DNA of 64,000 bases from Cnuibacter physcomitrellae (GTDB lineage: Bacteria; Actinomycetota; Actinomycetes; Actinomycetales; Microbacteriaceae). The stretch lies in assembly GCF_014640535.1 (NCBI RefSeq), contig NZ_BMHD01000001.1, positions 2,172,214 to 2,236,213 of the forward strand. The letters run 5' to 3'. The position numbers were made by a program, and so were the translations under genes. This document shows, piece after piece, positions 1-64,000 of this stretch. Within the stretch, counting starts at the first letter, position 1. Every line of letters starts with the position of its first letter. Under the pieces are notes generated by a model. It saw nothing but the letters and a program-made list of their open reading frames with translations, was not told the origin of the DNA and searched no databases.

Positions 1-276
1 TTCGTCGACGTGCTCACGGATGCCGCGTTCACCGGATCGGCCTACACCGGGTACGGGCCGATGATCGCGGATCGGCGCTACTCGCCGCCGGGCTTCACCG
101 TGCCCCTCGGGCTCAAGGACCTGGGGCTCACCGAGGCCGCAGCGGCCGAGCTGGGCGTCGCGCTCCCGACGGCGCCGACGCTGCGGTCGATGTTCGAGAG
201 CGCGCTCGCCGACGAGGAGCTCGCGCGGCTCGACTGGTCCGCCATCGCCGAGATCACGCGGGGTATGGCCGCCTAG
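1..276 (+). CDS. NAD-binding oxidoreductase of the 6-PGDH/HIBADH family (C-terminal part)
   Basis: Open reading frame entering from the left edge and ending at TAG 274-276. The visible 91 residues match the helical C-terminal domain of 3-hydroxyisobutyrate dehydrogenase-like proteins: a stretch around the GLKDL motif, a loop with conserved prolines and a final DWSAIAEI helix typical of that family. The N-terminal Rossmann domain lies outside the window, so the substrate cannot be judged. It reads in the same direction as the threonine aldolase 41 bases downstream and may be its operon partner. Confidence 0.7.
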   Translation, partial: FVDVLTDAAFTGSAYTGYGPMIADRRYSPPGFTVPLGLKDLGLTEAAAAELGVALPTAPTLRSMFESALADEELARLDWSAIAEITRGMAA

Positions 277-317
277 ACGGCCGGATCCCCCGGCACCCGG
301 CGCGCGATGCAAGGAAC

Positions 318-1403
318 GTGCGGCTCGGGTTTGGCAGACTGTTGCGGGTGATCGAGAGACTGCACGACGCCGACCGCCGGGGCTTCGCCTCCGACAACTA
401 CGCCGGGGTCCACCCCGAGCTGCTCGAGGCCATCGCGGTGGCGAACGGCGGCCACCAGATCTCCTACGGCGAGGACGTCTACACCGAGCACCTCCAGTCG
501 GTCATGCGCGAGCACTTCGGCGACCGCGCCGAGGCCTTCCCCGTCTTCAACGGAACCGGCGCGAACGTGGTCTCCCTGCAGTCGATGCTGCCCCGATGGG
601 GTGCGGTGGTCTGCTCGACCACCGCGCACATCCACACCGACGAGAACGCCGCCCCTGAGCGGGTCGCCGGCCTCAAGCTGCTCACCGTGCCGACCCCCGA
701 CGGGAAGCTCACCCCCGAGCTCATCGACGTCGAGGCCTGGGGATGGGGCGACGAGCACCGTGCCCAGCCGCTCGCCGTGTCGATCACGCAGACCTCCGAG
801 CTCGGCACCGCCTACACGGTCGACGAGGTCGCGGCGATCACCGAGCACGCGCACTCGCTCGGCATGCGGGTGCACCTCGACGGATCGCGGATCTCCAACG
901 CCGCCGCCTCCCTCGGTGTGCCGCTCCGCGCCTTCACCACCGACGCGGGCGTCGACGTCGTCTCGCTCGGCGGCACCAAGAACGGGATGCTCGCCGGCGA
1001 GGCCGTGCTGGTCCTGAACCCGGATGCGGTCGACGGCATCCCCTTCCTCCGCAAGCTCGACATGCAGCTGGCGTCGAAGATGCGCTTCGTGTCCGCGCAG
1101 CTGATCGCCCTGTTCGGCACCGACCTGTGGCTCCGGTCGGCGTCGCACGCGAACGGGATGGCCCAGCGGCTGCGTTCGGCCGTGGAGGGGCTGCCGGGTG
1201 TGACGCTGACGCAGGAGACTCAGGCGAACGCGGTGTTCGCGATCCTGCCCGCCGGGGTCGCCGACCGCCTGCGGGAGTCGTTCCGCTTCTACGACTGGAA
1301 CCCCGCGACGGGCGAGGTGCGCTGGATGTGCTCGTTCGACACCACCGAGGCCGACGTCGACGCCTTCGCCGACGCCCTCCGCCGCGAGCTCGCCTCCGCC
1401 TGA
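318..1403 (+). CDS. Low-specificity L-threonine aldolase family (PLP-dependent beta-eliminating lyase)
   Basis: Predicted cytoplasmic PLP enzyme that cleaves L-threonine or allo-threonine to glycine and acetaldehyde. Family hallmarks are the N-terminal RGFASDNYAGVHPE segment, the SYGEDVYT motif, HLDGSR, and the PLP-lysine motif SLGGTKNG with Lys about 221. The length (361 aa) is normal. GTG 318 has AAGGA only two bases upstream. GTG 348, which starts at the conserved VIERLHD segment, is an equally good start and would remove ten residues. The product is not a beta-tyrosinase because it is much shorter than that family. Confidence 0.88.
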   Translation: MRLGFGRLLRVIERLHDADRRGFASDNYAGVHPELLEAIAVANGGHQISYGEDVYTEHLQSVMREHFGDRAEAFPVFNGTGANVVSLQSMLPRWGAVVCSTTAHIHTDENAAPERVAGLKLLTVPTPDGKLTPELIDVEAWGWGDEHRAQPLAVSITQTSELGTAYTVDEVAAITEHAHSLGMRVHLDGSRISNAAASLGVPLRAFTTDAGVDVVSLGGTKNGMLAGEAVLVLNPDAVDGIPFLRKLDMQLASKMRFVSAQLIALFGTDLWLRSASHANGMAQRLRSAVEGLPGVTLTQETQANAVFAILPAGVADRLRESFRFYDWNPATGEVRWMCSFDTTEADVDAFADALRRELASA

Positions 1404-1530
1404 CCCGCGGCTCCGCTCCTGCACAGTTCGCCAAGGAGCAGACGTTCTCCGCAGATCGGGTAGCGCTCCCCCGCGTGAGACCACGCCCTGCGACTCTGGA
1501 CCCCACGAGGGATTCTGGAGTACATTATCC

Positions 1531-1818
1531 GTGGGAAGAACGTACTGGGTGCAGAGCGCCGCGAAGCACGGCGTAGCGAGGGAAGACGTGATGCACGTCG
1601 TCGATCGACCGGAGCTGGTCATACGGGACTTCGACCCGCCGAGGCCGCCGAGCACGGGCAGGGTCGACCTGTATGTGGGACACACGGCCGACGGGACCCT
1701 TCTCGAGGTCCTGCTCGACGTCGATGCGGTCGCGGAGAGGGTCACGGTGTTCCACGCGATGCCTCTGCGAAGGTCGATAGCGGAGCGGGCGATCCGGATG
1801 GCAAGGGAGAGACAGTGA
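1531..1818 (+). CDS. Putative toxin of a type II toxin-antitoxin pair (BrnT/DUF4258-like)
   Basis: A 95-residue basic protein. The KHGV segment near residue 12, followed by a helix and a strand-rich second half, recalls the small RelE-like fold of BrnT-type toxins. This is a resemblance by eye, not a proven match. Its stop overlaps the GTG of the next gene (GTGA, 1815-1818), and the partner carries a C-terminal ribbon-helix-helix, which is the usual toxin-then-antitoxin order of brnTA. A TACATT box at 1521-1526 lies just upstream and GGAG (1517-1520) is a weak ribosome site. Confidence 0.5.
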   Translation: MGRTYWVQSAAKHGVAREDVMHVVDRPELVIRDFDPPRPPSTGRVDLYVGHTADGTLLEVLLDVDAVAERVTVFHAMPLRRSIAERAIRMARERQ

Positions 1819-2228
1819 CGAGCGAATCGACATCGCGCGACGACCGAGCGCCGGAGCCATTCGACGCCCTCACCGGCTGGCCGACCACTCCCGAACAGGA
1901 GGAGTTCTACGCCGCCTGGGCGGCCGACGTCGAGCGCGACGACTACGAGCCCGACACGAGCAACGCGACCGTGTACGTCGGAGCGGAGGCGGCGCGACAG
2001 GGACGCGAGCTGCTCCTGTCGGTGATGACCGAGGAGGAGCTCGACCGCATCACCGGCCCCGGACGGCCGAGCCTCAGCGGGACCGTCGGCGACGGCCCGT
2101 CGCGCAAGCGGCAGGTGCGGCTCCCGGCGCAGCTCGACGAGCTCCTCGAGCTGCGCATCGCCGCCGAGGGCCGCGGAGCGAGCGAGATCCTGCGCGACGC
2201 GCTCGAGCAGTATCTGCGCGCCTCCTGA
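1815..2228 (+). CDS. Ribbon-helix-helix (CopG-like) antitoxin candidate
   Basis: A 137-residue protein. Residues 1-90 are acidic and probably flexible, apart from an EEELDRI helix and a GRPSLSG turn. Residues about 95-137 form a compact strand-helix-helix: RKRQVRLP, then LDELLELRIAAEG and SEILRDALEQYL, as in CopG/Arc DNA-binding domains. The arrangement suggests an antitoxin whose N-terminal half neutralises the upstream protein and whose C-terminus represses the operon. It starts at GTG 1815, translationally coupled to the upstream gene. The function is inferred from domain and context only. Confidence 0.6.
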   Translation: MTSESTSRDDRAPEPFDALTGWPTTPEQEEFYAAWAADVERDDYEPDTSNATVYVGAEAARQGRELLLSVMTEEELDRITGPGRPSLSGTVGDGPSRKRQVRLPAQLDELLELRIAAEGRGASEILRDALEQYLRAS

Positions 2229-2243
2229 CGGGGCGGGCCCGGC

Positions 2244-2582
2244 TCAGGACTTCTCGGGATCGTGGCCCCAGTTCATCAGCGAGTAGCGCCAGGGCGTCTC
2301 GGTGACGTCGCCCGACGGGCGCTGCTCCAGGTGGCGATGCACGTATCCGACGACCTTGCGCATGTGCGCGTAGTCGGCGCTCGTGAGATCGGCCTTCCTC
2401 TTCTCGAGGATGCGGATGATGTGCCGCCCGCTCCGGTGCCCGACCGACTCCGATCCGCCGCCCTTCTGGCCGACCTCCTTCGACTCGTCGGTGCCGAGCC
2501 ACCGATCGAGCTGCTTGGGCGTCATGTTCACCGCCTCCCGGAACTCGTCCCAAGTCGTCGCGTCCTCGTCGTCGTCAGCCAT
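2244..2582 (-). CDS. DUF3140 domain protein
   Basis: A 112-residue protein matching my recollection of the DUF3140 family throughout: WDEFREAVNMTP near the start, LDRWLGT, the ESVGHRSGR motif, ILEKRKADL, and a C-terminal WRYSLMNWGHDP. I chose ATG 2582 because homologous sequence begins there; the frame stays open further upstream but runs through non-conserved, arginine- and serine-rich codons. The family has no assigned reaction. It faces the RHH protein end to end with only 15 bases between their stops. Confidence 0.82.
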   Translation of the reverse strand: MADDDEDATTWDEFREAVNMTPKQLDRWLGTDESKEVGQKGGGSESVGHRSGRHIIRILEKRKADLTSADYAHMRKVVGYVHRHLEQRPSGDVTETPWRYSLMNWGHDPEKS

Positions 2583-2670
2583 GCTCCGAGCCTGCCCCGG
2601 TCGCTCGCATCCCGCTCCCACCCGGAGCGAGCCCGCGCCATCCACCGAGAGCAGGCGTAGGGTCCGGCGC

Positions 2671-2901
2671 ATGACCGAAGACGAGATCGTCTGGAACGAG
2701 CAGGCGCACACGAAGATCCTCGACGACGCCGACCGCGTCCTCCGCGAGGCGGTGCTGAGCCTCCGCGATCGACGTGAGGAGGGTTCCGATGCGCTGTACG
2801 CTGCTCTCATCGGCCTGCTCGAGAACCGCTTCATCGACTTCGAGCCCGGCCCCGACATCCGCAAGTACGCCGACGCCCTCGCGGCCGGCGAGATCGAGTA
2901 G
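2671..2901 (+). CDS. Small acidic hypothetical protein
   Basis: A 76-residue protein, mostly helical by composition, with the core LREAVLSLRDRREEG and the C-terminus PDIRKYADALAAGEIE. No domain was recognised. A TAGGGT box at 2658-2663 ends seven bases before ATG 2671 and there is no Shine-Dalgarno sequence, so translation from a leaderless mRNA is likely. The divergent DUF3140 gene starts 88 bases away, so the two share this promoter region. Confidence 0.6.
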   Translation: MTEDEIVWNEQAHTKILDDADRVLREAVLSLRDRREEGSDALYAALIGLLENRFIDFEPGPDIRKYADALAAGEIE

Positions 2902-2909
2902 GGAGCGAC

Positions 2910-3029
2910 ATGGAGGTCGACTACACCGCGCTGGAGCTGCTCTACGTCGGTCTGCTCGGGCTGGCGAGCCTCGGCATCGTCTGGACGGCGATCGTCGTCG
3001 TCTGGAAGCTCTTCCGCGGCCAGCGCTGA
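2910..3029 (+). CDS. 39-residue single-pass membrane peptide
   Basis: Short frame starting at ATG 2910, with GGGAG (2901-2905) as ribosome site and only eight bases after the upstream stop. The peptide has an acidic N-terminus (MEVDYTALE), about 23 hydrophobic residues (LLYVGLLGLASLGIVWTAIV) and a basic tail (WKLFRGQR), which fits an inner-membrane peptide with its C-terminus in the cytoplasm. Coupling to the upstream gene and the clean charge pattern support it being real. Confidence 0.5.
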   Translation: MEVDYTALELLYVGLLGLASLGIVWTAIVVVWKLFRGQR

Positions 3030-3038
3030 TCCCGGCCT

Positions 3039-3566
3039 CTACGGCCGCGCGACCACCCCGGGCAGGATGAACGCCCGGCGGGGCAGCGTCGCGTACTCCG
3101 GGGGTTGGCGGAACACCGTGGACATCACGTAGTCGTCGGCGTAGGGCGGCCACCGGTGGAGCACGCGGGCATCCGCCACCTCCTCGTCACGATCGCCGTG
3201 TCCGAGCACCAGCGTGCGCCGAGTAAACCTGGTCCGCACCAGAGCGGCGCCGTCGGTGATGACGGCGGCGACCATGACACCGAGCTGGTTCGACGGATCG
3301 ATGCCGCCCACGCCGTCTTCCGTCGGGACTCCCGCGCAGACGAACGGCCGCGCTGTGCCGAACTCGATCTCGGGGACGCTCCCGTCGCCGACGACGATCC
3401 TCATCGCCAGCGCCTCCGCCCGGAACGGCGTGAGGGTGACGACGGCGATGCCCTCTGCCGGCCCGACAGCACGGTCCACGGACGCACAGTCGCCGAGCTC
3501 GTCGGCGAGCAGGTCGACCCACCACGACGAGAGGTCGGATCGGTCGCTGCCACCGGGGTGCGTCAT
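3039..3566 (-). CDS. Hypothetical protein, 175 aa
   Basis: Soluble protein starting at ATG 3566 (MTHPGGSDRSD). It has a tryptophan-rich first helix (SSWWVDLLADELGD) and several beta-strand segments such as GIAVVTLTPF, LAMRIVVGDG and QLGVMVAAVITDG. No catalytic motif or known family was recognised. The gene is convergent with the short membrane peptide and divergent from the glycosyltransferase; 78 bases separate the two starts. The open frame continues far upstream of ATG 3566 but only as antisense to the glycosyltransferase. Confidence 0.6.
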   Translation of the reverse strand: MTHPGGSDRSDLSSWWVDLLADELGDCASVDRAVGPAEGIAVVTLTPFRAEALAMRIVVGDGSVPEIEFGTARPFVCAGVPTEDGVGGIDPSNQLGVMVAAVITDGAALVRTRFTRRTLVLGHGDRDEEVADARVLHRWPPYADDYVMSTVFRQPPEYATLPRRAFILPGVVARP

Positions 3567-3632
3567 CTGATCAGCGTCCCACCACCTCGGTGGCGCCCCC
3601 AGGCCCCCTGTCGAGACCGCTAGATTCGATGT

Positions 3633-3644
3633 TATGGTGACATA
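3633..3644 (+). promoter_or_regulatory. Promoter -10 region inside a TATG-N4-CATA palindrome
   Basis: TATGGTGACATA is an inverted repeat with four central bases. Its left part, TATGGT (3633-3638), is a good -10 hexamer ending six bases before GTG 3645. No ribosome site is visible, so the glycosyltransferase mRNA is probably leaderless. On the other strand the region begins TTCACTA, the same seven bases as one half of the operator at 6265-6289, so the nearby TetR protein may bind both (inference). Confidence 0.4.
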
Positions 3645-4943
3645 GTGAATATGGCACGGGAGGGACGCACGGCGCTGCTGTGCAGCATGCCGGCGGTGGG
3701 ACACGTCGGTCCGATGCTGGTCGTCGCGGAAGAGCTGCTGCGGCGAGGCTGGCGGGTCCGGTTCCTCACCGGGCGCCGCTATCGGGCCCAGGTCGAGGCG
3801 GCGGGCGCCGAGTACGCGCAGCTGCCGGCCGAGGCCGACACCCTCGACGAGGTGGGCACGGGTGAGCGCAACCGCGGCCGGGCCACCATCAACCTCGGGG
3901 TCGAGGAGGCCTTCGTCCGCCCCGCCTACGCCGCCGCGGACGCCGTGCTGCGACTCCTGGAGGAGGAGCCCGCGGAGGTCGTCCTCCACGACATGACGTT
4001 CCTCGGGGTGCAGGCGCTGTTCGCCCGGCCGGCCGACGACCGCCCGCTGATGGTGATGTGCGGGATCGGACCGGCCGGCTTCTCCAGCCGCGACTGCCCG
4101 CCGTACGGCCTCGGCATCATCCCCTCCTCGAACCGCGCATGGGGTCGGATGCGGGATGCGGTGCTCAACCGGACGGCCAAGCTCGTCCTCGCCCCGGCCC
4201 ACAAGGCGCTCGACCGCTTCCTGGAGAGCGTGGGCGCCCCGACCCTGGACGGCTCCTTCTTCATGGACGTGCTCGCTCGAAGCGACCTGCTCGCGCAGTT
4301 CACGGTGCCGGAGTTCGAGTACCCGCGGAGCGACGCGCCCGACGCCCTGAGGTTCTACGGGCCGATGGCCGGACCTGCTCGCCGCCCAGGCCCGCCGCCC
4401 GAGTGGTGGCCTCGCCTGCAGGAGGGCACCCCGCTCGTGCACGTGACCCAGGGGACCGTCGCGAACACCGACTTCTCGGAGGTGATCGAGCCGACGCTCG
4501 CCGCTCTCGCCGACGAGCGGGTCCAGGTCGTGGTGTCGGCGGGCGGAGCAGCACTCGACGGCCTGCCCCCGCTCCCCTCGAACGCGTTCGCGGCGTCGTA
4601 CCTCGACTACGAGGCCCTGCTGCCGCGCACCTCGGTGTTCGTGACCAACGGAGGCTACGGCGGGCTTCATCACGCGATGCGGTACGGGGTGCCCATCGTC
4701 ATCGCGGGCGACTCGGAGGACAAGGTCGAGACCTCCGCTCGCGTGGAGTGGTCGGGAGTCGGTGTCAATCTCCGTACCGGACGCCCCACGCCCGACCAGG
4801 TGGGCACCGCCGTCCGCCGGCTGCTGGACGACCCGTCGTTCGCCCGACGGAGCGCCGCCCTCGGCGCCTCGATCAGCGCCGCACGCGGCGCGCGGGGGCT
4901 GGTCGACGACGTGGAGGCCGCCGTCTCGACGCGCCGGCGGTGA
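3645..4943 (+). CDS. Family 1 glycosyltransferase (MGT/UGT type)
   Basis: A 432-residue glycosyltransferase with the GT-B fold. The N-terminal acceptor domain begins with CSMPAVGHVGPM, the usual first loop of macrolide glycosyltransferases. The C-terminal donor domain holds LVHVTQGTVANTD and the nucleotide-sugar motif NGGYGGLHHAMRYGVP near residue 335, in which the usual HCG is replaced by NGG. It probably moves a sugar from a UDP or dTDP donor to a small hydrophobic acceptor in the cytoplasm. GTG 3645 or ATG 3651 could be the start, and both fit a leaderless message. The adjacent convergent TetR gene suggests xenobiotic-responsive control. Confidence 0.85.
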   Translation: MNMAREGRTALLCSMPAVGHVGPMLVVAEELLRRGWRVRFLTGRRYRAQVEAAGAEYAQLPAEADTLDEVGTGERNRGRATINLGVEEAFVRPAYAAADAVLRLLEEEPAEVVLHDMTFLGVQALFARPADDRPLMVMCGIGPAGFSSRDCPPYGLGIIPSSNRAWGRMRDAVLNRTAKLVLAPAHKALDRFLESVGAPTLDGSFFMDVLARSDLLAQFTVPEFEYPRSDAPDALRFYGPMAGPARRPGPPPEWWPRLQEGTPLVHVTQGTVANTDFSEVIEPTLAALADERVQVVVSAGGAALDGLPPLPSNAFAASYLDYEALLPRTSVFVTNGGYGGLHHAMRYGVPIVIAGDSEDKVETSARVEWSGVGVNLRTGRPTPDQVGTAVRRLLDDPSFARRSAALGASISAARGARGLVDDVEAAVSTRRR

Positions 4944-4952
4944 CCCGCGGAC

Positions 4953-5588
4953 CTAGAGGCCGCCCAGCTGGTCGGACAGGTGCGCCAGCTGGTTCGCCGT
5001 CCAGTTGCGCCACTGGGTGCGCGTCCAGCCCCTGGCCCGTGTGAAGTGCAGGTACGCGTCGGCGCTGGTGATGTACCCGAGCACGTCCGCGGCCTCCGCG
5101 ACGCGCTCCTCGGGGATGACGCCCCGGCCGGCGAACCAGCCCGCAGCGAGGAGCATGTCGCGGTGGCGTCGCTGCTCGAGCTCCTCGTAGGCGGCGCGCG
5201 CCGCCGGGTCGGCGTCCGCCGCCGCAGCCATCGCCCGGACGATCCCGGCCGCACGCTGGTTGGCGTCGTCGAGGAACTCGACGTACCTGTCGATCGCGGT
5301 CGCCAGGTCGGGCTCGGACATGATCGAGACCAGGCTCGGCCTCTCGGTCAGGGAGTGCTTCCCCTCGTCCCCGGCGAACGCGACCTCGAAGGCGGCGATG
5401 AGAAGGGAGTGCTTGCTGCCCTGCAGCTGCACGGTGGGGACCGCGACGTTCGCCTCCGTCGCGATCGCCTTGAGCGAGGTCGCCGCGTAGCCGTCTCGGA
5501 CGAACAGCTTCGCGGCCGCCGCGATGATCGCCGCACGGGTGGAGGCCGCCTCCGCCGCTCGGCGAGGTGAGCTGTACGCGCGGGCCAT
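4953..5588 (-). CDS. TetR-family transcriptional regulator
   Basis: A 211-residue protein starting at ATG 5588. Residues about 17-63 form the TetR helix-turn-helix (RAAIIAAAAKLFVRDGYAATSLKAIATEANV). In the recognition turn the usual YxxF/YHYF is replaced by VQLQGSKHSLL, a recognised variant. The C-terminal ligand domain is all-helical with a tryptophan-rich end. It lies ten bases downstream of the membrane protein 5599-6249 in one operon, and the palindrome at 6265-6289 in front of that operon is its probable operator. Confidence 0.85.
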   Translation of the reverse strand: MARAYSSPRRAAEAASTRAAIIAAAAKLFVRDGYAATSLKAIATEANVAVPTVQLQGSKHSLLIAAFEVAFAGDEGKHSLTERPSLVSIMSEPDLATAIDRYVEFLDDANQRAAGIVRAMAAAADADPAARAAYEELEQRRHRDMLLAAGWFAGRGVIPEERVAEAADVLGYITSADAYLHFTRARGWTRTQWRNWTANQLAHLSDQLGGL

Positions 5589-5598
5589 GGCCTCGACG

Positions 5599-6249
5599 TT
5601 ACCTGTCTCGGCCCCTCGTCGTCGCGAGGACCAGGCCGACGACGATCTGCGCCCCGGTCGAGCACAGCAGCGCCACCGTGGCGACCGCGAGGCTGTCGGC
5701 GGCGTTCGCGACGGCCCCGGTGACGACGGCGACCACGGTGAGGGCGAGCAGAGCCCAGCGGGCCGCGCCGACGGCGACCCCGGCACGGAGGACCACGAGA
5801 GAGGCGACCAGCAGGAGCAGCAGCTGCGTGACGCTCAGCACGAGGGTGAGCACGAGGGCACCCGAGTAGTCGTCGACCGGGGGCAGCGCGTACGTGACGA
5901 CGAAGTAGACCGTCTGCGACGTGAGGAACACCGCGCCGAAGCCGAGCACCGCGAGTCGCCCGATGATCGAACCGCCGACGATCCCGTCGGCGCCGGTCCG
6001 CCCGCCGGAGAGGGGCACCATCGCCAGCGCGTGCGCCACCGCGCTGCCCAGGAAGAGCACGGCGAACAGGGCGAGGAGAGCGCCCGACGCGTCCTCCTGG
6101 AGCGGCACCTCCACGAGCGTCGCGATGAGCAGCAGGGTGCCGCCGACCGTGATCAGCCCGCCGCCCCAGACACCCCAGGCGGGCCGTCGTCCGGGTCGTG
6201 CGGCGGGGGTGGAGGTCGATGCGTCCCGCAGGTCGTCGCCGATGGTCAT
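5599..6249 (-). CDS. Six-helix integral membrane protein, unknown function
   Basis: A 216-residue protein with about six membrane segments, for example GGGLITVGGTLLLIATLV, LLALFAVLFLGSAVAHAL, LVLTLVLSVTQLLLLLVA and a final pair ending at LVLATTRGRDR. The first 30 residues are polar and proline-rich. ATG 6249 has AAGGAG six bases upstream; TTG 6264 would lie inside the operator. It is co-transcribed with the TetR regulator below it and divergent from another small membrane protein, so all three are probably one regulatory unit. Confidence 0.65.
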   Translation of the reverse strand: MTIGDDLRDASTSTPAARPGRRPAWGVWGGGLITVGGTLLLIATLVEVPLQEDASGALLALFAVLFLGSAVAHALAMVPLSGGRTGADGIVGGSIIGRLAVLGFGAVFLTSQTVYFVVTYALPPVDDYSGALVLTLVLSVTQLLLLLVASLVVLRAGVAVGAARWALLALTVVAVVTGAVANAADSLAVATVALLCSTGAQIVVGLVLATTRGRDR

Positions 6250-6264
6250 GATGGGCTCCTTCAA

Positions 6265-6289
6265 TTCACTAGTACATGGTACTGGTGAA
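6265..6289. promoter_or_regulatory. 25-bp palindromic operator between divergent membrane-protein genes
   Basis: The two 11-base arms TTCACTAGTAC and GTACTGGTGAA are reverse complements except for one base, around the centre ATG. The site covers the start region of both divergent genes. The rightward -10 box TACAGT (6293-6298) lies just beyond it and ends six bases before ATG 6305. It is the likely binding site of the TetR protein encoded at 4953-5588, giving autoregulation (inference from position). Confidence 0.7.
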
Positions 6290-6304
6290 TGTTACAGTGC
6301 ACTC

Positions 6305-6772
6305 ATGAAATCTTTGGCATGGTGGTGCCGAGCAGTCGGCATGGTCTATCTCGTCCTCGGCAGCACGTTCATCCCTGCGATCAACACGGGCCGGGTGGAG
6401 CAGCTCGTCCCCGGGTTCGACGGCGCGCTCGACGGCCCCGCGTGGGCGGGCTTCGTCGACTACCTGTTCATGTTCGGACTCGAGGAGCTGGTCCTCGGCG
6501 CGTTCCTCATCGCGGTCTCGTTCGTGCCGCGATGGTTCGAACCGGTGGTCCTGCTCGTCTGCGCCCTCTCCGTCGTGCGCGGGATCGGGCACGACGTCTA
6601 CATGATCAGCCAGGGCTACTCGATCGTGTCGAACACGATCTTCATCGCCCTCCACACGGCGATCATCGTCACCGGCCTGGTGTTCCTACGGCGGGCCCGC
6701 ATCCGATCCGGCTGGCTCGCGACCCTCCCGTCCGGCCCTCGCTCGACCTCGAAGGGCCGGCAGCGGGCGTGA
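6305..6772 (+). CDS. Small four-helix membrane protein (BphX-like)
   Basis: A 155-residue protein with about four hydrophobic helices (AVGMVYLVLGSTFIPAI, VDYLFMFGLEELVLGAFLIAV, WFEPVVLLVCALSVVRGI, TIFIALHTAIIVTGLVFL) and a basic, serine-rich tail. The layout and the LEELVLG segment recall the BphX-like family, whose role is unknown; the match is by memory. There is no Shine-Dalgarno sequence, and the -10 box six bases upstream of ATG 6305 suggests leaderless translation controlled by the adjoining operator. Confidence 0.6.
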   Translation: MKSLAWWCRAVGMVYLVLGSTFIPAINTGRVEQLVPGFDGALDGPAWAGFVDYLFMFGLEELVLGAFLIAVSFVPRWFEPVVLLVCALSVVRGIGHDVYMISQGYSIVSNTIFIALHTAIIVTGLVFLRRARIRSGWLATLPSGPRSTSKGRQRA

Positions 6773-7104
6773 CTCCGAAGCCCCCTGCGGGGAAGCTGGG
6801 GAGAGCGTGCGGATGGGTGACCATGCTGTCCTCGGCGAGCTCGCTGTCCTGACCCCACAGCGAGAACGTCTTGATGTCGGTGAGCGACGTGATCGACCCC
6901 TCGCCCGCTCCCCGCACGTCGCTCGAGCCGGGGCCGTGCGGGTTGCGCCCGCTCAGCGCGCCATCGAGGCCGTGGGAGCGACCTCGGTGCTGGCAACGGA
7001 CGCAACCCGCTCCACAGAAGCTGGGGAGAGCGTGCGGATGGGGGCGGGGCGGACCAGGCTCGAAGGAGGAGCCCGGTCGTGCCGGGCAGAGGAGGAGACA
7101 GCGG
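6773..7104. other. 332-bp intergenic region with repeats, no convincing gene
   Basis: No reading frame here has protein-like composition on both ends. The region contains a 26-base direct repeat (6792-6817 and 7017-7042). Between the copies is an inverted pair, CGGGTTGCG at 6939-6947 and CGCAACCCG at 7001-7009. The 13-mer CGGGTTGCGCCCG (6939-6951) recurs exactly, inverted, at 50506-50518. The minus strand near 6830-6900 encodes a phrase that looks more protein-like than the rest (LTDIKTFSLWGQDSELAED), possibly the relic of a lost gene. Confidence 0.5.
6792..7042. repeat. 26-bp direct repeat, two copies 225 bp apart
   Basis: The copies at 6792-6817 and 7017-7042 are identical over 26 bases, beginning GAAGCTGGGG and ending GTGCGGATGGG. 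Exact identity without coding constraint suggests a recent duplication or the ends of a small, non-autonomous element. The second copy sits 62 bases before the first of three small acidic protein genes. Confidence 0.7.
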
Positions 7105-7329
7105 ATGAGCGACGAAGGTACCGCCGGAGGCGACGGCCTCGGCAAGGACGGCACGATACCGGACGACCCGAACGGTCTGGCGGCCGGACACGTGCCCGAC
7201 GGGTCGCACTTCAACCACGAGGAGGACACCCAGGGCGTCGCCGATGGGTCCGCCGATGAGGGCGACGACCTCCTCGCCCCCGAGACCGACTTCGGGCCGG
7301 ACGGCAACCCCGTCAACGGCGCGGAGTGA
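7105..7329 (+). CDS. Small acidic protein, 74 aa
   Basis: Strongly acidic, glycine- and aspartate-rich, no hydrophobic core and probably disordered. The C-terminal segment FGPDGNPVN closely resembles the end of the third small protein (PDGTPVENPSG). A GGAGGAG ribosome site (7091-7097) precedes ATG 7105. Together with the next two genes it forms a compact run of three tiny proteins. No family with a known role was recognised. Confidence 0.55.
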   Translation: MSDEGTAGGDGLGKDGTIPDDPNGLAAGHVPDGSHFNHEEDTQGVADGSADEGDDLLAPETDFGPDGNPVNGAE

Positions 7330-7375
7330 CCGCGTCAGACTGACCGCATCCGACCGCCACGATCGAAGGAGTGAC

Positions 7376-7516
7376 ATGAGCGACGACACCGCACGACCCG
7401 ACGCCGACGACCTGCCCGACGGCTCGTCGTCCGACGGCAGCGCGGCCCAGGACGGCGAGGACACCGTCTCGGGCGGCGGCCCCGAGGAGCCTGACGAGAG
7501 CGCGACCGGTGAGTGA
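7376..7516 (+). CDS. Small acidic protein, 46 aa
   Basis: A 46-residue peptide, about one third Asp/Glu, rich in Ser and Gly (DDLPDGSSSDGS, GGGPEEPDESATGE), no predicted structure. GAAGGAG at 7365-7371 is a good ribosome site for ATG 7376. Its last eight bases overlap the next small frame. The coding assignment rests on the ribosome site, the position between two similar peptides and the shared composition. Confidence 0.45.
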   Translation: MSDDTARPDADDLPDGSSSDGSAAQDGEDTVSGGGPEEPDESATGE

Positions 7517-7625
7517 CACGAGCGGCACGGAGCCGCGCCCCGAGCACACCCCGACGCCCGACGAGGTCGACCCCGACGAGGGCACCGAGCCCGACGGCAC
7601 TCCCGTGGAGAACCCCTCGGGCTGA
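7509..7625 (+). CDS. Small acidic proline-rich peptide, 38 aa
   Basis: Frame from GTG 7509 to TGA 7623-7625, overlapping the upstream stop by eight bases. Residues are mostly Pro, Asp, Glu and Thr (EHTPTPDEVDPDEGTE), ending in PDGTPVENPSG, which parallels the end of the protein at 7105-7329. A strong terminator follows eleven bases after the stop, marking this as the last gene of the small operon. Confidence 0.45.
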   Translation: MSDTSGTEPRPEHTPTPDEVDPDEGTEPDGTPVENPSG

Positions 7626-7636
7626 CCACCACCGTC

Positions 7637-7691
7637 GAACAGCGAGAAGGCGCCCTTCCCCACGCGTGGGAAGGGCGCCTTCTCGCTGTTC
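7637..7691. terminator. Long perfect hairpin between convergent transcription units
   Basis: Two perfectly complementary 24-base arms (beginning GAACAGCGAG, ending CTCGCTGTTC) enclose a seven-base loop. It lies between the last small acidic gene (+) and the APC permease (-), so it can stop transcription from both sides. There is no U-tract, as is common in high-GC actinobacteria. A second hairpin follows at 7698-7723. Confidence 0.85.
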
Positions 7692-7697
7692 GGCGTC

Positions 7698-7723
7698 GCG
7701 TTGCGCCCGTCGGGGCGCAACGC
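7698..7723. terminator. Second hairpin downstream of the permease gene
   Basis: A perfect 10-base stem, GCGTTGCGCC with GGCGCAACGC, and a six-base loop, one base beyond the stop of the leftward permease gene. It would act first on leftward transcripts. The arm shares GTTGCGCC with the intergenic repeats near 6.94 kb and 50.5 kb. Confidence 0.6.
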
Positions 7724-7724
7724 T

Positions 7725-9314
7725 CTACTCCCCCGCGGGGGCGGCGGCGCGCGGGAGGATCGCGCCGCGGAAGAAGGCGGGGTTCCGCACCGCGCAGACC
7801 GCCATGATGATGACGCCGAGCACGAGGATGCCGATGCTCATCACGAACACGAGTCCGACGCCGTCCTGGGCGACCCCGTCGGCGTCGTAGGTGGTCGCGA
7901 ACAGGGCGGATCCGGATCCGTAGGAGGGCGCGTACGAGTCGACGGCCGTCTTCACGAACATGGCGAGCAGCGCCAGGCCGCCGAGCAGCGGGAACAGGAA
8001 CCGGTAGAACACGTTCCGCACCGAGCGGAACCAGGTGCGCCGGAAGAACCAGAACGCTGCCACGCCCGTCAGCCCGTAGTAGAAGCAGACCATCAGGCCG
8101 AGGGCGGTGATGGTGTCCCACAGGGCGTTCTCCGACAGCAGGCGCATCACGGTGTAGAACACGATCGCGGTGACCGCGGACGCGATCGTCGCCACCGACG
8201 GCGACTTGAAACGGGGGCTGATCCGCTTGAACGACGGCGGCAGCGCCCCGTAGTAGCCCATAGCGAGCAGCGTCCGCGACGGGGAGATCATCGTCGACTG
8301 CAGCGACGCCGCCGACGACGACAGGATCGCGATCGACATCAGGATGGCGAACGGGCCCATGATCGGCGACGAGAGCACCGCGAAGATCGACTCCTGGTTC
8401 TCCGGGTTGCCCGCGCCGAGGCCGGTGTCGCCGATGCCCGCGTACGACAGGGTGGCGATCGTGACGAGCATGTACAGCGCCACGATGACGAGGATCGTGA
8501 TGAGCGCGGCACGGCCGGGCGTGCGCTTGGGGTCCTTCGCCTCCTCGTTCATGGTGACCACGACATCCCAGCCCCAGAACAGGAAGATCGAGAGCGAGAC
8601 GCCGGCCGTGATCGCGGTGAGCCCGCCCTCGGCGGCGAACGGGTTGAACCAGTCGAGCGTGACGGGCGTGTAGTCGTAGGCGTTGCCGCTGCCGATCGCG
8701 ACGAACGCCGCGACCACGTACCAGCCGAGCGCGAGCAGCTGGAACCCGACGAGGGCGATCTGCACCTTCTGCGTGGCCTCCACACCCCGGTAGCTGATCC
8801 AGGCCGCGAGCGCGGTGAACACAGCCGTGATCAGGATGTTAAGCCAGAGCTCGCCGGTGAGGTCGGCGATGTCGGGGTTGCCGGTGATCTGCGACAGCAG
8901 GATGAACAGGAAGTCGACCGCGACGGCCGCCAGGTTCGAGAGCACGAGGATGGTGGCCGCGATGAGTCCCCATCCCGCCATCCAGCCGATCCACGGACCG
9001 AAGGCGCGCGTGGCCCAGGTGAAGCTCGTGCCGGAGTCGGGCATGGCCGAGTTGAGCTCGCGGTATCCGAAAAGCACGAGCAGCATCGGGATGAAGCCGA
9101 TGAGCAGCACGGCGGGCACCTGGAGACCCACCACGCTCACCACCGGCCCGAGGCCGGACGTGAGCGTGTACGCGGGGGCGATGCACGAGATGCCGATGAT
9201 CGCACCGCCGATGGCGCCGACCTTCGCGACGCTCAGGCCCTTGGCGTGGAACGTCTCGCGCTGGGCCTCCCCGCCGGGAGGGGCGGTCTCGGTCGAGGTC
9301 TTCTGGCTGGTCAT
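7725..9314 (-). CDS. APC-superfamily amino acid/amine permease
   Basis: A 529-residue inner-membrane transporter with about twelve hydrophobic helices. The first helix carries the substrate-binding glycine-rich segment GAIIGISCIAPAYTL, and DSGTSFTWATRAFGP follows, as in APC members. A basic, polar 30-residue tail precedes the first helix. AAGGAG lies five bases before ATG 9314. It shares an intergenic region with a universal stress protein gene directly upstream in the same direction (32-base gap), a common actinobacterial pairing. Substrate is uncertain; polyamines or GABA would fit the catabolic genes ten kilobases away (inference). Confidence 0.85.
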   Translation of the reverse strand: MTSQKTSTETAPPGGEAQRETFHAKGLSVAKVGAIGGAIIGISCIAPAYTLTSGLGPVVSVVGLQVPAVLLIGFIPMLLVLFGYRELNSAMPDSGTSFTWATRAFGPWIGWMAGWGLIAATILVLSNLAAVAVDFLFILLSQITGNPDIADLTGELWLNILITAVFTALAAWISYRGVEATQKVQIALVGFQLLALGWYVVAAFVAIGSGNAYDYTPVTLDWFNPFAAEGGLTAITAGVSLSIFLFWGWDVVVTMNEEAKDPKRTPGRAALITILVIVALYMLVTIATLSYAGIGDTGLGAGNPENQESIFAVLSSPIMGPFAILMSIAILSSSAASLQSTMISPSRTLLAMGYYGALPPSFKRISPRFKSPSVATIASAVTAIVFYTVMRLLSENALWDTITALGLMVCFYYGLTGVAAFWFFRRTWFRSVRNVFYRFLFPLLGGLALLAMFVKTAVDSYAPSYGSGSALFATTYDADGVAQDGVGLVFVMSIGILVLGVIIMAVCAVRNPAFFRGAILPRAAAPAGE

Positions 9315-9346
9315 GTGGCTCCTTCGCCCTGCTGTCGTGGCCGCCG

Positions 9347-10264
9347 TCAGACGGAGGCCGGGCCGTAGCTGTAGTCGCGGGGGATGACGATGAGGGGTGT
9401 CGGGATGCGTCGCATCAGCCGTTGCGCCGTGCTGCCGATGAAGACGCGGCCGCGCGGCGCGAGCCGGCTCGACCCGACGAGGGCGATCTCGCCGTCGATC
9501 CAGTCGACGCGGGTGACCGCATCCTCGAGGTCGGTGCCGCCGACCACCTCGACGGTGGTCGCCTCGCGGGCGAGCACCTCCTCGGCGCGGGACCCGAGAG
9601 CCTCGCCCCCGAAGCGGCGGACCTGCTCGGCGGCCTCGTCCACGACCGTCTCCGCGGTCTCGTCGGCGGGCAGCAGGCTGAGCAGCCGGAGGGGCACCCC
9701 GCGCCGATCGGCCGCCTCGACGGCGGTGCCCACGACGGCGGCCGCGCCGGGGCGCGTGCCGTAGACGGCGGTGACCCGGGTGACCCCCGTGGTGTGGCCG
9801 TAGCCGACGGGCGCCAGGGCGACGGGCACCTCGGAGGAGTGCAACAGGGCGTTGGCGGTGCTGCCGATCGCGATCGCTTGCAGCAACGGATTGGACCGGG
9901 CTCCGATGACGATGACGGAGGCGTCGTGCTCGGCCACCGCGTCCAGCAGTCCGCTCGCCTCGTCGTCGGCGGCGCGCAGCTCGGTGCGCGCGCGGATCCC
10001 GTCGGGCACGCAGGCGAGCGCCTCCCGCTCCCACGTGGTCACGCGCTCGCGGACGATCGGGTCGTTCGTGTAGAGACCCGACTCGGCGCCGCTGTACGGC
10101 GAGGGCTGGCGCAGGATGAGCGTGATCACCAGCTCCGCGTCGGCGCGACGCGCGAGCGACGTGGCGAGGGCGAGCGCTTCGAAGCCGCGGTCGTCGGCGG
10201 TGTAGCCCACGATGAATCTCTGAGGAGCGTGAACCGCCCCGACATCGCTGTCCATGCGGGCCAT
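9347..10264 (-). CDS. Tandem universal stress protein (UspA family)
   Basis: Two UspA-like domains. Domain 1 (about 15-160) begins RFIVGYTADDRG and ends with IGARSNPLLQAIAIGSTANALL. Domain 2 (about 165-300) ends with VGSSRLAPRGRVFIGSTAQ and PTPLIVIPRD. The nucleotide-loop glycines are only partly kept in both (G-x2-x-x9-G-S/T with the second G missing), so ATP binding is uncertain. Start may be ATG 10264 or ATG 10255. The gene precedes the APC permease in the same direction and is divergent from a TetR gene. Confidence 0.8.
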   Translation of the reverse strand: MARMDSDVGAVHAPQRFIVGYTADDRGFEALALATSLARRADAELVITLILRQPSPYSGAESGLYTNDPIVRERVTTWEREALACVPDGIRARTELRAADDEASGLLDAVAEHDASVIVIGARSNPLLQAIAIGSTANALLHSSEVPVALAPVGYGHTTGVTRVTAVYGTRPGAAAVVGTAVEAADRRGVPLRLLSLLPADETAETVVDEAAEQVRRFGGEALGSRAEEVLAREATTVEVVGGTDLEDAVTRVDWIDGEIALVGSSRLAPRGRVFIGSTAQRLMRRIPTPLIVIPRDYSYGPASV

Positions 10265-10311
10265 TGTTGGACATGTGATCAACAGAGCGCAAGTCCGACG
10301 TACCATGTCGG
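10265..10311. promoter_or_regulatory. Divergent promoter/operator region of the usp-permease and tetR genes
   Basis: Two inverted repeats lie here: TGTTG...CAACA (10265-10284) and CCGAC-N7-GTCGG (10295-10311). The rightward -10 box TACCAT (10301-10306) is inside the second repeat and ends six bases before ATG 10313, so the TetR gene appears leaderless and self-controlled. Binding by that TetR is inferred from position. Confidence 0.5.
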
Positions 10312-10312
10312 C

Positions 10313-10933
10313 ATGACGACGACGTCGCCGAGCCGCTCACCGAGACGCCGGATGCAGCCCGCGGAACGCGTGGCGCAGATCGCGGCGACGGCCGAGGAGG
10401 TCGCCCTCTCGGAGGGGCTCGCCGCGATCACGGTGCGGTCGGTGGCGGCGCGGATGGGGGTCGCGCCCTCGCTGGTCGCCCACTACGTCCCGAGCATGGA
10501 TGAGCTGGTCACGGCCACGTTCGACCGCGTCGCCCGGCGCGAGATCTCCGCGATGTCGGCGCTCCTGGAGCGTGCGGCGACGCCGCTCGAGCAGCTGCGT
10601 CTGCTGGTGGGCGTGGTGGCCGCCCCGGACCGCGAGGACGTGCCCCTCTGGTCGGACGCGTGGAGTCTGGCCCGGCGGAACACCTCGCTCGCCGCGGCCG
10701 CGCGCGACTGCCTCGACGCCTGGCAGGGCGTCGCGAGCTCGATCGTCGCCGCGGGCCGGGCGTCGGGCGCGTTCCCCTCGGGCGACCCCGAGCACGTGGG
10801 CCTGGTGCTGTTCGCTCTGATCGACGCCACCAACGCCTACAGCCGCGTCGCGTACCGCACCGACGCCGACCGCTCCGCCCTCATCCGCACCGCCGTCGCG
10901 AGCGCCCTCGGCCTCGCCCCCGGCGCGCTGTAG
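10313..10933 (+). CDS. TetR-family regulator (BetI-like)
   Basis: A 206-residue protein. Residues about 22-68 form the DNA-binding domain with AEEVALSEGLAAITVRSVAARMGVAPSLVAHYVPSMDEL, where the recognition helix ends in HYVPSMDEL. The C-terminal domain has a conserved tryptophan pair (PLWSDAWSLARRN), as in BetI-type regulators of amine and choline genes. It starts at ATG 10313 without a ribosome site. It faces the usp-permease pair and is the most likely regulator of it. Confidence 0.82.
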   Translation: MTTTSPSRSPRRRMQPAERVAQIAATAEEVALSEGLAAITVRSVAARMGVAPSLVAHYVPSMDELVTATFDRVARREISAMSALLERAATPLEQLRLLVGVVAAPDREDVPLWSDAWSLARRNTSLAAAARDCLDAWQGVASSIVAAGRASGAFPSGDPEHVGLVLFALIDATNAYSRVAYRTDADRSALIRTAVASALGLAPGAL

Positions 10934-10952
10934 CCCGCCCGCCCGCTCGAGC

Positions 10953-12077
10953 TCACACGGCGAAGGCGGCGACGACGAGGCCCGTGCCCGAGACGGCGAC
11001 CGCGCCCTCCGCGGGGGCGACCACGACGGCCTGCCCGGGATCGAGCTGCTGCGACTCGACGGACGTCGCGACCTGCACGCGACCGCTCACGCCGAGGACG
11101 ATCGCCGGACCCTCCGACGCGAGCGGGAGGAGCGCGGTCGACCCCTCGAGGGTCGCGGAGACCAGCCGCAGCGGGCTCCCCTCGGGCGCGATCGTGCGCA
11201 CCGGCCCCTCGACGAGAGGTCGCTCCACCGCGACGGCCCGCTCGAAGTCCGTCGCCTCCAGGAGCGCCCGCCGGTCGACGTGCTTCCGGGTGAGGCCCGC
11301 GCGCACGACGTTGTCGGAGTTCGCCATCAGCTCCACGGCGACGCCCGAGAGGTAGGCGTGCGGCACACCGGAGGGGACGAAGAGCGCCTCGCCCGGGTCC
11401 AGGCTCCACACCGCGAGCAGCAGAGGCGCCAGCGCGCCCGCATCCCCGGGATGGTGGCCGGCGAGCTCGGCGACGACAGCACCGACCTCGTCACCCCGCG
11501 CCACCACCTCCTCGATGAGCGGCCCGGGATCACCGTTCACGAGCACCAGCGCCTCGAAGGCCGAGCGGAGCTCCCCCGCCCGCAGCCGCTCGAGCACCGC
11601 GGGAGCGGGCGACGACCCGAGCCCGGACAGCAGGGCGACCGCCTCGTCGAGCGGCCGGAATCCGACCATCCCCCGGAACGGCGTCACCGCGAACACCATC
11701 TCCGGCTTCGCGTGCGGATCCTTGAACGTGCGGTGCGGCGCATCCAACGGGACGCCTGCGCTGTTCTCGTCCGCGTACCCCGCCGCCGAGAGCTCGGTCG
11801 AGGGATGGACCTGCAACGAGACCGGCTGGCCGGGGGCCAGCAGCTTCAGCAGGTACGCGAGCTCCCCCGCGCCGCCCGCGAAGTACTCGTCTGCGCGGTC
11901 GGCGAGCAGCCGGTCGAGGGTCGTCCCAGCCGCAGGCACCGGGCTCGGTGCGGTGGGATGCGCGCCGTACCAGACCTCGGCGACCGGCTGCCCGTCGGGC
12001 TCCTGCCCGAGGAGGGCGGGGATCGCCTCGCGCGAACCCCAGTCGTATGTCTTCGACACTCCGTCGATCCTCAGCAT
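10953..12077 (-). CDS. manA: Mannose-6-phosphate isomerase, class I
   Basis: A 374-residue cupin-fold zinc enzyme interconverting mannose 6-phosphate and fructose 6-phosphate. Diagnostic motifs are YDWGSREAIPALLG at the start, PVAEVWYGAHP, SLQVHPS (metal ligands), HAKPEMVFAVTPF, FVPSGVPHAYLSG and ELMANSDNVVRAGLTRKHVD. ATG 12077 starts directly at the conserved LRIDGV strand. It lies eight bases downstream of the FAD oxidoreductase gene in the same direction and may be co-transcribed. A role in the neighbouring Amadori pathway is possible because that pathway ends in a hexose phosphate. Confidence 0.92.
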   Translation of the reverse strand: MLRIDGVSKTYDWGSREAIPALLGQEPDGQPVAEVWYGAHPTAPSPVPAAGTTLDRLLADRADEYFAGGAGELAYLLKLLAPGQPVSLQVHPSTELSAAGYADENSAGVPLDAPHRTFKDPHAKPEMVFAVTPFRGMVGFRPLDEAVALLSGLGSSPAPAVLERLRAGELRSAFEALVLVNGDPGPLIEEVVARGDEVGAVVAELAGHHPGDAGALAPLLLAVWSLDPGEALFVPSGVPHAYLSGVAVELMANSDNVVRAGLTRKHVDRRALLEATDFERAVAVERPLVEGPVRTIAPEGSPLRLVSATLEGSTALLPLASEGPAIVLGVSGRVQVATSVESQQLDPGQAVVVAPAEGAVAVSGTGLVVAAFAV

Positions 12078-12085
12078 CGCGGGCC

Positions 12086-13507
12086 TCAGTGCTCGCTCGT
12101 GGACGGCATGAAGCGGATGAGGGCGCGCACGAACCAGCCCGGCCTGCGGTTGCGGATCTCGGCCCGATTCTTGCGAACGACCGCCCAGCGAACCACGTTG
12201 GCCCCGATCCAGCGGATGGGCTCGGGCGGCAGGGTGGCGGGGTCCGGCTGGTCGATGAGGCGGCTGCGGCCCCACTCGTCGTCGTCGCCCGCGAGCATCG
12301 CGGCGATGATGCGCGAGCACGCGGGGATCTGCGCCAGGGCGGTCCCGTTCCAGCCGTAGGCGTAGAACACCGACCTCGCGCCGCGCAGCCGTCCGATCTG
12401 CGGGATGTGGCTCGGCACGCAGTCGATGCCGCCGGTCCAGCTGTACTCGATCGGCGCATCCGCCAGCTGCGGATAGACCCGGGCCAGCTCGGCCACGGCG
12501 AGCGGCGCGCCTTCCGGCCTGCGGTTGAACGCGGCGGTCACGCGATCGCGGAACAGCGTGCGCCCACTGCCCCGCCCGAAGACGACGCGGCCGTCGGAGG
12601 TGCGCTGGTAGTACAGCACCTGCTGCTGCGCGTCGCAGATGGCCTCGCCGCCGCGCCAGCCGAGGGCGTCGAGACGATCGGGGATGGGGGCGGTGGCGAC
12701 GACCTCGCTGTCGACGACGAACATGCGCTTCCGGAGCTCGGGGATGGACGACGCCCAGATGTTCGTCGCCACCAGGACGCGGTCCGCGTCGACGGTCGCG
12801 CGGTCGGTGACGAGACGAGCCCGGGCCCCGTCCGTGATCGACCGGACGGGGGTGTGCTCGTGGATGACGACGCCGAGACGGTCGGCCCACCGCGCCAGGG
12901 AGCGCATCATCCGACCCGGATGCAGGCTCCCGCCGCGCTCCTCGACGACGCCGACGTACGAGGCGCTCGGCCCCACCCGCGCGGCCAGGTCGGACGCGCT
13001 CAGCCGGGAGTACGAGTCCTCCCCCACCTCCGCGCCGCGGGCGAGAGCCTCGTCCCACGCGCCCTCCTGCGCTCTCGAGCTGGCGGTCCAGACCCAGCCG
13101 TCCAGCCGGAGGCCGAGGTCGAGCTCGCGGTCCTCCTGCAGCTGCCGCAGCTCGTCGATCGCCTCCGCCGACGCGCGGGCGAGGCGCAGCGCCTCCTCGT
13201 CGCCCACCACGGCGGAGAGCTGGTCGAGCCGCTCGAACCAGGAGTGCACCTGGCCGCCGTTGCGGCCGGACGCCCCCGACCCGCAGGTGCTCGCCTCCAG
13301 CACCACGACCGAGAGCTCGGGATGCGTCTGCCGCAGCCGGATCGCGGTCCACAGCCCGGTGAGGCCGCCGCCGACGATCGCGACGTCGGCGGTGATCCGC
13401 TCGGTGAGCGGCTCGAAGGACGGAGCGGAGGAGTGGGTGTCCTGGAGCCAGAAGGCCTGGTCCTGGAGGGTCGCCTCGACGGGCGTGCGGAGTCGGTAGG
13501 TGGTCAT
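12086..13507 (-). CDS. FAD-dependent amine oxidase of the DAO/PuuB family
   Basis: A 473-residue flavoenzyme. The ADP-binding fold is at about 42-70 (VAIVGGGLTGLWTAIRLRQ), followed by the family signature SGRNGGQVHSWFE and the late WTGGIDCVPSHIPQIGRL segment that closes the FAD site. This is the layout of gamma-glutamylputrescine oxidase and related secondary-amine oxidases. Two contexts compete: it follows the Amadori operon with a 111-base gap, where fructosyl-amine oxidases also belong to this family, and it is near the putrescine/GABA genes. A C-terminal extension (WIGANVVRWAVVRKNRAEIRNRRPG) is basic and aromatic. Confidence 0.75.
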   Translation of the reverse strand: MTTYRLRTPVEATLQDQAFWLQDTHSSAPSFEPLTERITADVAIVGGGLTGLWTAIRLRQTHPELSVVVLEASTCGSGASGRNGGQVHSWFERLDQLSAVVGDEEALRLARASAEAIDELRQLQEDRELDLGLRLDGWVWTASSRAQEGAWDEALARGAEVGEDSYSRLSASDLAARVGPSASYVGVVEERGGSLHPGRMMRSLARWADRLGVVIHEHTPVRSITDGARARLVTDRATVDADRVLVATNIWASSIPELRKRMFVVDSEVVATAPIPDRLDALGWRGGEAICDAQQQVLYYQRTSDGRVVFGRGSGRTLFRDRVTAAFNRRPEGAPLAVAELARVYPQLADAPIEYSWTGGIDCVPSHIPQIGRLRGARSVFYAYGWNGTALAQIPACSRIIAAMLAGDDDEWGRSRLIDQPDPATLPPEPIRWIGANVVRWAVVRKNRAEIRNRRPGWFVRALIRFMPSTSEH

Positions 13508-13618
13508 GATGTCCGTCTCGTCGGGGCGCGCGAGAGCGCGCCGAGGGAGGGTGAGCGTGCGGCCGGAGGGGCACGGAGCGGCCGGGGGCCGAGAGGTGGA
13601 GGAGGTGCGCGGTGCGGG

Positions 13619-14350
13619 TCAGCGGCGCAGCACGTTGAAGCTGAAGATGTCGCCGCGGTGGTAGTCCTGCGCGTAGAGCGTCGGCTCCCCGGCGATCGAG
13701 TAGGCGGTCTCGGTGATGTAGATCCAGGGACCGAACCCGCCGAGGGAGTACTTGGCGGCGGGTCCCTCGGGCATCTCGACGGCGTGGATGGCGGCGGTCG
13801 AGAACGACAGCTCGCGACCCTGGTCCTTGAGGAACGTGGTCAGCGATCCGGTCCAGTCCACGTGCTTGATCGGACCGGGGACCTGGGACCGAGCGATGGT
13901 GCCCACGCTGTAGATGAGGGGCGAGTCGCCCTCCGACCGGAGCCGCTCGATCCGCACGACGCGCTCGTCGTCGGCGAGGCCGAGCGCCTCGCGCTCGTCG
14001 AGGTCGGGGACGTCCTCCTCGACCGACAGCACGAGGGTCTGCGGCGAGTAGCCCAGCTCGCGCAGCATGTCGGTCGCCGACTCGAAGCGCGTGATCGGGC
14101 GGTTCACCTTCGCCGCCGAGAGCGAGGTGAGGTAGCGGCCGAGGCCCGGCCGCACCTCGACGATGCCGTCGTGCTCGAGCAGCTTCAGCGCCTCGCGGGC
14201 CGTGCTGCGCCCCACGCCGAACTGGTCGACGATCTCCGGCTCCGACAGCACGCGGTCGCCCGGCTTCGCCCCGTTGCGCTCGAAGTACTCGACCAGCGCG
14301 TCGCGCACCTGGACGGACATGAGCCTTCGGACGATCGGTGTCTCGATCAC
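13619..14350 (-). CDS. GntR-family regulator (HutC/UTRA type), FrlR-like
   Basis: A 243-residue regulator. Residues about 12-75 form the winged helix (VRDALVEYFERNGAKPGDRVLSEPEIVDQFGVGRSTAREALKLLEHDGIVEVRPGLGRYL). Residues about 95-240 form a UTRA effector domain with VVRIERLR and the final ITETAYSIAGEP segment. GTG 14350 overlaps the kinase stop (GTGA). As the last gene of the sugar-amine operon it should sense a phosphorylated intermediate and control the promoter near 19.55 kb (inference). Confidence 0.82.
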   Translation of the reverse strand: MIETPIVRRLMSVQVRDALVEYFERNGAKPGDRVLSEPEIVDQFGVGRSTAREALKLLEHDGIVEVRPGLGRYLTSLSAAKVNRPITRFESATDMLRELGYSPQTLVLSVEEDVPDLDEREALGLADDERVVRIERLRSEGDSPLIYSVGTIARSQVPGPIKHVDWTGSLTTFLKDQGRELSFSTAAIHAVEMPEGPAAKYSLGGFGPWIYITETAYSIAGEPTLYAQDYHRGDIFSFNVLRR

Positions 14351-15183
14351 GCGCCTGCCCCTTCTCGAACGATCTGCGGGACCTGGTCGAACCCACCCCA
14401 ATGCTGGCAGGTCAGGGCGGCCACGCGCGATCCTTCGATCATGCACGTCTGGACATCGGCTCCCTGCGCGAACCGGTGGACGAACCCCGCAATGTAGCTG
14501 TCGCCGGCTCCGGTGGTGTCGACGACCTCGATGGGCTGGGCCGCCGCCTCCCACCACCGCTCGCCGTCGTGCGCGATGCTGCCGGCGGGCCCGCAGGTGA
14601 CGACCGCGAGGCGAGCGCCTCCGGCGATGGCCTCCCGGGCCAGCCGCTCCGCCTCGGGGCGATCGTCGCCGGCCGAGCAGAAGGCGACGTCGAGGTCGGC
14701 GTATCCGGAGCTGACCGCGCAGTCCTGGCTGACCAGCACCCCGCGCGCTCGCAGCTCGCGGCGGATGCGGTCGGCGAACGGGTTCATGCCGATGTGCACG
14801 AGCCGCCGACGGCCGAGCGCGTCCAGGTCCGCCTCGCTGGGCTGGTAGTCGGCCGAGGTCGCGAAGTCCTCGAAGAAGATCACCCGCTCTCCGTCGTCCT
14901 CGACCCGGATCTTCGACACGGAGGTGATGCCGGGCAGCTCGACCAGGAGCGACGTGTCGACGCCCTCCTCCTCGAGCGTGCGCCGGATGCGCTCGCCGTC
15001 CGCATCCGGACCGACGGCGCCCGCGTAGGCGACGTCGGCGCCCAGGGTGCGGAGCTTGACGGCGACGTTGACCGCGTTGCCGCCCACGAAGCTCGTCTGC
15101 TCGGTGCCGTAGTACTGGTCGACGGTGTTGTCGCCGATGGTGGCCAGCCCCGAGTGCTCCGTCTGCTGGTGGTGCATGCTCAT
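14347..15183 (-). CDS. frlD: PfkB-family sugar kinase, fructoselysine 6-kinase-like
   Basis: A 278-residue ribokinase-fold enzyme. Motifs: GDNTVDQY at the N-terminus, FVGGNAVNVAVKL (substrate glycines), and the catalytic DTTGAGDSYIAGF near residue 235. The short length and the YYGTEQTSFVGGNAVNVA start resemble FrlD, which phosphorylates fructose-amines at C6. Pairing in one operon with the SIS deglycase at 18499-19512 and a sugar ABC importer supports this. Overlaps: four bases with the regulator, and it abuts the permease stop (15184). Confidence 0.78.
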   Translation of the reverse strand: MSMHHQQTEHSGLATIGDNTVDQYYGTEQTSFVGGNAVNVAVKLRTLGADVAYAGAVGPDADGERIRRTLEEEGVDTSLLVELPGITSVSKIRVEDDGERVIFFEDFATSADYQPSEADLDALGRRRLVHIGMNPFADRIRRELRARGVLVSQDCAVSSGYADLDVAFCSAGDDRPEAERLAREAIAGGARLAVVTCGPAGSIAHDGERWWEAAAQPIEVVDTTGAGDSYIAGFVHRFAQGADVQTCMIEGSRVAALTCQHWGGFDQVPQIVREGAGA

Positions 15184-16080
15184 CTACTTTCCGATCCCGT
15201 CCGACAGCCCTCGGATGAAGTATTTCTGACACAGGAAGAACAGGGCGATCATCGGCACGGCGGCGATCGTCATCCCGGCGAACACCGAGGGGAAGTCGGT
15301 CACCGCCCTCGACGACAGCGTCGCGAGTCCGACGGGCAGCGTCTTCAGCGAGTCGCTGCCGATGAAGATCAGCGCGAACAGGTACTCGTTCCAGGCGAAC
15401 AGCACCTGGAGGATGACCGCCGAGGTGATGATGGGCGCCGACATGGGGAGCACGATCCGCCAGAAGATCTGCGAGCTGCGGGCCCCGTCGAGCACGGCCG
15501 CCTCGTCGACCTCGATCGGCAGGTCGATCATGTACGACCGGATGAGGAAGGTCGTGAACGGGATGCGGAACGCCGTGTAGAGGATGATGAGCGCCCAGTA
15601 GGTGTCGTAGATCCCCCATCCCTGCAGCAGCTTGACCAGCGGGATGACCGCCACGGTCGGCGCCAGCATCAGCCCGCCGATGATGATGTAGAGGATCGGC
15701 TTGCTGAACGGGATGGTGACCCTGGTGAGGCCATAGGCGGCCCAGGCGCTCAGGAGGGTCGTCGCGATGACGCTCGCGACGGTGACGATGACGCTGTTGA
15801 GGAAGTACTCCCCCACACCGCCCGCGAACGCCCTCCCGTAGCTGGAGAGGTCGAGCTCGGCCGGCCAGCCGAACGGGCTCGACAGGATCTCGCTGTTCGA
15901 CTTCAGCGAGCTCAACGCCATCCAGAGGATGGGGTAGAGCACGATGATCGCGAGCGCGGCGAGAACGCCGATGAGCAGGAGCCGGCCGACGATGCGGCCG
16001 AACCCGAGGGCGCCGATCGGCTTCGGTCGCCGACGGGTCGGCGTGGCCTCGGTCGCTCCGAAGGCTGTGGTGACGGCCAT
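15184..16080 (-). CDS. Carbohydrate ABC transporter permease (MalG type)
   Basis: A 298-residue inner-membrane protein with six hydrophobic helices, a basic N-terminal tail (RRRPKPIG) and the EAA loop EVDEAAVLDGARSSQIFWRIVLP that docks the ATPase. It forms a pair with the MalF-type permease; the start ATG overlaps that gene's stop by one base (TGATG). No ATPase gene is encoded in the operon, so a shared MsmK/MsiK-type ATPase elsewhere probably powers it, as in many actinobacteria (established for MsiK in Streptomyces; inferred here). Confidence 0.88.
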   Translation of the reverse strand: MAVTTAFGATEATPTRRRPKPIGALGFGRIVGRLLLIGVLAALAIIVLYPILWMALSSLKSNSEILSSPFGWPAELDLSSYGRAFAGGVGEYFLNSVIVTVASVIATTLLSAWAAYGLTRVTIPFSKPILYIIIGGLMLAPTVAVIPLVKLLQGWGIYDTYWALIILYTAFRIPFTTFLIRSYMIDLPIEVDEAAVLDGARSSQIFWRIVLPMSAPIITSAVILQVLFAWNEYLFALIFIGSDSLKTLPVGLATLSSRAVTDFPSVFAGMTIAAVPMIALFFLCQKYFIRGLSDGIGK

Positions 16081-17063
16081 CAGACCCTCCTCCTGTTGGC
16101 GTAGACGACCTGCGCGATGGCGAGGGCGAGCGTGATCACGAACATGACCACGGCGATCGCCGCCGCGTACCCGAAGTCGTTCTTGACGAATCCGCTGCGG
16201 TAGAGCCAGGTGCCGAGCACCTGGGTGGAGTTGTCCGGTCCGCCGCCGGTGGTGACCATCACCTCGTTGAACACCTGGAAGGCCCCGGACAGCGTGACGA
16301 TCATCATCAGGGCGGTCATCTCGCGCACCAGCGGGATGGTGATCGAGAAGATCCGACGGAACGGGCCGATCCCGTCGAGCGCGGCCGCCTCGTAGATCTC
16401 CTGCGGGATGCGCTGGATCGCGACGGCGAACAGCAGCGCCGAGTAGCCGAAGCCCTGCCACTGGCTCATCATGATGATCGCGGTCATGGCCGTCTTCGGG
16501 TCTCCCAGCCAGGCCTGCTGCAGCGAGTCGAGGCCGAGGGCGCCGAGGACGCCGTTCAGCAGGCCGCCGTCCGGCTGGTAGATGAACGTGAACAGCAGCC
16601 CGATCACGGTGAGCGACATCGCCGAGGGGATGAAGTACACCGATCGCAGGACCGCGCGCCACCGGTGGCTGCGCAGGCTCTCGATGATCGCCGCGAGGAC
16701 GAGCGCGAGGAAGACCTGGAACACGATCGAGATCCCGGCGTAGAGCACGTTGTTCCCGAGTGCCCGCCAGAAGATCGGGTCGCCGGCCAGCTTGACGTAG
16801 TTGTCGGCGCCGACGAACGTCTGCTCGCCGGTGAAGATGTTCGACTGCTGGAAGCTGTACCCGAAGTTGAGCACGAGCGGGTAGTAGACGAACAGGAACA
16901 GGACGACGAGACCCGGCAGCACCCAGACGAGCCCGCTCCAGCGGGGACGCCTGCGGCGGATGCGCGGGGAGGCCCCGCCGGTGCGCTCGCGCGCACCGGC
17001 GGTGGAGGAGGCTCGCGTCAGTTCGAGCCGGTTCTCCTGGCCGACGATGACCCCCTCCGACAC
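16080..17063 (-). CDS. Carbohydrate ABC transporter permease (MalF type)
   Basis: A 327-residue permease with a polar, arginine-rich first 42 residues, then six membrane helices starting GLVWVLPGLVVLFLFVYYP. The cytoplasmic EAA loop is EIYEAAALDGIGPFRRIFSITIP. Starts at GTG 17063, three bases after the binding-protein stop. It works with the MalG-type partner and the lipoprotein to import the operon's sugar-amine substrate. Confidence 0.88.
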   Translation of the reverse strand: MSEGVIVGQENRLELTRASSTAGARERTGGASPRIRRRRPRWSGLVWVLPGLVVLFLFVYYPLVLNFGYSFQQSNIFTGEQTFVGADNYVKLAGDPIFWRALGNNVLYAGISIVFQVFLALVLAAIIESLRSHRWRAVLRSVYFIPSAMSLTVIGLLFTFIYQPDGGLLNGVLGALGLDSLQQAWLGDPKTAMTAIIMMSQWQGFGYSALLFAVAIQRIPQEIYEAAALDGIGPFRRIFSITIPLVREMTALMMIVTLSGAFQVFNEVMVTTGGGPDNSTQVLGTWLYRSGFVKNDFGYAAAIAVVMFVITLALAIAQVVYANRRRV

Positions 17064-17066
17064 GGC

Positions 17067-18389
17067 TCAGCCCTTCGCCTGCTCGGAGGCCGCCTTCACG
17101 GCGTCCATCACGTCCTGGGCAGAGCGGTCTCCGGAGATGAGGCCCTGCACCCCCGAGAGGTAGGCGTCGGCCACGTCCGGCACGGTGACGGTGTCGAGCC
17201 AGATCGACAGGCTGTTCGCATCCTGGAGCACGTCGATGCTCTCGCGGAGCTGAGGCGTGGAGTTCTCGTCGGTCAGCGAGTCCTTCACCGGGCTCGGGAT
17301 GCCGAGCTCGGCGGTGAGCGCCGTGGCGTTGGCCTTGTCGGTGACGAACTTCATGAAGTCGACCGCGAGCGGCAGGTTCTTCGCCTTCGGGTTGATGAGG
17401 AAGCCGTCGGGCGCTCCGGTCAGCGCACCGAGGTCGCCCTGGGCGTCGGAGGCGGCGGGCAGCTTGAAGATGCCCCATCCGTCGTTCGCGGCGACCGATC
17501 CCTCGGGCACGGTGGCGCCGAACTCGAGGTTCTCGACGTAGAACATCGCGGCCTGGCCTGCGCCGAACGCGTCGCGCTGCGAGTAGTAGTCGGAGCCGTT
17601 CGCGCCCGATCCGGTGGTCGTGCAGCGGTCGATGATGTCGGAGAACTGCTCGAGCGCCTCCACGTAGCCCGGGTCGTCCCAGGTGGCGGTGTCGGGCTTG
17701 TAGTCGGCCGCGAGCACATCCGCCGGGACGTCGTAGCTGTTCAGCTGCGTCATGAAGTGGATGGCGGGCCAGCCGTCGACGTTGCCGAACGACATCGGCG
17801 TGATGCCGGCCGCGCTGAGGGTGTCGCAGGCCTTGAGGAGCCCGTCGAGGTCGGTCGGCACCTCGACACCGGCCTGCTGGAACAGCTTCTCGTTGTAGAC
17901 CATGAACTTGGCATCGAGTCCGAACGGGATGCCGTAGGTCCGGCCGTCCTTGGTCAGGGCGCCGATCGCGCTGGGCGCCATGGTCTGGCCCCACTCGGTG
18001 TCGGGTCCGATCACGTCGGTGAGATCGAGCGCGACTCCGTTGTCGTAGAACTGCTCGGCGTAGTTGCCCGGCCAGGTGAAGTACACGTCCGGGAGGCTCT
18101 GCGACGCGGTGAGCGTCTTGATCTTGTCCTTGTAGCCCTGGTCCGACTCCTGCTGGAGCTCGACGGTCACGCCGGGGTGCTCGGCCTCGTACGCGGACTT
18201 CATCTCCTGGAAGAAGCTCTCGTAGTTGCCGGCGTAGCGGGTGATGACGCTGACGGAGCCGCTGTAGTCGACGTTCGACAGGTCGACGTCGGCGGCGGCG
18301 GGAGAGCCGTTGCCGCCGCCGCTGCAGCCGGCCAGGGCCAGCATGGCGATGACGCCGCCCGCTGCGAGCGCGGTAGTCCTTTTCCTCAC
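17067..18389 (-). CDS. Extracellular sugar-binding lipoprotein of an ABC importer
   Basis: A 440-residue family 1 solute-binding protein. Signal peptide MRKRTTALAAGG, hydrophobic core, lipobox LALAGC with Cys22 as lipidation site, then a glycine-rich linker. The mature domain has the periplasmic-binding fold with several exposed tryptophans and acidic residues (YFTWPGNYAEQFYD, GNVDGWPAIHF), which suits a sugar-amine ligand. GTG 18389 is used as start; GAGAGGAAC precedes it. It lies after a strong hairpin that follows the deglycase gene. Confidence 0.88.
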   Translation of the reverse strand: MRKRTTALAAGGVIAMLALAGCSGGGNGSPAAADVDLSNVDYSGSVSVITRYAGNYESFFQEMKSAYEAEHPGVTVELQQESDQGYKDKIKTLTASQSLPDVYFTWPGNYAEQFYDNGVALDLTDVIGPDTEWGQTMAPSAIGALTKDGRTYGIPFGLDAKFMVYNEKLFQQAGVEVPTDLDGLLKACDTLSAAGITPMSFGNVDGWPAIHFMTQLNSYDVPADVLAADYKPDTATWDDPGYVEALEQFSDIIDRCTTTGSGANGSDYYSQRDAFGAGQAAMFYVENLEFGATVPEGSVAANDGWGIFKLPAASDAQGDLGALTGAPDGFLINPKAKNLPLAVDFMKFVTDKANATALTAELGIPSPVKDSLTDENSTPQLRESIDVLQDANSLSIWLDTVTVPDVADAYLSGVQGLISGDRSAQDVMDAVKAASEQAKG

Positions 18390-18458
18390 GTCTTCGTTCC
18401 TCTCTGGATGATGGTGCGGTGGAAGGTGGTGCGGGTCGGTGCTCGGGTGCTGACGGAG

Positions 18459-18491
18459 GCGGCCGGCTCGTGTGGTGGTCGAGCCGGCCGC
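18459..18491. terminator. Intercistronic hairpin between deglycase and binding-protein genes
   Basis: A perfect 12-base stem, GCGGCCGGCTCG with CGAGCCGGCCGC, around a nine-base loop, seven bases after the deglycase stop. No U-tract is present. In this position it more likely stabilises or processes the mRNA, or partly terminates, so that the first gene is expressed at a different level from the transporter genes (inference). Confidence 0.65.
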
Positions 18492-18498
18492 GGCCCGA

Positions 18499-19512
18499 CT
18501 AGTAGACGAGCTTCTTGTAGTAGCGACGGGTGGTGAGCGGGTGGTCGCGCAGCACCTCGAGGTGGGCGCTGAGCCGCTCGAAGACGGTGGCGAGCAGGAC
18601 CGGCGAGATCAGGCTGCGGGTGGCCTGCGAGATGCCGGGCAGCTCGAAGTCCTTGGTGTCGAGGATGCGCACCTTCTCGGTGAAGCGGGGGGCGAACTCG
18701 ATGACCCGGTCGACCAGGCCGCGCGACTCGTCCTCGCCGTTCAGGATGATGATGCTGACACCGTCCTCGAGCAGCTCCAGGGCGCCGTGGAAGAAGTCGG
18801 ACGCGTGGACCGGGCGGGTGCGGATCCACTGCATCTCCTCGAGGATGCACATGCCGTAGTAGTGCGCCTCGGGCCAGGTCGAGCCGGCGCCGGTGATGAG
18901 GTGGTAGTCCTCGTCCTTGATCTCCTCGGCGAGCGCTGCGGCCCGGTCCTCGAAGGAGGCCTTGACGTCGACGAGCAGGGCGGGGAGCTGCTTCAGCTCG
19001 GCCACGGTCTCGTCGTAGGCGTCGTACTCGCCGCGGGCGTTCATCAGGGCGAGCGCTACGAGGAGCGTCTCGAGGTAGAACATCTCGGAGGAGGTGTCGT
19101 CCTCGGCGAAGGTGGTGAAGTTGTGGTCGGCCATCTCCGCCAGCGGGGTGTCGGCGTGACCGGTGAAGGTAATGATCGTCGCGCCGGCCTTCTTGGCGTA
19201 CTCGAGGGCCGCGATCGCCTCCTTCGTCGTGCCCGACAGCGACGGGGTGACGACGATCGACCTCTCACCGAGACGGGGGTTGCCGCGCTCGACGAGCTCG
19301 GCGCCCATCTCGTAGTACACGGGGAAGAGCGACTTGGCCTGGAGCAGCTGGAACGCGGGCTGGGTGAGGAACATCACTCCGCCGGCACCGAGGAAGAAGA
19401 GGTTCTCCGCTCCGCCGTTCACCAGGTCGGTCACGACCTCCTTCAGTCGGGGCTCGACTGCGAGAGCGTCCGACTGGATCCTGACGAATCTGTCGACATC
19501 GAAGTTCAGCAT
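18499..19512 (-). CDS. frlB: SIS-domain fructosamine-6-phosphate deglycase-like protein
   Basis: A 337-residue protein with two SIS sugar-phosphate domains: the first around LFFLGAGGVMFLTQPAF and VVTPSLSGTTKEAI, the second around YHLITGAGSTWPEAHYYGM and RPVHASDFFHGALELL. The order and length match FrlB, which hydrolyses fructoselysine 6-phosphate to glucose 6-phosphate and the amine. It is the first gene of the leftward operon. ATG 19512 is chosen because the family begins with this LNFDVDRFV segment; upstream in-frame codons run through the operator region. Confidence 0.8.
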   Translation of the reverse strand: MLNFDVDRFVRIQSDALAVEPRLKEVVTDLVNGGAENLFFLGAGGVMFLTQPAFQLLQAKSLFPVYYEMGAELVERGNPRLGERSIVVTPSLSGTTKEAIAALEYAKKAGATIITFTGHADTPLAEMADHNFTTFAEDDTSSEMFYLETLLVALALMNARGEYDAYDETVAELKQLPALLVDVKASFEDRAAALAEEIKDEDYHLITGAGSTWPEAHYYGMCILEEMQWIRTRPVHASDFFHGALELLEDGVSIIILNGEDESRGLVDRVIEFAPRFTEKVRILDTKDFELPGISQATRSLISPVLLATVFERLSAHLEVLRDHPLTTRRYYKKLVY

Positions 19513-19545
19513 GGGGTTCTTTCGTTCGTGGTTCGTGTCCGAGGT

Positions 19546-19613
19546 TGTCTGACATCTGCTTGGACCCTTCAGACGTCGTGACAAGAATGCAGACACGCGA
19601 CAGCGCTGTCAAG
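19546..19613 (-). promoter_or_regulatory. Promoter and probable GntR operators of the sugar-amine operon
   Basis: Reading leftward, TTGACA (19613-19608) is a consensus -35 box, followed at 17 bases by CATTCT as a weak -10. Overlapping the -35 is the perfect palindrome GACAGCGCTGTC (19599-19610). Further downstream lie TGTCTGACA (19546-19554) and an inverted pair GTCTGA (19547-19552) / TCAGAC (19569-19574). GTCTxGAC-like sites are typical of GntR/HutC regulators, so the regulator at 13619-14350 is the expected ligand. Confidence 0.55.
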
Positions 19614-19681
19614 GGCGTCCGGCCCTCCGAAACAGACTCTTCACACGCTCGAAATGCGAGCCACGGGGCGGGAGCCCGAGC

Positions 19682-21238
19682 TCAGGAGAGGGAGAGGAGG
19701 GCCCAGAGCTCGGCGCGGGCGGGGAAGGACTCGAGGTCGAGGTCGAGGCGCGCGGCGAGGCGCTCGACGCGGGTGCGCAGGCTGTGCCGGTGCATCCCGG
19801 CGGCCTCGGCGGCCGCCTCCCAGCGGCAGCCGTGCTCGAACCACAGCGCGGCGAGGCGCACCGACTCCTCGCCCTCCTCGGTCGACCGCACCTCGGCGAG
19901 CCGCAGTCGCGCGACCGCGGGCAGCCCGCTGTCGGCGAGCACGTCGAGGAGCCGGCCGGCGCTGGTGTCGGCGAAGCCGACGATCGCGGTCTCCCCGCTG
20001 CGGTCTGCTGCGGAGGTCGCCGTCGCGAGCGCGGCTCGCGCCTCCTGCACCGCCACGTCGAAGCGGTCGATCGGATGCGGCGCCGACAGTCCCGCCACCG
20101 CATCCTCCGCCGCTCGGCGCAGCCACTGCTCACCGTCCGGGGAGGCGACGGCGACGAGCTCCCCGTCGAGGATCGCCGCGAGGCGAGTGGGGGTGGCGGT
20201 GCGCGCCGTGCGCTGCAGGCGCCGGCGCACCTCCTCGGCCGACGCGGCCGAAGCGGCCGAAGCGGCGGGGCCTGCGCTGACGAGCACGACCACGGACGAC
20301 GACGGATCGACGGCTCCGATGTCGACCGCGCCCGCCCGGGCGGCCTCCGAGAGCAGGGACGCCGCGAGCGCCGCCTCTCCTCGCGCGAGCAGCCGCACGG
20401 CGTGCGCGCCCAGGGCGCCGAGCGCCGCACTGTCGGCCGCATCACGCTCGCGCCCCACCTCGACCAGCGAGGTCCCCGTCATCATCACCGCGCGCCCGGG
20501 CGCATCGAGGGGGGCGCCGAGCACGAGGGCCACCGCGCCGAGCGGCCGGTCGCCGCGGCCGAGGGTCTGCACCACGATCTCCCGCCCGCCGACGGCCTGC
20601 GACGCACCCGCACGCCGGCCGCGGCCGAGCAGCGTTCGCACGTCGGCCTGCGCCGCATCCACGACCCGATCGGCGATGCGGCCGGCCGGATGCTGCTCCA
20701 CGAACTCGCCGTCGGCGTCGTAGAGCAGCACGACGCCCTCGAGCTGGCGGGCGGTCTCCCGCATCGCTGCCGAGACGCCTCCGCCCGACACCGCGGCGAG
20801 CGAGATCGCCTGCTGAGCGGAGAGCGCCCACTCGTCGCGCGCCGCGGCCTCCCGCGCGATCTCGCGCGCGGCCCACGTGATGATCGCCACGAACGGGACG
20901 TCGTAGGGCACCTCCACGAGCGCCATCCCCTGCGTGCGGCACGCCTCGAGGAGCCCGGGCGGCGTCCCGGTCGTGATCACCTCGGTGCCGAACCCGATGC
21001 CGACGACACCCGACGCGGCGAGGCGCGCGACGTAGTCGTCGTAGTCGCCCTGGCCCGAGACGGCCTGGAACTGCAGACCCGTCGTGAGCACGAACTGGTC
21101 CGGCAGCAGGAAGGGGCTGGGGTCCGCCAGGTCCGAGCTCGACACCCAGCTCAGCGGATCGTCGAGCCGGTCGGATGCGGTGAGCAGCACCACCCGGAAG
21201 GCGGGCTCCGAGAGCATCCGGCGGAGGGTGGGCTGCAC
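19682..21238 (-). CDS. PucR-family transcriptional regulator, GabR-like
   Basis: A 518-residue regulator. The N-terminal PucR domain (about 8-130) includes WVSSSDLADPSPFLLPDQFVLTTG. A GAF/GGDEF-like middle follows, and the C-terminal PucR helix-turn-helix (about 455-518) is CRWEAAAEAAGMHRHSLRTRVERL. In Corynebacterium glutamicum a PucR-type protein, GabR, activates the gabTDP genes; here it is divergent from gabT, which argues for the same role. GTG 21238 is preceded six bases upstream by TAGCAT (complement of 21245-21250), so its mRNA may be leaderless. Confidence 0.85.
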   Translation of the reverse strand: MQPTLRRMLSEPAFRVVLLTASDRLDDPLSWVSSSDLADPSPFLLPDQFVLTTGLQFQAVSGQGDYDDYVARLAASGVVGIGFGTEVITTGTPPGLLEACRTQGMALVEVPYDVPFVAIITWAAREIAREAAARDEWALSAQQAISLAAVSGGGVSAAMRETARQLEGVVLLYDADGEFVEQHPAGRIADRVVDAAQADVRTLLGRGRRAGASQAVGGREIVVQTLGRGDRPLGAVALVLGAPLDAPGRAVMMTGTSLVEVGRERDAADSAALGALGAHAVRLLARGEAALAASLLSEAARAGAVDIGAVDPSSSVVVLVSAGPAASAASAASAEEVRRRLQRTARTATPTRLAAILDGELVAVASPDGEQWLRRAAEDAVAGLSAPHPIDRFDVAVQEARAALATATSAADRSGETAIVGFADTSAGRLLDVLADSGLPAVARLRLAEVRSTEEGEESVRLAALWFEHGCRWEAAAEAAGMHRHSLRTRVERLAARLDLDLESFPARAELWALLSLS

Positions 21239-21251
21239 CCTCCGATGCTAG

Positions 21252-21294
21252 TGCCGAAACGGCATCTCCGCGGTCTGCGCGTGCCATCGCGGCA
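21252..21294. promoter_or_regulatory. Two TGCC-N5-GGCA palindromes between pucR and gabT
   Basis: TGCCGAAACGGCA (21252-21264) and TGCCATCGCGGCA (21282-21294) share GTGCC-N5-GGCA and are exactly 30 bases apart, three helical turns, so a dimer of dimers could bind one face of the DNA. The first touches the -10 box of the pucR gene (21245-21250), which would give autoregulation. The pair lies about 105 bases before gabT, a good place for an activator. Assignment to the PucR protein is inferred. Confidence 0.6.
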
Positions 21295-21398
21295 GAGACG
21301 CCGTGACCCTGACGGACCTACCGTGGCTGGAACACCGCGCAGCGCGACCCGCCCGCGCGGACCACCCCGCGACAGCGCCAGCAGACAAGGACGACCGC

Positions 21399-22793
21399 AT
21401 GACCTTCGCACCCGTTCTCGACCAGGGCCCCGGCACCATCCCCGCCGGCAGCGCCCCCGTCGGCGGCCCGGACCTCCCCCAGGAGCGCCGGCTCGTCACC
21501 GAGATCCCCGGACCGCTCTCCCGCGAGATGCTCGCCCGCAAGGCGGCCGCCGTGCCGAACGGCGTCGGCGTGACCCTCCCCATCGCCGTCGTCGCGGCCG
21601 GCGGCGGGGTCGTCGTCGACGTCGACGGCAACTCCCTCATCGACCTGGGCTCGGGCATCGCCGTCACCGGAGTGGGCAACGCCGCCCCCGAGGTGGTCGC
21701 CGCCGTCACCGAGCAGGTCGCCCGCTTCACGCACACCTGCTTCACCATCACCGCCTACGACGGGTACATCCGCGTCGCCGAGGCGCTCAACCGGCTCACC
21801 CCGGGCGACCACGAGAAGCGCACCGCGCTGTTCAACTCCGGCGCCGAGGCCGTCGAGAACGCGGTGAAGATCGCCCGTGCCTACACCCGCAAGCAGGCCG
21901 TGGTCGTGTTCGATCACGCCTACCACGGCCGCACCAACCTCACGATGGCGATGACCGCGAAGTCGATGCCCTACAAGAGCGGATTCGGGCCGTTCGCCTC
22001 CGAGGTCTACCGTGTCCCGCTCTCCTACCCCTTCCGCGACGGCGGCCTCTCCGGAGCGGAGGCGGCGGCGGCGGCGATCTCGCAGATCGAGAAGCAGGTC
22101 GGCGCGAGCAACCTCGCGGCCGTCGTGATCGAGCCCATCCAGGGCGAGGGCGGCTTCATCGAGCCCGCGCTCGGATTCCTGCCCGCCCTGGCCGCCTGGG
22201 CGAAGGACAACGGCGTGGTGTTCGTCGCCGACGAGATCCAGACCGGGTTCAGCCGCACCGGGCACCTCTTCGCCAGCGAGCACGAGGGCCTCGTCCCCGA
22301 CCTCATCACCACCGCCAAGGGCATCGCCGGAGGGCTCCCGCTGTCGGCGGTGACCGGGCGCGCCGAGATCATGGATGCCGCCCACGCCGGTGGGCTGGGC
22401 GGCACCTACGGCGGCAACCCCGTCGCCTGCGCTGCGGCGCTGGCCTCGATCGACCTGTTCGAGAACGGCGGGCTCACGGAGCGCGCCCGCGAGATCGACG
22501 TGGTGCTCCGCGGTGCGCTCGACGCGCTCCGCGCGGTCGACGACCGCGTCGGCGACGTGCGCGGACGCGGCGCGATGATGGCGATCGAGCTCGTCGATCC
22601 CGCCACGGGCGCCCCGGATGCGGCGCTCACCGCGAGGATCGCCGCCTTCGCCCACGCGAACGGCGTCGTGCTCCTCACCTGCGGCACGTACGGCAACGTC
22701 ATCCGCTTCCTCCCGCCGCTGACCATCTCCGACGACCTCCTCCGCGAGGGCGTGCGCGTGGTGGGCGAGGCCCTGGCGGCGAACCCGCTATGA
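21399..22793 (+). CDS. gabT: 4-Aminobutyrate--2-oxoglutarate transaminase
   Basis: A 464-residue class III aminotransferase converting GABA plus 2-oxoglutarate to succinate semialdehyde plus glutamate. Motifs: LIDLGSGIAVTGVGN, NSGAEAVENAVKIARAYT, AYHGRTNLTMAMT, EPIQGEGGFI, FVADEIQTGFSRTG and the PLP lysine Lys307 in TTAKGIAGGLPLS. ATG 21399 has AAGGA seven bases upstream. First gene of the rightward operon, coupled by ATGA to the dehydrogenase. Confidence 0.93.
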   Translation: MTFAPVLDQGPGTIPAGSAPVGGPDLPQERRLVTEIPGPLSREMLARKAAAVPNGVGVTLPIAVVAAGGGVVVDVDGNSLIDLGSGIAVTGVGNAAPEVVAAVTEQVARFTHTCFTITAYDGYIRVAEALNRLTPGDHEKRTALFNSGAEAVENAVKIARAYTRKQAVVVFDHAYHGRTNLTMAMTAKSMPYKSGFGPFASEVYRVPLSYPFRDGGLSGAEAAAAAISQIEKQVGASNLAAVVIEPIQGEGGFIEPALGFLPALAAWAKDNGVVFVADEIQTGFSRTGHLFASEHEGLVPDLITTAKGIAGGLPLSAVTGRAEIMDAAHAGGLGGTYGGNPVACAAALASIDLFENGGLTERAREIDVVLRGALDALRAVDDRVGDVRGRGAMMAIELVDPATGAPDAALTARIAAFAHANGVVLLTCGTYGNVIRFLPPLTISDDLLREGVRVVGEALAANPL

Positions 22794-24091
22794 CCGACAC
22801 CGAGGTGCGGCCGACGACGTCCGCGCTCCCCACGACCACGCTCCCCTCCCCGTCGAGCGTGCTCGACGACGCCCGGCACCAGCTGGCCGAGGCCATCTGC
22901 ATCCTGGGCTACGACGAGGGCCTGCACTCCGTGCTCGCCACGCCCCGCCGCGAGATGACGGTCGCGGTGCCGCTGCGGCACGACGACGGCCGGCACGAGG
23001 TGTTCCTCGGTCACCGCGTGCAGCACAGCCTCTCCCGCGGCCCCGCCAAGGGCGGCATCCGCTACAGCCCCCACGTCTCGCTCGACGAGGTCCGGGCGCT
23101 CGCCATGTGGATGACGTGGAAGTGCGCCCTGCTCGACGTGCCCTACGGCGGCGCGAAGGGCGGCGTCGCCCTCGACCGCAGCGCGCTCAGCCTCCCGGAG
23201 CTCGAGCGGGTGACCCGCCGGTTCACGAGCGAGATCCTGCCGATCATCGGTCCGGAGCGCGACATCCCCGCGCCCGACATCGGCACCGACGAGCGGGTCA
23301 TGGCCTGGATGATGGACACCTACTCCGTCGCCTCCGGCTACACCGTCCCCGGCGTGGTCACCGGCAAGCCGCTGAACCTCGGCGGCTCGCGCGGACGCGC
23401 GTCCGCGACCTCGAGGGGTGTCGTGCACGTCGCGCTGCGGGCGCTGGAGCACGCCGGCATCACCGGGTCCGAGCGCACCGCGGCCGTGCAGGGCTTCGGC
23501 AAGGTGGGCCGCGACGCCGCGCGGTTCCTGGCCGAGGCGGGCATCCGCGTGGTCGCCGTCAGCGACCAGTACGGCGCGGTCTACGCCGACGGCGGACTCG
23601 ACATCGGCGAGCTCGCCCTCCATGTCGACCGCACCGGCGGCATCCCCGGGTTCATCGGCGGAGACGTGCTCCCCCCGGCCGACCTGCTGGAGCTCGACGT
23701 CGACCTCCTGGTGCCGGCCGCCGTCGAGAGCGTCCTCACCGCCGAGAACGCGCCGCGCGTGCGCGCCCGCGTGGTGGTCGAGGGCGCCAACGGACCGACC
23801 ACGACCGAGGCCGACCGCATCCTCGCTGAGAGGGGCGTGCTGGTCGTGCCCGACATCCTTGCGAACGCAGGGGGCGTCGTGGTGTCGTATTTCGAGTGGG
23901 TGCAGGGCAACCAGTCGTACTGGTGGCACGAGCACGACGTCGAGGTCAGGCTCGCCGAGAGGATGAGCCGGGCCTGGGACGACGTGACGGGCACAGCTCG
24001 GACTCGCGGGCTCTCGCTCCGTTCTGCAGCGATGTGCCTGGCCGTCGAGAGAGTCGCAGACGCCCACCAACTGAGAGGACTGTACCCGTGA
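22790..24091 (+). CDS. Glu/Leu/Phe/Val dehydrogenase
   Basis: A 433-residue NAD(P)-linked amino acid dehydrogenase. The dimerisation domain contains KGGIRYSPHVSLDEVRALAMWMTWK and the catalytic lysine Lys123 in PYGGAKGGV. The Rossmann domain begins AAVQGFGKVGRDAARFL near residue 230, and the end carries NAGGVVVSYFEWVQG. Placed between gabT and the semialdehyde dehydrogenase with overlapping ends on both sides, it most simply recycles the glutamate made by GabT back to 2-oxoglutarate with release of ammonium (inference). Confidence 0.9.
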   Translation: MTDTEVRPTTSALPTTTLPSPSSVLDDARHQLAEAICILGYDEGLHSVLATPRREMTVAVPLRHDDGRHEVFLGHRVQHSLSRGPAKGGIRYSPHVSLDEVRALAMWMTWKCALLDVPYGGAKGGVALDRSALSLPELERVTRRFTSEILPIIGPERDIPAPDIGTDERVMAWMMDTYSVASGYTVPGVVTGKPLNLGGSRGRASATSRGVVHVALRALEHAGITGSERTAAVQGFGKVGRDAARFLAEAGIRVVAVSDQYGAVYADGGLDIGELALHVDRTGGIPGFIGGDVLPPADLLELDVDLLVPAAVESVLTAENAPRVRARVVVEGANGPTTTEADRILAERGVLVVPDILANAGGVVVSYFEWVQGNQSYWWHEHDVEVRLAERMSRAWDDVTGTARTRGLSLRSAAMCLAVERVADAHQLRGLYP

Positions 24092-25575
24092 CCATCACCA
24101 CTCCGACCGCATCCACCGAGGCCGCGCTGCTCGAGAAGATCCCGACGGGACTGTTCATCGGCGGGAAGTGGGTCGACGCCTCCGACGGCGGCACCTTCGA
24201 CGTGAACGACCCGGCGACGGGCAAGACGCTGCTGACCATCGCCTCCGCCACCCCGGAGGACGGCAAGGCCGCGCTCGACGCCGCCGTCGCCGCTCAGGAG
24301 TCGTGGGCGGCGACGCCCGCGCGGACCCGCGGCGAGATCCTCCGTCGCGCGTGGGAGCTGCTGCAGGAGCGCAAGGACGAGGTCGCGCTGCTCATGACGC
24401 TCGAGATGGGCAAGCCCCTCGCCGAGGCGTACGGCGAGGTGACCTACGGCGGCGAGTTCCTGCGCTGGTTCAGCGAGGAGGCCGTCCGGATCTCGGGCCG
24501 CTACGGCTCGAACCCCGAGGGCACCGGGCGGATGATCGTCACCCACCACCCGGTGGGACCGTGCTTCCTCATCACGCCCTGGAACTTCCCGCTCGCGATG
24601 GCGACCCGCAAGATCGCGCCCGCGCTGGCCGCCGGGTGCACGGTCGTCGTCAAGCCGGCTGCGCTCACGCCGCTGACCACCCTGCTGTTCGTGCGCATCC
24701 TCGAGGATGCGGGTGTCCCCGCGGGCGTGGTGAACGTCGTGCAGACCACCGCGTCGCGTGCCGTGAGCGCCCCGATCATCGCCGACCACCGCCTCCGCAA
24801 GCTGTCGTTCACCGGGTCGACCGAGGTCGGCGTGGCGCTGCTCAAGCAGGCGGCCGACAACGTGCTGCGCACCTCGATGGAGCTCGGCGGGAACGCGCCG
24901 TTCATCGTCTTCGACGACGCCGACCTCGACAAGGCGGTCGACGGCGCAATGGCGGCGAAGTTCCGCAACTCGGGCGAGGCCTGCACCGCGGCGAACCGCT
25001 TCATCGTGCACGAGTCGGTGGCGGAGGAGTTCGCCGCCCGGGTCGCCGAGCGCGTGTCCGGCTTCAAGGTCGGTCGCGGCACCGAGGAGGGCGTGAACGT
25101 CGGGCCGCTCATCGACCAGGCCGCCGTCGACAAGGCACGCTCCCTCGTCGAGGATGCGGTCGCTCGCGGCGCCTCGGTCCGCACCGGTGGCGAGGCGATC
25201 GAGGGCGACGGCACGTTCTTCCAGCCCACCGTCGTCTCCGGCGTCGCGCCGGGCAGCGAGATCCTCAGCACGGAGATCTTCGGACCGGTGCTCTCGATCA
25301 TCCCGTTCACCGACGAGGACGACGCCGTGCGCCTGGCCAACAGCACCGAGTTCGGGCTGGCCGCCTACGTCTTCACGAAGGACCTGGCCCGCGGTCAGCG
25401 GATGATCGACCGGCTCGAGACGGGCATGCTCGGCCTCAACGCCGGCGTCATCTCGAACGCGGCCGCCCCGTTCGGAGGCATCAAGCAGTCGGGCCTCGGC
25501 CGCGAGGGCGGCGTCGAGGGCATCCACGAGTACCTCACCACGAAGTACACGATGACCCCGAACCCCTCGCTGTGA
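24088..25575 (+). CDS. gabD: Succinate-semialdehyde dehydrogenase (GabD-type aldehyde dehydrogenase)
   Basis: A 495-residue NAD(P)-dependent aldehyde dehydrogenase. Catalytic Cys299 in SGEACTAANRF, general base Glu265 in MELGGNAPF, and cofactor motifs TPWNFPLAMATRKI and SFTGSTEVG. The LMTLEMGKPLAEAYGE segment and full length are typical of GabD, which oxidises succinate semialdehyde to succinate. GTG 24088 overlaps the previous stop. Together with GabT it completes GABA breakdown to the TCA cycle. Confidence 0.88.
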   Translation: MTITTPTASTEAALLEKIPTGLFIGGKWVDASDGGTFDVNDPATGKTLLTIASATPEDGKAALDAAVAAQESWAATPARTRGEILRRAWELLQERKDEVALLMTLEMGKPLAEAYGEVTYGGEFLRWFSEEAVRISGRYGSNPEGTGRMIVTHHPVGPCFLITPWNFPLAMATRKIAPALAAGCTVVVKPAALTPLTTLLFVRILEDAGVPAGVVNVVQTTASRAVSAPIIADHRLRKLSFTGSTEVGVALLKQAADNVLRTSMELGGNAPFIVFDDADLDKAVDGAMAAKFRNSGEACTAANRFIVHESVAEEFAARVAERVSGFKVGRGTEEGVNVGPLIDQAAVDKARSLVEDAVARGASVRTGGEAIEGDGTFFQPTVVSGVAPGSEILSTEIFGPVLSIIPFTDEDDAVRLANSTEFGLAAYVFTKDLARGQRMIDRLETGMLGLNAGVISNAAAPFGGIKQSGLGREGGVEGIHEYLTTKYTMTPNPSL

Positions 25576-25610
25576 GCCCCGAGGGCTCGATTCAGGAGAC
25601 ACTCGACACC

Positions 25611-26978
25611 ATGGAACACATCGAGAGAGACGTCGTCATCGTCGGCGCCGGGGCCACGGGGCTGAACGCCGCGTATCGGCTGCAGCAGGCGGGCAAGAGC
25701 GTGATCGTGCTCGAGGCCCGCGACCGCGTCGGCGGGCGGCTGTGGACGAACGCGATCGACGGTCAGATGTACGAGATCGGCGGTCAGTGGGTCTCGCCCG
25801 ACCAGACCGAGCTGATCGGCACGCTCGACGAGCTCGGGCTGGAGACCTACTCGCGCTTCCGCGAGGGCGAGAGCGTCTACGTCACCCCCTCGGGCGAGGC
25901 GAAGCGCTTCACCGGCGACATCTTCCCCGCCGGCGAGCACACCGAGGCCGAGATCACGCGGCTCATCGGGATCCTCGACGAGCTCGTCGCGCAGACCGAC
26001 CCTGCGGCGCCGTGGGAGCATCCGCGGGCCAAGGAGTTCGACCACATCTCGTTCCGCGCCTGGCTCGAGAGCGAGAGCGACGACTCGGAGGCCGTGGAGA
26101 ACATCTCCCTGTTCATCGCGGACGCGATGCTCACGAAGCCCTCTCACGCGTTCTCCCTGCTCCAGGCCCTCCTCATGGCCGCGAGCGCCGGCAGCTTCAG
26201 CCACCTGGTGGACGCCGACTTCATCCTCGACAAGCGCGTGGTCGGCGGACTGCAGTCGGTGCCCCTGGTCCTCGCCGAACGGCTGGGGCGGGATGTCGTC
26301 CGGCTCGAGCAGCCGGTGCGGTCGATCTCGTGGGGGTCGCTCGGCGCCGTGGTGCGCAGCGACGAGCTCGAGGTCGCCGCGGATCACGTGATCGTCGCCG
26401 TCCCGCCGAACCTCTACGACCGCATCGACTACCTCCCGGCGCTGCCGCGGCTGCGCCAGCAGCAGTTCCAACACCAGTCGCTGGGGCTCGTCATCAAGGT
26501 GCACGCGACCTACGAGACCCCGTTCTGGCGGTCCGCGGGGCTCTCGGGCACGGCGTTCAGCCCCTACCAGCTGGTGCACGAGGCGTACGACAACACCAAC
26601 CACGGCGAGAACCGCGGCACCCTCGTCGGGTTCGTGTCGGACGAGAAGGCGGACGCGGTGTTCCGGCTCTCCGCCTCCGAGCGGAAGCAGCGCATCCTGG
26701 AGTCGCTGGCGACCTACTACGGCCCAGAGGCGCTGACCCCGGCCGTGTACTACGAGAGCGACTGGGCGGCCGAGGAGTGGACGCGCGGCGCCTACGCCAC
26801 GAGCTTCGACCTCGGCGGGCTCACCCGGTACGGCGCGATGCAGCTGGAGCCGATCGGCCCGATCCGGTTCGGATCAAGCGACCTCGCCGCGGAGGGCTAC
26901 CAGCACGTCGACGGCGCGCTCCGGGTGGGCAAGCGCCTGGCCCACGAGATCCTCGCCCTCGACGGCGCGGACCAGTAG
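25611..26978 (+). CDS. puo: Flavin amine oxidase, putrescine oxidase-like
   Basis: A 455-residue monoamine-oxidase-fold protein. FAD site VVIVGAGATGLNAAYRLQQAG at about 8-28, EARDRVGGRLWTNAIDGQMYEIGGQWVSPDQTEL, and the C-terminal FAD-closing segment EGYQHVDGALRVGKRLA. It resembles putrescine oxidases of Micrococcus and Rhodococcus, which yield 4-aminobutanal, ammonia and peroxide. ATG 25611 is preferred because homologous sequence begins there and AGGAG lies upstream. GTG 25572, overlapping the previous stop, would add 13 residues without family support. Confidence 0.82.
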   Translation: MEHIERDVVIVGAGATGLNAAYRLQQAGKSVIVLEARDRVGGRLWTNAIDGQMYEIGGQWVSPDQTELIGTLDELGLETYSRFREGESVYVTPSGEAKRFTGDIFPAGEHTEAEITRLIGILDELVAQTDPAAPWEHPRAKEFDHISFRAWLESESDDSEAVENISLFIADAMLTKPSHAFSLLQALLMAASAGSFSHLVDADFILDKRVVGGLQSVPLVLAERLGRDVVRLEQPVRSISWGSLGAVVRSDELEVAADHVIVAVPPNLYDRIDYLPALPRLRQQQFQHQSLGLVIKVHATYETPFWRSAGLSGTAFSPYQLVHEAYDNTNHGENRGTLVGFVSDEKADAVFRLSASERKQRILESLATYYGPEALTPAVYYESDWAAEEWTRGAYATSFDLGGLTRYGAMQLEPIGPIRFGSSDLAAEGYQHVDGALRVGKRLAHEILALDGADQ

Positions 26979-26994
26979 ACGAGAGGATCGATCC

Positions 26995-28368
26995 ATGAGC
27001 GACTACGCAGTCATCGACCCCGCCACCGGCGAGACGGTCAAGGAGTACGAGACCATCACCGACGCCGAGCTCGACGCGGCGATCGCGTCGACGCACGCGG
27101 CCTACTCCGACTGGAGCCGTGCGACGACCGCCGAGCAGCGGGCTGCGCTCATCAAGCGCGTCGCCGAGCTGCACCTCGAGCAGAAGGACGAGCTGGCCGC
27201 CATCGCCGTGCGCGAGATGGGCAAGCCGCTCGCCCAGGCGGTCGGCGAGGTGGAGTTCGCGGCGGCGATCTTCGAGTACTACGCCGCCAACGGGCCCGGG
27301 TTCCTCGTCGACGAGCCGATCGAGGTCTCGTCCGGCGAAGCCGTGATCCGCAAGGTGGGCGTGGGGGTGCTGCTCGGCATCATGCCGTGGAACTTCCCGT
27401 ACTACCAGGTGGCCCGCTTCGCCGGCCCGAACGTGGTGTCGGGCAACACGATCCTGCTGAAGCACGCCCCTCAGTGCCCGGAGTCGGCGGCGGCGATCGA
27501 GGCGATCTTCGCCCGGGCCGCAGACGAGGTGGGCGCGCCCTCGGGGGTGTACCGCAACATCCTCGCCACCAACGAGCAGATCGAGCGCGTCATCGCCGAC
27601 CCCCGGGTGCAGGGCGTCTCGGTGACCGGGTCCGAGCGGGCCGGATCCGCGGTGGCCGCCATCGCCGGGAAGAACCTGAAGAAGGTCGTGCTCGAGCTGG
27701 GCGGATCCGACCCGTTCATCCTCCTCTCGACCGACGACCTGGACGCGGCCGTGCAGGATGCGGTCAACGCGCGACTCGACAACAACGGTCAGTCGTGCAA
27801 CGCGGCGAAGCGCTTCGTGATCGCCGACTCGCTGTACGAGCGGTTCCGCGACGAGTTCGTCTCGCGGTTCACGGCCATCCAGCCCGGCGACCCCACCTCG
27901 GACGACACCGAGCTCGGGCCGCTGTCGTCGTCTGCTGCGACATCGCGACTCGCCTCGCAGCTGGCTCGGGCCGAGGAGCAGGGCGCGACCGTCCTGGCCC
28001 GCGGCGAGGTGCGCGGGAACTTCTTCCCGCCGGCCGTGCTCGCCGACGTCACACCCGAGATGGACGCCTACCACGAGGAGTTCTTCGGCCCCGTCGCGAT
28101 GCTGTTCCGCGCCTCCGACGAGGACGACGCCGTGCGCATCGCGAACGACACGCCGTTCGGACTCGGCTCGTACGTCTACACCACCGACGAGGCCCAGGCG
28201 GCGCGCGTCGCCGACCGCATCGACGCCGGCATGGTGTGGATCAACCTCGTGCTCGGCGACGCCGCGGAGCTGCCGTTCGGCGGCGCCAAGCGCTCGGGCT
28301 TCGGCCGCGAGCTCGGCCGCTTCGCCCTCGACGAGTTCGTCAACCGCAAGCTCATCCGCACCGCGTAG
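26995..28368 (+). CDS. Aldehyde dehydrogenase, aminobutyraldehyde or succinate semialdehyde type
   Basis: A 457-residue aldehyde dehydrogenase with Cys268 in [12 protein letters not shown], Glu234 in LELGGSDPF and [13 protein letters not shown]. The shorter N-terminus and [11 protein letters not shown] segment place it in the GabD1/SSADH-like group. Because a full GabD is encoded just upstream and an amine oxidase lies between them, the second enzyme is likely needed for 4-aminobutanal to GABA, but it could be a second succinate-semialdehyde dehydrogenase. GAGAGGAT precedes ATG 26995. Confidence 0.85.
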
Positions 28369-28409
28369 TCCGCCGCGCGCGCGTGTGCCGCGCGCGGCGC
28401 TCGCCGCAC

Positions 28410-28496
28410 CCGTCCGTTCTCAGGACCGGAGCCCGTTCTCAGGACGTTCTGCCCTGAAAACGGGCTCTTTGCGCATCCTGTCCTGAGAAAGGACGG
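28410..28496. terminator. Nested double hairpin after the polyamine operon
   Basis: Outer arms 28410-28426 and 28480-28496 pair over 17 bases with one mismatch. Inner arms 28429-28443 and 28453-28467 pair over 15 bases with one mismatch. Both left arms contain the direct repeat CCGTTCTCAGGAC (28414-28426 and 28433-28445), so the four arms can exchange partners. It lies between convergent genes and should terminate both. The internal duplication suggests it arose by copying one hairpin into another. Confidence 0.75.
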
Positions 28497-28509
28497 ACCA
28501 CGGACGGGC

Positions 28510-28851
28510 TCAGCGGCGGAAGTAGGCGTTCGCGGCGCGGGTGTAGAGGAGGATGATGCCGATCAGGGCGAGGATGCCGCTGATGATCGACGACCAGCTC
28601 GCGTTCGAGCCGCCCGTGATGCTGAAGACCGCGCTCGCGAGGTTCAGCGCCAGCACGATCGTCGTGAGCACGCGCGCGACGTTGCTGCCGCCGAGGAGCC
28701 CAGAGCCGACGACGATGGTGATGATCCCGAGGATGATCGCGATGATGCCCACGAAGGGGATGAGGATCGTCAGGATGCCGCCGATCACCTGCAGCAGTCC
28801 GGTGATCCAGACGATGACGGCGACGAGCGTGACTCCAGCTGGACGCGACAT
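28510..28851 (-). CDS. Small four-helix membrane protein
   Basis: A 113-residue hydrophobic protein (MSRPAGVTLVAVIVWITGLLQVIGGIL...) with about four membrane helices, rich in Ile and Gly, and a short basic end (ANAYFRR). This is the pattern of small actinobacterial DUF7144-like membrane proteins, recalled from memory. GGAGGGGTC just upstream of ATG 28851 is a strong ribosome site. Function unknown. Confidence 0.65.
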   Translation of the reverse strand: MSRPAGVTLVAVIVWITGLLQVIGGILTILIPFVGIIAIILGIITIVVGSGLLGGSNVARVLTTIVLALNLASAVFSITGGSNASWSSIISGILALIGIILLYTRAANAYFRR

Positions 28852-28890
28852 GACCCCTCCTCCGCCGGAGGCGACCGGCTCGCGTTCAGG

Positions 28891-29328
28891 CTAGCGCGCC
28901 CGGCGGGCCTCCGGCAGCAGCTGACGCAGGTACAGCGCGGTGGCGGCGTTCCCGGCGACGAGGCTCAGCCTCGCCCAGCCCCGGATGCCGCTGCCGCGGC
29001 GCAGGAACGCGGCCGACGCGGCGGTGTGCAGCACGTCTCCGACGACCACCGCGGCGACCCCGTAGCGTGCCGCCGCGCGACGCGAGCCGCGACCACCGCC
29101 CGCCGCCACGGCGCCCACCGCCGACGCCGCGAGCAGCACGCTGGGCGCGATGGCCGCCCCGAGCGTGGCGAGCACCCGTGCCCGGGACGGCCTTCCCCTC
29201 AGCGCGGCGGCGCCGGCCAGCACGAACAGGCCCGAGGTGGCGGCGGCATCGCCGGCGAGGACCGCCGCCATCGACTCGGCGCGCCGCCCGGCGGACGCCC
29301 GCTGCCGCGTGGCGTCCAGGCGGGCCAT
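28891..29328 (-). CDS. Hypothetical membrane protein, 145 aa
   Basis: Ala/Gly/Arg-rich protein with three or four hydrophobic stretches (AAATSGLFVLAGAAALRG, ATLGAAIAPSVLLAASAVGAVAAGG, VAAVVVGDVLHTAASAAFL). No family recognised. Its ATG overlaps the stop of the YihY gene by one base (TGATG), so it is translationally coupled and probably belongs to the same envelope-stress operon. Confidence 0.6.
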   Translation of the reverse strand: MARLDATRQRASAGRRAESMAAVLAGDAAATSGLFVLAGAAALRGRPSRARVLATLGAAIAPSVLLAASAVGAVAAGGGRGSRRAAARYGVAAVVVGDVLHTAASAAFLRRGSGIRGWARLSLVAGNAATALYLRQLLPEARRAR

Positions 29329-30497
29329 CAGCGCCGCCCCTTCTTCCCGTCGCGCCCCGACCGGCGGCCCGAGTCACCACCGGAGGATCCGCCACCGGAG
29401 GATCCGTCGTGCGAGGCCCCGTCCGTCTTGCCGCGGCTCTCGCGGAGCAGGCGCCCCTTCAGCACGTCCACCTCCTGCTTCTTCGCCGCCTTGTCGCTCT
29501 TCCTGGTGTCCCGGGGAGGCAGCTGGAGGCTCCGCTCCGCCGCGATCCCGGCCTGCAGCTCACGACCGCGCTCGAGCTCGGCGTCGAACTCGGCTCCGAA
29601 GAGGAGCGCGTTGTTCACGATCCAGAGCCAGAGCAGGAAGATCACCACCCCGGCGAGGGAGCCGTAGTTCTTGTCGTAGTTCGAGAAGTTCGCCACGTAG
29701 AAGCCGAAGGCGACGGTCGCGATCGCCAGCACGATGATGGCGAGGAGAGCGCCCATGCTCAGCCAGCGGAACTTCGGCTGCTTCGCGTTGGGGGTGGCGT
29801 AGTACAGGATCGCCAGGATGAGGACCACGATGAACGCGAGGACGGGCCACTTCACGATGGCCCAGACGGTCTGCACCGTGCCGCCCAGACCGAGCGCGCC
29901 GCCGATCGCGTCCGCCACGGGGCCCGAGACGACCAGGATCACCGCGGCCAGCGCGACGAGCACGATCGAGATCACCGTGACGAGCAGCTGCACCGGCTTG
30001 AGCTTCCAGAACGGCCGCCCCTCGGGGATCTCGTAGATCCGGTTCATCGCCCGGCTGAACGCACCGACGTAGCCGGAGGCCGACCAGATGGCGAGCACGA
30101 TGCCGCTGACGAGCGCGAAGCCCGCTGCCGGTGAGCTCGCGAACTGCTGGATGGGGTCGCGCACGATGTCGGCCGTGCCGCCCGGCGCGACCGATCCGAT
30201 GATGTCGAGCACCGCATCCGCCGCCGCCTGCCCCTGGCCGATCACGCCGAGCAGCGAGAAGATCGCGATGAGCGCGGGGAAGAGGGACAGGACGGCGTAA
30301 TACGTCAGCGCCGCCGCGATGTCGGTGCACTGGTCCTTCGAGAACTCGCGCGCCGTCTTGGTGAGCACGTACTTCCACGAGGGCTTCGTGACGTCGGTGG
30401 GATCGTCGGGCTTCCGGGGGTCGTCCGGATCGGGCGCGCCCTTGGAGTCGGCGCGGGCAGAGTCGGCGCGGGCGGAGTCGCGTGTGGTGCGTGCCAT
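29328..30497 (-). CDS. YihY/virulence factor BrkB family membrane protein
   Basis: A 389-residue inner-membrane protein. After a polar N-terminus of about 45 residues, the YihY signature appears: DQCTDIAAALTYYAVLSLFPALIAIFSLLGV, then SGYVGAFSRAMNRIYEIPEGRPFWKLKP, and six membrane helices in all. The C-terminal 70 residues are a charged tail ending in a Ser/Gly-rich stretch. ATG 30497 has AGGAAC upstream. The gene lies 95 bases below the DUF3618 gene in the same direction. Confidence 0.88.
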   Translation of the reverse strand: MARTTRDSARADSARADSKGAPDPDDPRKPDDPTDVTKPSWKYVLTKTAREFSKDQCTDIAAALTYYAVLSLFPALIAIFSLLGVIGQGQAAADAVLDIIGSVAPGGTADIVRDPIQQFASSPAAGFALVSGIVLAIWSASGYVGAFSRAMNRIYEIPEGRPFWKLKPVQLLVTVISIVLVALAAVILVVSGPVADAIGGALGLGGTVQTVWAIVKWPVLAFIVVLILAILYYATPNAKQPKFRWLSMGALLAIIVLAIATVAFGFYVANFSNYDKNYGSLAGVVIFLLWLWIVNNALLFGAEFDAELERGRELQAGIAAERSLQLPPRDTRKSDKAAKKQEVDVLKGRLLRESRGKTDGASHDGSSGGGSSGGDSGRRSGRDGKKGRR

Positions 30498-30592
30498 GGG
30501 GGTTCCTCGTGGATCTGCGGATGGGGGCGGCGAGTGCACGAAGCGGAGGGGCGGCCGTCGGCCGCGCCCTCCGCGCTCGTCGTGCGGGGCGA

Positions 30593-31189
30593 TCAGCTGC
30601 CGGAGAGGTGCTCCCGCGACTGCTGTGCCTGATCCTTGACCTCGTCGGCCGCCGAGGAGGCCTCCTCCTTGACGGTGTCGACCGCGTCGGCGGCCCGGTC
30701 CTTGACGGCGGCCGCCGCCTCCTGTGCCGGCTCCTTGAGGTTCTCGCCGACCTGCTTGGCCGCGTCGGTCACCTCCTCGACGAGGGGCTGAGCCTTGTCC
30801 TTGACCGTCGAGGCGACCTCCTTCTCCTTCGAGGACGCCGGGATGAGGGACGCCGCGAGAAGGCCTGCGCCGAAGGCGATGAGGCCGACCGCGAGCGGGC
30901 TGCCCTGCGCCTTCGCCTTCGCGCTCGATCCCGCCGCCGAGGCGAGGTCCCCTGCCGCCGATGCGGCGCCGCGCGCCGAGGCGGCCTTGCCGCTCACGGC
31001 GGAGCCGACCTCGTCGGCCGCGCCCATGACGCGGTCGCGGACCGAGCCCAGCGCATCCTTCACCTTGTCGGTCTGACGGCCGACGACCTTGGACGGGGTG
31101 ACCTTGTCGGCGAGAGCGTCGACGTCGCCGCTCAGCTCGCTGCGGGTGCGCTCGATGTCGGCGCGGATCTGGTCGGGTGAATCGCTCAT
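30593..31189 (-). CDS. DUF3618 domain protein with one membrane segment
   Basis: A 198-residue protein. The first 45 residues match the DUF3618 signature (PDQIRADIERTRSELSGDVDALADKVTPSKVV). One hydrophobic helix follows near 100-118 (SPLAVGLIAFGAGLLAASLIP). The rest is a long Ala/Lys/Glu-rich helix with heptad-like repeats (VKDKAQPLVEEV..., VKEEASSAADEV...), suggesting a coiled coil anchored in the membrane. It overlaps the next gene upstream by four bases (ATGA). Confidence 0.82.
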   Translation of the reverse strand: MSDSPDQIRADIERTRSELSGDVDALADKVTPSKVVGRQTDKVKDALGSVRDRVMGAADEVGSAVSGKAASARGAASAAGDLASAAGSSAKAKAQGSPLAVGLIAFGAGLLAASLIPASSKEKEVASTVKDKAQPLVEEVTDAAKQVGENLKEPAQEAAAAVKDRAADAVDTVKEEASSAADEVKDQAQQSREHLSGS

Positions 31190-31602
31190 CGGTTCTCCTC
31201 ATTCCTCTTCAACGTCTCAGGGATCTTCTTGACGGACTCGACGGTCCGGGGAGCGCCCTGCACCTTCTTCAGCTGGCCGCGACCGACCACGAAGAGGATG
31301 AGGGCGACGATCGCCCAGATGACGGCGACGACCACGCCGGACCAGCCGAGGCCGATCAGGGTCCCGATCGCCCACCAGAGGGCGAGCGAGAGGAACAGCA
31401 CCGCCATCAGCGCGGCGTAGCCGGCCCCGCCGAGCATGCCGGCGCCCTTTCCTGCACGACCGGCGGACTGCTTCAGCTCGGCCTTCGCCAGCTCCATCTC
31501 CTGGCGGATGAGGGTCGACAGATCGCGGGTCACCTCACCGAGGAGATCGCCCAGCGACGTCGACGCCGCCTTCCGCTCGGAGGGCGTGTAGTCGTCGGTC
31601 AT
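31186..31602 (-). CDS. Holin-like DUF1469 (phage holin superfamily III) membrane protein
   Basis: A 138-residue protein with an amphipathic start (LGDLLGEVTRDLSTLIRQEMELAKAELKQ) followed by two long hydrophobic helices (GGAGYAALMAVLFLSLALWWAIGTLIGLGW and VVVAVIWAIVALILFVVG). This is the usual pattern of DUF1469, which is a common chromosomal envelope family despite the holin name. Coupled on both sides by four-base overlaps to the DUF3618 and the Ala-rich proteins. Confidence 0.85.
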   Translation of the reverse strand: MTDDYTPSERKAASTSLGDLLGEVTRDLSTLIRQEMELAKAELKQSAGRAGKGAGMLGGAGYAALMAVLFLSLALWWAIGTLIGLGWSGVVVAVIWAIVALILFVVGRGQLKKVQGAPRTVESVKKIPETLKRNEENR

Positions 31603-32402
31603 GGGCGGTCCTCACGGGCCGGGTCGTCACCGAACTCGGTGGCGCGCTGGGTGTAGAGCGGGGTGTCGTCGACGTCGCTCCCGGCGACGCTTCCCGTCGC
31701 CGGGGCGCCGAAGGACTCCACCGGAGCGACGGGCTCGAACTCGTCGGCCGCCGGGCCGGGGGTGGCCCAGGCGGCGCCCGACGCACTCGCAACGCCCGAC
31801 GCACTCGCAGCGCCCGACGCACTCGCGGGGGCGGAAGCCGTGCTCGGGCTGGTGGGAGCGGTGCTCGGAGCGGACGAGGCGTGCGCCTCCTTCTCGTCGG
31901 CGGCCGCACCCGCGAGCGAGCGAGCGAGCCGTCCCACGACGACGCCGCTGACCGCGGCGATCGCGATGAACGTGCCCGGCTTGCGGCGGGCGAACGACTT
32001 CACCTCGGCCAGCAGCGAGCCCGGGTCCCGAGCGTCGAGCCACTCCGCCACGCCGCTGACCCGATCGGAGGCCTGTCGCACCAGATCGGTGGCGAGGCCC
32101 TGGTCCTGCGATCCGGAGGCCATCCCGCCGAGCTCGTCGCCGATCGATCGGAGTCCGGCGGCCACCCGCTGCTGCTGCTGTCCCGCCTGCTCACGCAGCT
32201 CGCTCGTCGTCTGCGAGTAGAGGTCCTTCACCTGCGACTTCGCTTCGCGGGCGACGGCGGCTGCCTCGTCCTTGGCGGTCGAGGCCACCTGGCCGGCCTG
32301 CTCGGTCGCCGTGTCCTTGAGCTCGCCCGCCTCCTGCTTGGCCGTGTCGACCGTGCTGCCGTCCTGTGATCCGGAGGCAGCAGCACCATAGCTGTCTGAC
32401 AT
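31599..32402 (-). CDS. Ala-rich LEA-like/coiled-coil membrane-associated protein
   Basis: A 267-residue protein. Residues 15-85 are a repetitive Ala/Lys/Glu/Gln helix (KQEAGELKDTATEQAGQVASTAKDEAAAVAREAKSQV) reminiscent of LEA-like stress proteins. One membrane helix near 135-155 (GTFIAIAAVSGVVVGRLARSLAG) follows. The C-terminal third is disordered Ala/Ser/Pro sequence that contains three DNA-level tandem repeats encoding SASGxA. First gene of the leftward four-gene operon; AAAGGA precedes ATG 32402. Confidence 0.7.
   Translation of the reverse strand: MSDSYGAAASGSQDGSTVDTAKQEAGELKDTATEQAGQVASTAKDEAAAVAREAKSQVKDLYSQTTSELREQAGQQQQRVAAGLRSIGDELGGMASGSQDQGLATDLVRQASDRVSGVAEWLDARDPGSLLAEVKSFARRKPGTFIAIAAVSGVVVGRLARSLAGAAADEKEAHASSAPSTAPTSPSTASAPASASGAASASGVASASGAAWATPGPAADEFEPVAPVESFGAPATGSVAGSDVDDTPLYTQRATEFGDDPAREDRP
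31775..31828. repeat. 18-bp tandem repeat, three copies
   Basis: Three adjoining copies of CGCCCGACGCACTCGCRR inside the 3' part of the Ala-rich protein gene, differing only at the last two bases. In-frame length keeps the protein readable and adds six residues (GxASAS) per copy. Copy number could vary between strains. Confidence 0.8.
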
Positions 32403-32555
32403 GTCGGTCCTTTCGTGTTCGCTTCCCTGGTCCCTCCCTGACGGGTGTACGCGGCCCCCGTTCGAGTGCCAGGGGGCTAGCCATCCGCATCCGAACGTGC
32501 TTCACGCGGGCGGAGGCGGCCCGACGCCCCGCACATCGCCGTCCTCGCGCCGTGT

Positions 32556-33665
32556 TCAGCGTCCGTACTGCGTCGCCACCGGGCAGCCGGTGCGTCGCTC
32601 GGTGGCGACGACACCGACGTCGTGCAGCTCGCGGAGGACGTCGCGGTACGCCTCCGTCAGCGTCTGGGACGTGTAGACGACGCCGAGACCCTCGCAGTGA
32701 CGGCGCACGATCGCGCTGGCACGGGCCAGGTTCGGCCGGGGCATGCTCGGGAAGAGGTGGTGCTCGATCTGGAACTCCAGGCCGCCCATCCACCACGTCG
32801 TCGCCCGACCCCGGATGTTCCGCGAGGTGACGACCTGCCTGCGCAGGAAGTCGAGCTCCGAGCCCGCCTCGATGATCGGCATGCCGACGTGGTTGGGTAC
32901 GAACGCCGCCGCCGTCGCCAGCCCGAACACCGCGAGCTCGACGCCGACGAAGGCCGACGCCTTCCCCAGGGGCAGCGTGGCGAACACCAGCGCCAGGAAG
33001 CCGCCGTTGCGGAGCACGAGCAGCGCGAGGCGCCCGACGTGGCCGCGCCGGGCGGCGCCCACCGCGGCGATCACGCTCGCGACGTAGAGGTTGGCCCCCG
33101 CGAGCAGCAGGAGCGGGAACAGCAGGACGGCCTGGTGGGCGATGTACCGGGAGTACAGCCCTCGCGTGGATCGGGCGTCCTCCTCCGTGAACGCGAAGGC
33201 GCCCAGCGCGATGCTGGGATCGGCCCCGACGACGTTCGGATGCGCGTGGTGCCGGACGTGCCCGGCCTTCCACCAGTCGAAGTCGATGCCCACCACGGCG
33301 TTGCCGAGGAGGAGTCCGAGCCGGTCGTTGCCCGGGCCCGTGCGCAGCACCTGCCGGTGCGACGCCTCGTGGGCGACGAACCCGAGTTGAGCCATCACGA
33401 GCCCCAGCGCTGCCGCGACGGCGAGCTGCCACCACGAGTCTCCGAGGAGCACGCTCGCGGCGACCACGAGCGCCGACGCCCCGGCGAGCGCGGCGACGAG
33501 GGCGACGTAGAAGCCGATCCTCGGCTCGAGCAGGCTCGCCGCCCGAACCTCGGCGAGCAGCCCCGCGTAGTCCTTCGTGCCCCGCACCCGTCGTGCGGAT
33601 CCGCGCCGCCCTGCGGTCGGGTGAGCGCTCGTCGTCTCGACCCCGTCGGCCACTGCATCGGACAT
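32556..33665 (-). CDS. Membrane fatty acid desaturase (acyl-lipid/acyl-CoA type)
   Basis: A 369-residue di-iron desaturase. The three histidine boxes are all present: HEASH near 98-102, HVRHH near 134, and QIEHH near 298. Hydrophobic pairs lie between them (VALVAALAGASALVVAASVLL and others). The QxxHH third box is typical of front-end acyl-lipid desaturases. AGGAGGAGG lies before ATG 33665. A role in adjusting membrane fluidity would fit the neighbouring envelope genes. Confidence 0.9.
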   Translation of the reverse strand: MSDAVADGVETTSAHPTAGRRGSARRVRGTKDYAGLLAEVRAASLLEPRIGFYVALVAALAGASALVVAASVLLGDSWWQLAVAAALGLVMAQLGFVAHEASHRQVLRTGPGNDRLGLLLGNAVVGIDFDWWKAGHVRHHAHPNVVGADPSIALGAFAFTEEDARSTRGLYSRYIAHQAVLLFPLLLLAGANLYVASVIAAVGAARRGHVGRLALLVLRNGGFLALVFATLPLGKASAFVGVELAVFGLATAAAFVPNHVGMPIIEAGSELDFLRRQVVTSRNIRGRATTWWMGGLEFQIEHHLFPSMPRPNLARASAIVRRHCEGLGVVYTSQTLTEAYRDVLRELHDVGVVATERRTGCPVATQYGR

Positions 33666-33859
33666 GTCCGACCCCTCCTCCTCCGGCCGCCGCCGGACGG
33701 CAGGCCTCGACGTCGAGCGAACGGCCGCGTCCACTGCGCTGCCACGGGGCTTGACCTGTCGGAACGGAGGGTGCCTCACGCGCGCGAGGCCCGCGGATCG
33801 ACATGCATGAGATGCGACCCGACCGGGCACTGGGGAGGGAGACCCCGGAAGGAGAGAGC

Positions 33860-34276
33860 GTGTCATCAGCCTCGAGAAAGGTGGGCGGCGTCGGAGGCGC
33901 GGCTCTCGCCCTGATCACCCTCACGTCGTGCGCCTCGCTGAGCCCGGATGCGGCCGCCGCGTCCGACGTGGTGTCCCGCTTCTCCGCGGCGGTCGTCGCC
34001 GGCGACGGAGAAGCGGCCTGCGACCTCCTCACCGAACCGGCCCAGCGCTCCGTCGCCGTGCAGTCCGGCACAGGGTGCGCATCCGGCATCGTCTCGCTGG
34101 GGCTCGACCTCGACGATCCGCCGGGCGACCCTGAGGCGTACGGCACGTCGGCGTTCGTTCCACTCGGCGACGGTGCGGCGTTCCTCACCGCGGCGGAGGA
34201 CGGGTGGCTCGTCCGCGCCATCGGCTGCGTGCCGCAGGGCGAGGCGCCGTTCCTCTGCGTCGTGGACGGGAGCTGA
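33860..34276 (+). CDS. Small exported lipoprotein, unknown function
   Basis: A 138-residue protein with signal peptide, lipobox ITLTSC and Cys24 as lipidation site. The mature part (VVSRFSAAVVAGDGEAACDLLTEPAQRSV) has the helix-plus-sheet pattern of NTF2-like/DUF4878 lipoproteins, with cysteines that could form disulphides (GTGCASG, AIGCVPQGEAPFLC). GTG 33860 follows a strong GGAAGGAGAG ribosome site. It starts a three-gene run with a 27-residue peptide and the DUF6766 protein. Confidence 0.7.
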   Translation: MSSASRKVGGVGGAALALITLTSCASLSPDAAAASDVVSRFSAAVVAGDGEAACDLLTEPAQRSVAVQSGTGCASGIVSLGLDLDDPPGDPEAYGTSAFVPLGDGAAFLTAAEDGWLVRAIGCVPQGEAPFLCVVDGS

Positions 34277-34277
34277 C

Positions 34278-34361
34278 GTGCGCACCGTGTTCCTGCTCTA
34301 CGCCGTGATCGTCGTCGTGGGCCTGGCGTCCTTCTTCACGATCGGGGCGCTGCACCGATGA
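34278..34361 (+). CDS. 27-residue single-pass membrane peptide
   Basis: GTG 34278, one base after the lipoprotein stop, to TGA 34359-34361, which overlaps the ATG of the next gene (ATGA). The product MRTVFLLYAVIVVVGLASFF plus seven residues is one membrane helix with a basic start. Tight coupling on both sides is the main argument that it is translated. Confidence 0.5.
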   Translation: MRTVFLLYAVIVVVGLASFFTIGALHR

Positions 34362-35059
34362 GGTCATCCCGAGCGGGCTTCCGGATGCTCCGTTTCCTCC
34401 GCGACAACGGCCTGACGCTGTTCTTCGCCGCGCTCTTCCTCGCCGCCCTGATCGGTCAGTCGTTCGCCGGTCACGCCGCCTACGACCAGACCCGGATCGC
34501 GGAGGGACTCACGGAGATCGGGTACTGGCGGTACGTCACCTCCTCGAGCTTCGCCACCGACGTCGCCGAGAACTGGCAGTCGGAGTACCTGCAGTTCTTC
34601 CTCTACATCTGGGCGACCGTCTGGCTCGTGCAGCGCGGATCACCCGAGTCGAAGCGACCCGGCGATGCCGGGCCCGAGTCGGATCGCGAGGAGCTCGTGG
34701 GCGAGCACGCCCGGCCGGACTCTCCCCGCTCGGCGGTCGCTGACGGGCTCCGCCGGGTGCTCTTCTCGCACTCGCTCCTGATCGTGATGGGGTCGATCTT
34801 CCTGCTCTCGTGGGCGGCGCAGTCCGTCGCCGGTGTGGTGTCGTTCAACGAGCAGCAGCTGAACGATCTGCAGGAGCCCTACACGTGGGGTCGGTACGTG
34901 CTCTCGAGCGACTTCTGGAACCGGACCCTGCAGAACTGGCAGTCCGAGTTCCTCGCCGTGGGGAGCATGGCGGCCCTCTCGATCTTCCTCCGCGAGCGCG
35001 GGTCGACCGAGTCGAAGAGCGTGGGCGCCCCCCACTCCGAGACGGGGACGAACACCTGA
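34358..35059 (+). CDS. DUF6766-family membrane protein with internal duplication
   Basis: A 233-residue protein with four membrane helices in two repeated units. Unit 1 (about 12-100) and unit 2 (about 130-220) share the order hydrophobic helix, QSxAG, a polar stretch, W-RYV-SS-F, NWQSE-L, a second helix and RGSxESK. A 30-residue acidic linker joins them. The family name is from memory; its role is unknown. The duplication is visible directly in the sequence. Confidence 0.72.
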   Translation: MRSSRAGFRMLRFLRDNGLTLFFAALFLAALIGQSFAGHAAYDQTRIAEGLTEIGYWRYVTSSSFATDVAENWQSEYLQFFLYIWATVWLVQRGSPESKRPGDAGPESDREELVGEHARPDSPRSAVADGLRRVLFSHSLLIVMGSIFLLSWAAQSVAGVVSFNEQQLNDLQEPYTWGRYVLSSDFWNRTLQNWQSEFLAVGSMAALSIFLRERGSTESKSVGAPHSETGTNT

Positions 35060-35101
35060 GGCCCGACGCGTCGACGCGTTCCAGCCCCGTAGCCTGGAAG
35101 G

Positions 35102-36262
35102 GTGCTGCGCCTGCTCTTCTTCCTCGGACTCGGCATCGGACTCGGCGGAGTCGTCGTGCAGGTCGTCGGCCCTCCGGGGGCGGGTGAATGGACGATCCCG
35201 GTCGCACTCATCCTCCTGATCGGCAGCGGCACGCTGATCCTCGTCGGTCGCTCCCTGAACGGGATGCAGACACCCTCCGCCGACGACATCGCCGCAGCGA
35301 GGGCGGCCGGCCGCTCGGCCCTCATCCGCGTGGATGCGCTCTCCCAGACCGGGACGCAGGTCAACGACCAGCCGCTCTGCGAGCTCCAGGTGACGGTGCG
35401 TCCGGAGACCGGCCCCGCCTTCCGGACCGTGGTGCGCAGGATCGTCGCGGTCATCGATGTGCCGCGCTTCCAGCCGGGCACCGTGCATCCCGGGGTCGTG
35501 CTGCTCGAGGGCGGGCCCGAGGTGGCGATCCTGGATGACGACGGGGGCGTGCCCGTCCGGGTTCCGAGCGTTCCGGATGCGGCGAGCGCCGGTCCGCTGC
35601 TCCTGCCCGAATCAGGCACCAGGGTCTCGGGCGGTCGGCGTCGCCGGCCCCTGCTCGGCGTCGGCAGACGGGGTCGGCCCGCGCGCCTCGCCCTCATGGC
35701 GGTGCTCGCGCTCGTCGCCGCGACCGCGGTCGTGCTGCCCTACCGGACGGCGCTCACGCAGACGATCGCCGCGCTGCCGTCGGGTCGTTGGCACTCCGAC
35801 CTGCGCGAGCCGGGCCCGTTCCGCGACGCGCTCACCGCGCTCGAGGCCGAGACCGGACACGACCAGCTGGTCTCGATCTCCGTGAGCGACGACCTCATGG
35901 TGGTCGACGCACCCCTCACGCCCGGAGCGCTGCCCACCGACAGGCTGACGTACCGTCGGGGGTCGGTCGAGCGCGACGGCGCCGCCACCATCCAGCCGCG
36001 CACGCCGGCGGAGGCGTTCTCGACGAGCGAGCTCGACTGGGACGGCGTGTGGGCCACGGTGACGACCATCGCCGCGGAGCGCGGCTACCCGCTCGACGGG
36101 ATCTCCCTGAGCGTCTCGAGGACGTCGGACTCCGACGTCGACAGTCCCACCTTCGCCGAGTCGGTGAGCGACGTCCGCGTCTACGCCACGGTGGGCGACG
36201 ACTATCGATCGGAGAGCATCGTCATGTCCGCTGACGGCGCCATCGTCCCATCCGCGGGCTGA
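35102..36262 (+). CDS. Hypothetical membrane protein, 386 aa
   Basis: Two N-terminal hydrophobic helices (LLFFLGLGIGLGGVVVQVV, IPVALILLIGSGTLILVG) lead to a cytoplasmic beta-rich domain (ALIRVDALSQTGTQVNDQPLCELQVTVRP), like many actinobacterial proteins with a short modulator domain. A third helix (LALMAVLALVAATAVVL) precedes an extracellular alpha/beta domain of about 160 residues. No enzyme motif seen. GTG 35102 is preceded by TAGCCT and six bases, which suggests a leaderless message. Confidence 0.6.
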   Translation: MLRLLFFLGLGIGLGGVVVQVVGPPGAGEWTIPVALILLIGSGTLILVGRSLNGMQTPSADDIAAARAAGRSALIRVDALSQTGTQVNDQPLCELQVTVRPETGPAFRTVVRRIVAVIDVPRFQPGTVHPGVVLLEGGPEVAILDDDGGVPVRVPSVPDAASAGPLLLPESGTRVSGGRRRRPLLGVGRRGRPARLALMAVLALVAATAVVLPYRTALTQTIAALPSGRWHSDLREPGPFRDALTALEAETGHDQLVSISVSDDLMVVDAPLTPGALPTDRLTYRRGSVERDGAATIQPRTPAEAFSTSELDWDGVWATVTTIAAERGYPLDGISLSVSRTSDSDVDSPTFAESVSDVRVYATVGDDYRSESIVMSADGAIVPSAG

Positions 36263-36270
36263 CGGGCCGG

Positions 36271-36636
36271 TCAGTCCTTCGACGGGGCGTGGCCGCTGTG
36301 GGAGATCGGGTTGTTGTGACCGAGCGGGATGCCCGCGACGCCCTCCGGCTCCTCGACCAGTTGAAGACCCCCGGGCTTGTTCGCCTCGAGCATGAGCAGG
36401 TCGACCCAGTCGCTGTTGATCGCGGGCTTCCGGTGTCCGTAGTACTTGAACGTGATGTCGGCGACGGGATGGACCCACACGGTGGTCCGCCCGTCCCCGG
36501 AGTCGACGCTGTCGCGCCAGCTGAACAGCATCGACTCGCCTCGACGGAGCTTGGCCCCGACGACGATCTGCAGGTGAGCGAGGACCCTGTCCTCGAACTC
36601 GACCTCCACATGCGGGCCGCACAGGAACTTACCCAT
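36271..36636 (-). CDS. DUF7882-type conserved protein (Microbacteriaceae family)
   Basis: A 121-residue soluble protein: VEVEFEDRVLAHLQIVVGAKLRRGESMLFSW, then RTTVWVHPVADITFKYYG, and SDWVDLLMLEANKPGGLQLVEEPE. I recognise this pattern from small Microbacteriaceae proteins often found next to ATP-dependent ligase-like or secretion genes. The function is unknown. GAGGAGG lies four bases before ATG 36636. Its stop is only eight bases from the stop of the convergent upstream gene. Confidence 0.72.
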   Translation of the reverse strand: MGKFLCGPHVEVEFEDRVLAHLQIVVGAKLRRGESMLFSWRDSVDSGDGRTTVWVHPVADITFKYYGHRKPAINSDWVDLLMLEANKPGGLQLVEEPEGVAGIPLGHNNPISHSGHAPSKD

Positions 36637-36750
36637 CACGCCTCCTCGAGCATCGCCGCTCCGACAGCGGCCCTCTCTGCGCACCGTATGGCGACCGACG
36701 CCCGGTCCGCGCAAGGGTTGACAGACTCGACGACGGCATGGGATGAGCGA

Positions 36751-37080
36751 TCAGAAGTCGGAGGGGAGATCGAGCGCGTCGCCGGCCGCCGAGCTGGCGT
36801 TGTGTGATCGCCCCAGCTCGTCGAGGCGGTCGATCATGTACCTCTCCGCGTCGGCGTTGTCGGGGTCGGGCAAGTCGGTGGAGGCGGACTCGATCATCAA
36901 GGTCGTCCCCGGCCCCAGCAGGAAGGTCGCGTCCGCGTCGTTCCCGTCGGGTCCCAGCACCCGCACGGAGACGTTGTCCGTCGTGCCCTTCCGCGCCAGC
37001 TCCGTGGCGTACTGCATCAGCAGATCGGCGACACCGCTACCGGTGAGGATGGACTTGTCCGCGTACGTCACGTGCTTCAT
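36751..37080 (-). CDS. Conserved hypothetical protein, 109 aa
   Basis: Acidic alpha/beta protein starting MKHVTYADKSILTGSGVADLL, with a strand pair NVSVRVLGPDGNDADATFLLG and a helix near the end. A typical Microbacteriaceae small protein, role unknown. ATG 37080 is preferred: TAGGTT ends eight bases upstream with no ribosome site, and family members begin MKHV. ATG 37086 would add two residues. Confidence 0.6.
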   Translation of the reverse strand: MKHVTYADKSILTGSGVADLLMQYATELARKGTTDNVSVRVLGPDGNDADATFLLGPGTTLMIESASTDLPDPDNADAERYMIDRLDELGRSHNASSAAGDALDLPSDF

Positions 37081-37156
37081 ACCCATGCAACCTAAGACCC
37101 CGCTGCGGCGGCCGCGGTGGGGTTGACTCGGATGAGGACCCGCGCAGACTGGAGTC

Positions 37157-37846
37157 ATGGAATTCGGTGGAGTGACTCCGCTCGACGCCCCCGACCCCAG
37201 CCTCGCCTCAGAAGCCCGCCTGCGCGCGTGTGCGTTCCCGATCATCGAGTTGAAGCCTCAGCCGTCGATCGCTCGGACGCCCATCACAGGCTTCACCGAG
37301 AGCCGGGGCTCGGCCGGACTCTTCGAGTCGTCGGTCCGGTTCAGCTACACCCTGTGGCGCTACCCCGAGGATCGCTCCGATCCGCGGAACGAGGTCGAGC
37401 TCGACGAGCGCACCCGGCGCTCCATCGACGAGGAGCCCCCGTGGGGCCGCCCGGACTGGCTGCGGGAGCAGGCGCGGCTCTTCCATTACCCGATCCTGTG
37501 GGAGGCGGTCCGGACGAGCTGGTACGGGTCGGCCGAGCACCCGACGGGGACGGTGCCGCTCCAGATGGTCGACCACGTCAACCACGTGCTCCGCAACTCG
37601 TTCCGCGAGCAGCTGGGGCTGCCCGCCGGTCCGGGCGGAGGTGACGAGTGGAAGGCGAGCGTCTCCGCCGTCGTTCCCAGCACCGTCGTCGTCGACGGCG
37701 AGGCCCGGGAGGGCGTGCGGATCGACACCGACCCCTGGGTCTCCGCGGTCGGCTTCCCGGTGAGCGAGCGGGTGCTGTGCACGGCCGTCGTGGCGCGCGA
37801 CGCGCTCCCCTTCGTCGACCTGGAGCTGTCGACCTTCCGGGTCTAG
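37157..37846 (+). CDS. Hypothetical protein, 229 aa
   Basis: Soluble protein with aromatic, tryptophan-rich patches (PPWGRPDWLREQARLFHYPILWEAVRTSWYG) and a beta-rich end (VLCTAVVARDALPFVDLELSTF). No domain recognised. CTGGAG lies three bases before ATG 37157. It converges with the beta-lactamase-fold pseudogene (six bases between stops). Confidence 0.6.
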   Translation: MEFGGVTPLDAPDPSLASEARLRACAFPIIELKPQPSIARTPITGFTESRGSAGLFESSVRFSYTLWRYPEDRSDPRNEVELDERTRRSIDEEPPWGRPDWLREQARLFHYPILWEAVRTSWYGSAEHPTGTVPLQMVDHVNHVLRNSFREQLGLPAGPGGGDEWKASVSAVVPSTVVVDGEAREGVRIDTDPWVSAVGFPVSERVLCTAVVARDALPFVDLELSTFRV

Positions 37847-37852
37847 GACGGT

Positions 37853-38667
37853 CTACGCGGAGAGAGCGGACTCGACGGCGTCGGCCACCGCATCCGCCCG
37901 CGAGTGGTCGGCGAGACCGCGAGTGACGTACGACATGGCGTAGTCGGGCCCGGCGGCATACCAGCCGCTGCTGCCTCCGATGCCGCCCATCCCGATCTCG
38001 CCGCCCTCGACCCGCATCCCGAGCGACCACTGGACCTCACCACGGACGAAGCGGTCGTAGCCCGATGCCGACGGCTCGAGCAGCTCGCGGTGGAGCGCTG
38101 CACCGAGGATCCCGGCGAGACGGCCGTTCGTCCGATGCACGTCGTCGTAGAACAGCGCGAGCGGGCATCCGTGACGAGCCCGATCGCGGGGAACGACGTC
38201 TCCCGCCACTCGGGTGAGGCGAGCTCGTCGAGGTCGAGGAGTCCCCTGGGGATCTCGAGGCAGCGCCGGACGGCGTCGTCCTCCAGATGACTCCCCGGCC
38301 AGCCCGGCGCGATCGACTCGAGGGTCGCGATCACGCCCTGCTCCGGACGCGGTACGCCGAACCGGACGCGCAACCCGAGTGCGGAGGAGAGAGTCGCGGT
38401 CCCTTCGGCGATTGAAGGCGCACCCGCCGCAGCGAGGACCCCGTCCACGAGGTGCCCGTAGGTCGCCGCGTGCTCGACCAGGACCGTGCCAGGGGTCGTC
38501 GCGGGAGGCGAGTCCGCGAGCGAGCGGCGGAGTCCCTCAGAGTCAGTGGGACGGATGGTCGCTGCCGCGTCGGGGAAGGCGTGCTTCCCCGACGTGTGCG
38601 AGAGCATCATCCGCAGCGTGGTCGGACGTTCGGGGTGGTCGCGATACTCGGGCCACCACCGGGTCAC
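37853..38667 (-). pseudogene. Truncated, frameshifted beta-lactamase-fold serine hydrolase
   Basis: The first part (38667 to about 38160) reads TRWWPEYRDHPERPTTLRMMLSHTSG, the motif that follows the catalytic SxxK in class C-type beta-lactamase/esterase relatives. The SxxK region, about 60 residues upstream, is absent because only the 161-bp gap before the XRE gene lies there. Near 38160 the homologous sequence moves to another frame (LALFYDDVHRTNGRLAGILG, then GMGGIGGSSGWYAAGPDYAM) and runs to the stop at 37853. Two lesions, N-terminal loss and a one-base shift, argue that the gene is dead unless the shift is a sequencing error. Confidence 0.75.
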
Positions 38668-38740
38668 GGGGCTCCCCTGGCGGACCGTGCCGCCCGGCGG
38701 TCGAGCGGCACATCATCCGGCCGGGACGTGTTTCGAGAAG

Positions 38741-38800
38741 GTAAAACCCCGGGTGGGTTTCACGAAAAGCCTTGACCTGCTGAATATCTTCAATAAAGTA
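38741..38800 (+). promoter_or_regulatory. AT-rich promoter/operator region of the XRE-cupin regulator
   Basis: GTAAAACCC (38741-38749) and GGGTTTCAC (38755-38763) form a near-perfect palindrome. TTGACC (38772-38777) and TAAAGT (38794-38799) at 16 bases are plausible -35 and -10 boxes. TGAATATCTTCA (38781-38792) in the spacer is a small palindrome. The stretch is clearly more AT-rich than its surroundings. Autoregulation by the XRE protein is inferred. Confidence 0.5.
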
Positions 38801-38829
38801 AATGCAATCTCGTCGAGGAGGAGGATCGA

Positions 38830-39435
38830 ATGGCTAGTCAGGACCAGAACGTCTCAGCCGATGCCATGAAGACCCTCCTGCTCTCCGTCGGTTCTCAGGT
38901 GAAGAACCTCCGGAAGGAGCGCGGCCTCACTCTGGCCGCGCTCTCCGAGACGACGGGGCTCAGCCCGGCGATCGTCAGCCAGATCGAGAGGGGACTCGCG
39001 AACCCCTCCTTCTCGACGCTGGTCCAGATCGCCCATGGGCTGGACATCCCCGTGGGCCGGTTCTTCGCCACGAGCGAGGTTCCTCCTTCGCCAGTAGTCC
39101 GCAAGCACGAGCGCCAGAACTTCACGAGGGTCTCTCGTGAAGCGGTCGGTGACGCTGTGTACGAGCAGCTGACCCCCGACCTCAACGGCGCGCTCGAAGC
39201 CCACTGGGTGGTCAGTCCTCCCGGACACGACACCAGTGCCACGCCGTTCCGACACATCGGCGAGGAGCTCGGCATCATCCTCTCCGGGAAGCAGGACGTC
39301 TACCTCGACGGAGTGCGCTACACCGTCGAGGCAGGGGACTCCATCAGGTACTCCTCCGAGCTGCCGCACTGGTACGTCAACGCCTATGACGAGGACTGCG
39401 TCTCCATCTGGGTCAGCACTCCGCCCTCCTGGTGA
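38830..39435 (+). CDS. XRE-family regulator with C-terminal cupin domain
   Basis: A 201-residue protein. Residues about 20-75 form the helix-turn-helix (VGSQVKNLRKERGLTLAALSETTGLSPAIVSQIERGLANPSFSTLVQIAHGL). Residues about 120-195 form a cupin (GEELGIILSGKQDVYLDGVRYTVEAGDSIRYSSELPHWYVN) for a small ligand. GAGGAGGAGGATCGA precedes ATG 38830. XRE-cupin regulators commonly control amine, amino acid or acid catabolism; here it faces downstream into the unknown catabolic operon and is its likely regulator. Confidence 0.87.
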   Translation: MASQDQNVSADAMKTLLLSVGSQVKNLRKERGLTLAALSETTGLSPAIVSQIERGLANPSFSTLVQIAHGLDIPVGRFFATSEVPPSPVVRKHERQNFTRVSREAVGDAVYEQLTPDLNGALEAHWVVSPPGHDTSATPFRHIGEELGIILSGKQDVYLDGVRYTVEAGDSIRYSSELPHWYVNAYDEDCVSIWVSTPPSW

Positions 39436-39617
39436 GCCGCGCCCCGCTCCTCGTCTGAGCGACCCCGCGCCTCCCGTCACACCGCACCACCTGCCCGACA
39501 CGCCCTCCCGCGGCGGGCAGCGAGCCAGTCTGCGTCAGATCCACCCCACCTTCCGCTCCGTCGCGCCCGAGGGCCCGACACCGAGCGCTCTTCGTCACGC
39601 CCGCGAAAGGGATCGTC

Positions 39618-40916
39618 ATGATCGACACCGGCACCACCTCCTCCACCTCCACCCGCCCGCGCTTCTCCCCCGAGGTCCGCCGAGGGCTGTTCAGCCTCGG
39701 CCTCGGCAACACGCTCGAGTGGTACGACTGGATGCTCTTCGGCCTGCTCTCCGCGTTCATCGGCCCGAACTTCTTCCCCTCCGACAACGCCGTCACCGCC
39801 ACGCTCGGTGCGCTGTCCATCTTCGCCGTCGGGTTCGCCTTCCGGCCCTTGGGCGGCATCATCCTCGGCACGCTCGCCGACAAGATCGGCCGCCGACGAG
39901 TGATGCTCCTCTCGGTCGGCATGATCGCCGTCGCCACCCTCGTGATCGCCTTCACGCCCACGTACGAGCAGATCGGGATCTGGTCCGGCCTGATCCTGCT
40001 GCTCTGCCGGATCGTGCAGGGCATCTCGACCGGGATCGAGGCGCCCCTCTCGACCGCCCACGCCGTCGAGCTGGCCCCGGAGGGCAGGGAGGGCATGGTC
40101 GCGGGGGTCATCTCCGTGTACGTCAACCTCGGCATCCTGCTGGCCTCCCTCGTCAGCTTCTTCTGCAGCCTGGCCCTCGGCAGCGAGGTGATGGGCGAGT
40201 GGGGCTGGCGCATCCCGTTCCTCGTCGGGGCCGCCCTGGGCGTCGTCGTCCTGTACCTGCGTCGCACCCTCCCCGAGACGTTGAAGGCCGACGAGATGGC
40301 CGCGTCGACCACCGGATCCGTGTGGTCCGGCGTCCGCAGGAACTGGCTCGGCGTGCTCGCCGTGATCTTCGTGGTCGGCGCCGTGCAGGCGTACAGCTAC
40401 GCCTGGAACACCGGCCTCCCGAGCGCCGCGCGAAGCGGCTTCAAGGAGGACGCGACCGCGGTCTTCGCCCTCACCACCGCGCTGGGCGTCATCATGGTCG
40501 TCGGCAGCTGGGTGGTCGGGAGGTTCGTGGACGGCCGGCCGCTCTCGAAGTGGTTCGTCATCGCGCGGCTCCTGGCGATCCCGTCGGTGTTCCTCATGCT
40601 GGCCTACGTCTCGCCCGGGATCGGCGGCTTCGCACTCGTCCTCCTCGGCGGCTCGATCGTCCTGGTCTTCAACATGACCCTCTACAACGTCGTCGCCACG
40701 TCGCTCCTGCCGAAGGCCTCCCGCGGCGCCGGAGTGGCCCTCGGCTACGGCATCGGCGTGGCCCTGTTCGGCGGCACCGCCTCGTACCTGCTCGTCTGGC
40801 TGCAGTCGCTCGGTCTGACCTGGGTGTTCCCCACCTACGTCGCCGTGCTCTGCGCGCTCAGCGTGCTGTTCTACGTCCTTGCGCGGTCGCGCAATGGACT
40901 CTTCGTCGGAAAGTGA
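39618..40916 (+). CDS. MFS transporter of the metabolite:H+ symporter (MHS) type
   Basis: A 432-residue permease with about twelve helices. The N-terminal MHS signature is NTLEWYDWMLFGLLSAFIGP. The loop motif RPLGGIILGTLADKIGRRRVM follows near 75, and QGISTGIEAPLSTAHAVELAPEGREG near 130. MHS carriers import carboxylates, betaines, shikimate or aromatic acids with protons, so the operon's substrate is probably a charged organic acid or zwitterion. AAAGGG lies upstream of ATG 39618. A 182-base gap separates it from the regulator. Confidence 0.86.
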   Translation: MIDTGTTSSTSTRPRFSPEVRRGLFSLGLGNTLEWYDWMLFGLLSAFIGPNFFPSDNAVTATLGALSIFAVGFAFRPLGGIILGTLADKIGRRRVMLLSVGMIAVATLVIAFTPTYEQIGIWSGLILLLCRIVQGISTGIEAPLSTAHAVELAPEGREGMVAGVISVYVNLGILLASLVSFFCSLALGSEVMGEWGWRIPFLVGAALGVVVLYLRRTLPETLKADEMAASTTGSVWSGVRRNWLGVLAVIFVVGAVQAYSYAWNTGLPSAARSGFKEDATAVFALTTALGVIMVVGSWVVGRFVDGRPLSKWFVIARLLAIPSVFLMLAYVSPGIGGFALVLLGGSIVLVFNMTLYNVVATSLLPKASRGAGVALGYGIGVALFGGTASYLLVWLQSLGLTWVFPTYVAVLCALSVLFYVLARSRNGLFVGK

Positions 40917-40923
40917 GTACCCC

Positions 40924-42288
40924 ATGACAGCCCTCGATCTCCGCATCCGCCCCGCCGATCTGGACGTCCCCGTCGCGTCGACCTCCGACGTCATCGTCGT
41001 CGGCGGCGGCCCGGCCGGTGTCTCCGCAGCGGTCACCGCGGCCCGCTCCGGCGCCTCCGTCACCCTCATCGAGCGCTACCCGTACCTGGGCGGCCTGGCC
41101 AGCGGCGGCATGGTGCTCGTGCTGGACGACATGGTGAACGGGCCCGAGATCTCGGTGACCGGCATCGTGTCGGAGTACATCGAGCGCCTCGACCGCCTCG
41201 GCCTCGTCGTCGTGGCCCCCGAGGAGGACCGCCGCGCCTCCCGCGAGACCTGGAACCGCTGGGGCCGGTACGGCCTCTTCGACTTCCACTCGCACACCCA
41301 GCCGAAGCCGATCTGCTACGCCGCCGCGTTCGATCCGGATGGCTGGAAGCGGGTCTCCAACGACCTCGTGCGCGAGTCCGGCGTCGATCTCGTGCTGCAC
41401 GCCTGGTTCAGCCGGCCCATCGTCGAGGACGGCGTCATGAAGGGCGTCGTCTGCGAGACGAAGGCCGGTCCCCGCGCCTACCTCGGCTCGGTCGTCATCG
41501 ACACGACGGGCGACATCGACGTGGCGTCGCGGGCAGGAGCAAGCCACATCCGCGACAGCTACCTCACCACCCTGGTGTTCCGCCTCGGCGGCGTCGACAC
41601 CGAGGCAGCCGAGCGGTTCGAGCAGGAGAACCCGAAGGAGGCCCGCGCGATCAACCGGACCATCAAGCGGCTGCTCGGCGGGGCGTGGGAGCTGTGGTGG
41701 CTGAAGACCCCGCTGCCCGGCGTGGTCTGGTGCAACGCGCCGCACATGACCGGATTCGACGGCTCCGACCCGGACGACCTCACGCGGGCCGAGTTCGCAG
41801 CCAGGGACCGCATCGTCGAGGCCGTGGCCCACGTCAAGGAGCACCTGCCCGGGTTCGCCGACTGCTACGTCATCGACGCCGCACCCCAGATGGGGGTCCG
41901 GCAGACGCGACTGCTCGAGGGCGAGTACGTCATGACCAAGGACGACGTCACCTCCCGTCGGCACTTCGCCGACTCGGTCGCCCGAGGCCGGGACTACTAC
42001 TACCCGTACCGGTCGCTCCTGCCCCGCGAGGTCGACCAGCTGCTGGTCGCCGGCCGCCACTACTCCGCCACCCCCGACGCTCAGAAGTCGTCTCGGGAGA
42101 TCCCGCCGTGCATGGCGATGGGTCAGGCGGTCGGCGTGGCCGCGGCCCTCGCGGTCGACTCGGGCGTCCTCGTCCGCGACGTGCCCGCGGCCGACATCCA
42201 GGTCGGGATGCGACGCCACGGGGCCGACCCCGGCGACGTCCCCGCGGCCAACGCCACCCTGGACGCGGACGCTGTGGTCAGCGCATGA
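40924..42288 (+). CDS. FAD-dependent oxidoreductase (FAD_oxidored family)
   Basis: A 454-residue flavoprotein. FAD fold DVIVVGGGPAGVSAAVTAARSGASVTLIERYPYLGGLASGGMV at about 22-64, then a substrate-domain insertion, the DTTGDIDVASRAGA segment and a late IPPCMAMGQAVGVAAALAV segment. This is the arrangement of PF12831-type proteins often found in sugar-acid and heterocycle clusters. It follows the transporter stop by seven bases and overlaps nothing upstream; its end region precedes the CoA-transferase. Substrate unknown. Confidence 0.82.
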   Translation: MTALDLRIRPADLDVPVASTSDVIVVGGGPAGVSAAVTAARSGASVTLIERYPYLGGLASGGMVLVLDDMVNGPEISVTGIVSEYIERLDRLGLVVVAPEEDRRASRETWNRWGRYGLFDFHSHTQPKPICYAAAFDPDGWKRVSNDLVRESGVDLVLHAWFSRPIVEDGVMKGVVCETKAGPRAYLGSVVIDTTGDIDVASRAGASHIRDSYLTTLVFRLGGVDTEAAERFEQENPKEARAINRTIKRLLGGAWELWWLKTPLPGVVWCNAPHMTGFDGSDPDDLTRAEFAARDRIVEAVAHVKEHLPGFADCYVIDAAPQMGVRQTRLLEGEYVMTKDDVTSRRHFADSVARGRDYYYPYRSLLPREVDQLLVAGRHYSATPDAQKSSREIPPCMAMGQAVGVAAALAVDSGVLVRDVPAADIQVGMRRHGADPGDVPAANATLDADAVVSA

Positions 42289-42341
42289 CCGGTCCGACCC
42301 TCGAGGAGAGAACGCGTGCACAGGTCGAGAAGGAGGAGGAC

Positions 42342-43535
42342 ATGACACCGGATGCGGCGCTCCCGCTGGCGGGACTCACCGTGGTCGACTTCACCCAGGT
42401 GTACATGGGGCCGAGCGCCACGCAGCTGCTCGGCGACTTCGGCGCCGACGTGATCAAGGTCGAGCGGCCGGGACTCGGCGACATCTCACGGAACTCGTTC
42501 CCCGACCCGGACGGGCAGGACAACCCGATCTTCCTGTCCATCAACCGCAACAAGCGCAGCCTGTCGGTGGACACCCGGCAGGAGGAGGGCCGTGCGCTCC
42601 TCCGCGGGATCATCGCCGACGCCGACGTCGTGGTGAGCAACTTCCGGCACGGCGTGATGGAGCGGATGGGGTTCGGGTACGAGGAGCTCTCCCGCGACAA
42701 CCCCGGTCTGATCTGGGCCTCGGGCACCGGGTTCGGCACCGAGGGCCATTACGCCCACAAGGGCGGGCAGGATGCGATCGCCCAGGCCTACTCGGGCGTC
42801 ATGTGGCGGCGGGAGTCGCCCGACACCCCGCTGACCATGTACCCGACGACGCTGGCCGACTACACCACGGGGATGCACCTGCTGCAGGGCATCCTGCTCG
42901 CCCTCCGGAGCCGTGACCGCACCGGGCTCGGCCAGCGCGTGGAGGTCACCATGTACGACTCGATGCTGCACATGCAGATGCAGGAGGCGTGCATGCAGCT
43001 CAACCGCGGATACGAGGTGAACTGGGCCGAGATGCCCCTGAGCGGCGTGTTCGAGACCTCCGACGGCGCGCTCTGCCTCGTCGGGGGCTTCACGACGAAC
43101 CCGCTCCACCACCTGTCCCGGGCGCTGGGGCTCGAGGAGGACCTCGGCGAGCGGCCCGACCTCCAGACGCTCGAGCAGCAGTTCGCGGCCAAGCCCGAGC
43201 TGCACCGCATCTTCGCCGAGCGCTTCGCCACCGACACCACCGCGTCCTGGTGCGACCGTCTCGAGGAGGAGGGCCTGCTCAACGCCCCCGTGCACTCGCT
43301 CGCCCAGGCGCTCGACGACCCGCAGACCACGGCCAATCGGATGATCGTGGAGGCGGAGCATCCGACGGTCGGACCGGTGAAGATGCTCAACGTGCCGATC
43401 CGGCTCTCGGCGACACCCGCATCCGTCCGCCGCGTCGCGCCACGGCTCGGCGAGCACAACGCCGAGATCCTCCGCGAGTACGGCGTCGACGAGGACACCA
43501 TCGGGCGGCTGCGCGCCGACGGGGTGCTGCGGTGA
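42342..43535 (+). CDS. CaiB/BaiF (family III) CoA-transferase
   Basis: A 397-residue CoA-transferase. LAGLTVVDFTQVYMGPSATQLLGDFGADVIKVERPGLGD is the family start. The catalytic aspartate is probably Asp173 in TTLADYTTGM, matching the position of the active Asp in formyl-CoA transferase. ATG 42342 is chosen because AAGGAGGAGG lies just before it and family members start here. ATG 42285, which overlaps the upstream stop (ATGA), would add 19 charged residues. It should activate an organic acid as its CoA ester. Confidence 0.86.
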   Translation: MTPDAALPLAGLTVVDFTQVYMGPSATQLLGDFGADVIKVERPGLGDISRNSFPDPDGQDNPIFLSINRNKRSLSVDTRQEEGRALLRGIIADADVVVSNFRHGVMERMGFGYEELSRDNPGLIWASGTGFGTEGHYAHKGGQDAIAQAYSGVMWRRESPDTPLTMYPTTLADYTTGMHLLQGILLALRSRDRTGLGQRVEVTMYDSMLHMQMQEACMQLNRGYEVNWAEMPLSGVFETSDGALCLVGGFTTNPLHHLSRALGLEEDLGERPDLQTLEQQFAAKPELHRIFAERFATDTTASWCDRLEEEGLLNAPVHSLAQALDDPQTTANRMIVEAEHPTVGPVKMLNVPIRLSATPASVRRVAPRLGEHNAEILREYGVDEDTIGRLRADGVLR

Positions 43536-44395
43536 GCGCGTCCGAGACGGACGGCGTCCGGTTCTCGCTGCGGGACGGGGTGGCCCGGGTCACGCTCGAT
43601 CGGCCGCGGGTCCTCAACGCCGTCGACGCGGCCACCCACGATCGTCTCAACCGGATCTGGGCCGAGATCGAGACGGACCCGTCCGTGCGGGTCGTGGTGA
43701 TCACGGGCGCAGGAGACCGGGCCTTCAGCGTGGGCGCCGACATGTCGGCGGAGGGTGTCGCCAAGACCGGCCTCGAGTACTGGGCGGACATGGATCCGAA
43801 CGGCTTCGGCGGTCTGAGCCTGCGGCGCACCCTCGACGTGCCCGTCATCGCCCGGGTCAACGGCTATGCGCTGGGCGGCGGCCTCGAGATGGTGCTCGGC
43901 GCCGACATCGTGGTCGCCGCGGAGCACGCCCAGCTCGGACTGACCGAGCCACGGGTCGGCAGGCTGGCCCTCGACGGCGGCATCGCGCTGCTCACGCAGC
44001 GGCTGCCGCACACGGTCGCGATGGGGATGCTGCTCACCGGCCGGAAGGCGACCGCGGCCGAGCTGCACGCCGCTGGGCTGATCAACGAGGTCGTGCCCGC
44101 CGCCGAGCTCGACGCCGCCGTCGACCGCTGGGTGGCCGACATCCTGCGTTGCGCGCCCTCCTCGGTGCGAGCGGTGAAGCAGATGGTCACCCGCACGGCG
44201 CACCTCGCCCCGCACGAGGCGCGCGCGATGCTCGTGCCCGCTCTCGCCGAGGCCCTGCAGGGCGCCGAGCAGGACGAGGGAGTGCGCGCGTTCCAGGAGA
44301 AGCGGCCGCCGTCGTGGGATCGCACCGCCGCGGCATCGGGGTCGGCACCGAACGGCGCCCCGTCCCCATCAGAACCACAGGAGGAGAACCGATGA
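43532..44395 (+). CDS. Enoyl-CoA hydratase/isomerase (crotonase) family
   Basis: A 287-residue crotonase. Oxyanion-hole segments AFSVGADMS and YALGGGLEMVLGADI are present. Both catalytic glutamates of true hydratases are kept: one in GGGLEMV and one in LTEPRVG. GTG 43532 overlaps the transferase stop (GTGA). It presumably hydrates or cleaves the CoA ester produced by the preceding enzyme. Confidence 0.86.
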   Translation: MSASETDGVRFSLRDGVARVTLDRPRVLNAVDAATHDRLNRIWAEIETDPSVRVVVITGAGDRAFSVGADMSAEGVAKTGLEYWADMDPNGFGGLSLRRTLDVPVIARVNGYALGGGLEMVLGADIVVAAEHAQLGLTEPRVGRLALDGGIALLTQRLPHTVAMGMLLTGRKATAAELHAAGLINEVVPAAELDAAVDRWVADILRCAPSSVRAVKQMVTRTAHLAPHEARAMLVPALAEALQGAEQDEGVRAFQEKRPPSWDRTAAASGSAPNGAPSPSEPQEENR

Positions 44396-45324
44396 CCACA
44401 CCACTCGCCCCCGGAGTCTGGGGAGTGCTCGCCACGCCCTTCCGCGGCGCCGACCTCGATGTCGACCGTGAGAGCGTCGCCGCGCTCGCCCGCCACTACG
44501 AGCGCATCGGAGCGACAGGCCTCACCGTGCTGGGCGTCTTCGGCGAGGCCGCGAGCCTCGCCCCCCGCGAGCGCGCCGACGTGCTGGCCACGGTGGTGGA
44601 CGCCACCGAGCTGCCCGTCGTCGCCGGTCTGACGTCGCTGGCGACGAGGCCCGCACTCGAGGAGGCGGCGCTCGCCCTCGAGGTCGTCGGCGATCGGCTC
44701 GCCGGGGTCATGCTCCAGGTGTCGTCGGCCCGGCCGGGTCAGGTGATCGAGCATCTGACGGCCGTGCACGACAGCCTGGGCGTGGGAGTCGTCCTGCAGG
44801 ACTACCCCGTCGCGAGCGGCGTCTCGATCCCGGGCGGCGACCTCGCCGCGATCGTCGAGGCGTGTCCGTTCGTCGTCGCGGTGAAGTCCGAGGCGCCTCC
44901 CACGAGCGTGGCCATCGCCGCCCTCACCGCGCGCCTCGACGTCCCGGTCTTCGGCGGCCTGGGCGGGCAGGGACTCCTCGACGAGCTGCAGGCGGGGGCC
45001 GCCGGGGCGATGACCGGGTTCTCCGCTCCCGAGGGACTGCTGGCGTGCATCACGGCCTGGAACGAACACGGCTTCGCCGCCGCCCGGGCCGCGCTCATGC
45101 CCTACCTGCCCCTCATCAACCTCGAGCAGCAGCCGCGCATCGCCCTCGCCGTGCGCAAGGAGCTCCTGCGTCGACGCGGGCTCATCGCGGAGGCGGGAGC
45201 CCGCCCGCCCGCGGTCGCCTTCCCCGAGGCGCTCGCTCCGGCGGTGGAGGCCCATCTCGCAGAGCTCGAGCTCGAGGTGGGGCTCGCGCTCGGACTCCGG
45301 GCCGCCGCGGGGGTGAGCCGCTGA
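44392..45324 (+). CDS. DapA-type (dihydrodipicolinate synthase/N-acetylneuraminate lyase) family protein
   Basis: A 310-residue TIM-barrel lyase. Schiff-base lysine Lys165 in VVAVKSEAPPTS, catalytic tyrosine Tyr138 in LQDYPVASG, and the GxxGE-like motif VLGVFGEAASL at about 45. In this context it is unlikely to make lysine; members with similar placement split or dehydrate 2-oxo acids, including hydroxypyrroline carboxylate deaminase and sugar-acid aldolases. GAGGAG upstream and ATGA overlap at 44392. Confidence 0.85.
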   Translation: MTTPLAPGVWGVLATPFRGADLDVDRESVAALARHYERIGATGLTVLGVFGEAASLAPRERADVLATVVDATELPVVAGLTSLATRPALEEAALALEVVGDRLAGVMLQVSSARPGQVIEHLTAVHDSLGVGVVLQDYPVASGVSIPGGDLAAIVEACPFVVAVKSEAPPTSVAIAALTARLDVPVFGGLGGQGLLDELQAGAAGAMTGFSAPEGLLACITAWNEHGFAAARAALMPYLPLINLEQQPRIALAVRKELLRRRGLIAEAGARPPAVAFPEALAPAVEAHLAELELEVGLALGLRAAAGVSR

Positions 45325-46097
45325 TGGACCTCGGGATCGAGGGCAGGATCGCGCTCGTCGCGGCCTCGACGGGAGGGCTCGGACTCGCGGTCGCGACCGC
45401 CCTCGCGGCAGAGGGCGCCCGCGTCGTCGTCACCGGCCGGTCGCTCGAGAAGGCGCGGCAGGCGGCCGCGGACCTGCCCGGTGCGGTGGCCCGCGAGCTG
45501 GACGTCGACGACCCGGATGCCCCGGGCCGCGTGATCGACGAGGTCGCTGCGACCCTGGGACCGGTCGACATCCTCGTCACCAACGGGCCGGGTCCGGCGC
45601 CCAGCACCGCGCGCGCGACGAGCGCCGAGGCGTTCGAGGCCGCCGCCGCGCGACTCTTCCTCCCGCAGCAGCGGATGATCGCGGCGGCGCTCCCGGCGAT
45701 GACCGTGGGGGGCTGGGGGCGCATCCTGGCCGTGGGGTCGAGCGGGGTCGTCGCTCCGCTGCCCGGGCTCGCGGCCTCGAACGTCGCCCGGGCCGCCCTC
45801 GCCGCGTACCTCAAGACGCTCGCGGGCGAGGTCGCGGCCGACGGCATCACGGCGAACCTGCTGCTGCCGGGCCGGATCGCGACGGATCGCACCGCATCGC
45901 TCGACGCCGCCGCGGCCGTGCGCCGCGGTCTCGACCTCGAGACGGTGCAGGAGGAGTCGCGATCGAGCATCCCCGCCCGCCGCTACGGACGGCCCGACGA
46001 GTTCGGGGCCGCCGCCGCCTTCCTCTGCAGCGAGCGGGCCTCGTACATCACGGGGGTCGCGCTCCGCTGCGACGGCGGACTCGTCCCCGTGCTCTGA
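45324..46097 (+). CDS. Short-chain dehydrogenase/reductase-like protein lacking the catalytic Tyr
   Basis: A 257-residue Rossmann protein with VAASTGGLGLAVATALAAEG (cofactor glycines, 12-30), the NxG-equivalent TNGPGP near 90, and GRILAVGSSGV (serine region). In place of the YxxxK pair it reads LAASNVARAAL, so both Tyr and Lys are missing. Many sequences of this FabG-like side group carry SN-x-x-R there (recalled). It may not be a classical dehydrogenase. The ATG overlaps the lyase stop by one base. Confidence 0.82.
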   Translation: MDLGIEGRIALVAASTGGLGLAVATALAAEGARVVVTGRSLEKARQAAADLPGAVARELDVDDPDAPGRVIDEVAATLGPVDILVTNGPGPAPSTARATSAEAFEAAAARLFLPQQRMIAAALPAMTVGGWGRILAVGSSGVVAPLPGLAASNVARAALAAYLKTLAGEVAADGITANLLLPGRIATDRTASLDAAAAVRRGLDLETVQEESRSSIPARRYGRPDEFGAAAAFLCSERASYITGVALRCDGGLVPVL

Positions 46098-46153
46098 GGC
46101 GACCGCCCGGGCATCACCACGACAGACACACCAGAACCACCCCGAGGAGCACC

Positions 46154-47593
46154 ATGAGCACCGTCCAGACCACCACCCGCGCCCGCAACCTCATCGGAGG
46201 GGAGTGGGTCGGCGACGCCGACTTCGAGCGCCGCAACCCCGCCCGCCCCGACGAGGTGGCCTCCGTCGCCCCGTCGTCCTCGGCCGATCAGGTCGATGAG
46301 GCCATCACCGCCGCGGTGGACGCCCAGCCGGGATGGGCCGCCCTGCCGCTTCCCGCCCGCGGCGCGATCCTGCTGGCCGCCGGCGAGATCCTCCGCGAGC
46401 GCCGCAGCGACGTCGCCGCCGACCTCGTGCGCGAGGAGGGGAAGACGCTCGCCGAGGCGACCGGGGAGGTCGGACGCGCGATCGACGTCCTGCGGTTCTT
46501 CGGGGGGCTCGGCTGGGCCGCCAGCGGACAGGTGCTGCCGAGCGCCACGCCCGGGACCACCATCCACACGCGGCGGGAGCCGCTCGGCGTGGTGGGCCTG
46601 ATCACCCCGTGGAACTTCCCGATCGCGATCCCGGCGTGGAAGACGGCGCCGGCCCTGCTCGCCGGCAACTCCGTCGTCCTCAAGCCGGCCGAGCTCACGC
46701 CGGCGTCGGCCTCCCACCTCGCGGCTGCGCTCGTCGAGGCCGGGCTGCCGGCCGGCGTGCTCAACATCGTTCACGGGAAGGGGTCGATCGTCGGGGATGC
46801 GCTCGCGCACGATCGACGGATCGCGGGGCTGTCGTTCACCGGCTCCACCGCGGTGGGTCTGGGGCTGCACGGGGTGCTCAGCGCGAGGCGGGCCCGGGTC
46901 CAGCTCGAGATGGGCGGGAAGAACGCGGTGCTCGTGCTCGACGACGCCGACCCGCATCGGGCCGCGCAGGTGGTCGCCGCGGGCGGGTTCGGTCTGACCG
47001 GTCAGGCCTGCACAGCGACGTCTCGCGTGTACGCGACGCCGGGTGTGCTCTCGGCCCTGGTCGACGAGCTCGGCGCCGCCGCGCGGGCGCACACCCCGGG
47101 CGACGGCCTCGACGCCGGCACGACGATGGGCGTGGTGGTGAGCGAGCAGCAGCTCGAAAAGGACCTCGAGGCGATCTCCGGCGCCGCGTCACGGGGCGGT
47201 CGCCTCGTGACCGGCGGCAGGGCCGAGGGTCTCGCCCTCTCCCCCGCCGTCCTCACCGACGTCGCCGGCGACGACCCCGTCGTCACCGAGGAGGTCTTCG
47301 GCCCGGTGGTCGCCGTCCTTCCGACCGACGACTACGAGTCGGGGCTCGCGGCGGTGAACGACTCGCCCTACGGGCTGACGGCCGGCATCGTCACCGACAG
47401 CCTCGCCCGTGCCACCGACTTCTCGGAGCGGGTGCAGGCGGGGGTGGTCAAGGTGAACCGGCCCACCGCCGGCCTCGACCTCAACGTCCCGTTCGGCGGG
47501 GTCAAGGACTCGTCGACGAACACCTTCCGGGAGCAGGGCGCCACGGCCCTCGACTTCTTCACCTGGGGCAAGACCGTCTACACCGGGGTGTGA
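46154..47593 (+). CDS. NAD(P)-dependent aldehyde dehydrogenase (2-oxoglutarate semialdehyde dehydrogenase-like)
   Basis: A 479-residue aldehyde dehydrogenase. Cys286 in TGQACTATSRV, Glu252 in LEMGGKNAVLV, TPWNFPIAIPAWKTAPALLAG, SFTGSTAVG and the final FREQGATALDFFTWGKTVY. The last two segments are typical of alpha-ketoglutaric semialdehyde dehydrogenases used for hydroxyproline, sugar acids or similar compounds. CACCCCGAGGAGCACC provides GAGGAG before ATG 46154. It should oxidise an aldehyde released by the lyase upstream. Confidence 0.88.
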   Translation: MSTVQTTTRARNLIGGEWVGDADFERRNPARPDEVASVAPSSSADQVDEAITAAVDAQPGWAALPLPARGAILLAAGEILRERRSDVAADLVREEGKTLAEATGEVGRAIDVLRFFGGLGWAASGQVLPSATPGTTIHTRREPLGVVGLITPWNFPIAIPAWKTAPALLAGNSVVLKPAELTPASASHLAAALVEAGLPAGVLNIVHGKGSIVGDALAHDRRIAGLSFTGSTAVGLGLHGVLSARRARVQLEMGGKNAVLVLDDADPHRAAQVVAAGGFGLTGQACTATSRVYATPGVLSALVDELGAAARAHTPGDGLDAGTTMGVVVSEQQLEKDLEAISGAASRGGRLVTGGRAEGLALSPAVLTDVAGDDPVVTEEVFGPVVAVLPTDDYESGLAAVNDSPYGLTAGIVTDSLARATDFSERVQAGVVKVNRPTAGLDLNVPFGGVKDSSTNTFREQGATALDFFTWGKTVYTGV

Positions 47594-47604
47594 GGACGAC
47601 CACG

Positions 47605-48039
47605 ATGGATGCGCACAGCACGGACGACCGGGACCTGCAGCCTCACGACCGCGAGCTGATCGCCGCGGCGAGCGCCCTCCTGGTCGAGGCGCATGACCCC
47701 GGTACTCACCGAGTGGCGGCCGCGGCGGAGGGCACGTCGGGCGCGGTCTACCTGGGCCTCAGCCTGCTCAGCCCGCGCGTCAGCATCTGCGCCGAGACCA
47801 CCGCCATCGCGAACGCGAAGATGGCGGGCGAGGCGGGGATCCGGCGGATGGTCGCGGTCGGCCTCGATCCGTCCGGCGCCGGGGTGGTCATCAACCCCTG
47901 CGGCGTCTGTCGCGAGATCGTGCCCGTCTTCGGCGACGACCTCGAGGTCATCGCCGATCTCGGCGGCGGTCGGGTCGGGCTCGTCCGCCCGGCCGAGCTC
48001 CTCCCGATGCCCTGGGTGAGGGCGCGCCCCTACGACTGA
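47605..48039 (+). CDS. Cytidine deaminase-like zinc enzyme
   Basis: A 144-residue deaminase-fold protein. Zinc ligands Cys62 (ISIC-AET), Cys99 and Cys102 (PCGVC), with catalytic Glu64. The family normally deaminates cytidine; blasticidin S deaminases share the motif set. Only eleven bases follow the aldehyde dehydrogenase stop, so it belongs to the operon, which hints that the pathway substrate or an intermediate carries an amino-heterocycle. AGGACG is a weak ribosome site. Confidence 0.82.
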   Translation: MDAHSTDDRDLQPHDRELIAAASALLVEAHDPGTHRVAAAAEGTSGAVYLGLSLLSPRVSICAETTAIANAKMAGEAGIRRMVAVGLDPSGAGVVINPCGVCREIVPVFGDDLEVIADLGGGRVGLVRPAELLPMPWVRARPYD

Positions 48040-48164
48040 GGTTGCGTGACCTCTGAGCTCGCGACCTCCACCCGATGAGGCCCCCGCCCAGCTGGGGTGG
48101 ATGCGCACGGGCGGCGACGCCCGGTCTCTCCGAGCCGAGCGGGGGTGTGGCAGGCTGGTGAATC

Positions 48165-48182
48165 CGGTACGCGACAGTACCG
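48165..48182. promoter_or_regulatory. CGGTAC-N6-GTACCG inverted repeat
   Basis: A perfect six-base palindrome arm pair around GCGACA in the gap between the deaminase and the membrane-protein gene. It lies 16 bases before GTG 48198 and could be an operator or a short hairpin. No partner regulator is evident. Confidence 0.4.
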
Positions 48183-48197
48183 CGGACGGGGTGGGGC

Positions 48198-49331
48198 GTG
48201 CGGAGCTGGAGCAGGGCGAACGATCGAGCCGCGTCGTTCGACACCCGGTACCTCACCGCACCGCCCGTCGAGGTGGCCTCCGCCATGGCGCAGCACCGTG
48301 CGAGCGCCCGCCCGCCTTGGCTCCCCACCTGGCGACGGATGCTCGTGCACCTCAGTGGGAGCATCCTGCTCTGGTACTGCTTCGTCGTGTTCATGGTCAT
48401 CGGCATCCGCGTCGACGGCTACGGTGACAATCGCACGGGGCCGGACGACTACCGCGACCTCGCCATCTCCGTGCTGGTGCTCGCGGCGGGGATCGCCGGG
48501 ACCCTCCTGCTTCGCCGGTGGTCGAAGCGCCCGCCGTCGCCGCGTGCCCGCCTCGCGGAATGGCGCCAGACGCTCACCGCCCTCGCCAACGGCTTCGAGT
48601 CACGGCCGCTGTCGAGAGCGCCCCTGCCCGCGCTCACCGCCCGGCCCGCGCCCCGCGCATCCGCATTCCCGCGCTTCGCGGCCCCGGACGCCGGCGTCGA
48701 GTTCGGCGACCTCGTCTACCGCACCGGGTTGCACGGCAGGCCCGTCGCGCACTCCTACATCGCCGTGAGGCTGCCCTCGGCCCTGCCCCACATCTATCTC
48801 GACTCCCTCGCGAACGGTCGCGCGCCGGGCGACCTCGCCAGCAGTGTGGACAGGAGCCAGCGGCTCTCGCTCGAGGGCGACTTCGACCGCTACTTCGCCG
48901 CCTACGCGCCCGACGGCTACGCGACCGACGCCCTCTACGCGCTGACCCCGGATGTGATGGCCGCCCTCATCGACGACGCCTCCGTCTTCGACGTGGAGAT
49001 CATCGACGACCTCGTGGTGTTGTCGACCCCGATCGCCGCCGACTACTCCGACCCGGCCGCGTGGACCCGGGTGAGGACGATCCTCGACGGAGTGGCAGTG
49101 CGCCTGGCCAAGCGCGCGGCGGCCTACCGCGATGACCGCGTGCCGTCCCAGCAGATGCGGCCGGTGCGCCTGATCGGACCCGACGGCCGCCGCCTCCAGA
49201 GGGCCTACAAGAGCCGTGGCCTGTGGCCGGCCCTGGGCCGGATGGGTTGGGTGCTCGCGCTCGTCCTGCTCTACGCCGTGCCCGCGATCTTCGCCTTCGC
49301 CGGATTCATGTCGGTGATCGACGACAAGTGA
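48198..49331 (+). CDS. Hypothetical membrane protein, 377 aa
   Basis: Two helices near 47-68 and 88-105 (LLWYCFVVFMVIGIRV, LAISVLVLAAGIAGTLLL), a large cytoplasmic beta-rich domain (RASAFPRFAAPDAGVEFGDLVYRTG... HIYLDSLANGR) and one C-terminal helix (VLALVLLYAVPAIFAFAGFM). The layout resembles DUF3137-like membrane proteins. GTG 48198 gives the longest form; ATG 48285 with a GAGGTGG upstream would drop 29 residues. Function unknown. Confidence 0.62.
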   Translation: MRSWSRANDRAASFDTRYLTAPPVEVASAMAQHRASARPPWLPTWRRMLVHLSGSILLWYCFVVFMVIGIRVDGYGDNRTGPDDYRDLAISVLVLAAGIAGTLLLRRWSKRPPSPRARLAEWRQTLTALANGFESRPLSRAPLPALTARPAPRASAFPRFAAPDAGVEFGDLVYRTGLHGRPVAHSYIAVRLPSALPHIYLDSLANGRAPGDLASSVDRSQRLSLEGDFDRYFAAYAPDGYATDALYALTPDVMAALIDDASVFDVEIIDDLVVLSTPIAADYSDPAAWTRVRTILDGVAVRLAKRAAAYRDDRVPSQQMRPVRLIGPDGRRLQRAYKSRGLWPALGRMGWVLALVLLYAVPAIFAFAGFMSVIDDK

Positions 49332-49341
49332 ACGTCGTCGT

Positions 49342-50290
49342 GTGAGAGTCGACCAGACGCTCGTAGGCAGCGTCCGGGTGGACTACGCGGCCAGAGGAGT
49401 AGGCAAGACGCCTCTGCTGAGGGAGGCGGAACGCCTCTTCCAGCGTTACGGCATCAGGACCGTCTGGGTGACAGCGGTCGACGGCGAGAACCTGGCAGCC
49501 TCTATCCTGGACGAGCTCCGGAAGGTCCTGCCGAAGACCAAGCGTCTCAAGGAGCTCGTCGAGCTCATCGACAGCGCGACGGTCACGATCGGAGGAGGCC
49601 CGGTCAAGGCCGGCGTCACACTCAAGCCGAATCAGCAGAGTGCGTCGGCTGCGGGCAAGGTCTTCATGAGTGTCGTCTCTGACATCGCAGAAGCTGCCCG
49701 TGAAGAGGACGGCGGCGGACTCGTGATCCTGGTAGACGAGATCCAGGCGGCCGACAAGGCCAGCCTGAGGACGATCGCGGTGGCGTGGCAGGAGCTGGCC
49801 AGCGCGAAGAATCCGCCGGCGGCAGGTCTCTTCACCGTCGGCCTGCCCGGGAGCCAGGACCACATCACTGGCGCCGTCACGTTCGGCGAGCGGTTCGACT
49901 TCGTCGAGCTCTTCGGAATCGACGACGGAGGCGCCGCGACAGCACTCCAACGGCCCGCCTCCGAGCTCGGCGTCGTCTGGGAAGAGCAGGCCATGAGAAT
50001 CGGCGTGGCCGCAGCGGGCCTACGTCGACGAGAAGATGCGTTCACTCTTCGCCTCTCGATGGCGTAACTCCTCGAAGGGACAGCGGGAACTCCTCGCCGC
50101 TATCGCGTCGCTCGGGGGTGTCGACGTCAAGCGCGAGGATATCGCCGCCAAGATGGGCAAGACGACCCAGGCGATCTCGGTGCCGCGTGATCGACTGCTC
50201 GGCAAGGGGATCATCGATGCCAGTAGGCACGGCCGCTTGTCCTTCACGGTCCCCGGTTTCACGGCCTACATCAACGAACAGCGCGACTGA
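49342..50290 (+). pseudogene. Decayed AAA ATPase (ORC/Cdc6-like, AAA_16 type)
   Basis: The first frame (49342-50067) begins abruptly just before the P-loop (RGVGKTPLL), so about 40 residues of the N-terminal region are missing. It has a Walker B-like LVILVDEIQAAD and reaches EEQAMRIGVAAAG, where family members continue with a YPYFLQLY segment. That segment is gone. The rest continues in a +1 frame from about 50010 (AYVDEKMRSLFASRWRNSSKGQREL) through a winged-helix end to TGA 50290. N-terminal truncation plus an internal deletion make it a pseudogene. Confidence 0.75.
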
Positions 50291-50317
50291 TCCTCGGGGG
50301 ATCGGCGTCGAGGGTAT

Positions 50318-50420
50318 GGACGATCCGGCCGACGATGCCGCCCTCCTCGGCGGGTGCCCTCCGGAGCGACGCTGGTGAACGTCTCGCGCGGCGGCGTGCC
50401 CGACGAGCAGGCAGTCGCCG
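50318..50420 (+). pseudogene. Remnant of a 2-hydroxyacid dehydrogenase
   Basis: The frame at 50354 reads VPSGATLVNVSRGGVPDEQA, the NAD-domain segment of D-2-hydroxyacid dehydrogenases. A preceding piece, DDPADDAALLGG, lies in a different frame. About 35 residues remain. It has no start, no remaining catalytic part and a shift between pieces. Confidence 0.5.
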
Positions 50421-50446
50421 CCGTCGCCGCCGTCGACGCCGTGATG

Positions 50447-50518
50447 CGGGTTCCGCCCTCTCGACGGGCTAAGTGGGGCCCATTCGCCGCTCTCCCGCCT
50501 CTCGACGGGCGCAACCCG
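50447..50518. repeat. Palindromic intergenic repeat, CGGGTTGCGCCCG type
   Basis: Arms CGGGTTCCGCCC (50447-50458) and GGGCGCAACCCG (50507-50518) pair over eleven of twelve bases. CCTCTCGACGGGC occurs twice inside as a direct repeat. The right arm is the exact inverse of the 13-mer at 6939-6951. Confidence 0.6.
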
Positions 50519-50561
50519 CAGCACGGGCACCGCGAGGCCCCGCGCCCCGTCCCCGTCGAGC

Positions 50562-51995
50562 TCAGGGCGCGGACGGGGTGTAGCGGCGAGGCGGGTACGT
50601 GCGGGCGACGAGTGCGCGCAGCGCCTCGAGGGAGGCGTCGGCGGGGACCAGGCCGTGAGCGCGCGCCTGGAGGAGGACGTTGCCGAGGGCGGTCGCCTCG
50701 ACGGGACCGGCGAGCACGGGCAAGCCGGTGCGGTCGGCGGTGAGCTGGCAGAGCAGCTCGTTCTGCGAGCCGCCGCCGACGATGTGCACCACGTCGATGC
50801 GCGTGCCGGAGAGCTCGGACGCGAGCCGGAGCGAGACGGCATAGGCCTCGGCGAGGCTCTCGAGGATGCTGCGCACCACCTCGGCGCGCGACCGCGGTGC
50901 CCGCATCCCCCGGTCCGAGCACCAGGAGGCGATGCGCTCGGGCATGTCCCCCGGTGCGATGAAGACGGGGTCGCCCGCCTCGAAGGTGGCGACCGAGTCC
51001 GCCGGCACGCGCGCTGCCTCGGCGAGGAGGGTCGGGAGGTCGATGCTCTCCCCCGTCTCACGCTCCCAGGTGCGGACCGACTCGGAGAGCAGCCACAGCC
51101 CGGAGACGTTCTGCAGGTAGCGGATCCGCCCGTCGACGCCGCCCTCGTTGGTGAAGTTCGCGGCGCGGCTCTCGTCCGTCAGCACCGGCGCGTCGAGCTC
51201 GACGCCGACGAGCGACCAGGTGCCGCTCGAGATGTAGGCGAAGTGCTCGCTGGTCGCGGGGACGGCCGCGACGGCGGATGCGGTGTCGTGTGAGCCGATC
51301 GCCGTCACGGGCAGCGGGCGCCCCGCGCCGAACTCGGTGGCGACGTCCGGCAGCAGGTCTCCGACGATGGTGCCCGGCTCGACGAGCTCGGGCAGGATCC
51401 TCGCGGGCAGTCCAAGCCGCTCGAGGAGGCCGTCGTCCCAGGTGCGACGGCGGACGTCCAGGAGGCCCGTGGTGGACGCGTTCGTGTACTCCGCCCGCTT
51501 CTCGCCGGTCAGCCAGAACGCGACGAGGTCGGGGATCAGGAGCATCGAGTCGGCGCGGTCGAGCCACCCGTCCTGGGCCTCCGCGGCGAGCTGGTAGAGG
51601 GTCGTGAACGGCAGGTGCTGCAGCCCGTTCGCCCGGTACAGCTCGTCGAACGGCACACGCGCGTGCGTGGCCGCGACACCCCGCTCGGCGCGGGAGTCGC
51701 GGTAGTGGTACGGCGTGCCGAGCATCCGATCGCCGGACAGGAGCGCGTAGTCGACGGCCCAGGAGTCGACGCCGATGCTCCGCAGCTCGGGCTCCTCCCG
51801 CACCGCGGAGGTGAGCCCGGCGGTGATGCTGCGGTACAGCTCGAGGATGTTCCAGTGCAGTCCATCGCGGATGCGCACGGGGGTGTTCGGGAACCGCGCG
51901 ACCGGCACGAGACGGATCTCGTCGTGCCCCACGTACCCGAGCATCACGCGCCCGGACGTCGCCCCGAGGTCGACCGCCGCGACCGCCGCCGTCAC
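50562..51995 (-). CDS. rhaB: L-rhamnulokinase (FGGY carbohydrate kinase)
   Basis: A 477-residue FGGY kinase that phosphorylates L-rhamnulose at C1. Nucleotide motif VDLGATSGRVMLG near residue 8, GVDSWAVDYALL, YRDSRAERG, AIGSHDTASAVAAVPATSEHFAYISSGTWSLVGVE and the C-terminal HIVGGGSQNELLCQLTADRTGLPVLAGPVEATALGNVL are all RhaB-like. GTG 51995 is the start. It is the last gene of the leftward rhamnose operon and abuts a decayed region. Confidence 0.92.
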   Translation of the reverse strand: MTAAVAAVDLGATSGRVMLGYVGHDEIRLVPVARFPNTPVRIRDGLHWNILELYRSITAGLTSAVREEPELRSIGVDSWAVDYALLSGDRMLGTPYHYRDSRAERGVAATHARVPFDELYRANGLQHLPFTTLYQLAAEAQDGWLDRADSMLLIPDLVAFWLTGEKRAEYTNASTTGLLDVRRRTWDDGLLERLGLPARILPELVEPGTIVGDLLPDVATEFGAGRPLPVTAIGSHDTASAVAAVPATSEHFAYISSGTWSLVGVELDAPVLTDESRAANFTNEGGVDGRIRYLQNVSGLWLLSESVRTWERETGESIDLPTLLAEAARVPADSVATFEAGDPVFIAPGDMPERIASWCSDRGMRAPRSRAEVVRSILESLAEAYAVSLRLASELSGTRIDVVHIVGGGSQNELLCQLTADRTGLPVLAGPVEATALGNVLLQARAHGLVPADASLEALRALVARTYPPRRYTPSAP

Positions 51996-52048
51996 GGCAG
52001 CACCTCCCCGCCCCGCGGTCCGCCCGCGGCACGCACTCCCACCCCGGC

Positions 52049-52102
52049 TTTGTCCAGGTTTCCGTCGCGAATTCCGCGATTGCGAGCGGAAACCCGGACA
52101 AA
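52049..52102. promoter_or_regulatory. Inverted repeat between rhaB and rhaD
   Basis: TTTGTCC-a-GGTTTCCG pairs with CGGAAACC-c-GGACAAA: 15 of 16 bases, around a 22-base centre that contains a GAATTC. It could be an intercistronic hairpin in the leftward mRNA, or an extra operator. The arms are more AT-rich than their surroundings. Confidence 0.5.
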
Positions 52103-52131
52103 CCCCGGAGGCGACGGGGGATCGGGCAGGG

Positions 52132-54168
52132 TCATCGGAGGAAGGCGGCGGCGACGCCGGCGTCGACGGGGACGTGCAGGCCCGTGGTGTGCGTCATGTC
52201 GGCGCCGGTGAGGACGGCGACCGCGTTCGCGACGTGGTCGGGCAGCACCTCGCGCTTGAGGAGGGTGCGCTGGGCGTAGTAGGCGCCGAGCTCCTCCTCC
52301 GGCACGCCGTAGACGGCGGCGCGCTTCGCACCCCAGCCGCCGGCGAAGATGCCCGATCCGCGGACGACGCCGTCGGGGTTGATGCCGTTGACCTTCACAC
52401 CGTACTCGCCGAGCTCGGCGGCGAGGAGCCGCACCTGGTGGGCCTGGTCGGCCTTGGTGGCCGAGTACGCGATGTTGTTGGGGCCGGCGAACACGGAGTT
52501 CTTCGACGAGATGTAGACGATGTCGCCGCCCATGTCCTGCTCGATCAGCACGCGCGCCGCGGCCTTGGAGACGAGGAACGACCCCTTGGCCATGACGTCG
52601 TGCTGGAGGTCCCAGTCCTTCTCGGTGGTCTGGAGCAGCGGCTTCGAGATCGAGAGCCCGGCGTTGTTGACGACGAGGTCGAGGCCGCCGAACTGCAGCA
52701 GCGCGGCGCGGATGCCCGCCTCGATGTCGGCCTCGCTGGTCACGTCCGCCTGCACCCCGATCGCGACGTCCGTGCCGCCCAGCTCGGCCGCAGCAGCCTG
52801 GGCCTTCGCCAGGTCCAGGTCGGCGATGACGACGCAGGCGCCCTCGGCGGCGAGCCGGGTGGCGATGGCCTTCCCGATCCCCGACGCGGCGCCCGTGACC
52901 AGCGCGATGCGGGTCGCGTGGCTCTTCGGCGCGGGCATCCGCTGGAGCTTGGCCTCCTCGAGCGCCCAGTACTCGATGCGGAACTTCTCCGCATCCGAGA
53001 TCGGGGAGTACGTGGACAGGGCCTCGGCGCCGCGCATGACGTTGATGGCGTTGACGTAGAACTCGCCGGCCACCCGCGCGGTCTGCTTGTTCGCCCCGTA
53101 GGAGAACATCCCGACGCCCGGGATGAGGACGATGGCCGGGTCGGCGCCGCGGATCGCGGGCGAGTCGGCGGTCGCGTGGGCGTCGTAGTACGCCTGGTAG
53201 TCCTTCCGGTACTGCGCGTGCAGCTCCTTGAGGCGCGCGATCGAGTCCTCGACCGAGGCGTCGGCGGGCAGGTCGAGCACCAGCGGCTTGACCTTGGTGC
53301 GGAGGAAGTGGTCGGGGCAGCTCGTGCCGAGCGCGGCCAGGCGCGGATGCTCGGCGGAGGCCAGGAAGTCGAGCACGAACTCGGAGTCGGTGAAGGATCC
53401 GACCTGCGCCCTGTCGGTCGAGGCGAGCCCGCGGAGGGTCGGGGCCAGCGCCGCCGCCTTCGCCCGTCGCTCCGCCTCGGGCAGCGCGCCGTACCCGTCG
53501 AGGGCGGGGCCGAACGGGTCGGGACGCCCGTGCTCGGCGATGTACGCGGCGGCGGTCTCGATGATCCAGAGGCTGTGGCGCTCCGCCTCGTCGCTGGTGT
53601 CGCCCCAGGCGGTGATGCCGTGACCGCCGAGGATGGTGCCGATCGCCTGCGGGTTCGCCGCCTTGATCGCGGCGATGTCGACGCCGAGCTGGAACCCGGG
53701 GCGGCGCCACGGCACCCAGACGACCCTGTCGCCGAAGATCGTCCGCGTGAGCGCCTCGCCATCGGCGGCCGTCGCGATCGCGATGCCGGAGTCGGGGTGC
53801 AGGTGGTCGACGTGGGCCGCATCCACCAGCCCGTGCATCGCGGTGTCGATCGACGGCGCCGCGCCGCCCTTGCCGAAGAGCGTGTGATCGAACGCGGCGA
53901 CCATCTCGTCCTCGCGCTCCACCCCCGGGTAGACGTTCTGCAGGGCGCGCAGCCGGTCGACGCGCAGCACGGCGAGCCCCGACTCGGTGAGGGTCCCGAG
54001 GTCGCCTCCGGAGCCCTTCACCCACATGAGCTCGACGTCCTCGCCCGTCACCGGGTCCTTCTCCAGGCCCTTCGCGGAGGTGTTGCCGCCGGCGTAGTTC
54101 GTGTTGCGGGGATCGGCGCCGAGGCGGTTGGACCGCGCGATCAGGTCGGCTGCGGCGGGGTTGGTCAT
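52132..54168 (-). CDS. rhaD: Bifunctional rhamnulose-1-phosphate aldolase/lactaldehyde dehydrogenase
   Basis: A 678-residue fusion. The N-terminal class II aldolase domain (about 1-400) has GGNTSAKG and the zinc histidines in HVDHLHPDSG near 120. The C-terminal short-chain dehydrogenase domain (about 420-678) has VTGAASGIGKA near 425 and YSATKAD near 568. It should split rhamnulose 1-phosphate to DHAP and lactaldehyde and oxidise the latter to lactate, as in RhaEW-type proteins of Bacillus. ATG 54168 with GAAGG at six bases is preferred over ATG 54174. Confidence 0.92.
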   Translation of the reverse strand: MTNPAAADLIARSNRLGADPRNTNYAGGNTSAKGLEKDPVTGEDVELMWVKGSGGDLGTLTESGLAVLRVDRLRALQNVYPGVEREDEMVAAFDHTLFGKGGAAPSIDTAMHGLVDAAHVDHLHPDSGIAIATAADGEALTRTIFGDRVVWVPWRRPGFQLGVDIAAIKAANPQAIGTILGGHGITAWGDTSDEAERHSLWIIETAAAYIAEHGRPDPFGPALDGYGALPEAERRAKAAALAPTLRGLASTDRAQVGSFTDSEFVLDFLASAEHPRLAALGTSCPDHFLRTKVKPLVLDLPADASVEDSIARLKELHAQYRKDYQAYYDAHATADSPAIRGADPAIVLIPGVGMFSYGANKQTARVAGEFYVNAINVMRGAEALSTYSPISDAEKFRIEYWALEEAKLQRMPAPKSHATRIALVTGAASGIGKAIATRLAAEGACVVIADLDLAKAQAAAAELGGTDVAIGVQADVTSEADIEAGIRAALLQFGGLDLVVNNAGLSISKPLLQTTEKDWDLQHDVMAKGSFLVSKAAARVLIEQDMGGDIVYISSKNSVFAGPNNIAYSATKADQAHQVRLLAAELGEYGVKVNGINPDGVVRGSGIFAGGWGAKRAAVYGVPEEELGAYYAQRTLLKREVLPDHVANAVAVLTGADMTHTTGLHVPVDAGVAAAFLR

Positions 54169-54267
54169 CGTCATCCTTCGGTTCTGTGCTGCGTCGCCGA
54201 CCGGATCGGCGAGGAGTGGGTTCCGCCGTGCGCCCACCACGAACGCACGGCGGAGGTGTGAGGAGGG

Positions 54268-55434
54268 CTACGCGCCCCAGCCGGCCTGCACGCCTCCGGC
54301 GCGCTCGGCCACGATCGTCTCCTGGTAGCCCGAGGCCTTGTACGCGGCGATCGGATCGGCGGGCAGCCCGCGCGACTCGCGCCACTCGGCGAGCGCGGGA
54401 CGCACGTCGGTGTAGAACGCGTCCATCAGGATGCCGTTGGCGGCGAGCACGTCGTTCGCGTTCTGCGCCTCGAGAAGCGCGGGGCGGTCGACGAGCAGCG
54501 CGCGGGCCGTCATCTCCTGAACGTTCAGCACCGACCGCATCTGGCCCGTGATCTTGTCCTCGATGTTGTGGCACTGGTCGAGCATGAACGCCACCGGCGA
54601 GCCCTCGTCGTACCCGCCGCCGCGGACCACCTCGAACAGGATGCGGAACAGCTGGAACGGATCCGCGGCCCCGACGATGAGGTCGTCGTCGGCGTAGAAG
54701 CGGGAGTTGAAGTCGAACGAGCCCAGCTTCCCGAGGCGGAGCAGCTGCGCCACGATGAACTCGATGTTCGTGCCCGGCGCGTGGTGGCCGGTGTCGAGGC
54801 AGACCAGCGCGCGATCGCCGAGCGCGGCGACCTGGGCGTACGACGTACCCCAGTCCGGGACGTCGGTGTGGTAGAACGCCGGCTCGAAGAACTTGTACTC
54901 CAGGACCAGCCGCTGCTCCTCGCCGAGGGCGGCGTAGATCGTCTGCAGCGACTCGGCCAGGAGGTCCTGGCGGGTGCGGATGTCGCCCTGGCCCGGGTAG
55001 TTGGTGCCGTCGGCGAGCCAGATCTTCAGGTCGCGCGACCCGGTCTGGTGCATGATCTCGATGCACTCCAGGTGGTGGTCGATCGCCTTCTGCCGCACCG
55101 ACGCATCCGTGGAGGTCAGCGAGCCGAACTTGTAGGCGTCGTCCTGGAAGGTGTTCGAGTTGACCGTGCCGAACGTCACCCCGAGGTCCTCGGCGAAGCG
55201 CCGGAGCGCGGCGTAGTCGTCGACCTTGTCCCACGGGATGTGGAGGGCCACGGTCGGCGCCAGGCCCGTGTACCGGTTGACCTGGGCCGCATCCGCGATC
55301 TTCTCCTCCGGCGTGCGGGGCGTGCCGGGCGTGCCGAACACCTTGAAACGGGTGCCCGAGTTGCCGAACGCCCAGGACGGGAGCTCGATGGCCTGACGCG
55401 TCAGGTCGGAGGCGATGTCTGAGAACTGCACCAT
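54268..55434 (-). CDS. rhaI: L-rhamnose isomerase
   Basis: A 388-residue TIM-barrel isomerase converting L-rhamnose to L-rhamnulose. Sequence is of the Pseudomonas stutzeri type: SGTRFKVFGTPGTPRTPEEKIADAAQV, HIPWDKVDDY, WLADGTNYPGQGDIRTRQDLLAE, and metal-site segments EYKFFEPAFYHTDV, LDTGHHAPGTNIEF (near 213) and FDFNSRFYADDDL (near 240). The leftward partner is the aldolase gene, 99 bases downstream. Confidence 0.92.
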   Translation of the reverse strand: MVQFSDIASDLTRQAIELPSWAFGNSGTRFKVFGTPGTPRTPEEKIADAAQVNRYTGLAPTVALHIPWDKVDDYAALRRFAEDLGVTFGTVNSNTFQDDAYKFGSLTSTDASVRQKAIDHHLECIEIMHQTGSRDLKIWLADGTNYPGQGDIRTRQDLLAESLQTIYAALGEEQRLVLEYKFFEPAFYHTDVPDWGTSYAQVAALGDRALVCLDTGHHAPGTNIEFIVAQLLRLGKLGSFDFNSRFYADDDLIVGAADPFQLFRILFEVVRGGGYDEGSPVAFMLDQCHNIEDKITGQMRSVLNVQEMTARALLVDRPALLEAQNANDVLAANGILMDAFYTDVRPALAEWRESRGLPADPIAAYKASGYQETIVAERAGGVQAGWGA

Positions 55435-55530
55435 TGTGCGAGGACCTTCCTGGGTATGTGTCTGAGGGGGCGCGACGGTTCGCGCCGTCGAGGCGGAGGG
55501 AAGCTCGGCCGGTCAGGTGACGGACATGGC

Positions 55531-56973
55531 TCAGACCCTCCGGAACGGGATGCCGAGGAGATCCGCGGCGGCCCGGTAGTCGGCCGCTCGGTGGCCGGTC
55601 GAGAGCGACCAGTGGTGCCCGATCCCCGTCGCCGACCACTCGTCGACCCACTCCCCAGGGTCACGGTGGAAGTCGACCCGGCTCGTGGTGTTCCCGATCG
55701 CCAGCAGCGGGCCGGGCACCACGTCGCCCTCGGAGGCGATGAACGACAGGGTGCCGTCGCGGTCCTGTCCGAGACCGAGGAGGGTCACGGGGCCGTGCTG
55801 CACGTCGAACTCGACCGACACACCCCAGCCGCGCTTGCCGTGGTAGACACCGAGTCCCCGCAGCAGGGGGTCCCGGGCCGAGACGGCGAGGTGCGCGGGT
55901 CCGTCATGACCCATCTCGACGACGCCGTCCTCGAAGTTCAGCGCTTGGATCTCGCAGAAGGATCCGCCGGCGCCCACGACCTGGGTCGCGAGCTGGGCGA
56001 CCGTCGTGCGCAGCTCGTACTCCCCCGTCGCCGGGATGCCGCGACCGGTGAGCAGTGATGCCCCGAGGATCATGCCCGCGCCGAGACGCTCGTGCAGCTC
56101 GCCGTTCAATCCGCGGTGGTAGTAGGCGAGGGAGTCGAGGCCGAAGTCCTCGACGAGCCGGTCGAGACCGACGGAGACACGGGCTCCCCACGCGAAGTCC
56201 TCGTCGACCACGCTCTCGTCGAGGGTGAAGACGCGACGGGCGAGCTCCATGCGATCCTTCGTCTCGGCGTCCGTCACGTCGTCGACACGGACGCGCAGGT
56301 CGTCGAACTCGAGCACCTCGACGTGGGATCCGAAGGTCGTCGGCAGCAGGGTGAGATCGGTCGACACATCGAGCATGCCCGGGTAGAGATGACCCATCAG
56401 TCCGTGGCGGGCGTCGCGCAGTGCGGCGCGGATGTGGGCGGCGTTGATCCACTGCTCGATCCGGCGCCAGGCCGACTCCTGACGCAGCCACCCCGACACG
56501 CTGCGGAACGGGATGCCGGCGCGGCGGAAGACGTTGCCGACCTCCGGGACCGGGCACTGACCGCAGTAGGCGAGCCAGGCGCCGGTGTCGAAGCTCGCGT
56601 GGTCCATCCGCTCGGTCGGCTGCAGGTCGATGACGAGCACCGGGGTGTTCGTCCGCTGCGCGATCGGGAGGACCATCGACGACGTGAGGTAGGTCGTGAG
56701 GAACAGGACGATCAGGTCGCAGTCGGCCTGGCGAAGGCGATCCGCTGCCGCCGTCCCCTCCTGCGCGTCGGAGATGAAGCCGACGTCGGTGACGACGGCG
56801 TCCATCGCCTGGAACCGCTCGGAGACGTACCTCGACGACTCCTGCAGCTGCGGCAGGAGGTCGGGGAACTGGGGCCAGTACGTCCCCAGTCCGCCCGCGA
56901 CCAGTCCGATCCGGGTCATGCGCCGCTGATGGGGCGGGAGGAGGTCTCGCAGCGCGGCCGTATGCGCGTTCAC
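55531..56973 (-). CDS. L-fucose/L-arabinose isomerase-like protein
   Basis: A 480-residue protein. The start (MTRIGLVAGGLGTYWPQFPDLLPQLQESSRYVSERF), the middle LTTYLTSSMVLPIAQRTNTPVLVIDLQP and the C-terminal GVSVEFDVQHGPVTLLGLGQDRDGTLSF match AraA/FucI-like isomerases. GTG 56973 is used. Rhamnose breakdown already has an isomerase at 54268-55434, so this one must have another substrate or act as a second rhamnose isomerase. It sits between the binding-protein and rhaI genes in the same direction. Confidence 0.78.
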   Translation of the reverse strand: MNAHTAALRDLLPPHQRRMTRIGLVAGGLGTYWPQFPDLLPQLQESSRYVSERFQAMDAVVTDVGFISDAQEGTAAADRLRQADCDLIVLFLTTYLTSSMVLPIAQRTNTPVLVIDLQPTERMDHASFDTGAWLAYCGQCPVPEVGNVFRRAGIPFRSVSGWLRQESAWRRIEQWINAAHIRAALRDARHGLMGHLYPGMLDVSTDLTLLPTTFGSHVEVLEFDDLRVRVDDVTDAETKDRMELARRVFTLDESVVDEDFAWGARVSVGLDRLVEDFGLDSLAYYHRGLNGELHERLGAGMILGASLLTGRGIPATGEYELRTTVAQLATQVVGAGGSFCEIQALNFEDGVVEMGHDGPAHLAVSARDPLLRGLGVYHGKRGWGVSVEFDVQHGPVTLLGLGQDRDGTLSFIASEGDVVPGPLLAIGNTTSRVDFHRDPGEWVDEWSATGIGHHWSLSTGHRAADYRAAADLLGIPFRRV

Positions 56974-57072
56974 AGTGATGATGCTCCTGTCGTGCTCCCG
57001 CGGTCGGGAGGAGAGGTCTGAGGGGGAGGAGGGACGGGCAGTGTCACCCGTCCCTCCCGCGCGACGAGTGGA

Positions 57073-58143
57073 CTAGAAGTCGTAGTCGTCGATGTTGTCG
57101 GCGTTGAACTTCGTGGGCGGGCCGACGATGATGATGCCGTTCTCGCCCACGGTCTTCTCACCGAGGTCGCCGGCCTGGAAGGTGTCGCCCTCGGCGCCGG
57201 TGATGGTGCCGTCCTGGAGTGCCTTGCCCGCGTACGCGGCGACGTAGCCCAGCTGTGCCGGGTCCCACAGGGCGAACTCGGTGACGGTGCCGTCCTTGAT
57301 GAAGGAGCGCATCTCGTTCGGCAGACCCAGGCCGGTCAGTGCGACCTTGCCCTTGTAGTCCGAGGTGGAGAGGTACTTCGCTGCGGCCGCGATGCCGACC
57401 GTCGTGGGCGAGATGATGCCCTTGAGGTTCGGGTACGACTGCAGCAGGCCCTGGGCCTCCTTGAACGACTTGTCGGCGTCGTCGTCACCGTAGACCTTGG
57501 TGACGATGTTGATGCCCGAGTAGGCCGGGTCGTTCGCGATCAGGTCCTCCATGTCCGCGATCCACTCGTTCTGGTTCGTCGCGGTCGCGGTGGCAGACAG
57601 GATGGCGACGTCGCCGGAGCCACCGATCTGCTCCTTGATCATGTCGAGCTGGACCTGAGCCACGTCCTTGGCGACGACCTGGCTGACGAAGACGTCGCGG
57701 TAGTCGGGGTTCGTGTCGGAGTCGAACGCGACGATCTTCGCGCCGCCCTCGCGGGCCTGCTTGAGCGAAGGACCGACCGCGTCGGGGTCGTTGGCCGCGA
57801 TGACGATGACGTTCGCGCCCTCCTGCGTGGCCTGCTCGATGAACGGGACCTGTGCGCTGGCGCTGGCCTCGAGCGGGCCGAGGGTCTCGGCGTTGTAGCC
57901 GATCTCCTTCGCCGCGGTGTCGCCGCCGCCCAGGACCACGTCGGTGTACGGGTTGTTGAGCTGCTTGGGCAGGAACGCGATCGTGCCTGCGTCGCCGCCG
58001 GAGGCGCCGTCGGTGCTCGACGCGTCTCCTCCGCCGGAGGCGCAGCCCGTGGCCGCCAGGGCGATCGCCGTGGCGATGGCCGCTACCGAGGCGAGCCTGC
58101 GGGCCCGCCGCTTCGGGCTGTGGGGTGTGTGAAACAACTCCAT
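57073..58143 (-). CDS. rhaS: Rhamnose ABC transporter, substrate-binding lipoprotein
   Basis: A 356-residue periplasmic-binding protein of the ribose/autoinducer-2 class. Twin-basic signal region KRRARR, hydrophobic core, lipobox LAATGC with Cys34, then a serine/glycine linker. Mature domain: LPKQLNNPYTDVVLGGGDTAAKEIGY, FIEQATQEGANVIVIAANDPDAVG, VAFDSDTNPDYRDVFVSQV and GIAAAAKYL. It is the RhaS-type receptor of actinobacterial and rhizobial rhamnose importers. GAGAGGAAG precedes ATG 58143. Confidence 0.88.
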   Translation of the reverse strand: MELFHTPHSPKRRARRLASVAAIATAIALAATGCASGGGDASSTDGASGGDAGTIAFLPKQLNNPYTDVVLGGGDTAAKEIGYNAETLGPLEASASAQVPFIEQATQEGANVIVIAANDPDAVGPSLKQAREGGAKIVAFDSDTNPDYRDVFVSQVVAKDVAQVQLDMIKEQIGGSGDVAILSATATATNQNEWIADMEDLIANDPAYSGINIVTKVYGDDDADKSFKEAQGLLQSYPNLKGIISPTTVGIAAAAKYLSTSDYKGKVALTGLGLPNEMRSFIKDGTVTEFALWDPAQLGYVAAYAGKALQDGTITGAEGDTFQAGDLGEKTVGENGIIIVGPPTKFNADNIDDYDF

Positions 58144-58173
58144 TGTTCTTCCTCTCTGGATCACGCCTGGTGC

Positions 58174-59223
58174 TCAGACGCCTTGCTCGCCGGCGGTCGA
58201 CAACCGCTGGACTTCTCGGTGGACGCGGGCGAGTCGCACGCGCTCCCGCACCCTGCCGGCGATGCTCGGTGCGAGCACCGAGATCACCAGCAGCGCACCG
58301 GTGACGATGGTGAGGGTGGTCTCCGGGACCTTGCCCAGTCGAAGGGCGTAGGTCACGACGCCGATGAGCAGCACGCCCGCCACCACCCCGGGGATCGAGC
58401 CCTTGCCACCGAAGATCGAGACGCCGCCGAGGAGGACGGCCGCGATCACGCTCAGCTCGATCCCGGTGGCGTTGTCGGGGCCGGCGCTGGCGTACCGGAG
58501 CGTCCAGTAGACGCCGACCAGGGCGGAGACGACACCGGTCGCGACGAACAGCCAGAACTTGGCGCGGCCCACGCGGATTCCCACGAAGGTCGCCGCCTCG
58601 GGGCTGTAGCCCAGCGCGTACAGGCCTCGTCCGAACGGAGTGAAGTGGAGCAGCACCCCGAACAGGACGACGATCGCCAGCACGCCGATCATGACGATCG
58701 GGATCCCGGTCGCCCCGATCTTGGCGGTGGCCAGCGTGGTCAGCTCCTCGGGGAAGTCGGACACCTTGTTGTCGCCGATCACGACGAGCGCCAGACCGCG
58801 GAAGAGCGCCAGGGTGCCGATCGTCACCGCGAGCGAGGGCAGGCCCAGCACCGTGATGAGGAACCCGTTGAACGCGCCGCAGAGCAGCCCGACGACGAGG
58901 CTGAGGAGCATCACCAGCCAGATGTCCAGTCCGCTGTCACGCCAGAGCACGCCCATGACGGCGCTGGTGAGACCCGCCGTACTGGCCACCGAGAGGTCGA
59001 TCTCGCCCGAGATGATGACGAGCGCCATGGGCATCGCGATGAGCAGGATCGGGACGATCTGGATGAGCAGGAAGCCCAGGGTCGTCGTGCTGGCGAAGTT
59101 GCGCACGGTCAGGCAGGCCACCAGCGCGACGATGAGGAGCGCGCCGATGATGATGGCGTCGTTGCCGCGCAGCCAACGCGGCAACGTGCGCTTCCGCTGG
59201 ATGTCGGTGAGGACTTCAGACAT
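58174..59223 (-). CDS. rhaQ: Rhamnose ABC transporter permease (RbsC type)
   Basis: A 349-residue permease with about ten helices, starting AIIIGALLIVALVACLTVRNFAST. LALVVIGDNK and the coupling segment GYSPEAATFVGIRVGRAKF near 210 are typical. Partner of the other permease, with which it overlaps by eight bases. P/Q naming is arbitrary. The lipoprotein gene follows after 30 bases. Confidence 0.85.
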   Translation of the reverse strand: MSEVLTDIQRKRTLPRWLRGNDAIIIGALLIVALVACLTVRNFASTTTLGFLLIQIVPILLIAMPMALVIISGEIDLSVASTAGLTSAVMGVLWRDSGLDIWLVMLLSLVVGLLCGAFNGFLITVLGLPSLAVTIGTLALFRGLALVVIGDNKVSDFPEELTTLATAKIGATGIPIVMIGVLAIVVLFGVLLHFTPFGRGLYALGYSPEAATFVGIRVGRAKFWLFVATGVVSALVGVYWTLRYASAGPDNATGIELSVIAAVLLGGVSIFGGKGSIPGVVAGVLLIGVVTYALRLGKVPETTLTIVTGALLVISVLAPSIAGRVRERVRLARVHREVQRLSTAGEQGV

Positions 59224-60274
59224 CTCGGGCCTCGCTCACTCTCAGCTTGCGGATGTTCCGCAGCGTCACGACGCGGTCGACGATGATCGCCGCGAGGATC
59301 AGCACGCCGACGATGGCCTGCTGCCAGAACTTGTCGACGCGGGTGGCCGTCAAGGAGCTCGTGATCGTCGAGAGCAGCACCGCGCCGATGCCCGCTCCGA
59401 CGACGGTTCCGGACCCACCGAAGATCGCCACGCCGCCGACCACGACGGCCGCGACCACGTTGAGCTCCAGCCCGTCTCCCGTCAGCGCACCGACGGAGTT
59501 GTAGCGGCTGGCGTACAGCACGCCGGCGAGCCCAGCGAGGGCGCCGGAGGCGAGGAACGCCGTGAGGATGCGCCGGGTCACGGGGATGCCGAAGAGCTGG
59601 GCGGCCGCGGGATCCGACCCGATCGCATACAGGTCGCGACCGCCCCGCGTCCGCCCGAGGACGACCGCAGCGACGATCACGACGACGATCGCCATGATCG
59701 TGATGTACGGGATGCCCAGCAGGGTGTCGACCGAGAGCGCCCCGAAGGCCGACGGCATGTCTCCCGAGAAGTACTGGGTGCTCCCGGCCCAGCTGGCCAG
59801 GATCCCGCGGTAGATGTACAGGGTGCCGAGCGTCACCACGAGGGCCGGCACCCGGGCCACCGAGACCAGGAGCCCGTTGATGCCGCCGAGCACGGCCCCG
59901 AAGACGAGCCCGATGAGGAACACGACGGGGATCGGCAGGCCCGGCGCCACGTCGAAGATCGATCCGGTGCCGAACGCGACCAGCCCGACGATCGAGCCGA
60001 CCGACAGGTCGACGTTGCGGGTAATCACGACGATGGCCTGCCCGACGGCGAGGATGATCATGATGGTCGCGTTGAGCATCAGGTCCTTGACGCTCTGCGG
60101 GGAGAGGAACAGCGGGTTCACGGCGAAGGTGACGAGCACCAGGAGCACGAGCGCACCGGCGACGGGGATCTCGCGCTGACGGAGGAACGCCAGCACGGGG
60201 TTGCGGCGGTGCGGCGACACGGAGGGCGTCGTCGCCGTGGTCACCGGGGGCGGGGTGGGAGCGTGTGTGGTCAC
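59216..60274 (-). CDS. rhaP: Rhamnose ABC transporter permease (RbsC type)
   Basis: A 352-residue permease with a polar 30-residue N-terminus and about ten helices ([56 protein letters not shown], and so on). RNVDLSVGS and the coupling segment [17 protein letters not shown] are family signatures. GTG 60274 overlaps the ATPase stop (GTGA); AAGGAG lies seven bases before it. Confidence 0.86.
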
Positions 60275-61794
60275 GCAGCTGCTCCTTCCGTGGAGGCGGT
60301 CGCGGCATGCATGACCCGTTCGGCGGTGGCCTCGGACCTCGGCAGCTCGGCGGTGATGCGACCCTCGTGCATGACGAGGACGCGGTCGGCCATGCCGAGC
60401 ACCTCCGGCAGCTCGGACGAGATCATCAGGACGCCGATGCCCCGGCCCGCGAGGTCGGACAGCAGCCTGTGCACCTCGGACTTGGTACCGACGTCGATGC
60501 CGCGGGTGGGCTCGTCGACGATGATCAGCTTCGGCTCGGTCGCGAGCCACTTGGCGAGGACGACCTTCTGCTGGTTGCCGCCGGAGAGCGTCGAGACCGC
60601 GAAGTCGGGTGACCCCGTCTTCACCTGGAGCCGCGACGACCAGTCGGCCGCCGCCCTGCGCTCCGCGCGTCCGCTGATGAGGCCGAAGCGGGCCAGTGTC
60701 TTGCGCAGGGTCAGCGTCGCGTTCTTCGCGACGGAGAGGTCCATGACGAGCCCCTGCTTCCGCCGATCCTCGGGGACGAACGCGATCCCCGCGTCGATGG
60801 AGGCCTGGGGGCTCCGCGGTGGAAGCGCCTTCCCGAGGAAGGTGACGGCACCCCGGTCGTACGGATCGATGCCGAACGCCGCGCGCGCGACCTCGGTGCG
60901 GCCCGCACCGACGAGCCCGGCCAGCGCCACGATCTCCCCCGACCGGACGGTGAGGTCGATGTCGGAGAAGACCCCGGCGCGAGAGAGTCCCTTCACCTCG
61001 AGGACGACGTCGCCGATCGCGGCCTCGACCTTCGGGAAGAGCTGATCGATGCTGCGACCGACCATCTCGCGGACGATCGCGTCCACCGTCACATCATCGG
61101 TGCGGTGCGTCGTCACATATCGCCCGTCGCGCATCACCGTGATGCGGTCGCAGAGCTCGAAGACCTCCTCGAAGCGGTGCGAGATGAACAGGATGCCGGC
61201 ACCCTGATCGCGCAGCGACCGTGCGACGCCGAAGAGCCGGTCGACCTCGACCCCGCTCAGGGCGGCGGTGGGCTCGTCCATGACGAGGACCTTCGCGTCA
61301 AGCGAGATCGCCTTCGCGATCTCGATGATCTGCTGGTCGGCGATGGAGAGGCCCTCGGCAACACGGTCGGGGTCGATGGGCACCCCGAGGCGCTCGAACA
61401 GCGCCCGGGCGTCGGCGCGCATCCGGGACCTGTCGATGAGGCCGGCCCGACCGCGGGGCTGACGGCCGATGAAGATGTTCTCCGCGACGGTGAGGTCGGG
61501 GAACAGGGTGGGTTCCTGGTAGATCACGGAGATGCCGGCGGACTTGCTGTCGGCCGGAGACCGGAAGGCGACGGGGGCGCCGTCGACCAGGAACTCGCCG
61601 CCATCGGGCTGGTGGACGCCGGCGAGGATCTTGACGAGCGTGGACTTGCCCGCGCCGTTCTCGCCGACGAGGGCGTGGACCTCGCCGCTCGTGATCTCGA
61701 TCGTGCCGTCGGCGAGGGCGATTACCGGACCGAAGGTCTTGCTCGCGCCTCGCAGGGAGAGCAGCGGTCGTTGCGCGTGTTCGGGTGGGGTCAT
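60271..61794 (-). CDS. rhaT: Rhamnose ABC transporter, double ATP-binding subunit (RbsA type)
   Basis: A 507-residue protein with two ABC cassettes. First: Walker [10 protein letters not shown] near 45, Walker [13 protein letters not shown]. Second: degenerate Walker [11 protein letters not shown], the signature LSGGNQQKV near 402, and [10 protein letters not shown]. This asymmetry is normal for monosaccharide importers. ATG 61794 is chosen because the first cassette follows at once; the frame is open further upstream through the operator and promoter region. Confidence 0.9.
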
Positions 61795-61891
61795 CTTCGG
61801 CTTCCCGTTCGGCCCCTCCGTCGGGGCTGGCGTCGGTCTCGACTCGAGTCCGCCCCGGTTTGTCTCGGGTCCGACTCGTCTTCGAGATGCG

Positions 61892-61983
61892 GTGAAACGT
61901 TTTACAAGTTGTGGTTTTGCCACCGTAGAACCACACGCGCTTCCCCGTCAAGTCGCGTTCTGATAACGTCCTGAAACGTTCAA
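61892..61983. promoter_or_regulatory. Two LacI-type operators and promoter between rhaT and lacI
   Basis: GTGAAACGTTTTAC (61892-61905) and TGAAACGTTCAA (61972-61983) share the palindromic core TGAAACGTTYWA with central CG, the form expected of LacI-family repressors. They lie 80 bases apart on either side of the divergent promoters, allowing DNA looping. For the leftward operon, TTGACG followed at about 18 bases by TACGGT is a possible promoter. The repressor encoded next door is the natural ligand. Confidence 0.75.
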
Positions 61984-62020
61984 CCATGCAAACGATGTCG
62001 GAAGCGGGAGGTCGAACCCG

Positions 62021-63025
62021 ATGGCTGCCGCGAACGTGCGCGATGTCGCCGCTCTGGCCGGCGTCTCCGTGGGGACCGTCTCGAATGTGCTGAACGCCTC
62101 GAAGCCGGTCGCCCCCGCCACCGCGGCTCGAGTACAGGCCGCCATCGACAAGCTCGGCTTCGTGCGCAACGAGTCGGCCCGGCAGCTCCGGGTGGGACAC
62201 AGCCGGACCGTGGGCTTCACCCTCCTCGACATCAGCAACCCGTTCTTCACCGACATCGCCTCTGCGGCCGAGGAGACCCTGGGCAGGCAAGGCCGATCGC
62301 TCGTGGTCGGCAACAGCGGCGACTCGATCGACCGCGAGCGCACGCACCTCGACCTCTTCGAGGAGCAGAGGGTGGCGGGCCTGCTCATCACCCCCGTCGG
62401 CCGGGTGTACCCGCGACTCGAGCGACTCCGCGACCGCGGTTCACCCGTCGTGCTGGTCGACCGTCACGACCCGGACCGAGCGTTCAGCTCCGTCTCCGTC
62501 GACGACCGCCACGGCGGCTTCCTCGCGGCCGCGCACCTTCTCGATCAGGGTCGGCGTTCTCTCGCCTTCATCGGCGGCCCCTCCGAGCTCTTCCAGGTGT
62601 CACAGCGGTCCGCCGGAGCACACGACGCGGTCGACGGTCGCGCGGGAGCCGGGATCCGGACGATCGAGACCGAGGCGATGACCGCGGAGGAGGGTCGACT
62701 CGCGGCCGAGCGCCTCCTGGCACGACCGCCGCGCGCCCGGCCCGACGCCATCTTCGCCGCCAACGACCTCATCGCCCTGGGTGTGCTCCAGGCCCTCATC
62801 CGTGCTGGAGTGCGCGTGCCCGACGACATCGCGCTGATCGGGTACGACGACATCTACTTCGCGTCCGCGGCGGCCATCCCCCTGTCGTCGATCCGCCAGC
62901 CGGCTGCCGACATCGGCCGCACCGCGGCGGAGGTGCTGCTCCACGAGATCGAGAACCCCGACGAGGGCGACTACCGACATGTCGTCTTCCAGCCGGAGCT
63001 CGTAGTACGGGAGTCGACCGCCTGA
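62021..63025 (+). CDS. LacI-family repressor of the rhamnose genes
   Basis: A 334-residue regulator. Helix-turn-helix VRDVAALAGVSVGTVSNVLN at 6-25 and hinge helix ESARQLRVG near 52, followed by a sugar-binding domain (VGFTLLDISNPFFTDIASAAEE, LLITPVG, VVLVDRHDP, GYDDIYFASAAAIPLSSIRQPAADIG). It is divergent from the importer operon and followed by the mutarotase gene. Rhamnose or an intermediate should release it from the operators at 61892-61983 (inference). Confidence 0.88.
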   Translation: MAAANVRDVAALAGVSVGTVSNVLNASKPVAPATAARVQAAIDKLGFVRNESARQLRVGHSRTVGFTLLDISNPFFTDIASAAEETLGRQGRSLVVGNSGDSIDRERTHLDLFEEQRVAGLLITPVGRVYPRLERLRDRGSPVVLVDRHDPDRAFSSVSVDDRHGGFLAAAHLLDQGRRSLAFIGGPSELFQVSQRSAGAHDAVDGRAGAGIRTIETEAMTAEEGRLAAERLLARPPRARPDAIFAANDLIALGVLQALIRAGVRVPDDIALIGYDDIYFASAAAIPLSSIRQPAADIGRTAAEVLLHEIENPDEGDYRHVVFQPELVVRESTA

Positions 63026-63053
63026 ACCGCGGACCCCGCCTTGGCGGCGTCGA

Positions 63054-63395
63054 TCAGACGAGGTGGAAGTACTCCTCGAGTCTGCGGCTGCTGCTGTCCG
63101 GGTTCTCCGATCCGACGAAGAAGTCGGCCATGGTCGCCTGCCAGCGCGCGTTCACCTCTCGCCGCGCCATCTCGGCCTGCGCCCGTTCGTAGTCCTCTGT
63201 CTCGAGCACGCCGACGACGAGGCCGTCCGTCCGATCGATGAACAGGGAGTAGTCGCGCCAGCCCGTCTCGCGGAGCGCGTCGAGCATCTCGGGCCAGACG
63301 ACCTCGTGGGCCTCCAGATACTCCTCGATGCGCTCGGGCTTCAGCTGCATGCGGAAGCAGACCCGTTCCCGACCCTCGCGCTGCGCTCCTGACAT
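63054..63395 (-). CDS. rhaM: L-rhamnose mutarotase
   Basis: A 113-residue protein that interconverts alpha- and beta-L-rhamnose. Family motifs: CFRMQLKPERIEEYLEAHEVVWPEMLDALRETGWRDYSLFI, then VVGVLETEDYERAQAEMA and ARWQATMADFF. ATG 63395 is preferred over ATG 63419 because GAGGAGG lies just before it. The gene converges on lacI, 28 bases apart, and completes the rhamnose regulon. Confidence 0.9.
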   Translation of the reverse strand: MSGAQREGRERVCFRMQLKPERIEEYLEAHEVVWPEMLDALRETGWRDYSLFIDRTDGLVVGVLETEDYERAQAEMARREVNARWQATMADFFVGSENPDSSSRRLEEYFHLV

Positions 63396-63465
63396 CTGAT
63401 CCTCCTCGACCGCCGACATCCCGTCAGCGTAGCGGGGGCGACCCGGCGGCGGTGGCGGGCCCGGG

Positions 63466-63846
63466 TCAGATCTTCTCGCTGACCAGCAGGCCCTTCTGCT
63501 GCAGCTCCGACGCCACCTGGCCGACCGCATCCTTGTAGGCGTCGTAGAGGCGCACCTGCACGAGGCCGTCGTCGTCTCCGCCTCCGGCCTGGAAGATCGG
63601 GCGGTGCAGGTCGACCTGGACGGTGCCGCCGAGGTCGACGAACTTCACGTCGAGCACCTCGCGGAGGGAGTCCTTGCTCGTGATGAACCCCTGGAACATC
63701 GTCTTGGCGATGCTGCCGTGCGCGGCCTTCCAGTGGTCGCCCTTGTCGGTGATCGTGAAGTCCGCCGCTTCGAGGGCCGTACGCGTGGCGTCCTGCGCGG
63801 AGGCGAGGTCGCCGGAGACGACGAGCTGGAAGTTGAGGATGGCCAT
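63466..63846 (-). CDS. Conserved hypothetical protein, 126 aa
   Basis: Soluble alpha/beta protein: MAILNFQLVVSGDLASAQDATRTALEAADFTITDKGDHWKAAHGS, then EVLDVKFVDLGGTVQVDLHRPIFQ and a helix to the end. Looks like a single compact domain of about 120 residues with five strands. No family recognised; it is not YajQ. AAAGG precedes ATG 63846. It lies 70 bases upstream of rhaM in the same direction and could be co-transcribed. Confidence 0.6.
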   Translation of the reverse strand: MAILNFQLVVSGDLASAQDATRTALEAADFTITDKGDHWKAAHGSIAKTMFQGFITSKDSLREVLDVKFVDLGGTVQVDLHRPIFQAGGGDDDGLVQVRLYDAYKDAVGQVASELQQKGLLVSEKI

Positions 63847-63894
63847 GGCACGCCTTTCGGTCTGGGTGCGCTCAGCATAGGGGTCGCACACGTC

Positions 63895-63929
63895 GACGGG
63901 GAGGCAGGCCCGCAGGCCCCCTCCCCGTC
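63895..63929. terminator. GC-rich hairpin upstream of the hypothetical gene
   Basis: A perfect ten-base stem, GACGGGGAGG with CCTCCCCGTC, around a 15-base loop. It follows the stop of the leftward frame at the window edge by about 30 bases and so should end that transcript. Confidence 0.65.
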
Positions 63930-63958
63930 GTGTCGTGCGAGCGGTCGCGCGCGGTCGA

Positions 63959-64000
63959 TCAGTTGTCGGTGTCGGCCGTCACGAACGTCGGATCCTGCAC
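63959..64000 (-). CDS. C-terminal end of a leftward gene
   Basis: The last 13 codons (VQDPTFVTADTDN) and TGA at 63959-63961 of a frame that enters from the right edge. A terminator-like hairpin follows, which supports a real gene end. Nothing can be said about the product. Confidence 0.35.
   Translation of the reverse strand: MQDPTFVTADTDN

Follow-up and report, generated by a model that had tools for sequence, protein, structure and literature searches.

Closest described systems

The closest described counterpart of the locus studied here is GabR of C. glutamicum, a PucR-type regulator that is encoded divergently from gabT and is required for the expression of gabTDP on GABA; its binding sites, two 21-bp inverted repeats, fall between positions -87 and -23 relative to the gabT start, and binding is strongest when both are intact (PMC7652997). 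According to that report, the purified protein is an octamer, GABA leaves its binding unaltered, gabTDP is further influenced by carbon (GlxR) and nitrogen, and the PucR regulators studied so far are mostly activators (PMC7652997). AdeR and PutR of Bacillus subtilis are likewise PucR-family activators with an inverted-repeat site, of 24 and 17 bp, but differ in that a single repeat is stated for each, in having a GGDEF-like domain and in serving other pathways, at least as they are summarized there (PMC7652997). In the same account GabR of Bacillus subtilis also activates gabTD, but it carries an aminotransferase domain and belongs to another family, so that only the name is common (PMC7652997).

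In the window, by which we mean the whole 64-kb stretch of Cnuibacter physcomitrellae DNA that was analysed, pucR and gabT are divergent as well, and the regulator carries PucR and HTH_30 domains. The features considered are as follows, on the coordinates of the window.

19682..21238, minus strand: pucR (GabR-like), 518 aa, with matches to PF07905 (N-terminal PucR, 2.4e-20) and PF13556 (C-terminal HTH_30, 2.8e-11)
21245..21250, minus strand: predicted pucR -10, TAGCAT, 6 nt before the GTG
21252..21264, no strand assigned: predicted operator site 1, TGCCGAAACGGCA, with palindromic arms TGCCG/CGGCA
21282..21294, no strand assigned: predicted operator site 2, TGCCATCGCGGCA, centred about -43 from the predicted gabT transcription start, which was placed from the -10
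21319..21324, plus strand: predicted gabT -10, TACCGT, 23 nt after the site-2 15-mer (21281-21295)
21399..22793, plus strand: gabT, 4-aminobutyrate-2-oxoglutarate transaminase, starting at ATG 21399
22793..24091, plus strand: glutamate dehydrogenase-like (ELFV) gene, NCBIfam matches under their cut-offs
24088..25575, plus strand: gabD-like succinate-semialdehyde dehydrogenase, TIGR01780 under its cut-off, start codon provisional
25611..26978, plus strand: flavin amine oxidase (Pfam Amino_oxidase), start codon provisional
26995..28368, plus strand: second aldehyde dehydrogenase, by family search

The PucR-type regulator encoded divergently from gabT is predicted to use the two sites as a tandem activator operator, a reading to which we assign a probability of about 85%. 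A preliminary description of this DNA had already proposed a tandem operator for a GabR-like PucR, and the proposal is supported by the conservation of the pair, its fixed distance from the gabT -10, its association with pucR and the C. glutamicum case. As with the C. glutamicum operator, the regulator is divergent, two inverted repeats stand immediately upstream of the gabT -35 position, and both repeats fit within a 55-bp fragment; the C. glutamicum protein has no GGDEF-like domain, and none was matched here by Pfam (PMC7652997). The operons differ, gabTDP with its permease in C. glutamicum and gabT-gdh-gabD-amine oxidase-ALDH here, and whereas binding and the requirement for the regulator were shown in that organism, both are predicted from sequence at this locus, the likeness considered being one of layout (PMC7652997). 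The PucR protein of the window resembles GabR in its layout, and its function is probably similar as well.

The search for a GGDEF-like domain in the 518-aa protein gave no Pfam match at 0.001, an absent match being weak evidence, and the regulator had no NCBIfam match at 1e-20 and no PDB match at 0.01. For gabT, ATG 21399 was preferred over GTG 21303, since with the latter the -10 would fall inside the gene. The glutamate dehydrogenase-like gene is probably in the same operon as gabT, and the flavin amine oxidase at 25611..26978 is possibly a putrescine oxidase, putrescine being the substrate that we infer.

A unique pair of common sites

Inspection of the sequence confirmed the two GTGCC-N5-GGCA sites of the preliminary description, which lie in a pucR-gabT gap of 160 bp with their starts exactly 30 bp apart and a G preceding each. 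The spacing had been equated with three helical turns; the 30 bp stands, and at 10.5 bp per turn amounts to about 2.9 turns, with 29-32 bp in relatives. Site 1, which had been placed at the -10 box of pucR, does not cover TAGCAT (21245-21250) and directly adjoins it.

A lone TGCC-N5-GGCA site carries no signal. The 64-kb window holds three matches against 1.29 expected, a number reached in 14 of 100 shuffles, and the 74 single sites in the 4.35-Mb genome are at chance level, compared to 360 occurrences of a reversed control word. The third match in the window, at 22968, lies within the glutamate dehydrogenase-like gene and was set aside as an operator for that reason. The exact 30-bp pair, on the other hand, is found at only one place in the genome with no mismatch (none listed with one mismatch, three with two, and 52 places with up to three), and from the single-site rate about five such pairs are expected per 100 million gaps of 160 bp. 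The genome-wide count that had been proposed as a check is uninformative for the single site and favourable for the pair.

Conservation of the pair within Microbacteriaceae

Of the 398 family genomes searched, 186 gave relatives of pucR, and the named relatives sampled were the best 80 of 518. The exact pair at 30 bp occurs nine times in the 398 genomes, six of them beside pucR: five in pucR-gabT gaps and one in a pucR-gabD gap, the other three having no pucR match within the 3-kb locus. Two of these pucR-gabT gaps (L023, L024) have a pucR match that covers the C-terminal part only, and a full relative is present in both genomes. As the reversed control word gives 22 pairs, its half-words being commoner in the family genomes, the argument rests on the position of these pairs and not on their number.

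From 137 loci, 126 rows with a divergent aminotransferase gene beside pucR were obtained, and 104 gaps remained once identical and nearly identical regions had been taken out; in three of the loci (L014, L018 and L019) the partner is only about 32% identical to gabT. An exact single site is present in 27 of the 126 rows and an exact pair in seven, with L001/L025 standing for a single place and L017/L021 for a second one. The exact word is therefore poorly conserved in homologous gaps, the outcome that the preliminary description had said would speak against its proposal, and the idea was rescued by motif discovery with free spacing. Self-comparison of the 104 nonredundant gaps gave its highest peaks at offsets of 30 and 31 (z 9.4 and 8.5), with codon-period peaks also present. 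Unseeded expectation-maximization (EM) for a pair of sites, with a uniform start and the spacing free from 16 to 60, placed 0.47 of the weight on 31 and 0.41 on 30, with the consensus TGTAC-N5-GG, and reached a log-likelihood of 1087 versus 104-114 for five mononucleotide shuffles that were started from the TGCC seed and showed no common spacing. A two-class EM found the pair in 103 of the 104 gaps, at a spacing of 29-31 in 101; the exceptions are L008 (spacing 23), L009 (spacing 16) and L019 (no pair). The last of these (G032:C11) has a PucR gene facing a class-III aminotransferase 32% identical to gabT with no recognisable pair; a pair is present in its neighbours on the tree, L014 and L018.

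Half-site classes and the PucR tree

The two classes share their spacing and differ in their half-sites, given here by their main letters, several positions being loose: class A reads TGTAC-R-N3-Y-GGNGA and class B reads TGCC-R-N3-Y-GGCA. Class A, the larger among the gaps, comprises the Microbacterium, Leifsonia, Agromyces and Cryobacterium loci in the set, and class B comprises the window together with Frigoribacterium, Herbiconiux, Subtercola, Mycetocola, Salinibacterium, Schumannella, Frondihabitans and Plantibacter loci. TGCC-N5-GGCA, which had been offered as a motif for this regulator class in Microbacteriaceae, does not hold as such, as most gaps carry TGTAC-N5-GGNGA instead.

On a quick tree of PucR proteins with several long branches, built from the 102 of 104 that exceed 400 residues, the half-site class changes twice, compared to 27.4 times with shuffled labels, so the half-site has changed rarely and by clade. 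As the class tracks PucR clades, the conservation of the pair partly reflects descent. The recognition-helix residues HRH are near invariant in the proteins of both classes. Residue 473 was considered as an explanation of the two classes: 30 of the 32 class B rows have W there, and class A has mainly H, F, A or Y. Columns outside the DNA-binding domain separate the classes equally well, so residue 473 may be a clade signal only and was not retained.

Outside the family

Other families of the class have divergent pucR-gabT gaps as well. A sample of 30 loci, most of them from one family, gave 29 with a gabT match (L174 was dropped) and 27 nonredundant gaps. The best pair is spaced by 31 or 32 in 21 of these 27 gaps and by another distance in six, and in 18 of the 21 a TANNNT lies 22-25 nt beyond, two of the remaining three regions ending too early. 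Seeded discovery on this sample returned T.tCCAca.tGgCca at 31-32, and a nearly flat start settled on a spacing of 23 with a poorer fit (217 vs 286).

These data make it likely that GabR/PucR promoters of actinomycetes keep a common layout, an inverted repeat followed by a second one at 29-32 bp and a -10 at 22-25 nt, while the half-sites TGCC..GGCA, TGTAC..GGNGA and TATCC..GTCCA are exchanged; the regulator would then serve as a rigid ruler, with the geometry of the oligomer under stronger selection than the recognition sequence. We found no description of clade-specific half-sites combined with a family-wide rule of spacing and promoter distance in the literature searched on PucR/GabR regulators, for the most part abstracts. 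What may be new is this rule and these half-sites, the operator type being already known from C. glutamicum. Few operators of this regulator family have been characterised, and here the recognition sequence has drifted between clades and the spacing has stayed; the one published case becomes a predictive rule, in which likely PucR/GabR-controlled promoters of actinomycetes are marked by two sites spaced by about 30-32 bp and followed, about 23 nt further on, by a TANNNT.

Position of the pair relative to the promoters

Distances to promoters were measured on the 101 of 104 loci with a spacing of 29-31 (68 class A and 33 class B). In 97 of these the site-2 15-mer is followed at 22-24 nt by a TANNNT, which is missing there in four; elsewhere within the 60 positions tested it stands only twice. 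A conserved -10 on the pucR side was also sought in the 101 loci. Only class B gave any sign of one, with a TANNNT close to site 1 in 19 of 33 loci, against none of 68 in class A. The preliminary description had placed the sites at the -10 of pucR and upstream of gabT; the conserved promoter relation is that with gabT and not that with the pucR -10. In the window, the position of TAGCAT, 6 nt before the GTG, points to a possibly leaderless pucR transcript, whose -10 would have site 1 directly on its upstream side.

Proposed mode of action

A single PucR oligomer would sit on one face of the DNA and occupy both inverted repeats, which are separated by about three turns. Site 2, with its centre near -43, would lie immediately upstream of the -35 position, which reads AGACGC and holds no TTGACA-like box, and this arrangement suggests that the bound regulator would help RNA polymerase to start. 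The unit activated would be the putative gabT-gdh-gabD-amine oxidase-ALDH operon, presumably in the presence of GABA or a related metabolite. Binding may tune pucR too, as site 1 stands directly upstream of its -10-like box.

Association of the pair with pucR

In order to rank the pair without reference to itself, the two-class EM was trained on 101 regions that excluded the window and its two nearest relatives, and the pair then came first in the 64 kb, scoring 16.0 and 13.4 on the two strands compared to 7.8 for the next best place. An earlier matrix, whose site positions came from a run including the window, gave the same outcome (15.7 and 13.0 vs 7.8); with that matrix and each site taken alone on the plus strand, site 1 ranks 1st and site 2 ranks 22nd.

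A second sample consisted of 20 gabT upstream regions of about 660 bases each, chosen as likely to have no adjacent pucR; a pucR start was nevertheless present within about 660 bases in nine of them and in none of the other 11. All nine pucR-adjacent regions score at least 12.5, two of them (L195, L198) being training loci, one (L194) sharing 29% of its words with a training locus and six sharing at most 2%. Among the 11 without adjacent pucR, nine score at most 2.4, a weak control given that seven of these are gabT paralogues of 57-65% identity; the only fair negatives are L192 and L199, low-scoring close gabT relatives from genomes with no pucR match. The two regions of the 11 that do have the pair, L193 (20.0) and L200 (8.7), come from genomes with pucR elsewhere, about 18 kb and about 3 kb away. 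In the genome of L193 (G164), class A pairs stand at both gabT and the distant pucR (L129, 18.6), a possible two-locus regulon. A pair is found in front of seven of eight pucR genes that are not beside gabT, L059 being the one without. Four of these seven are from one genus, and a TANNNT 23 nt beyond is present only in L020 and L027.

These comparisons bear on two other ways of reading the pair. It could be bound by another regulator, of nitrogen or carbon metabolism, acting at gabT promoters, which we regard as improbable. The words of the pair seem unlike the GlxR or GlnR boxes, and we counted this against such a regulator. The retention of the pair at pucR genes without a gabT partner (7/8, including the second PucR of this genome) and its absence from L192 and L199 argue for a PucR protein as the binder, although the presence-absence comparison is confounded by the paralogues and gabTDP of C. 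glutamicum is indeed under GlxR and nitrogen influence (PMC7652997).

Still less probable is that the pair serves only the autoregulation of pucR, with gabT controlled in some other way. Such a role would suit the abutment of site 1 on the -10-like box of pucR, as well as the five pucR genes away from gabT that have a pair and no TANNNT 23 nt beyond; it is at odds with a -10 distance that is fixed on the gabT side and, on the pucR side, has a counterpart in only part of class B and none of class A, with the gabT gene that keeps its own pair 18 kb from pucR (L193), and with the mostly activating role of the PucR regulators described so far (PMC7652997). A chance pair of GC-rich palindromes, to which the chance-level frequency of single sites and the more frequent pairing of the reversed control word would lend themselves, is very unlikely, as the comparative data are strongly against it: the exact pair is unique in the genome, the spacing is kept in 101 of 104 gaps, and models that never saw the window rank the pair first. 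Activation of gabT by PucR from a tandem operator is thus the reading that we retain.

Related loci

The second PucR of the genome (L020; G000:C1:901507-901553; L191:4508-4554) is 34% identical to that of the window and faces an aldehyde dehydrogenase gene, which on a reading of its sequence may be of the methylmalonate-semialdehyde type; its pair has a spacing of 32, with TAGCAT 23 nt beyond. The single pucR-gabD gap with an exact pair (L027; G177:C20:75494-75536) has pucR facing a gabD-like gene and TGCC-N5-GGCA sites at 30 bp. A contig labelled as an Acidobacteria MAG (L051; JABBOD010000001.1) carries a Microbacteriaceae-like pucR-gabT locus with 35% and 77% identity to the window proteins, and is possibly misbinned. 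In the window itself, the minus strand beside pucR (13619-19596) holds an apparent sugar-uptake cluster. It includes a SIS-domain protein matched by domain search; the other members, a substrate-binding protein, a kinase of the PfkB type, a GntR regulator and two permeases, are suggested by a reading of the open reading frames alone.
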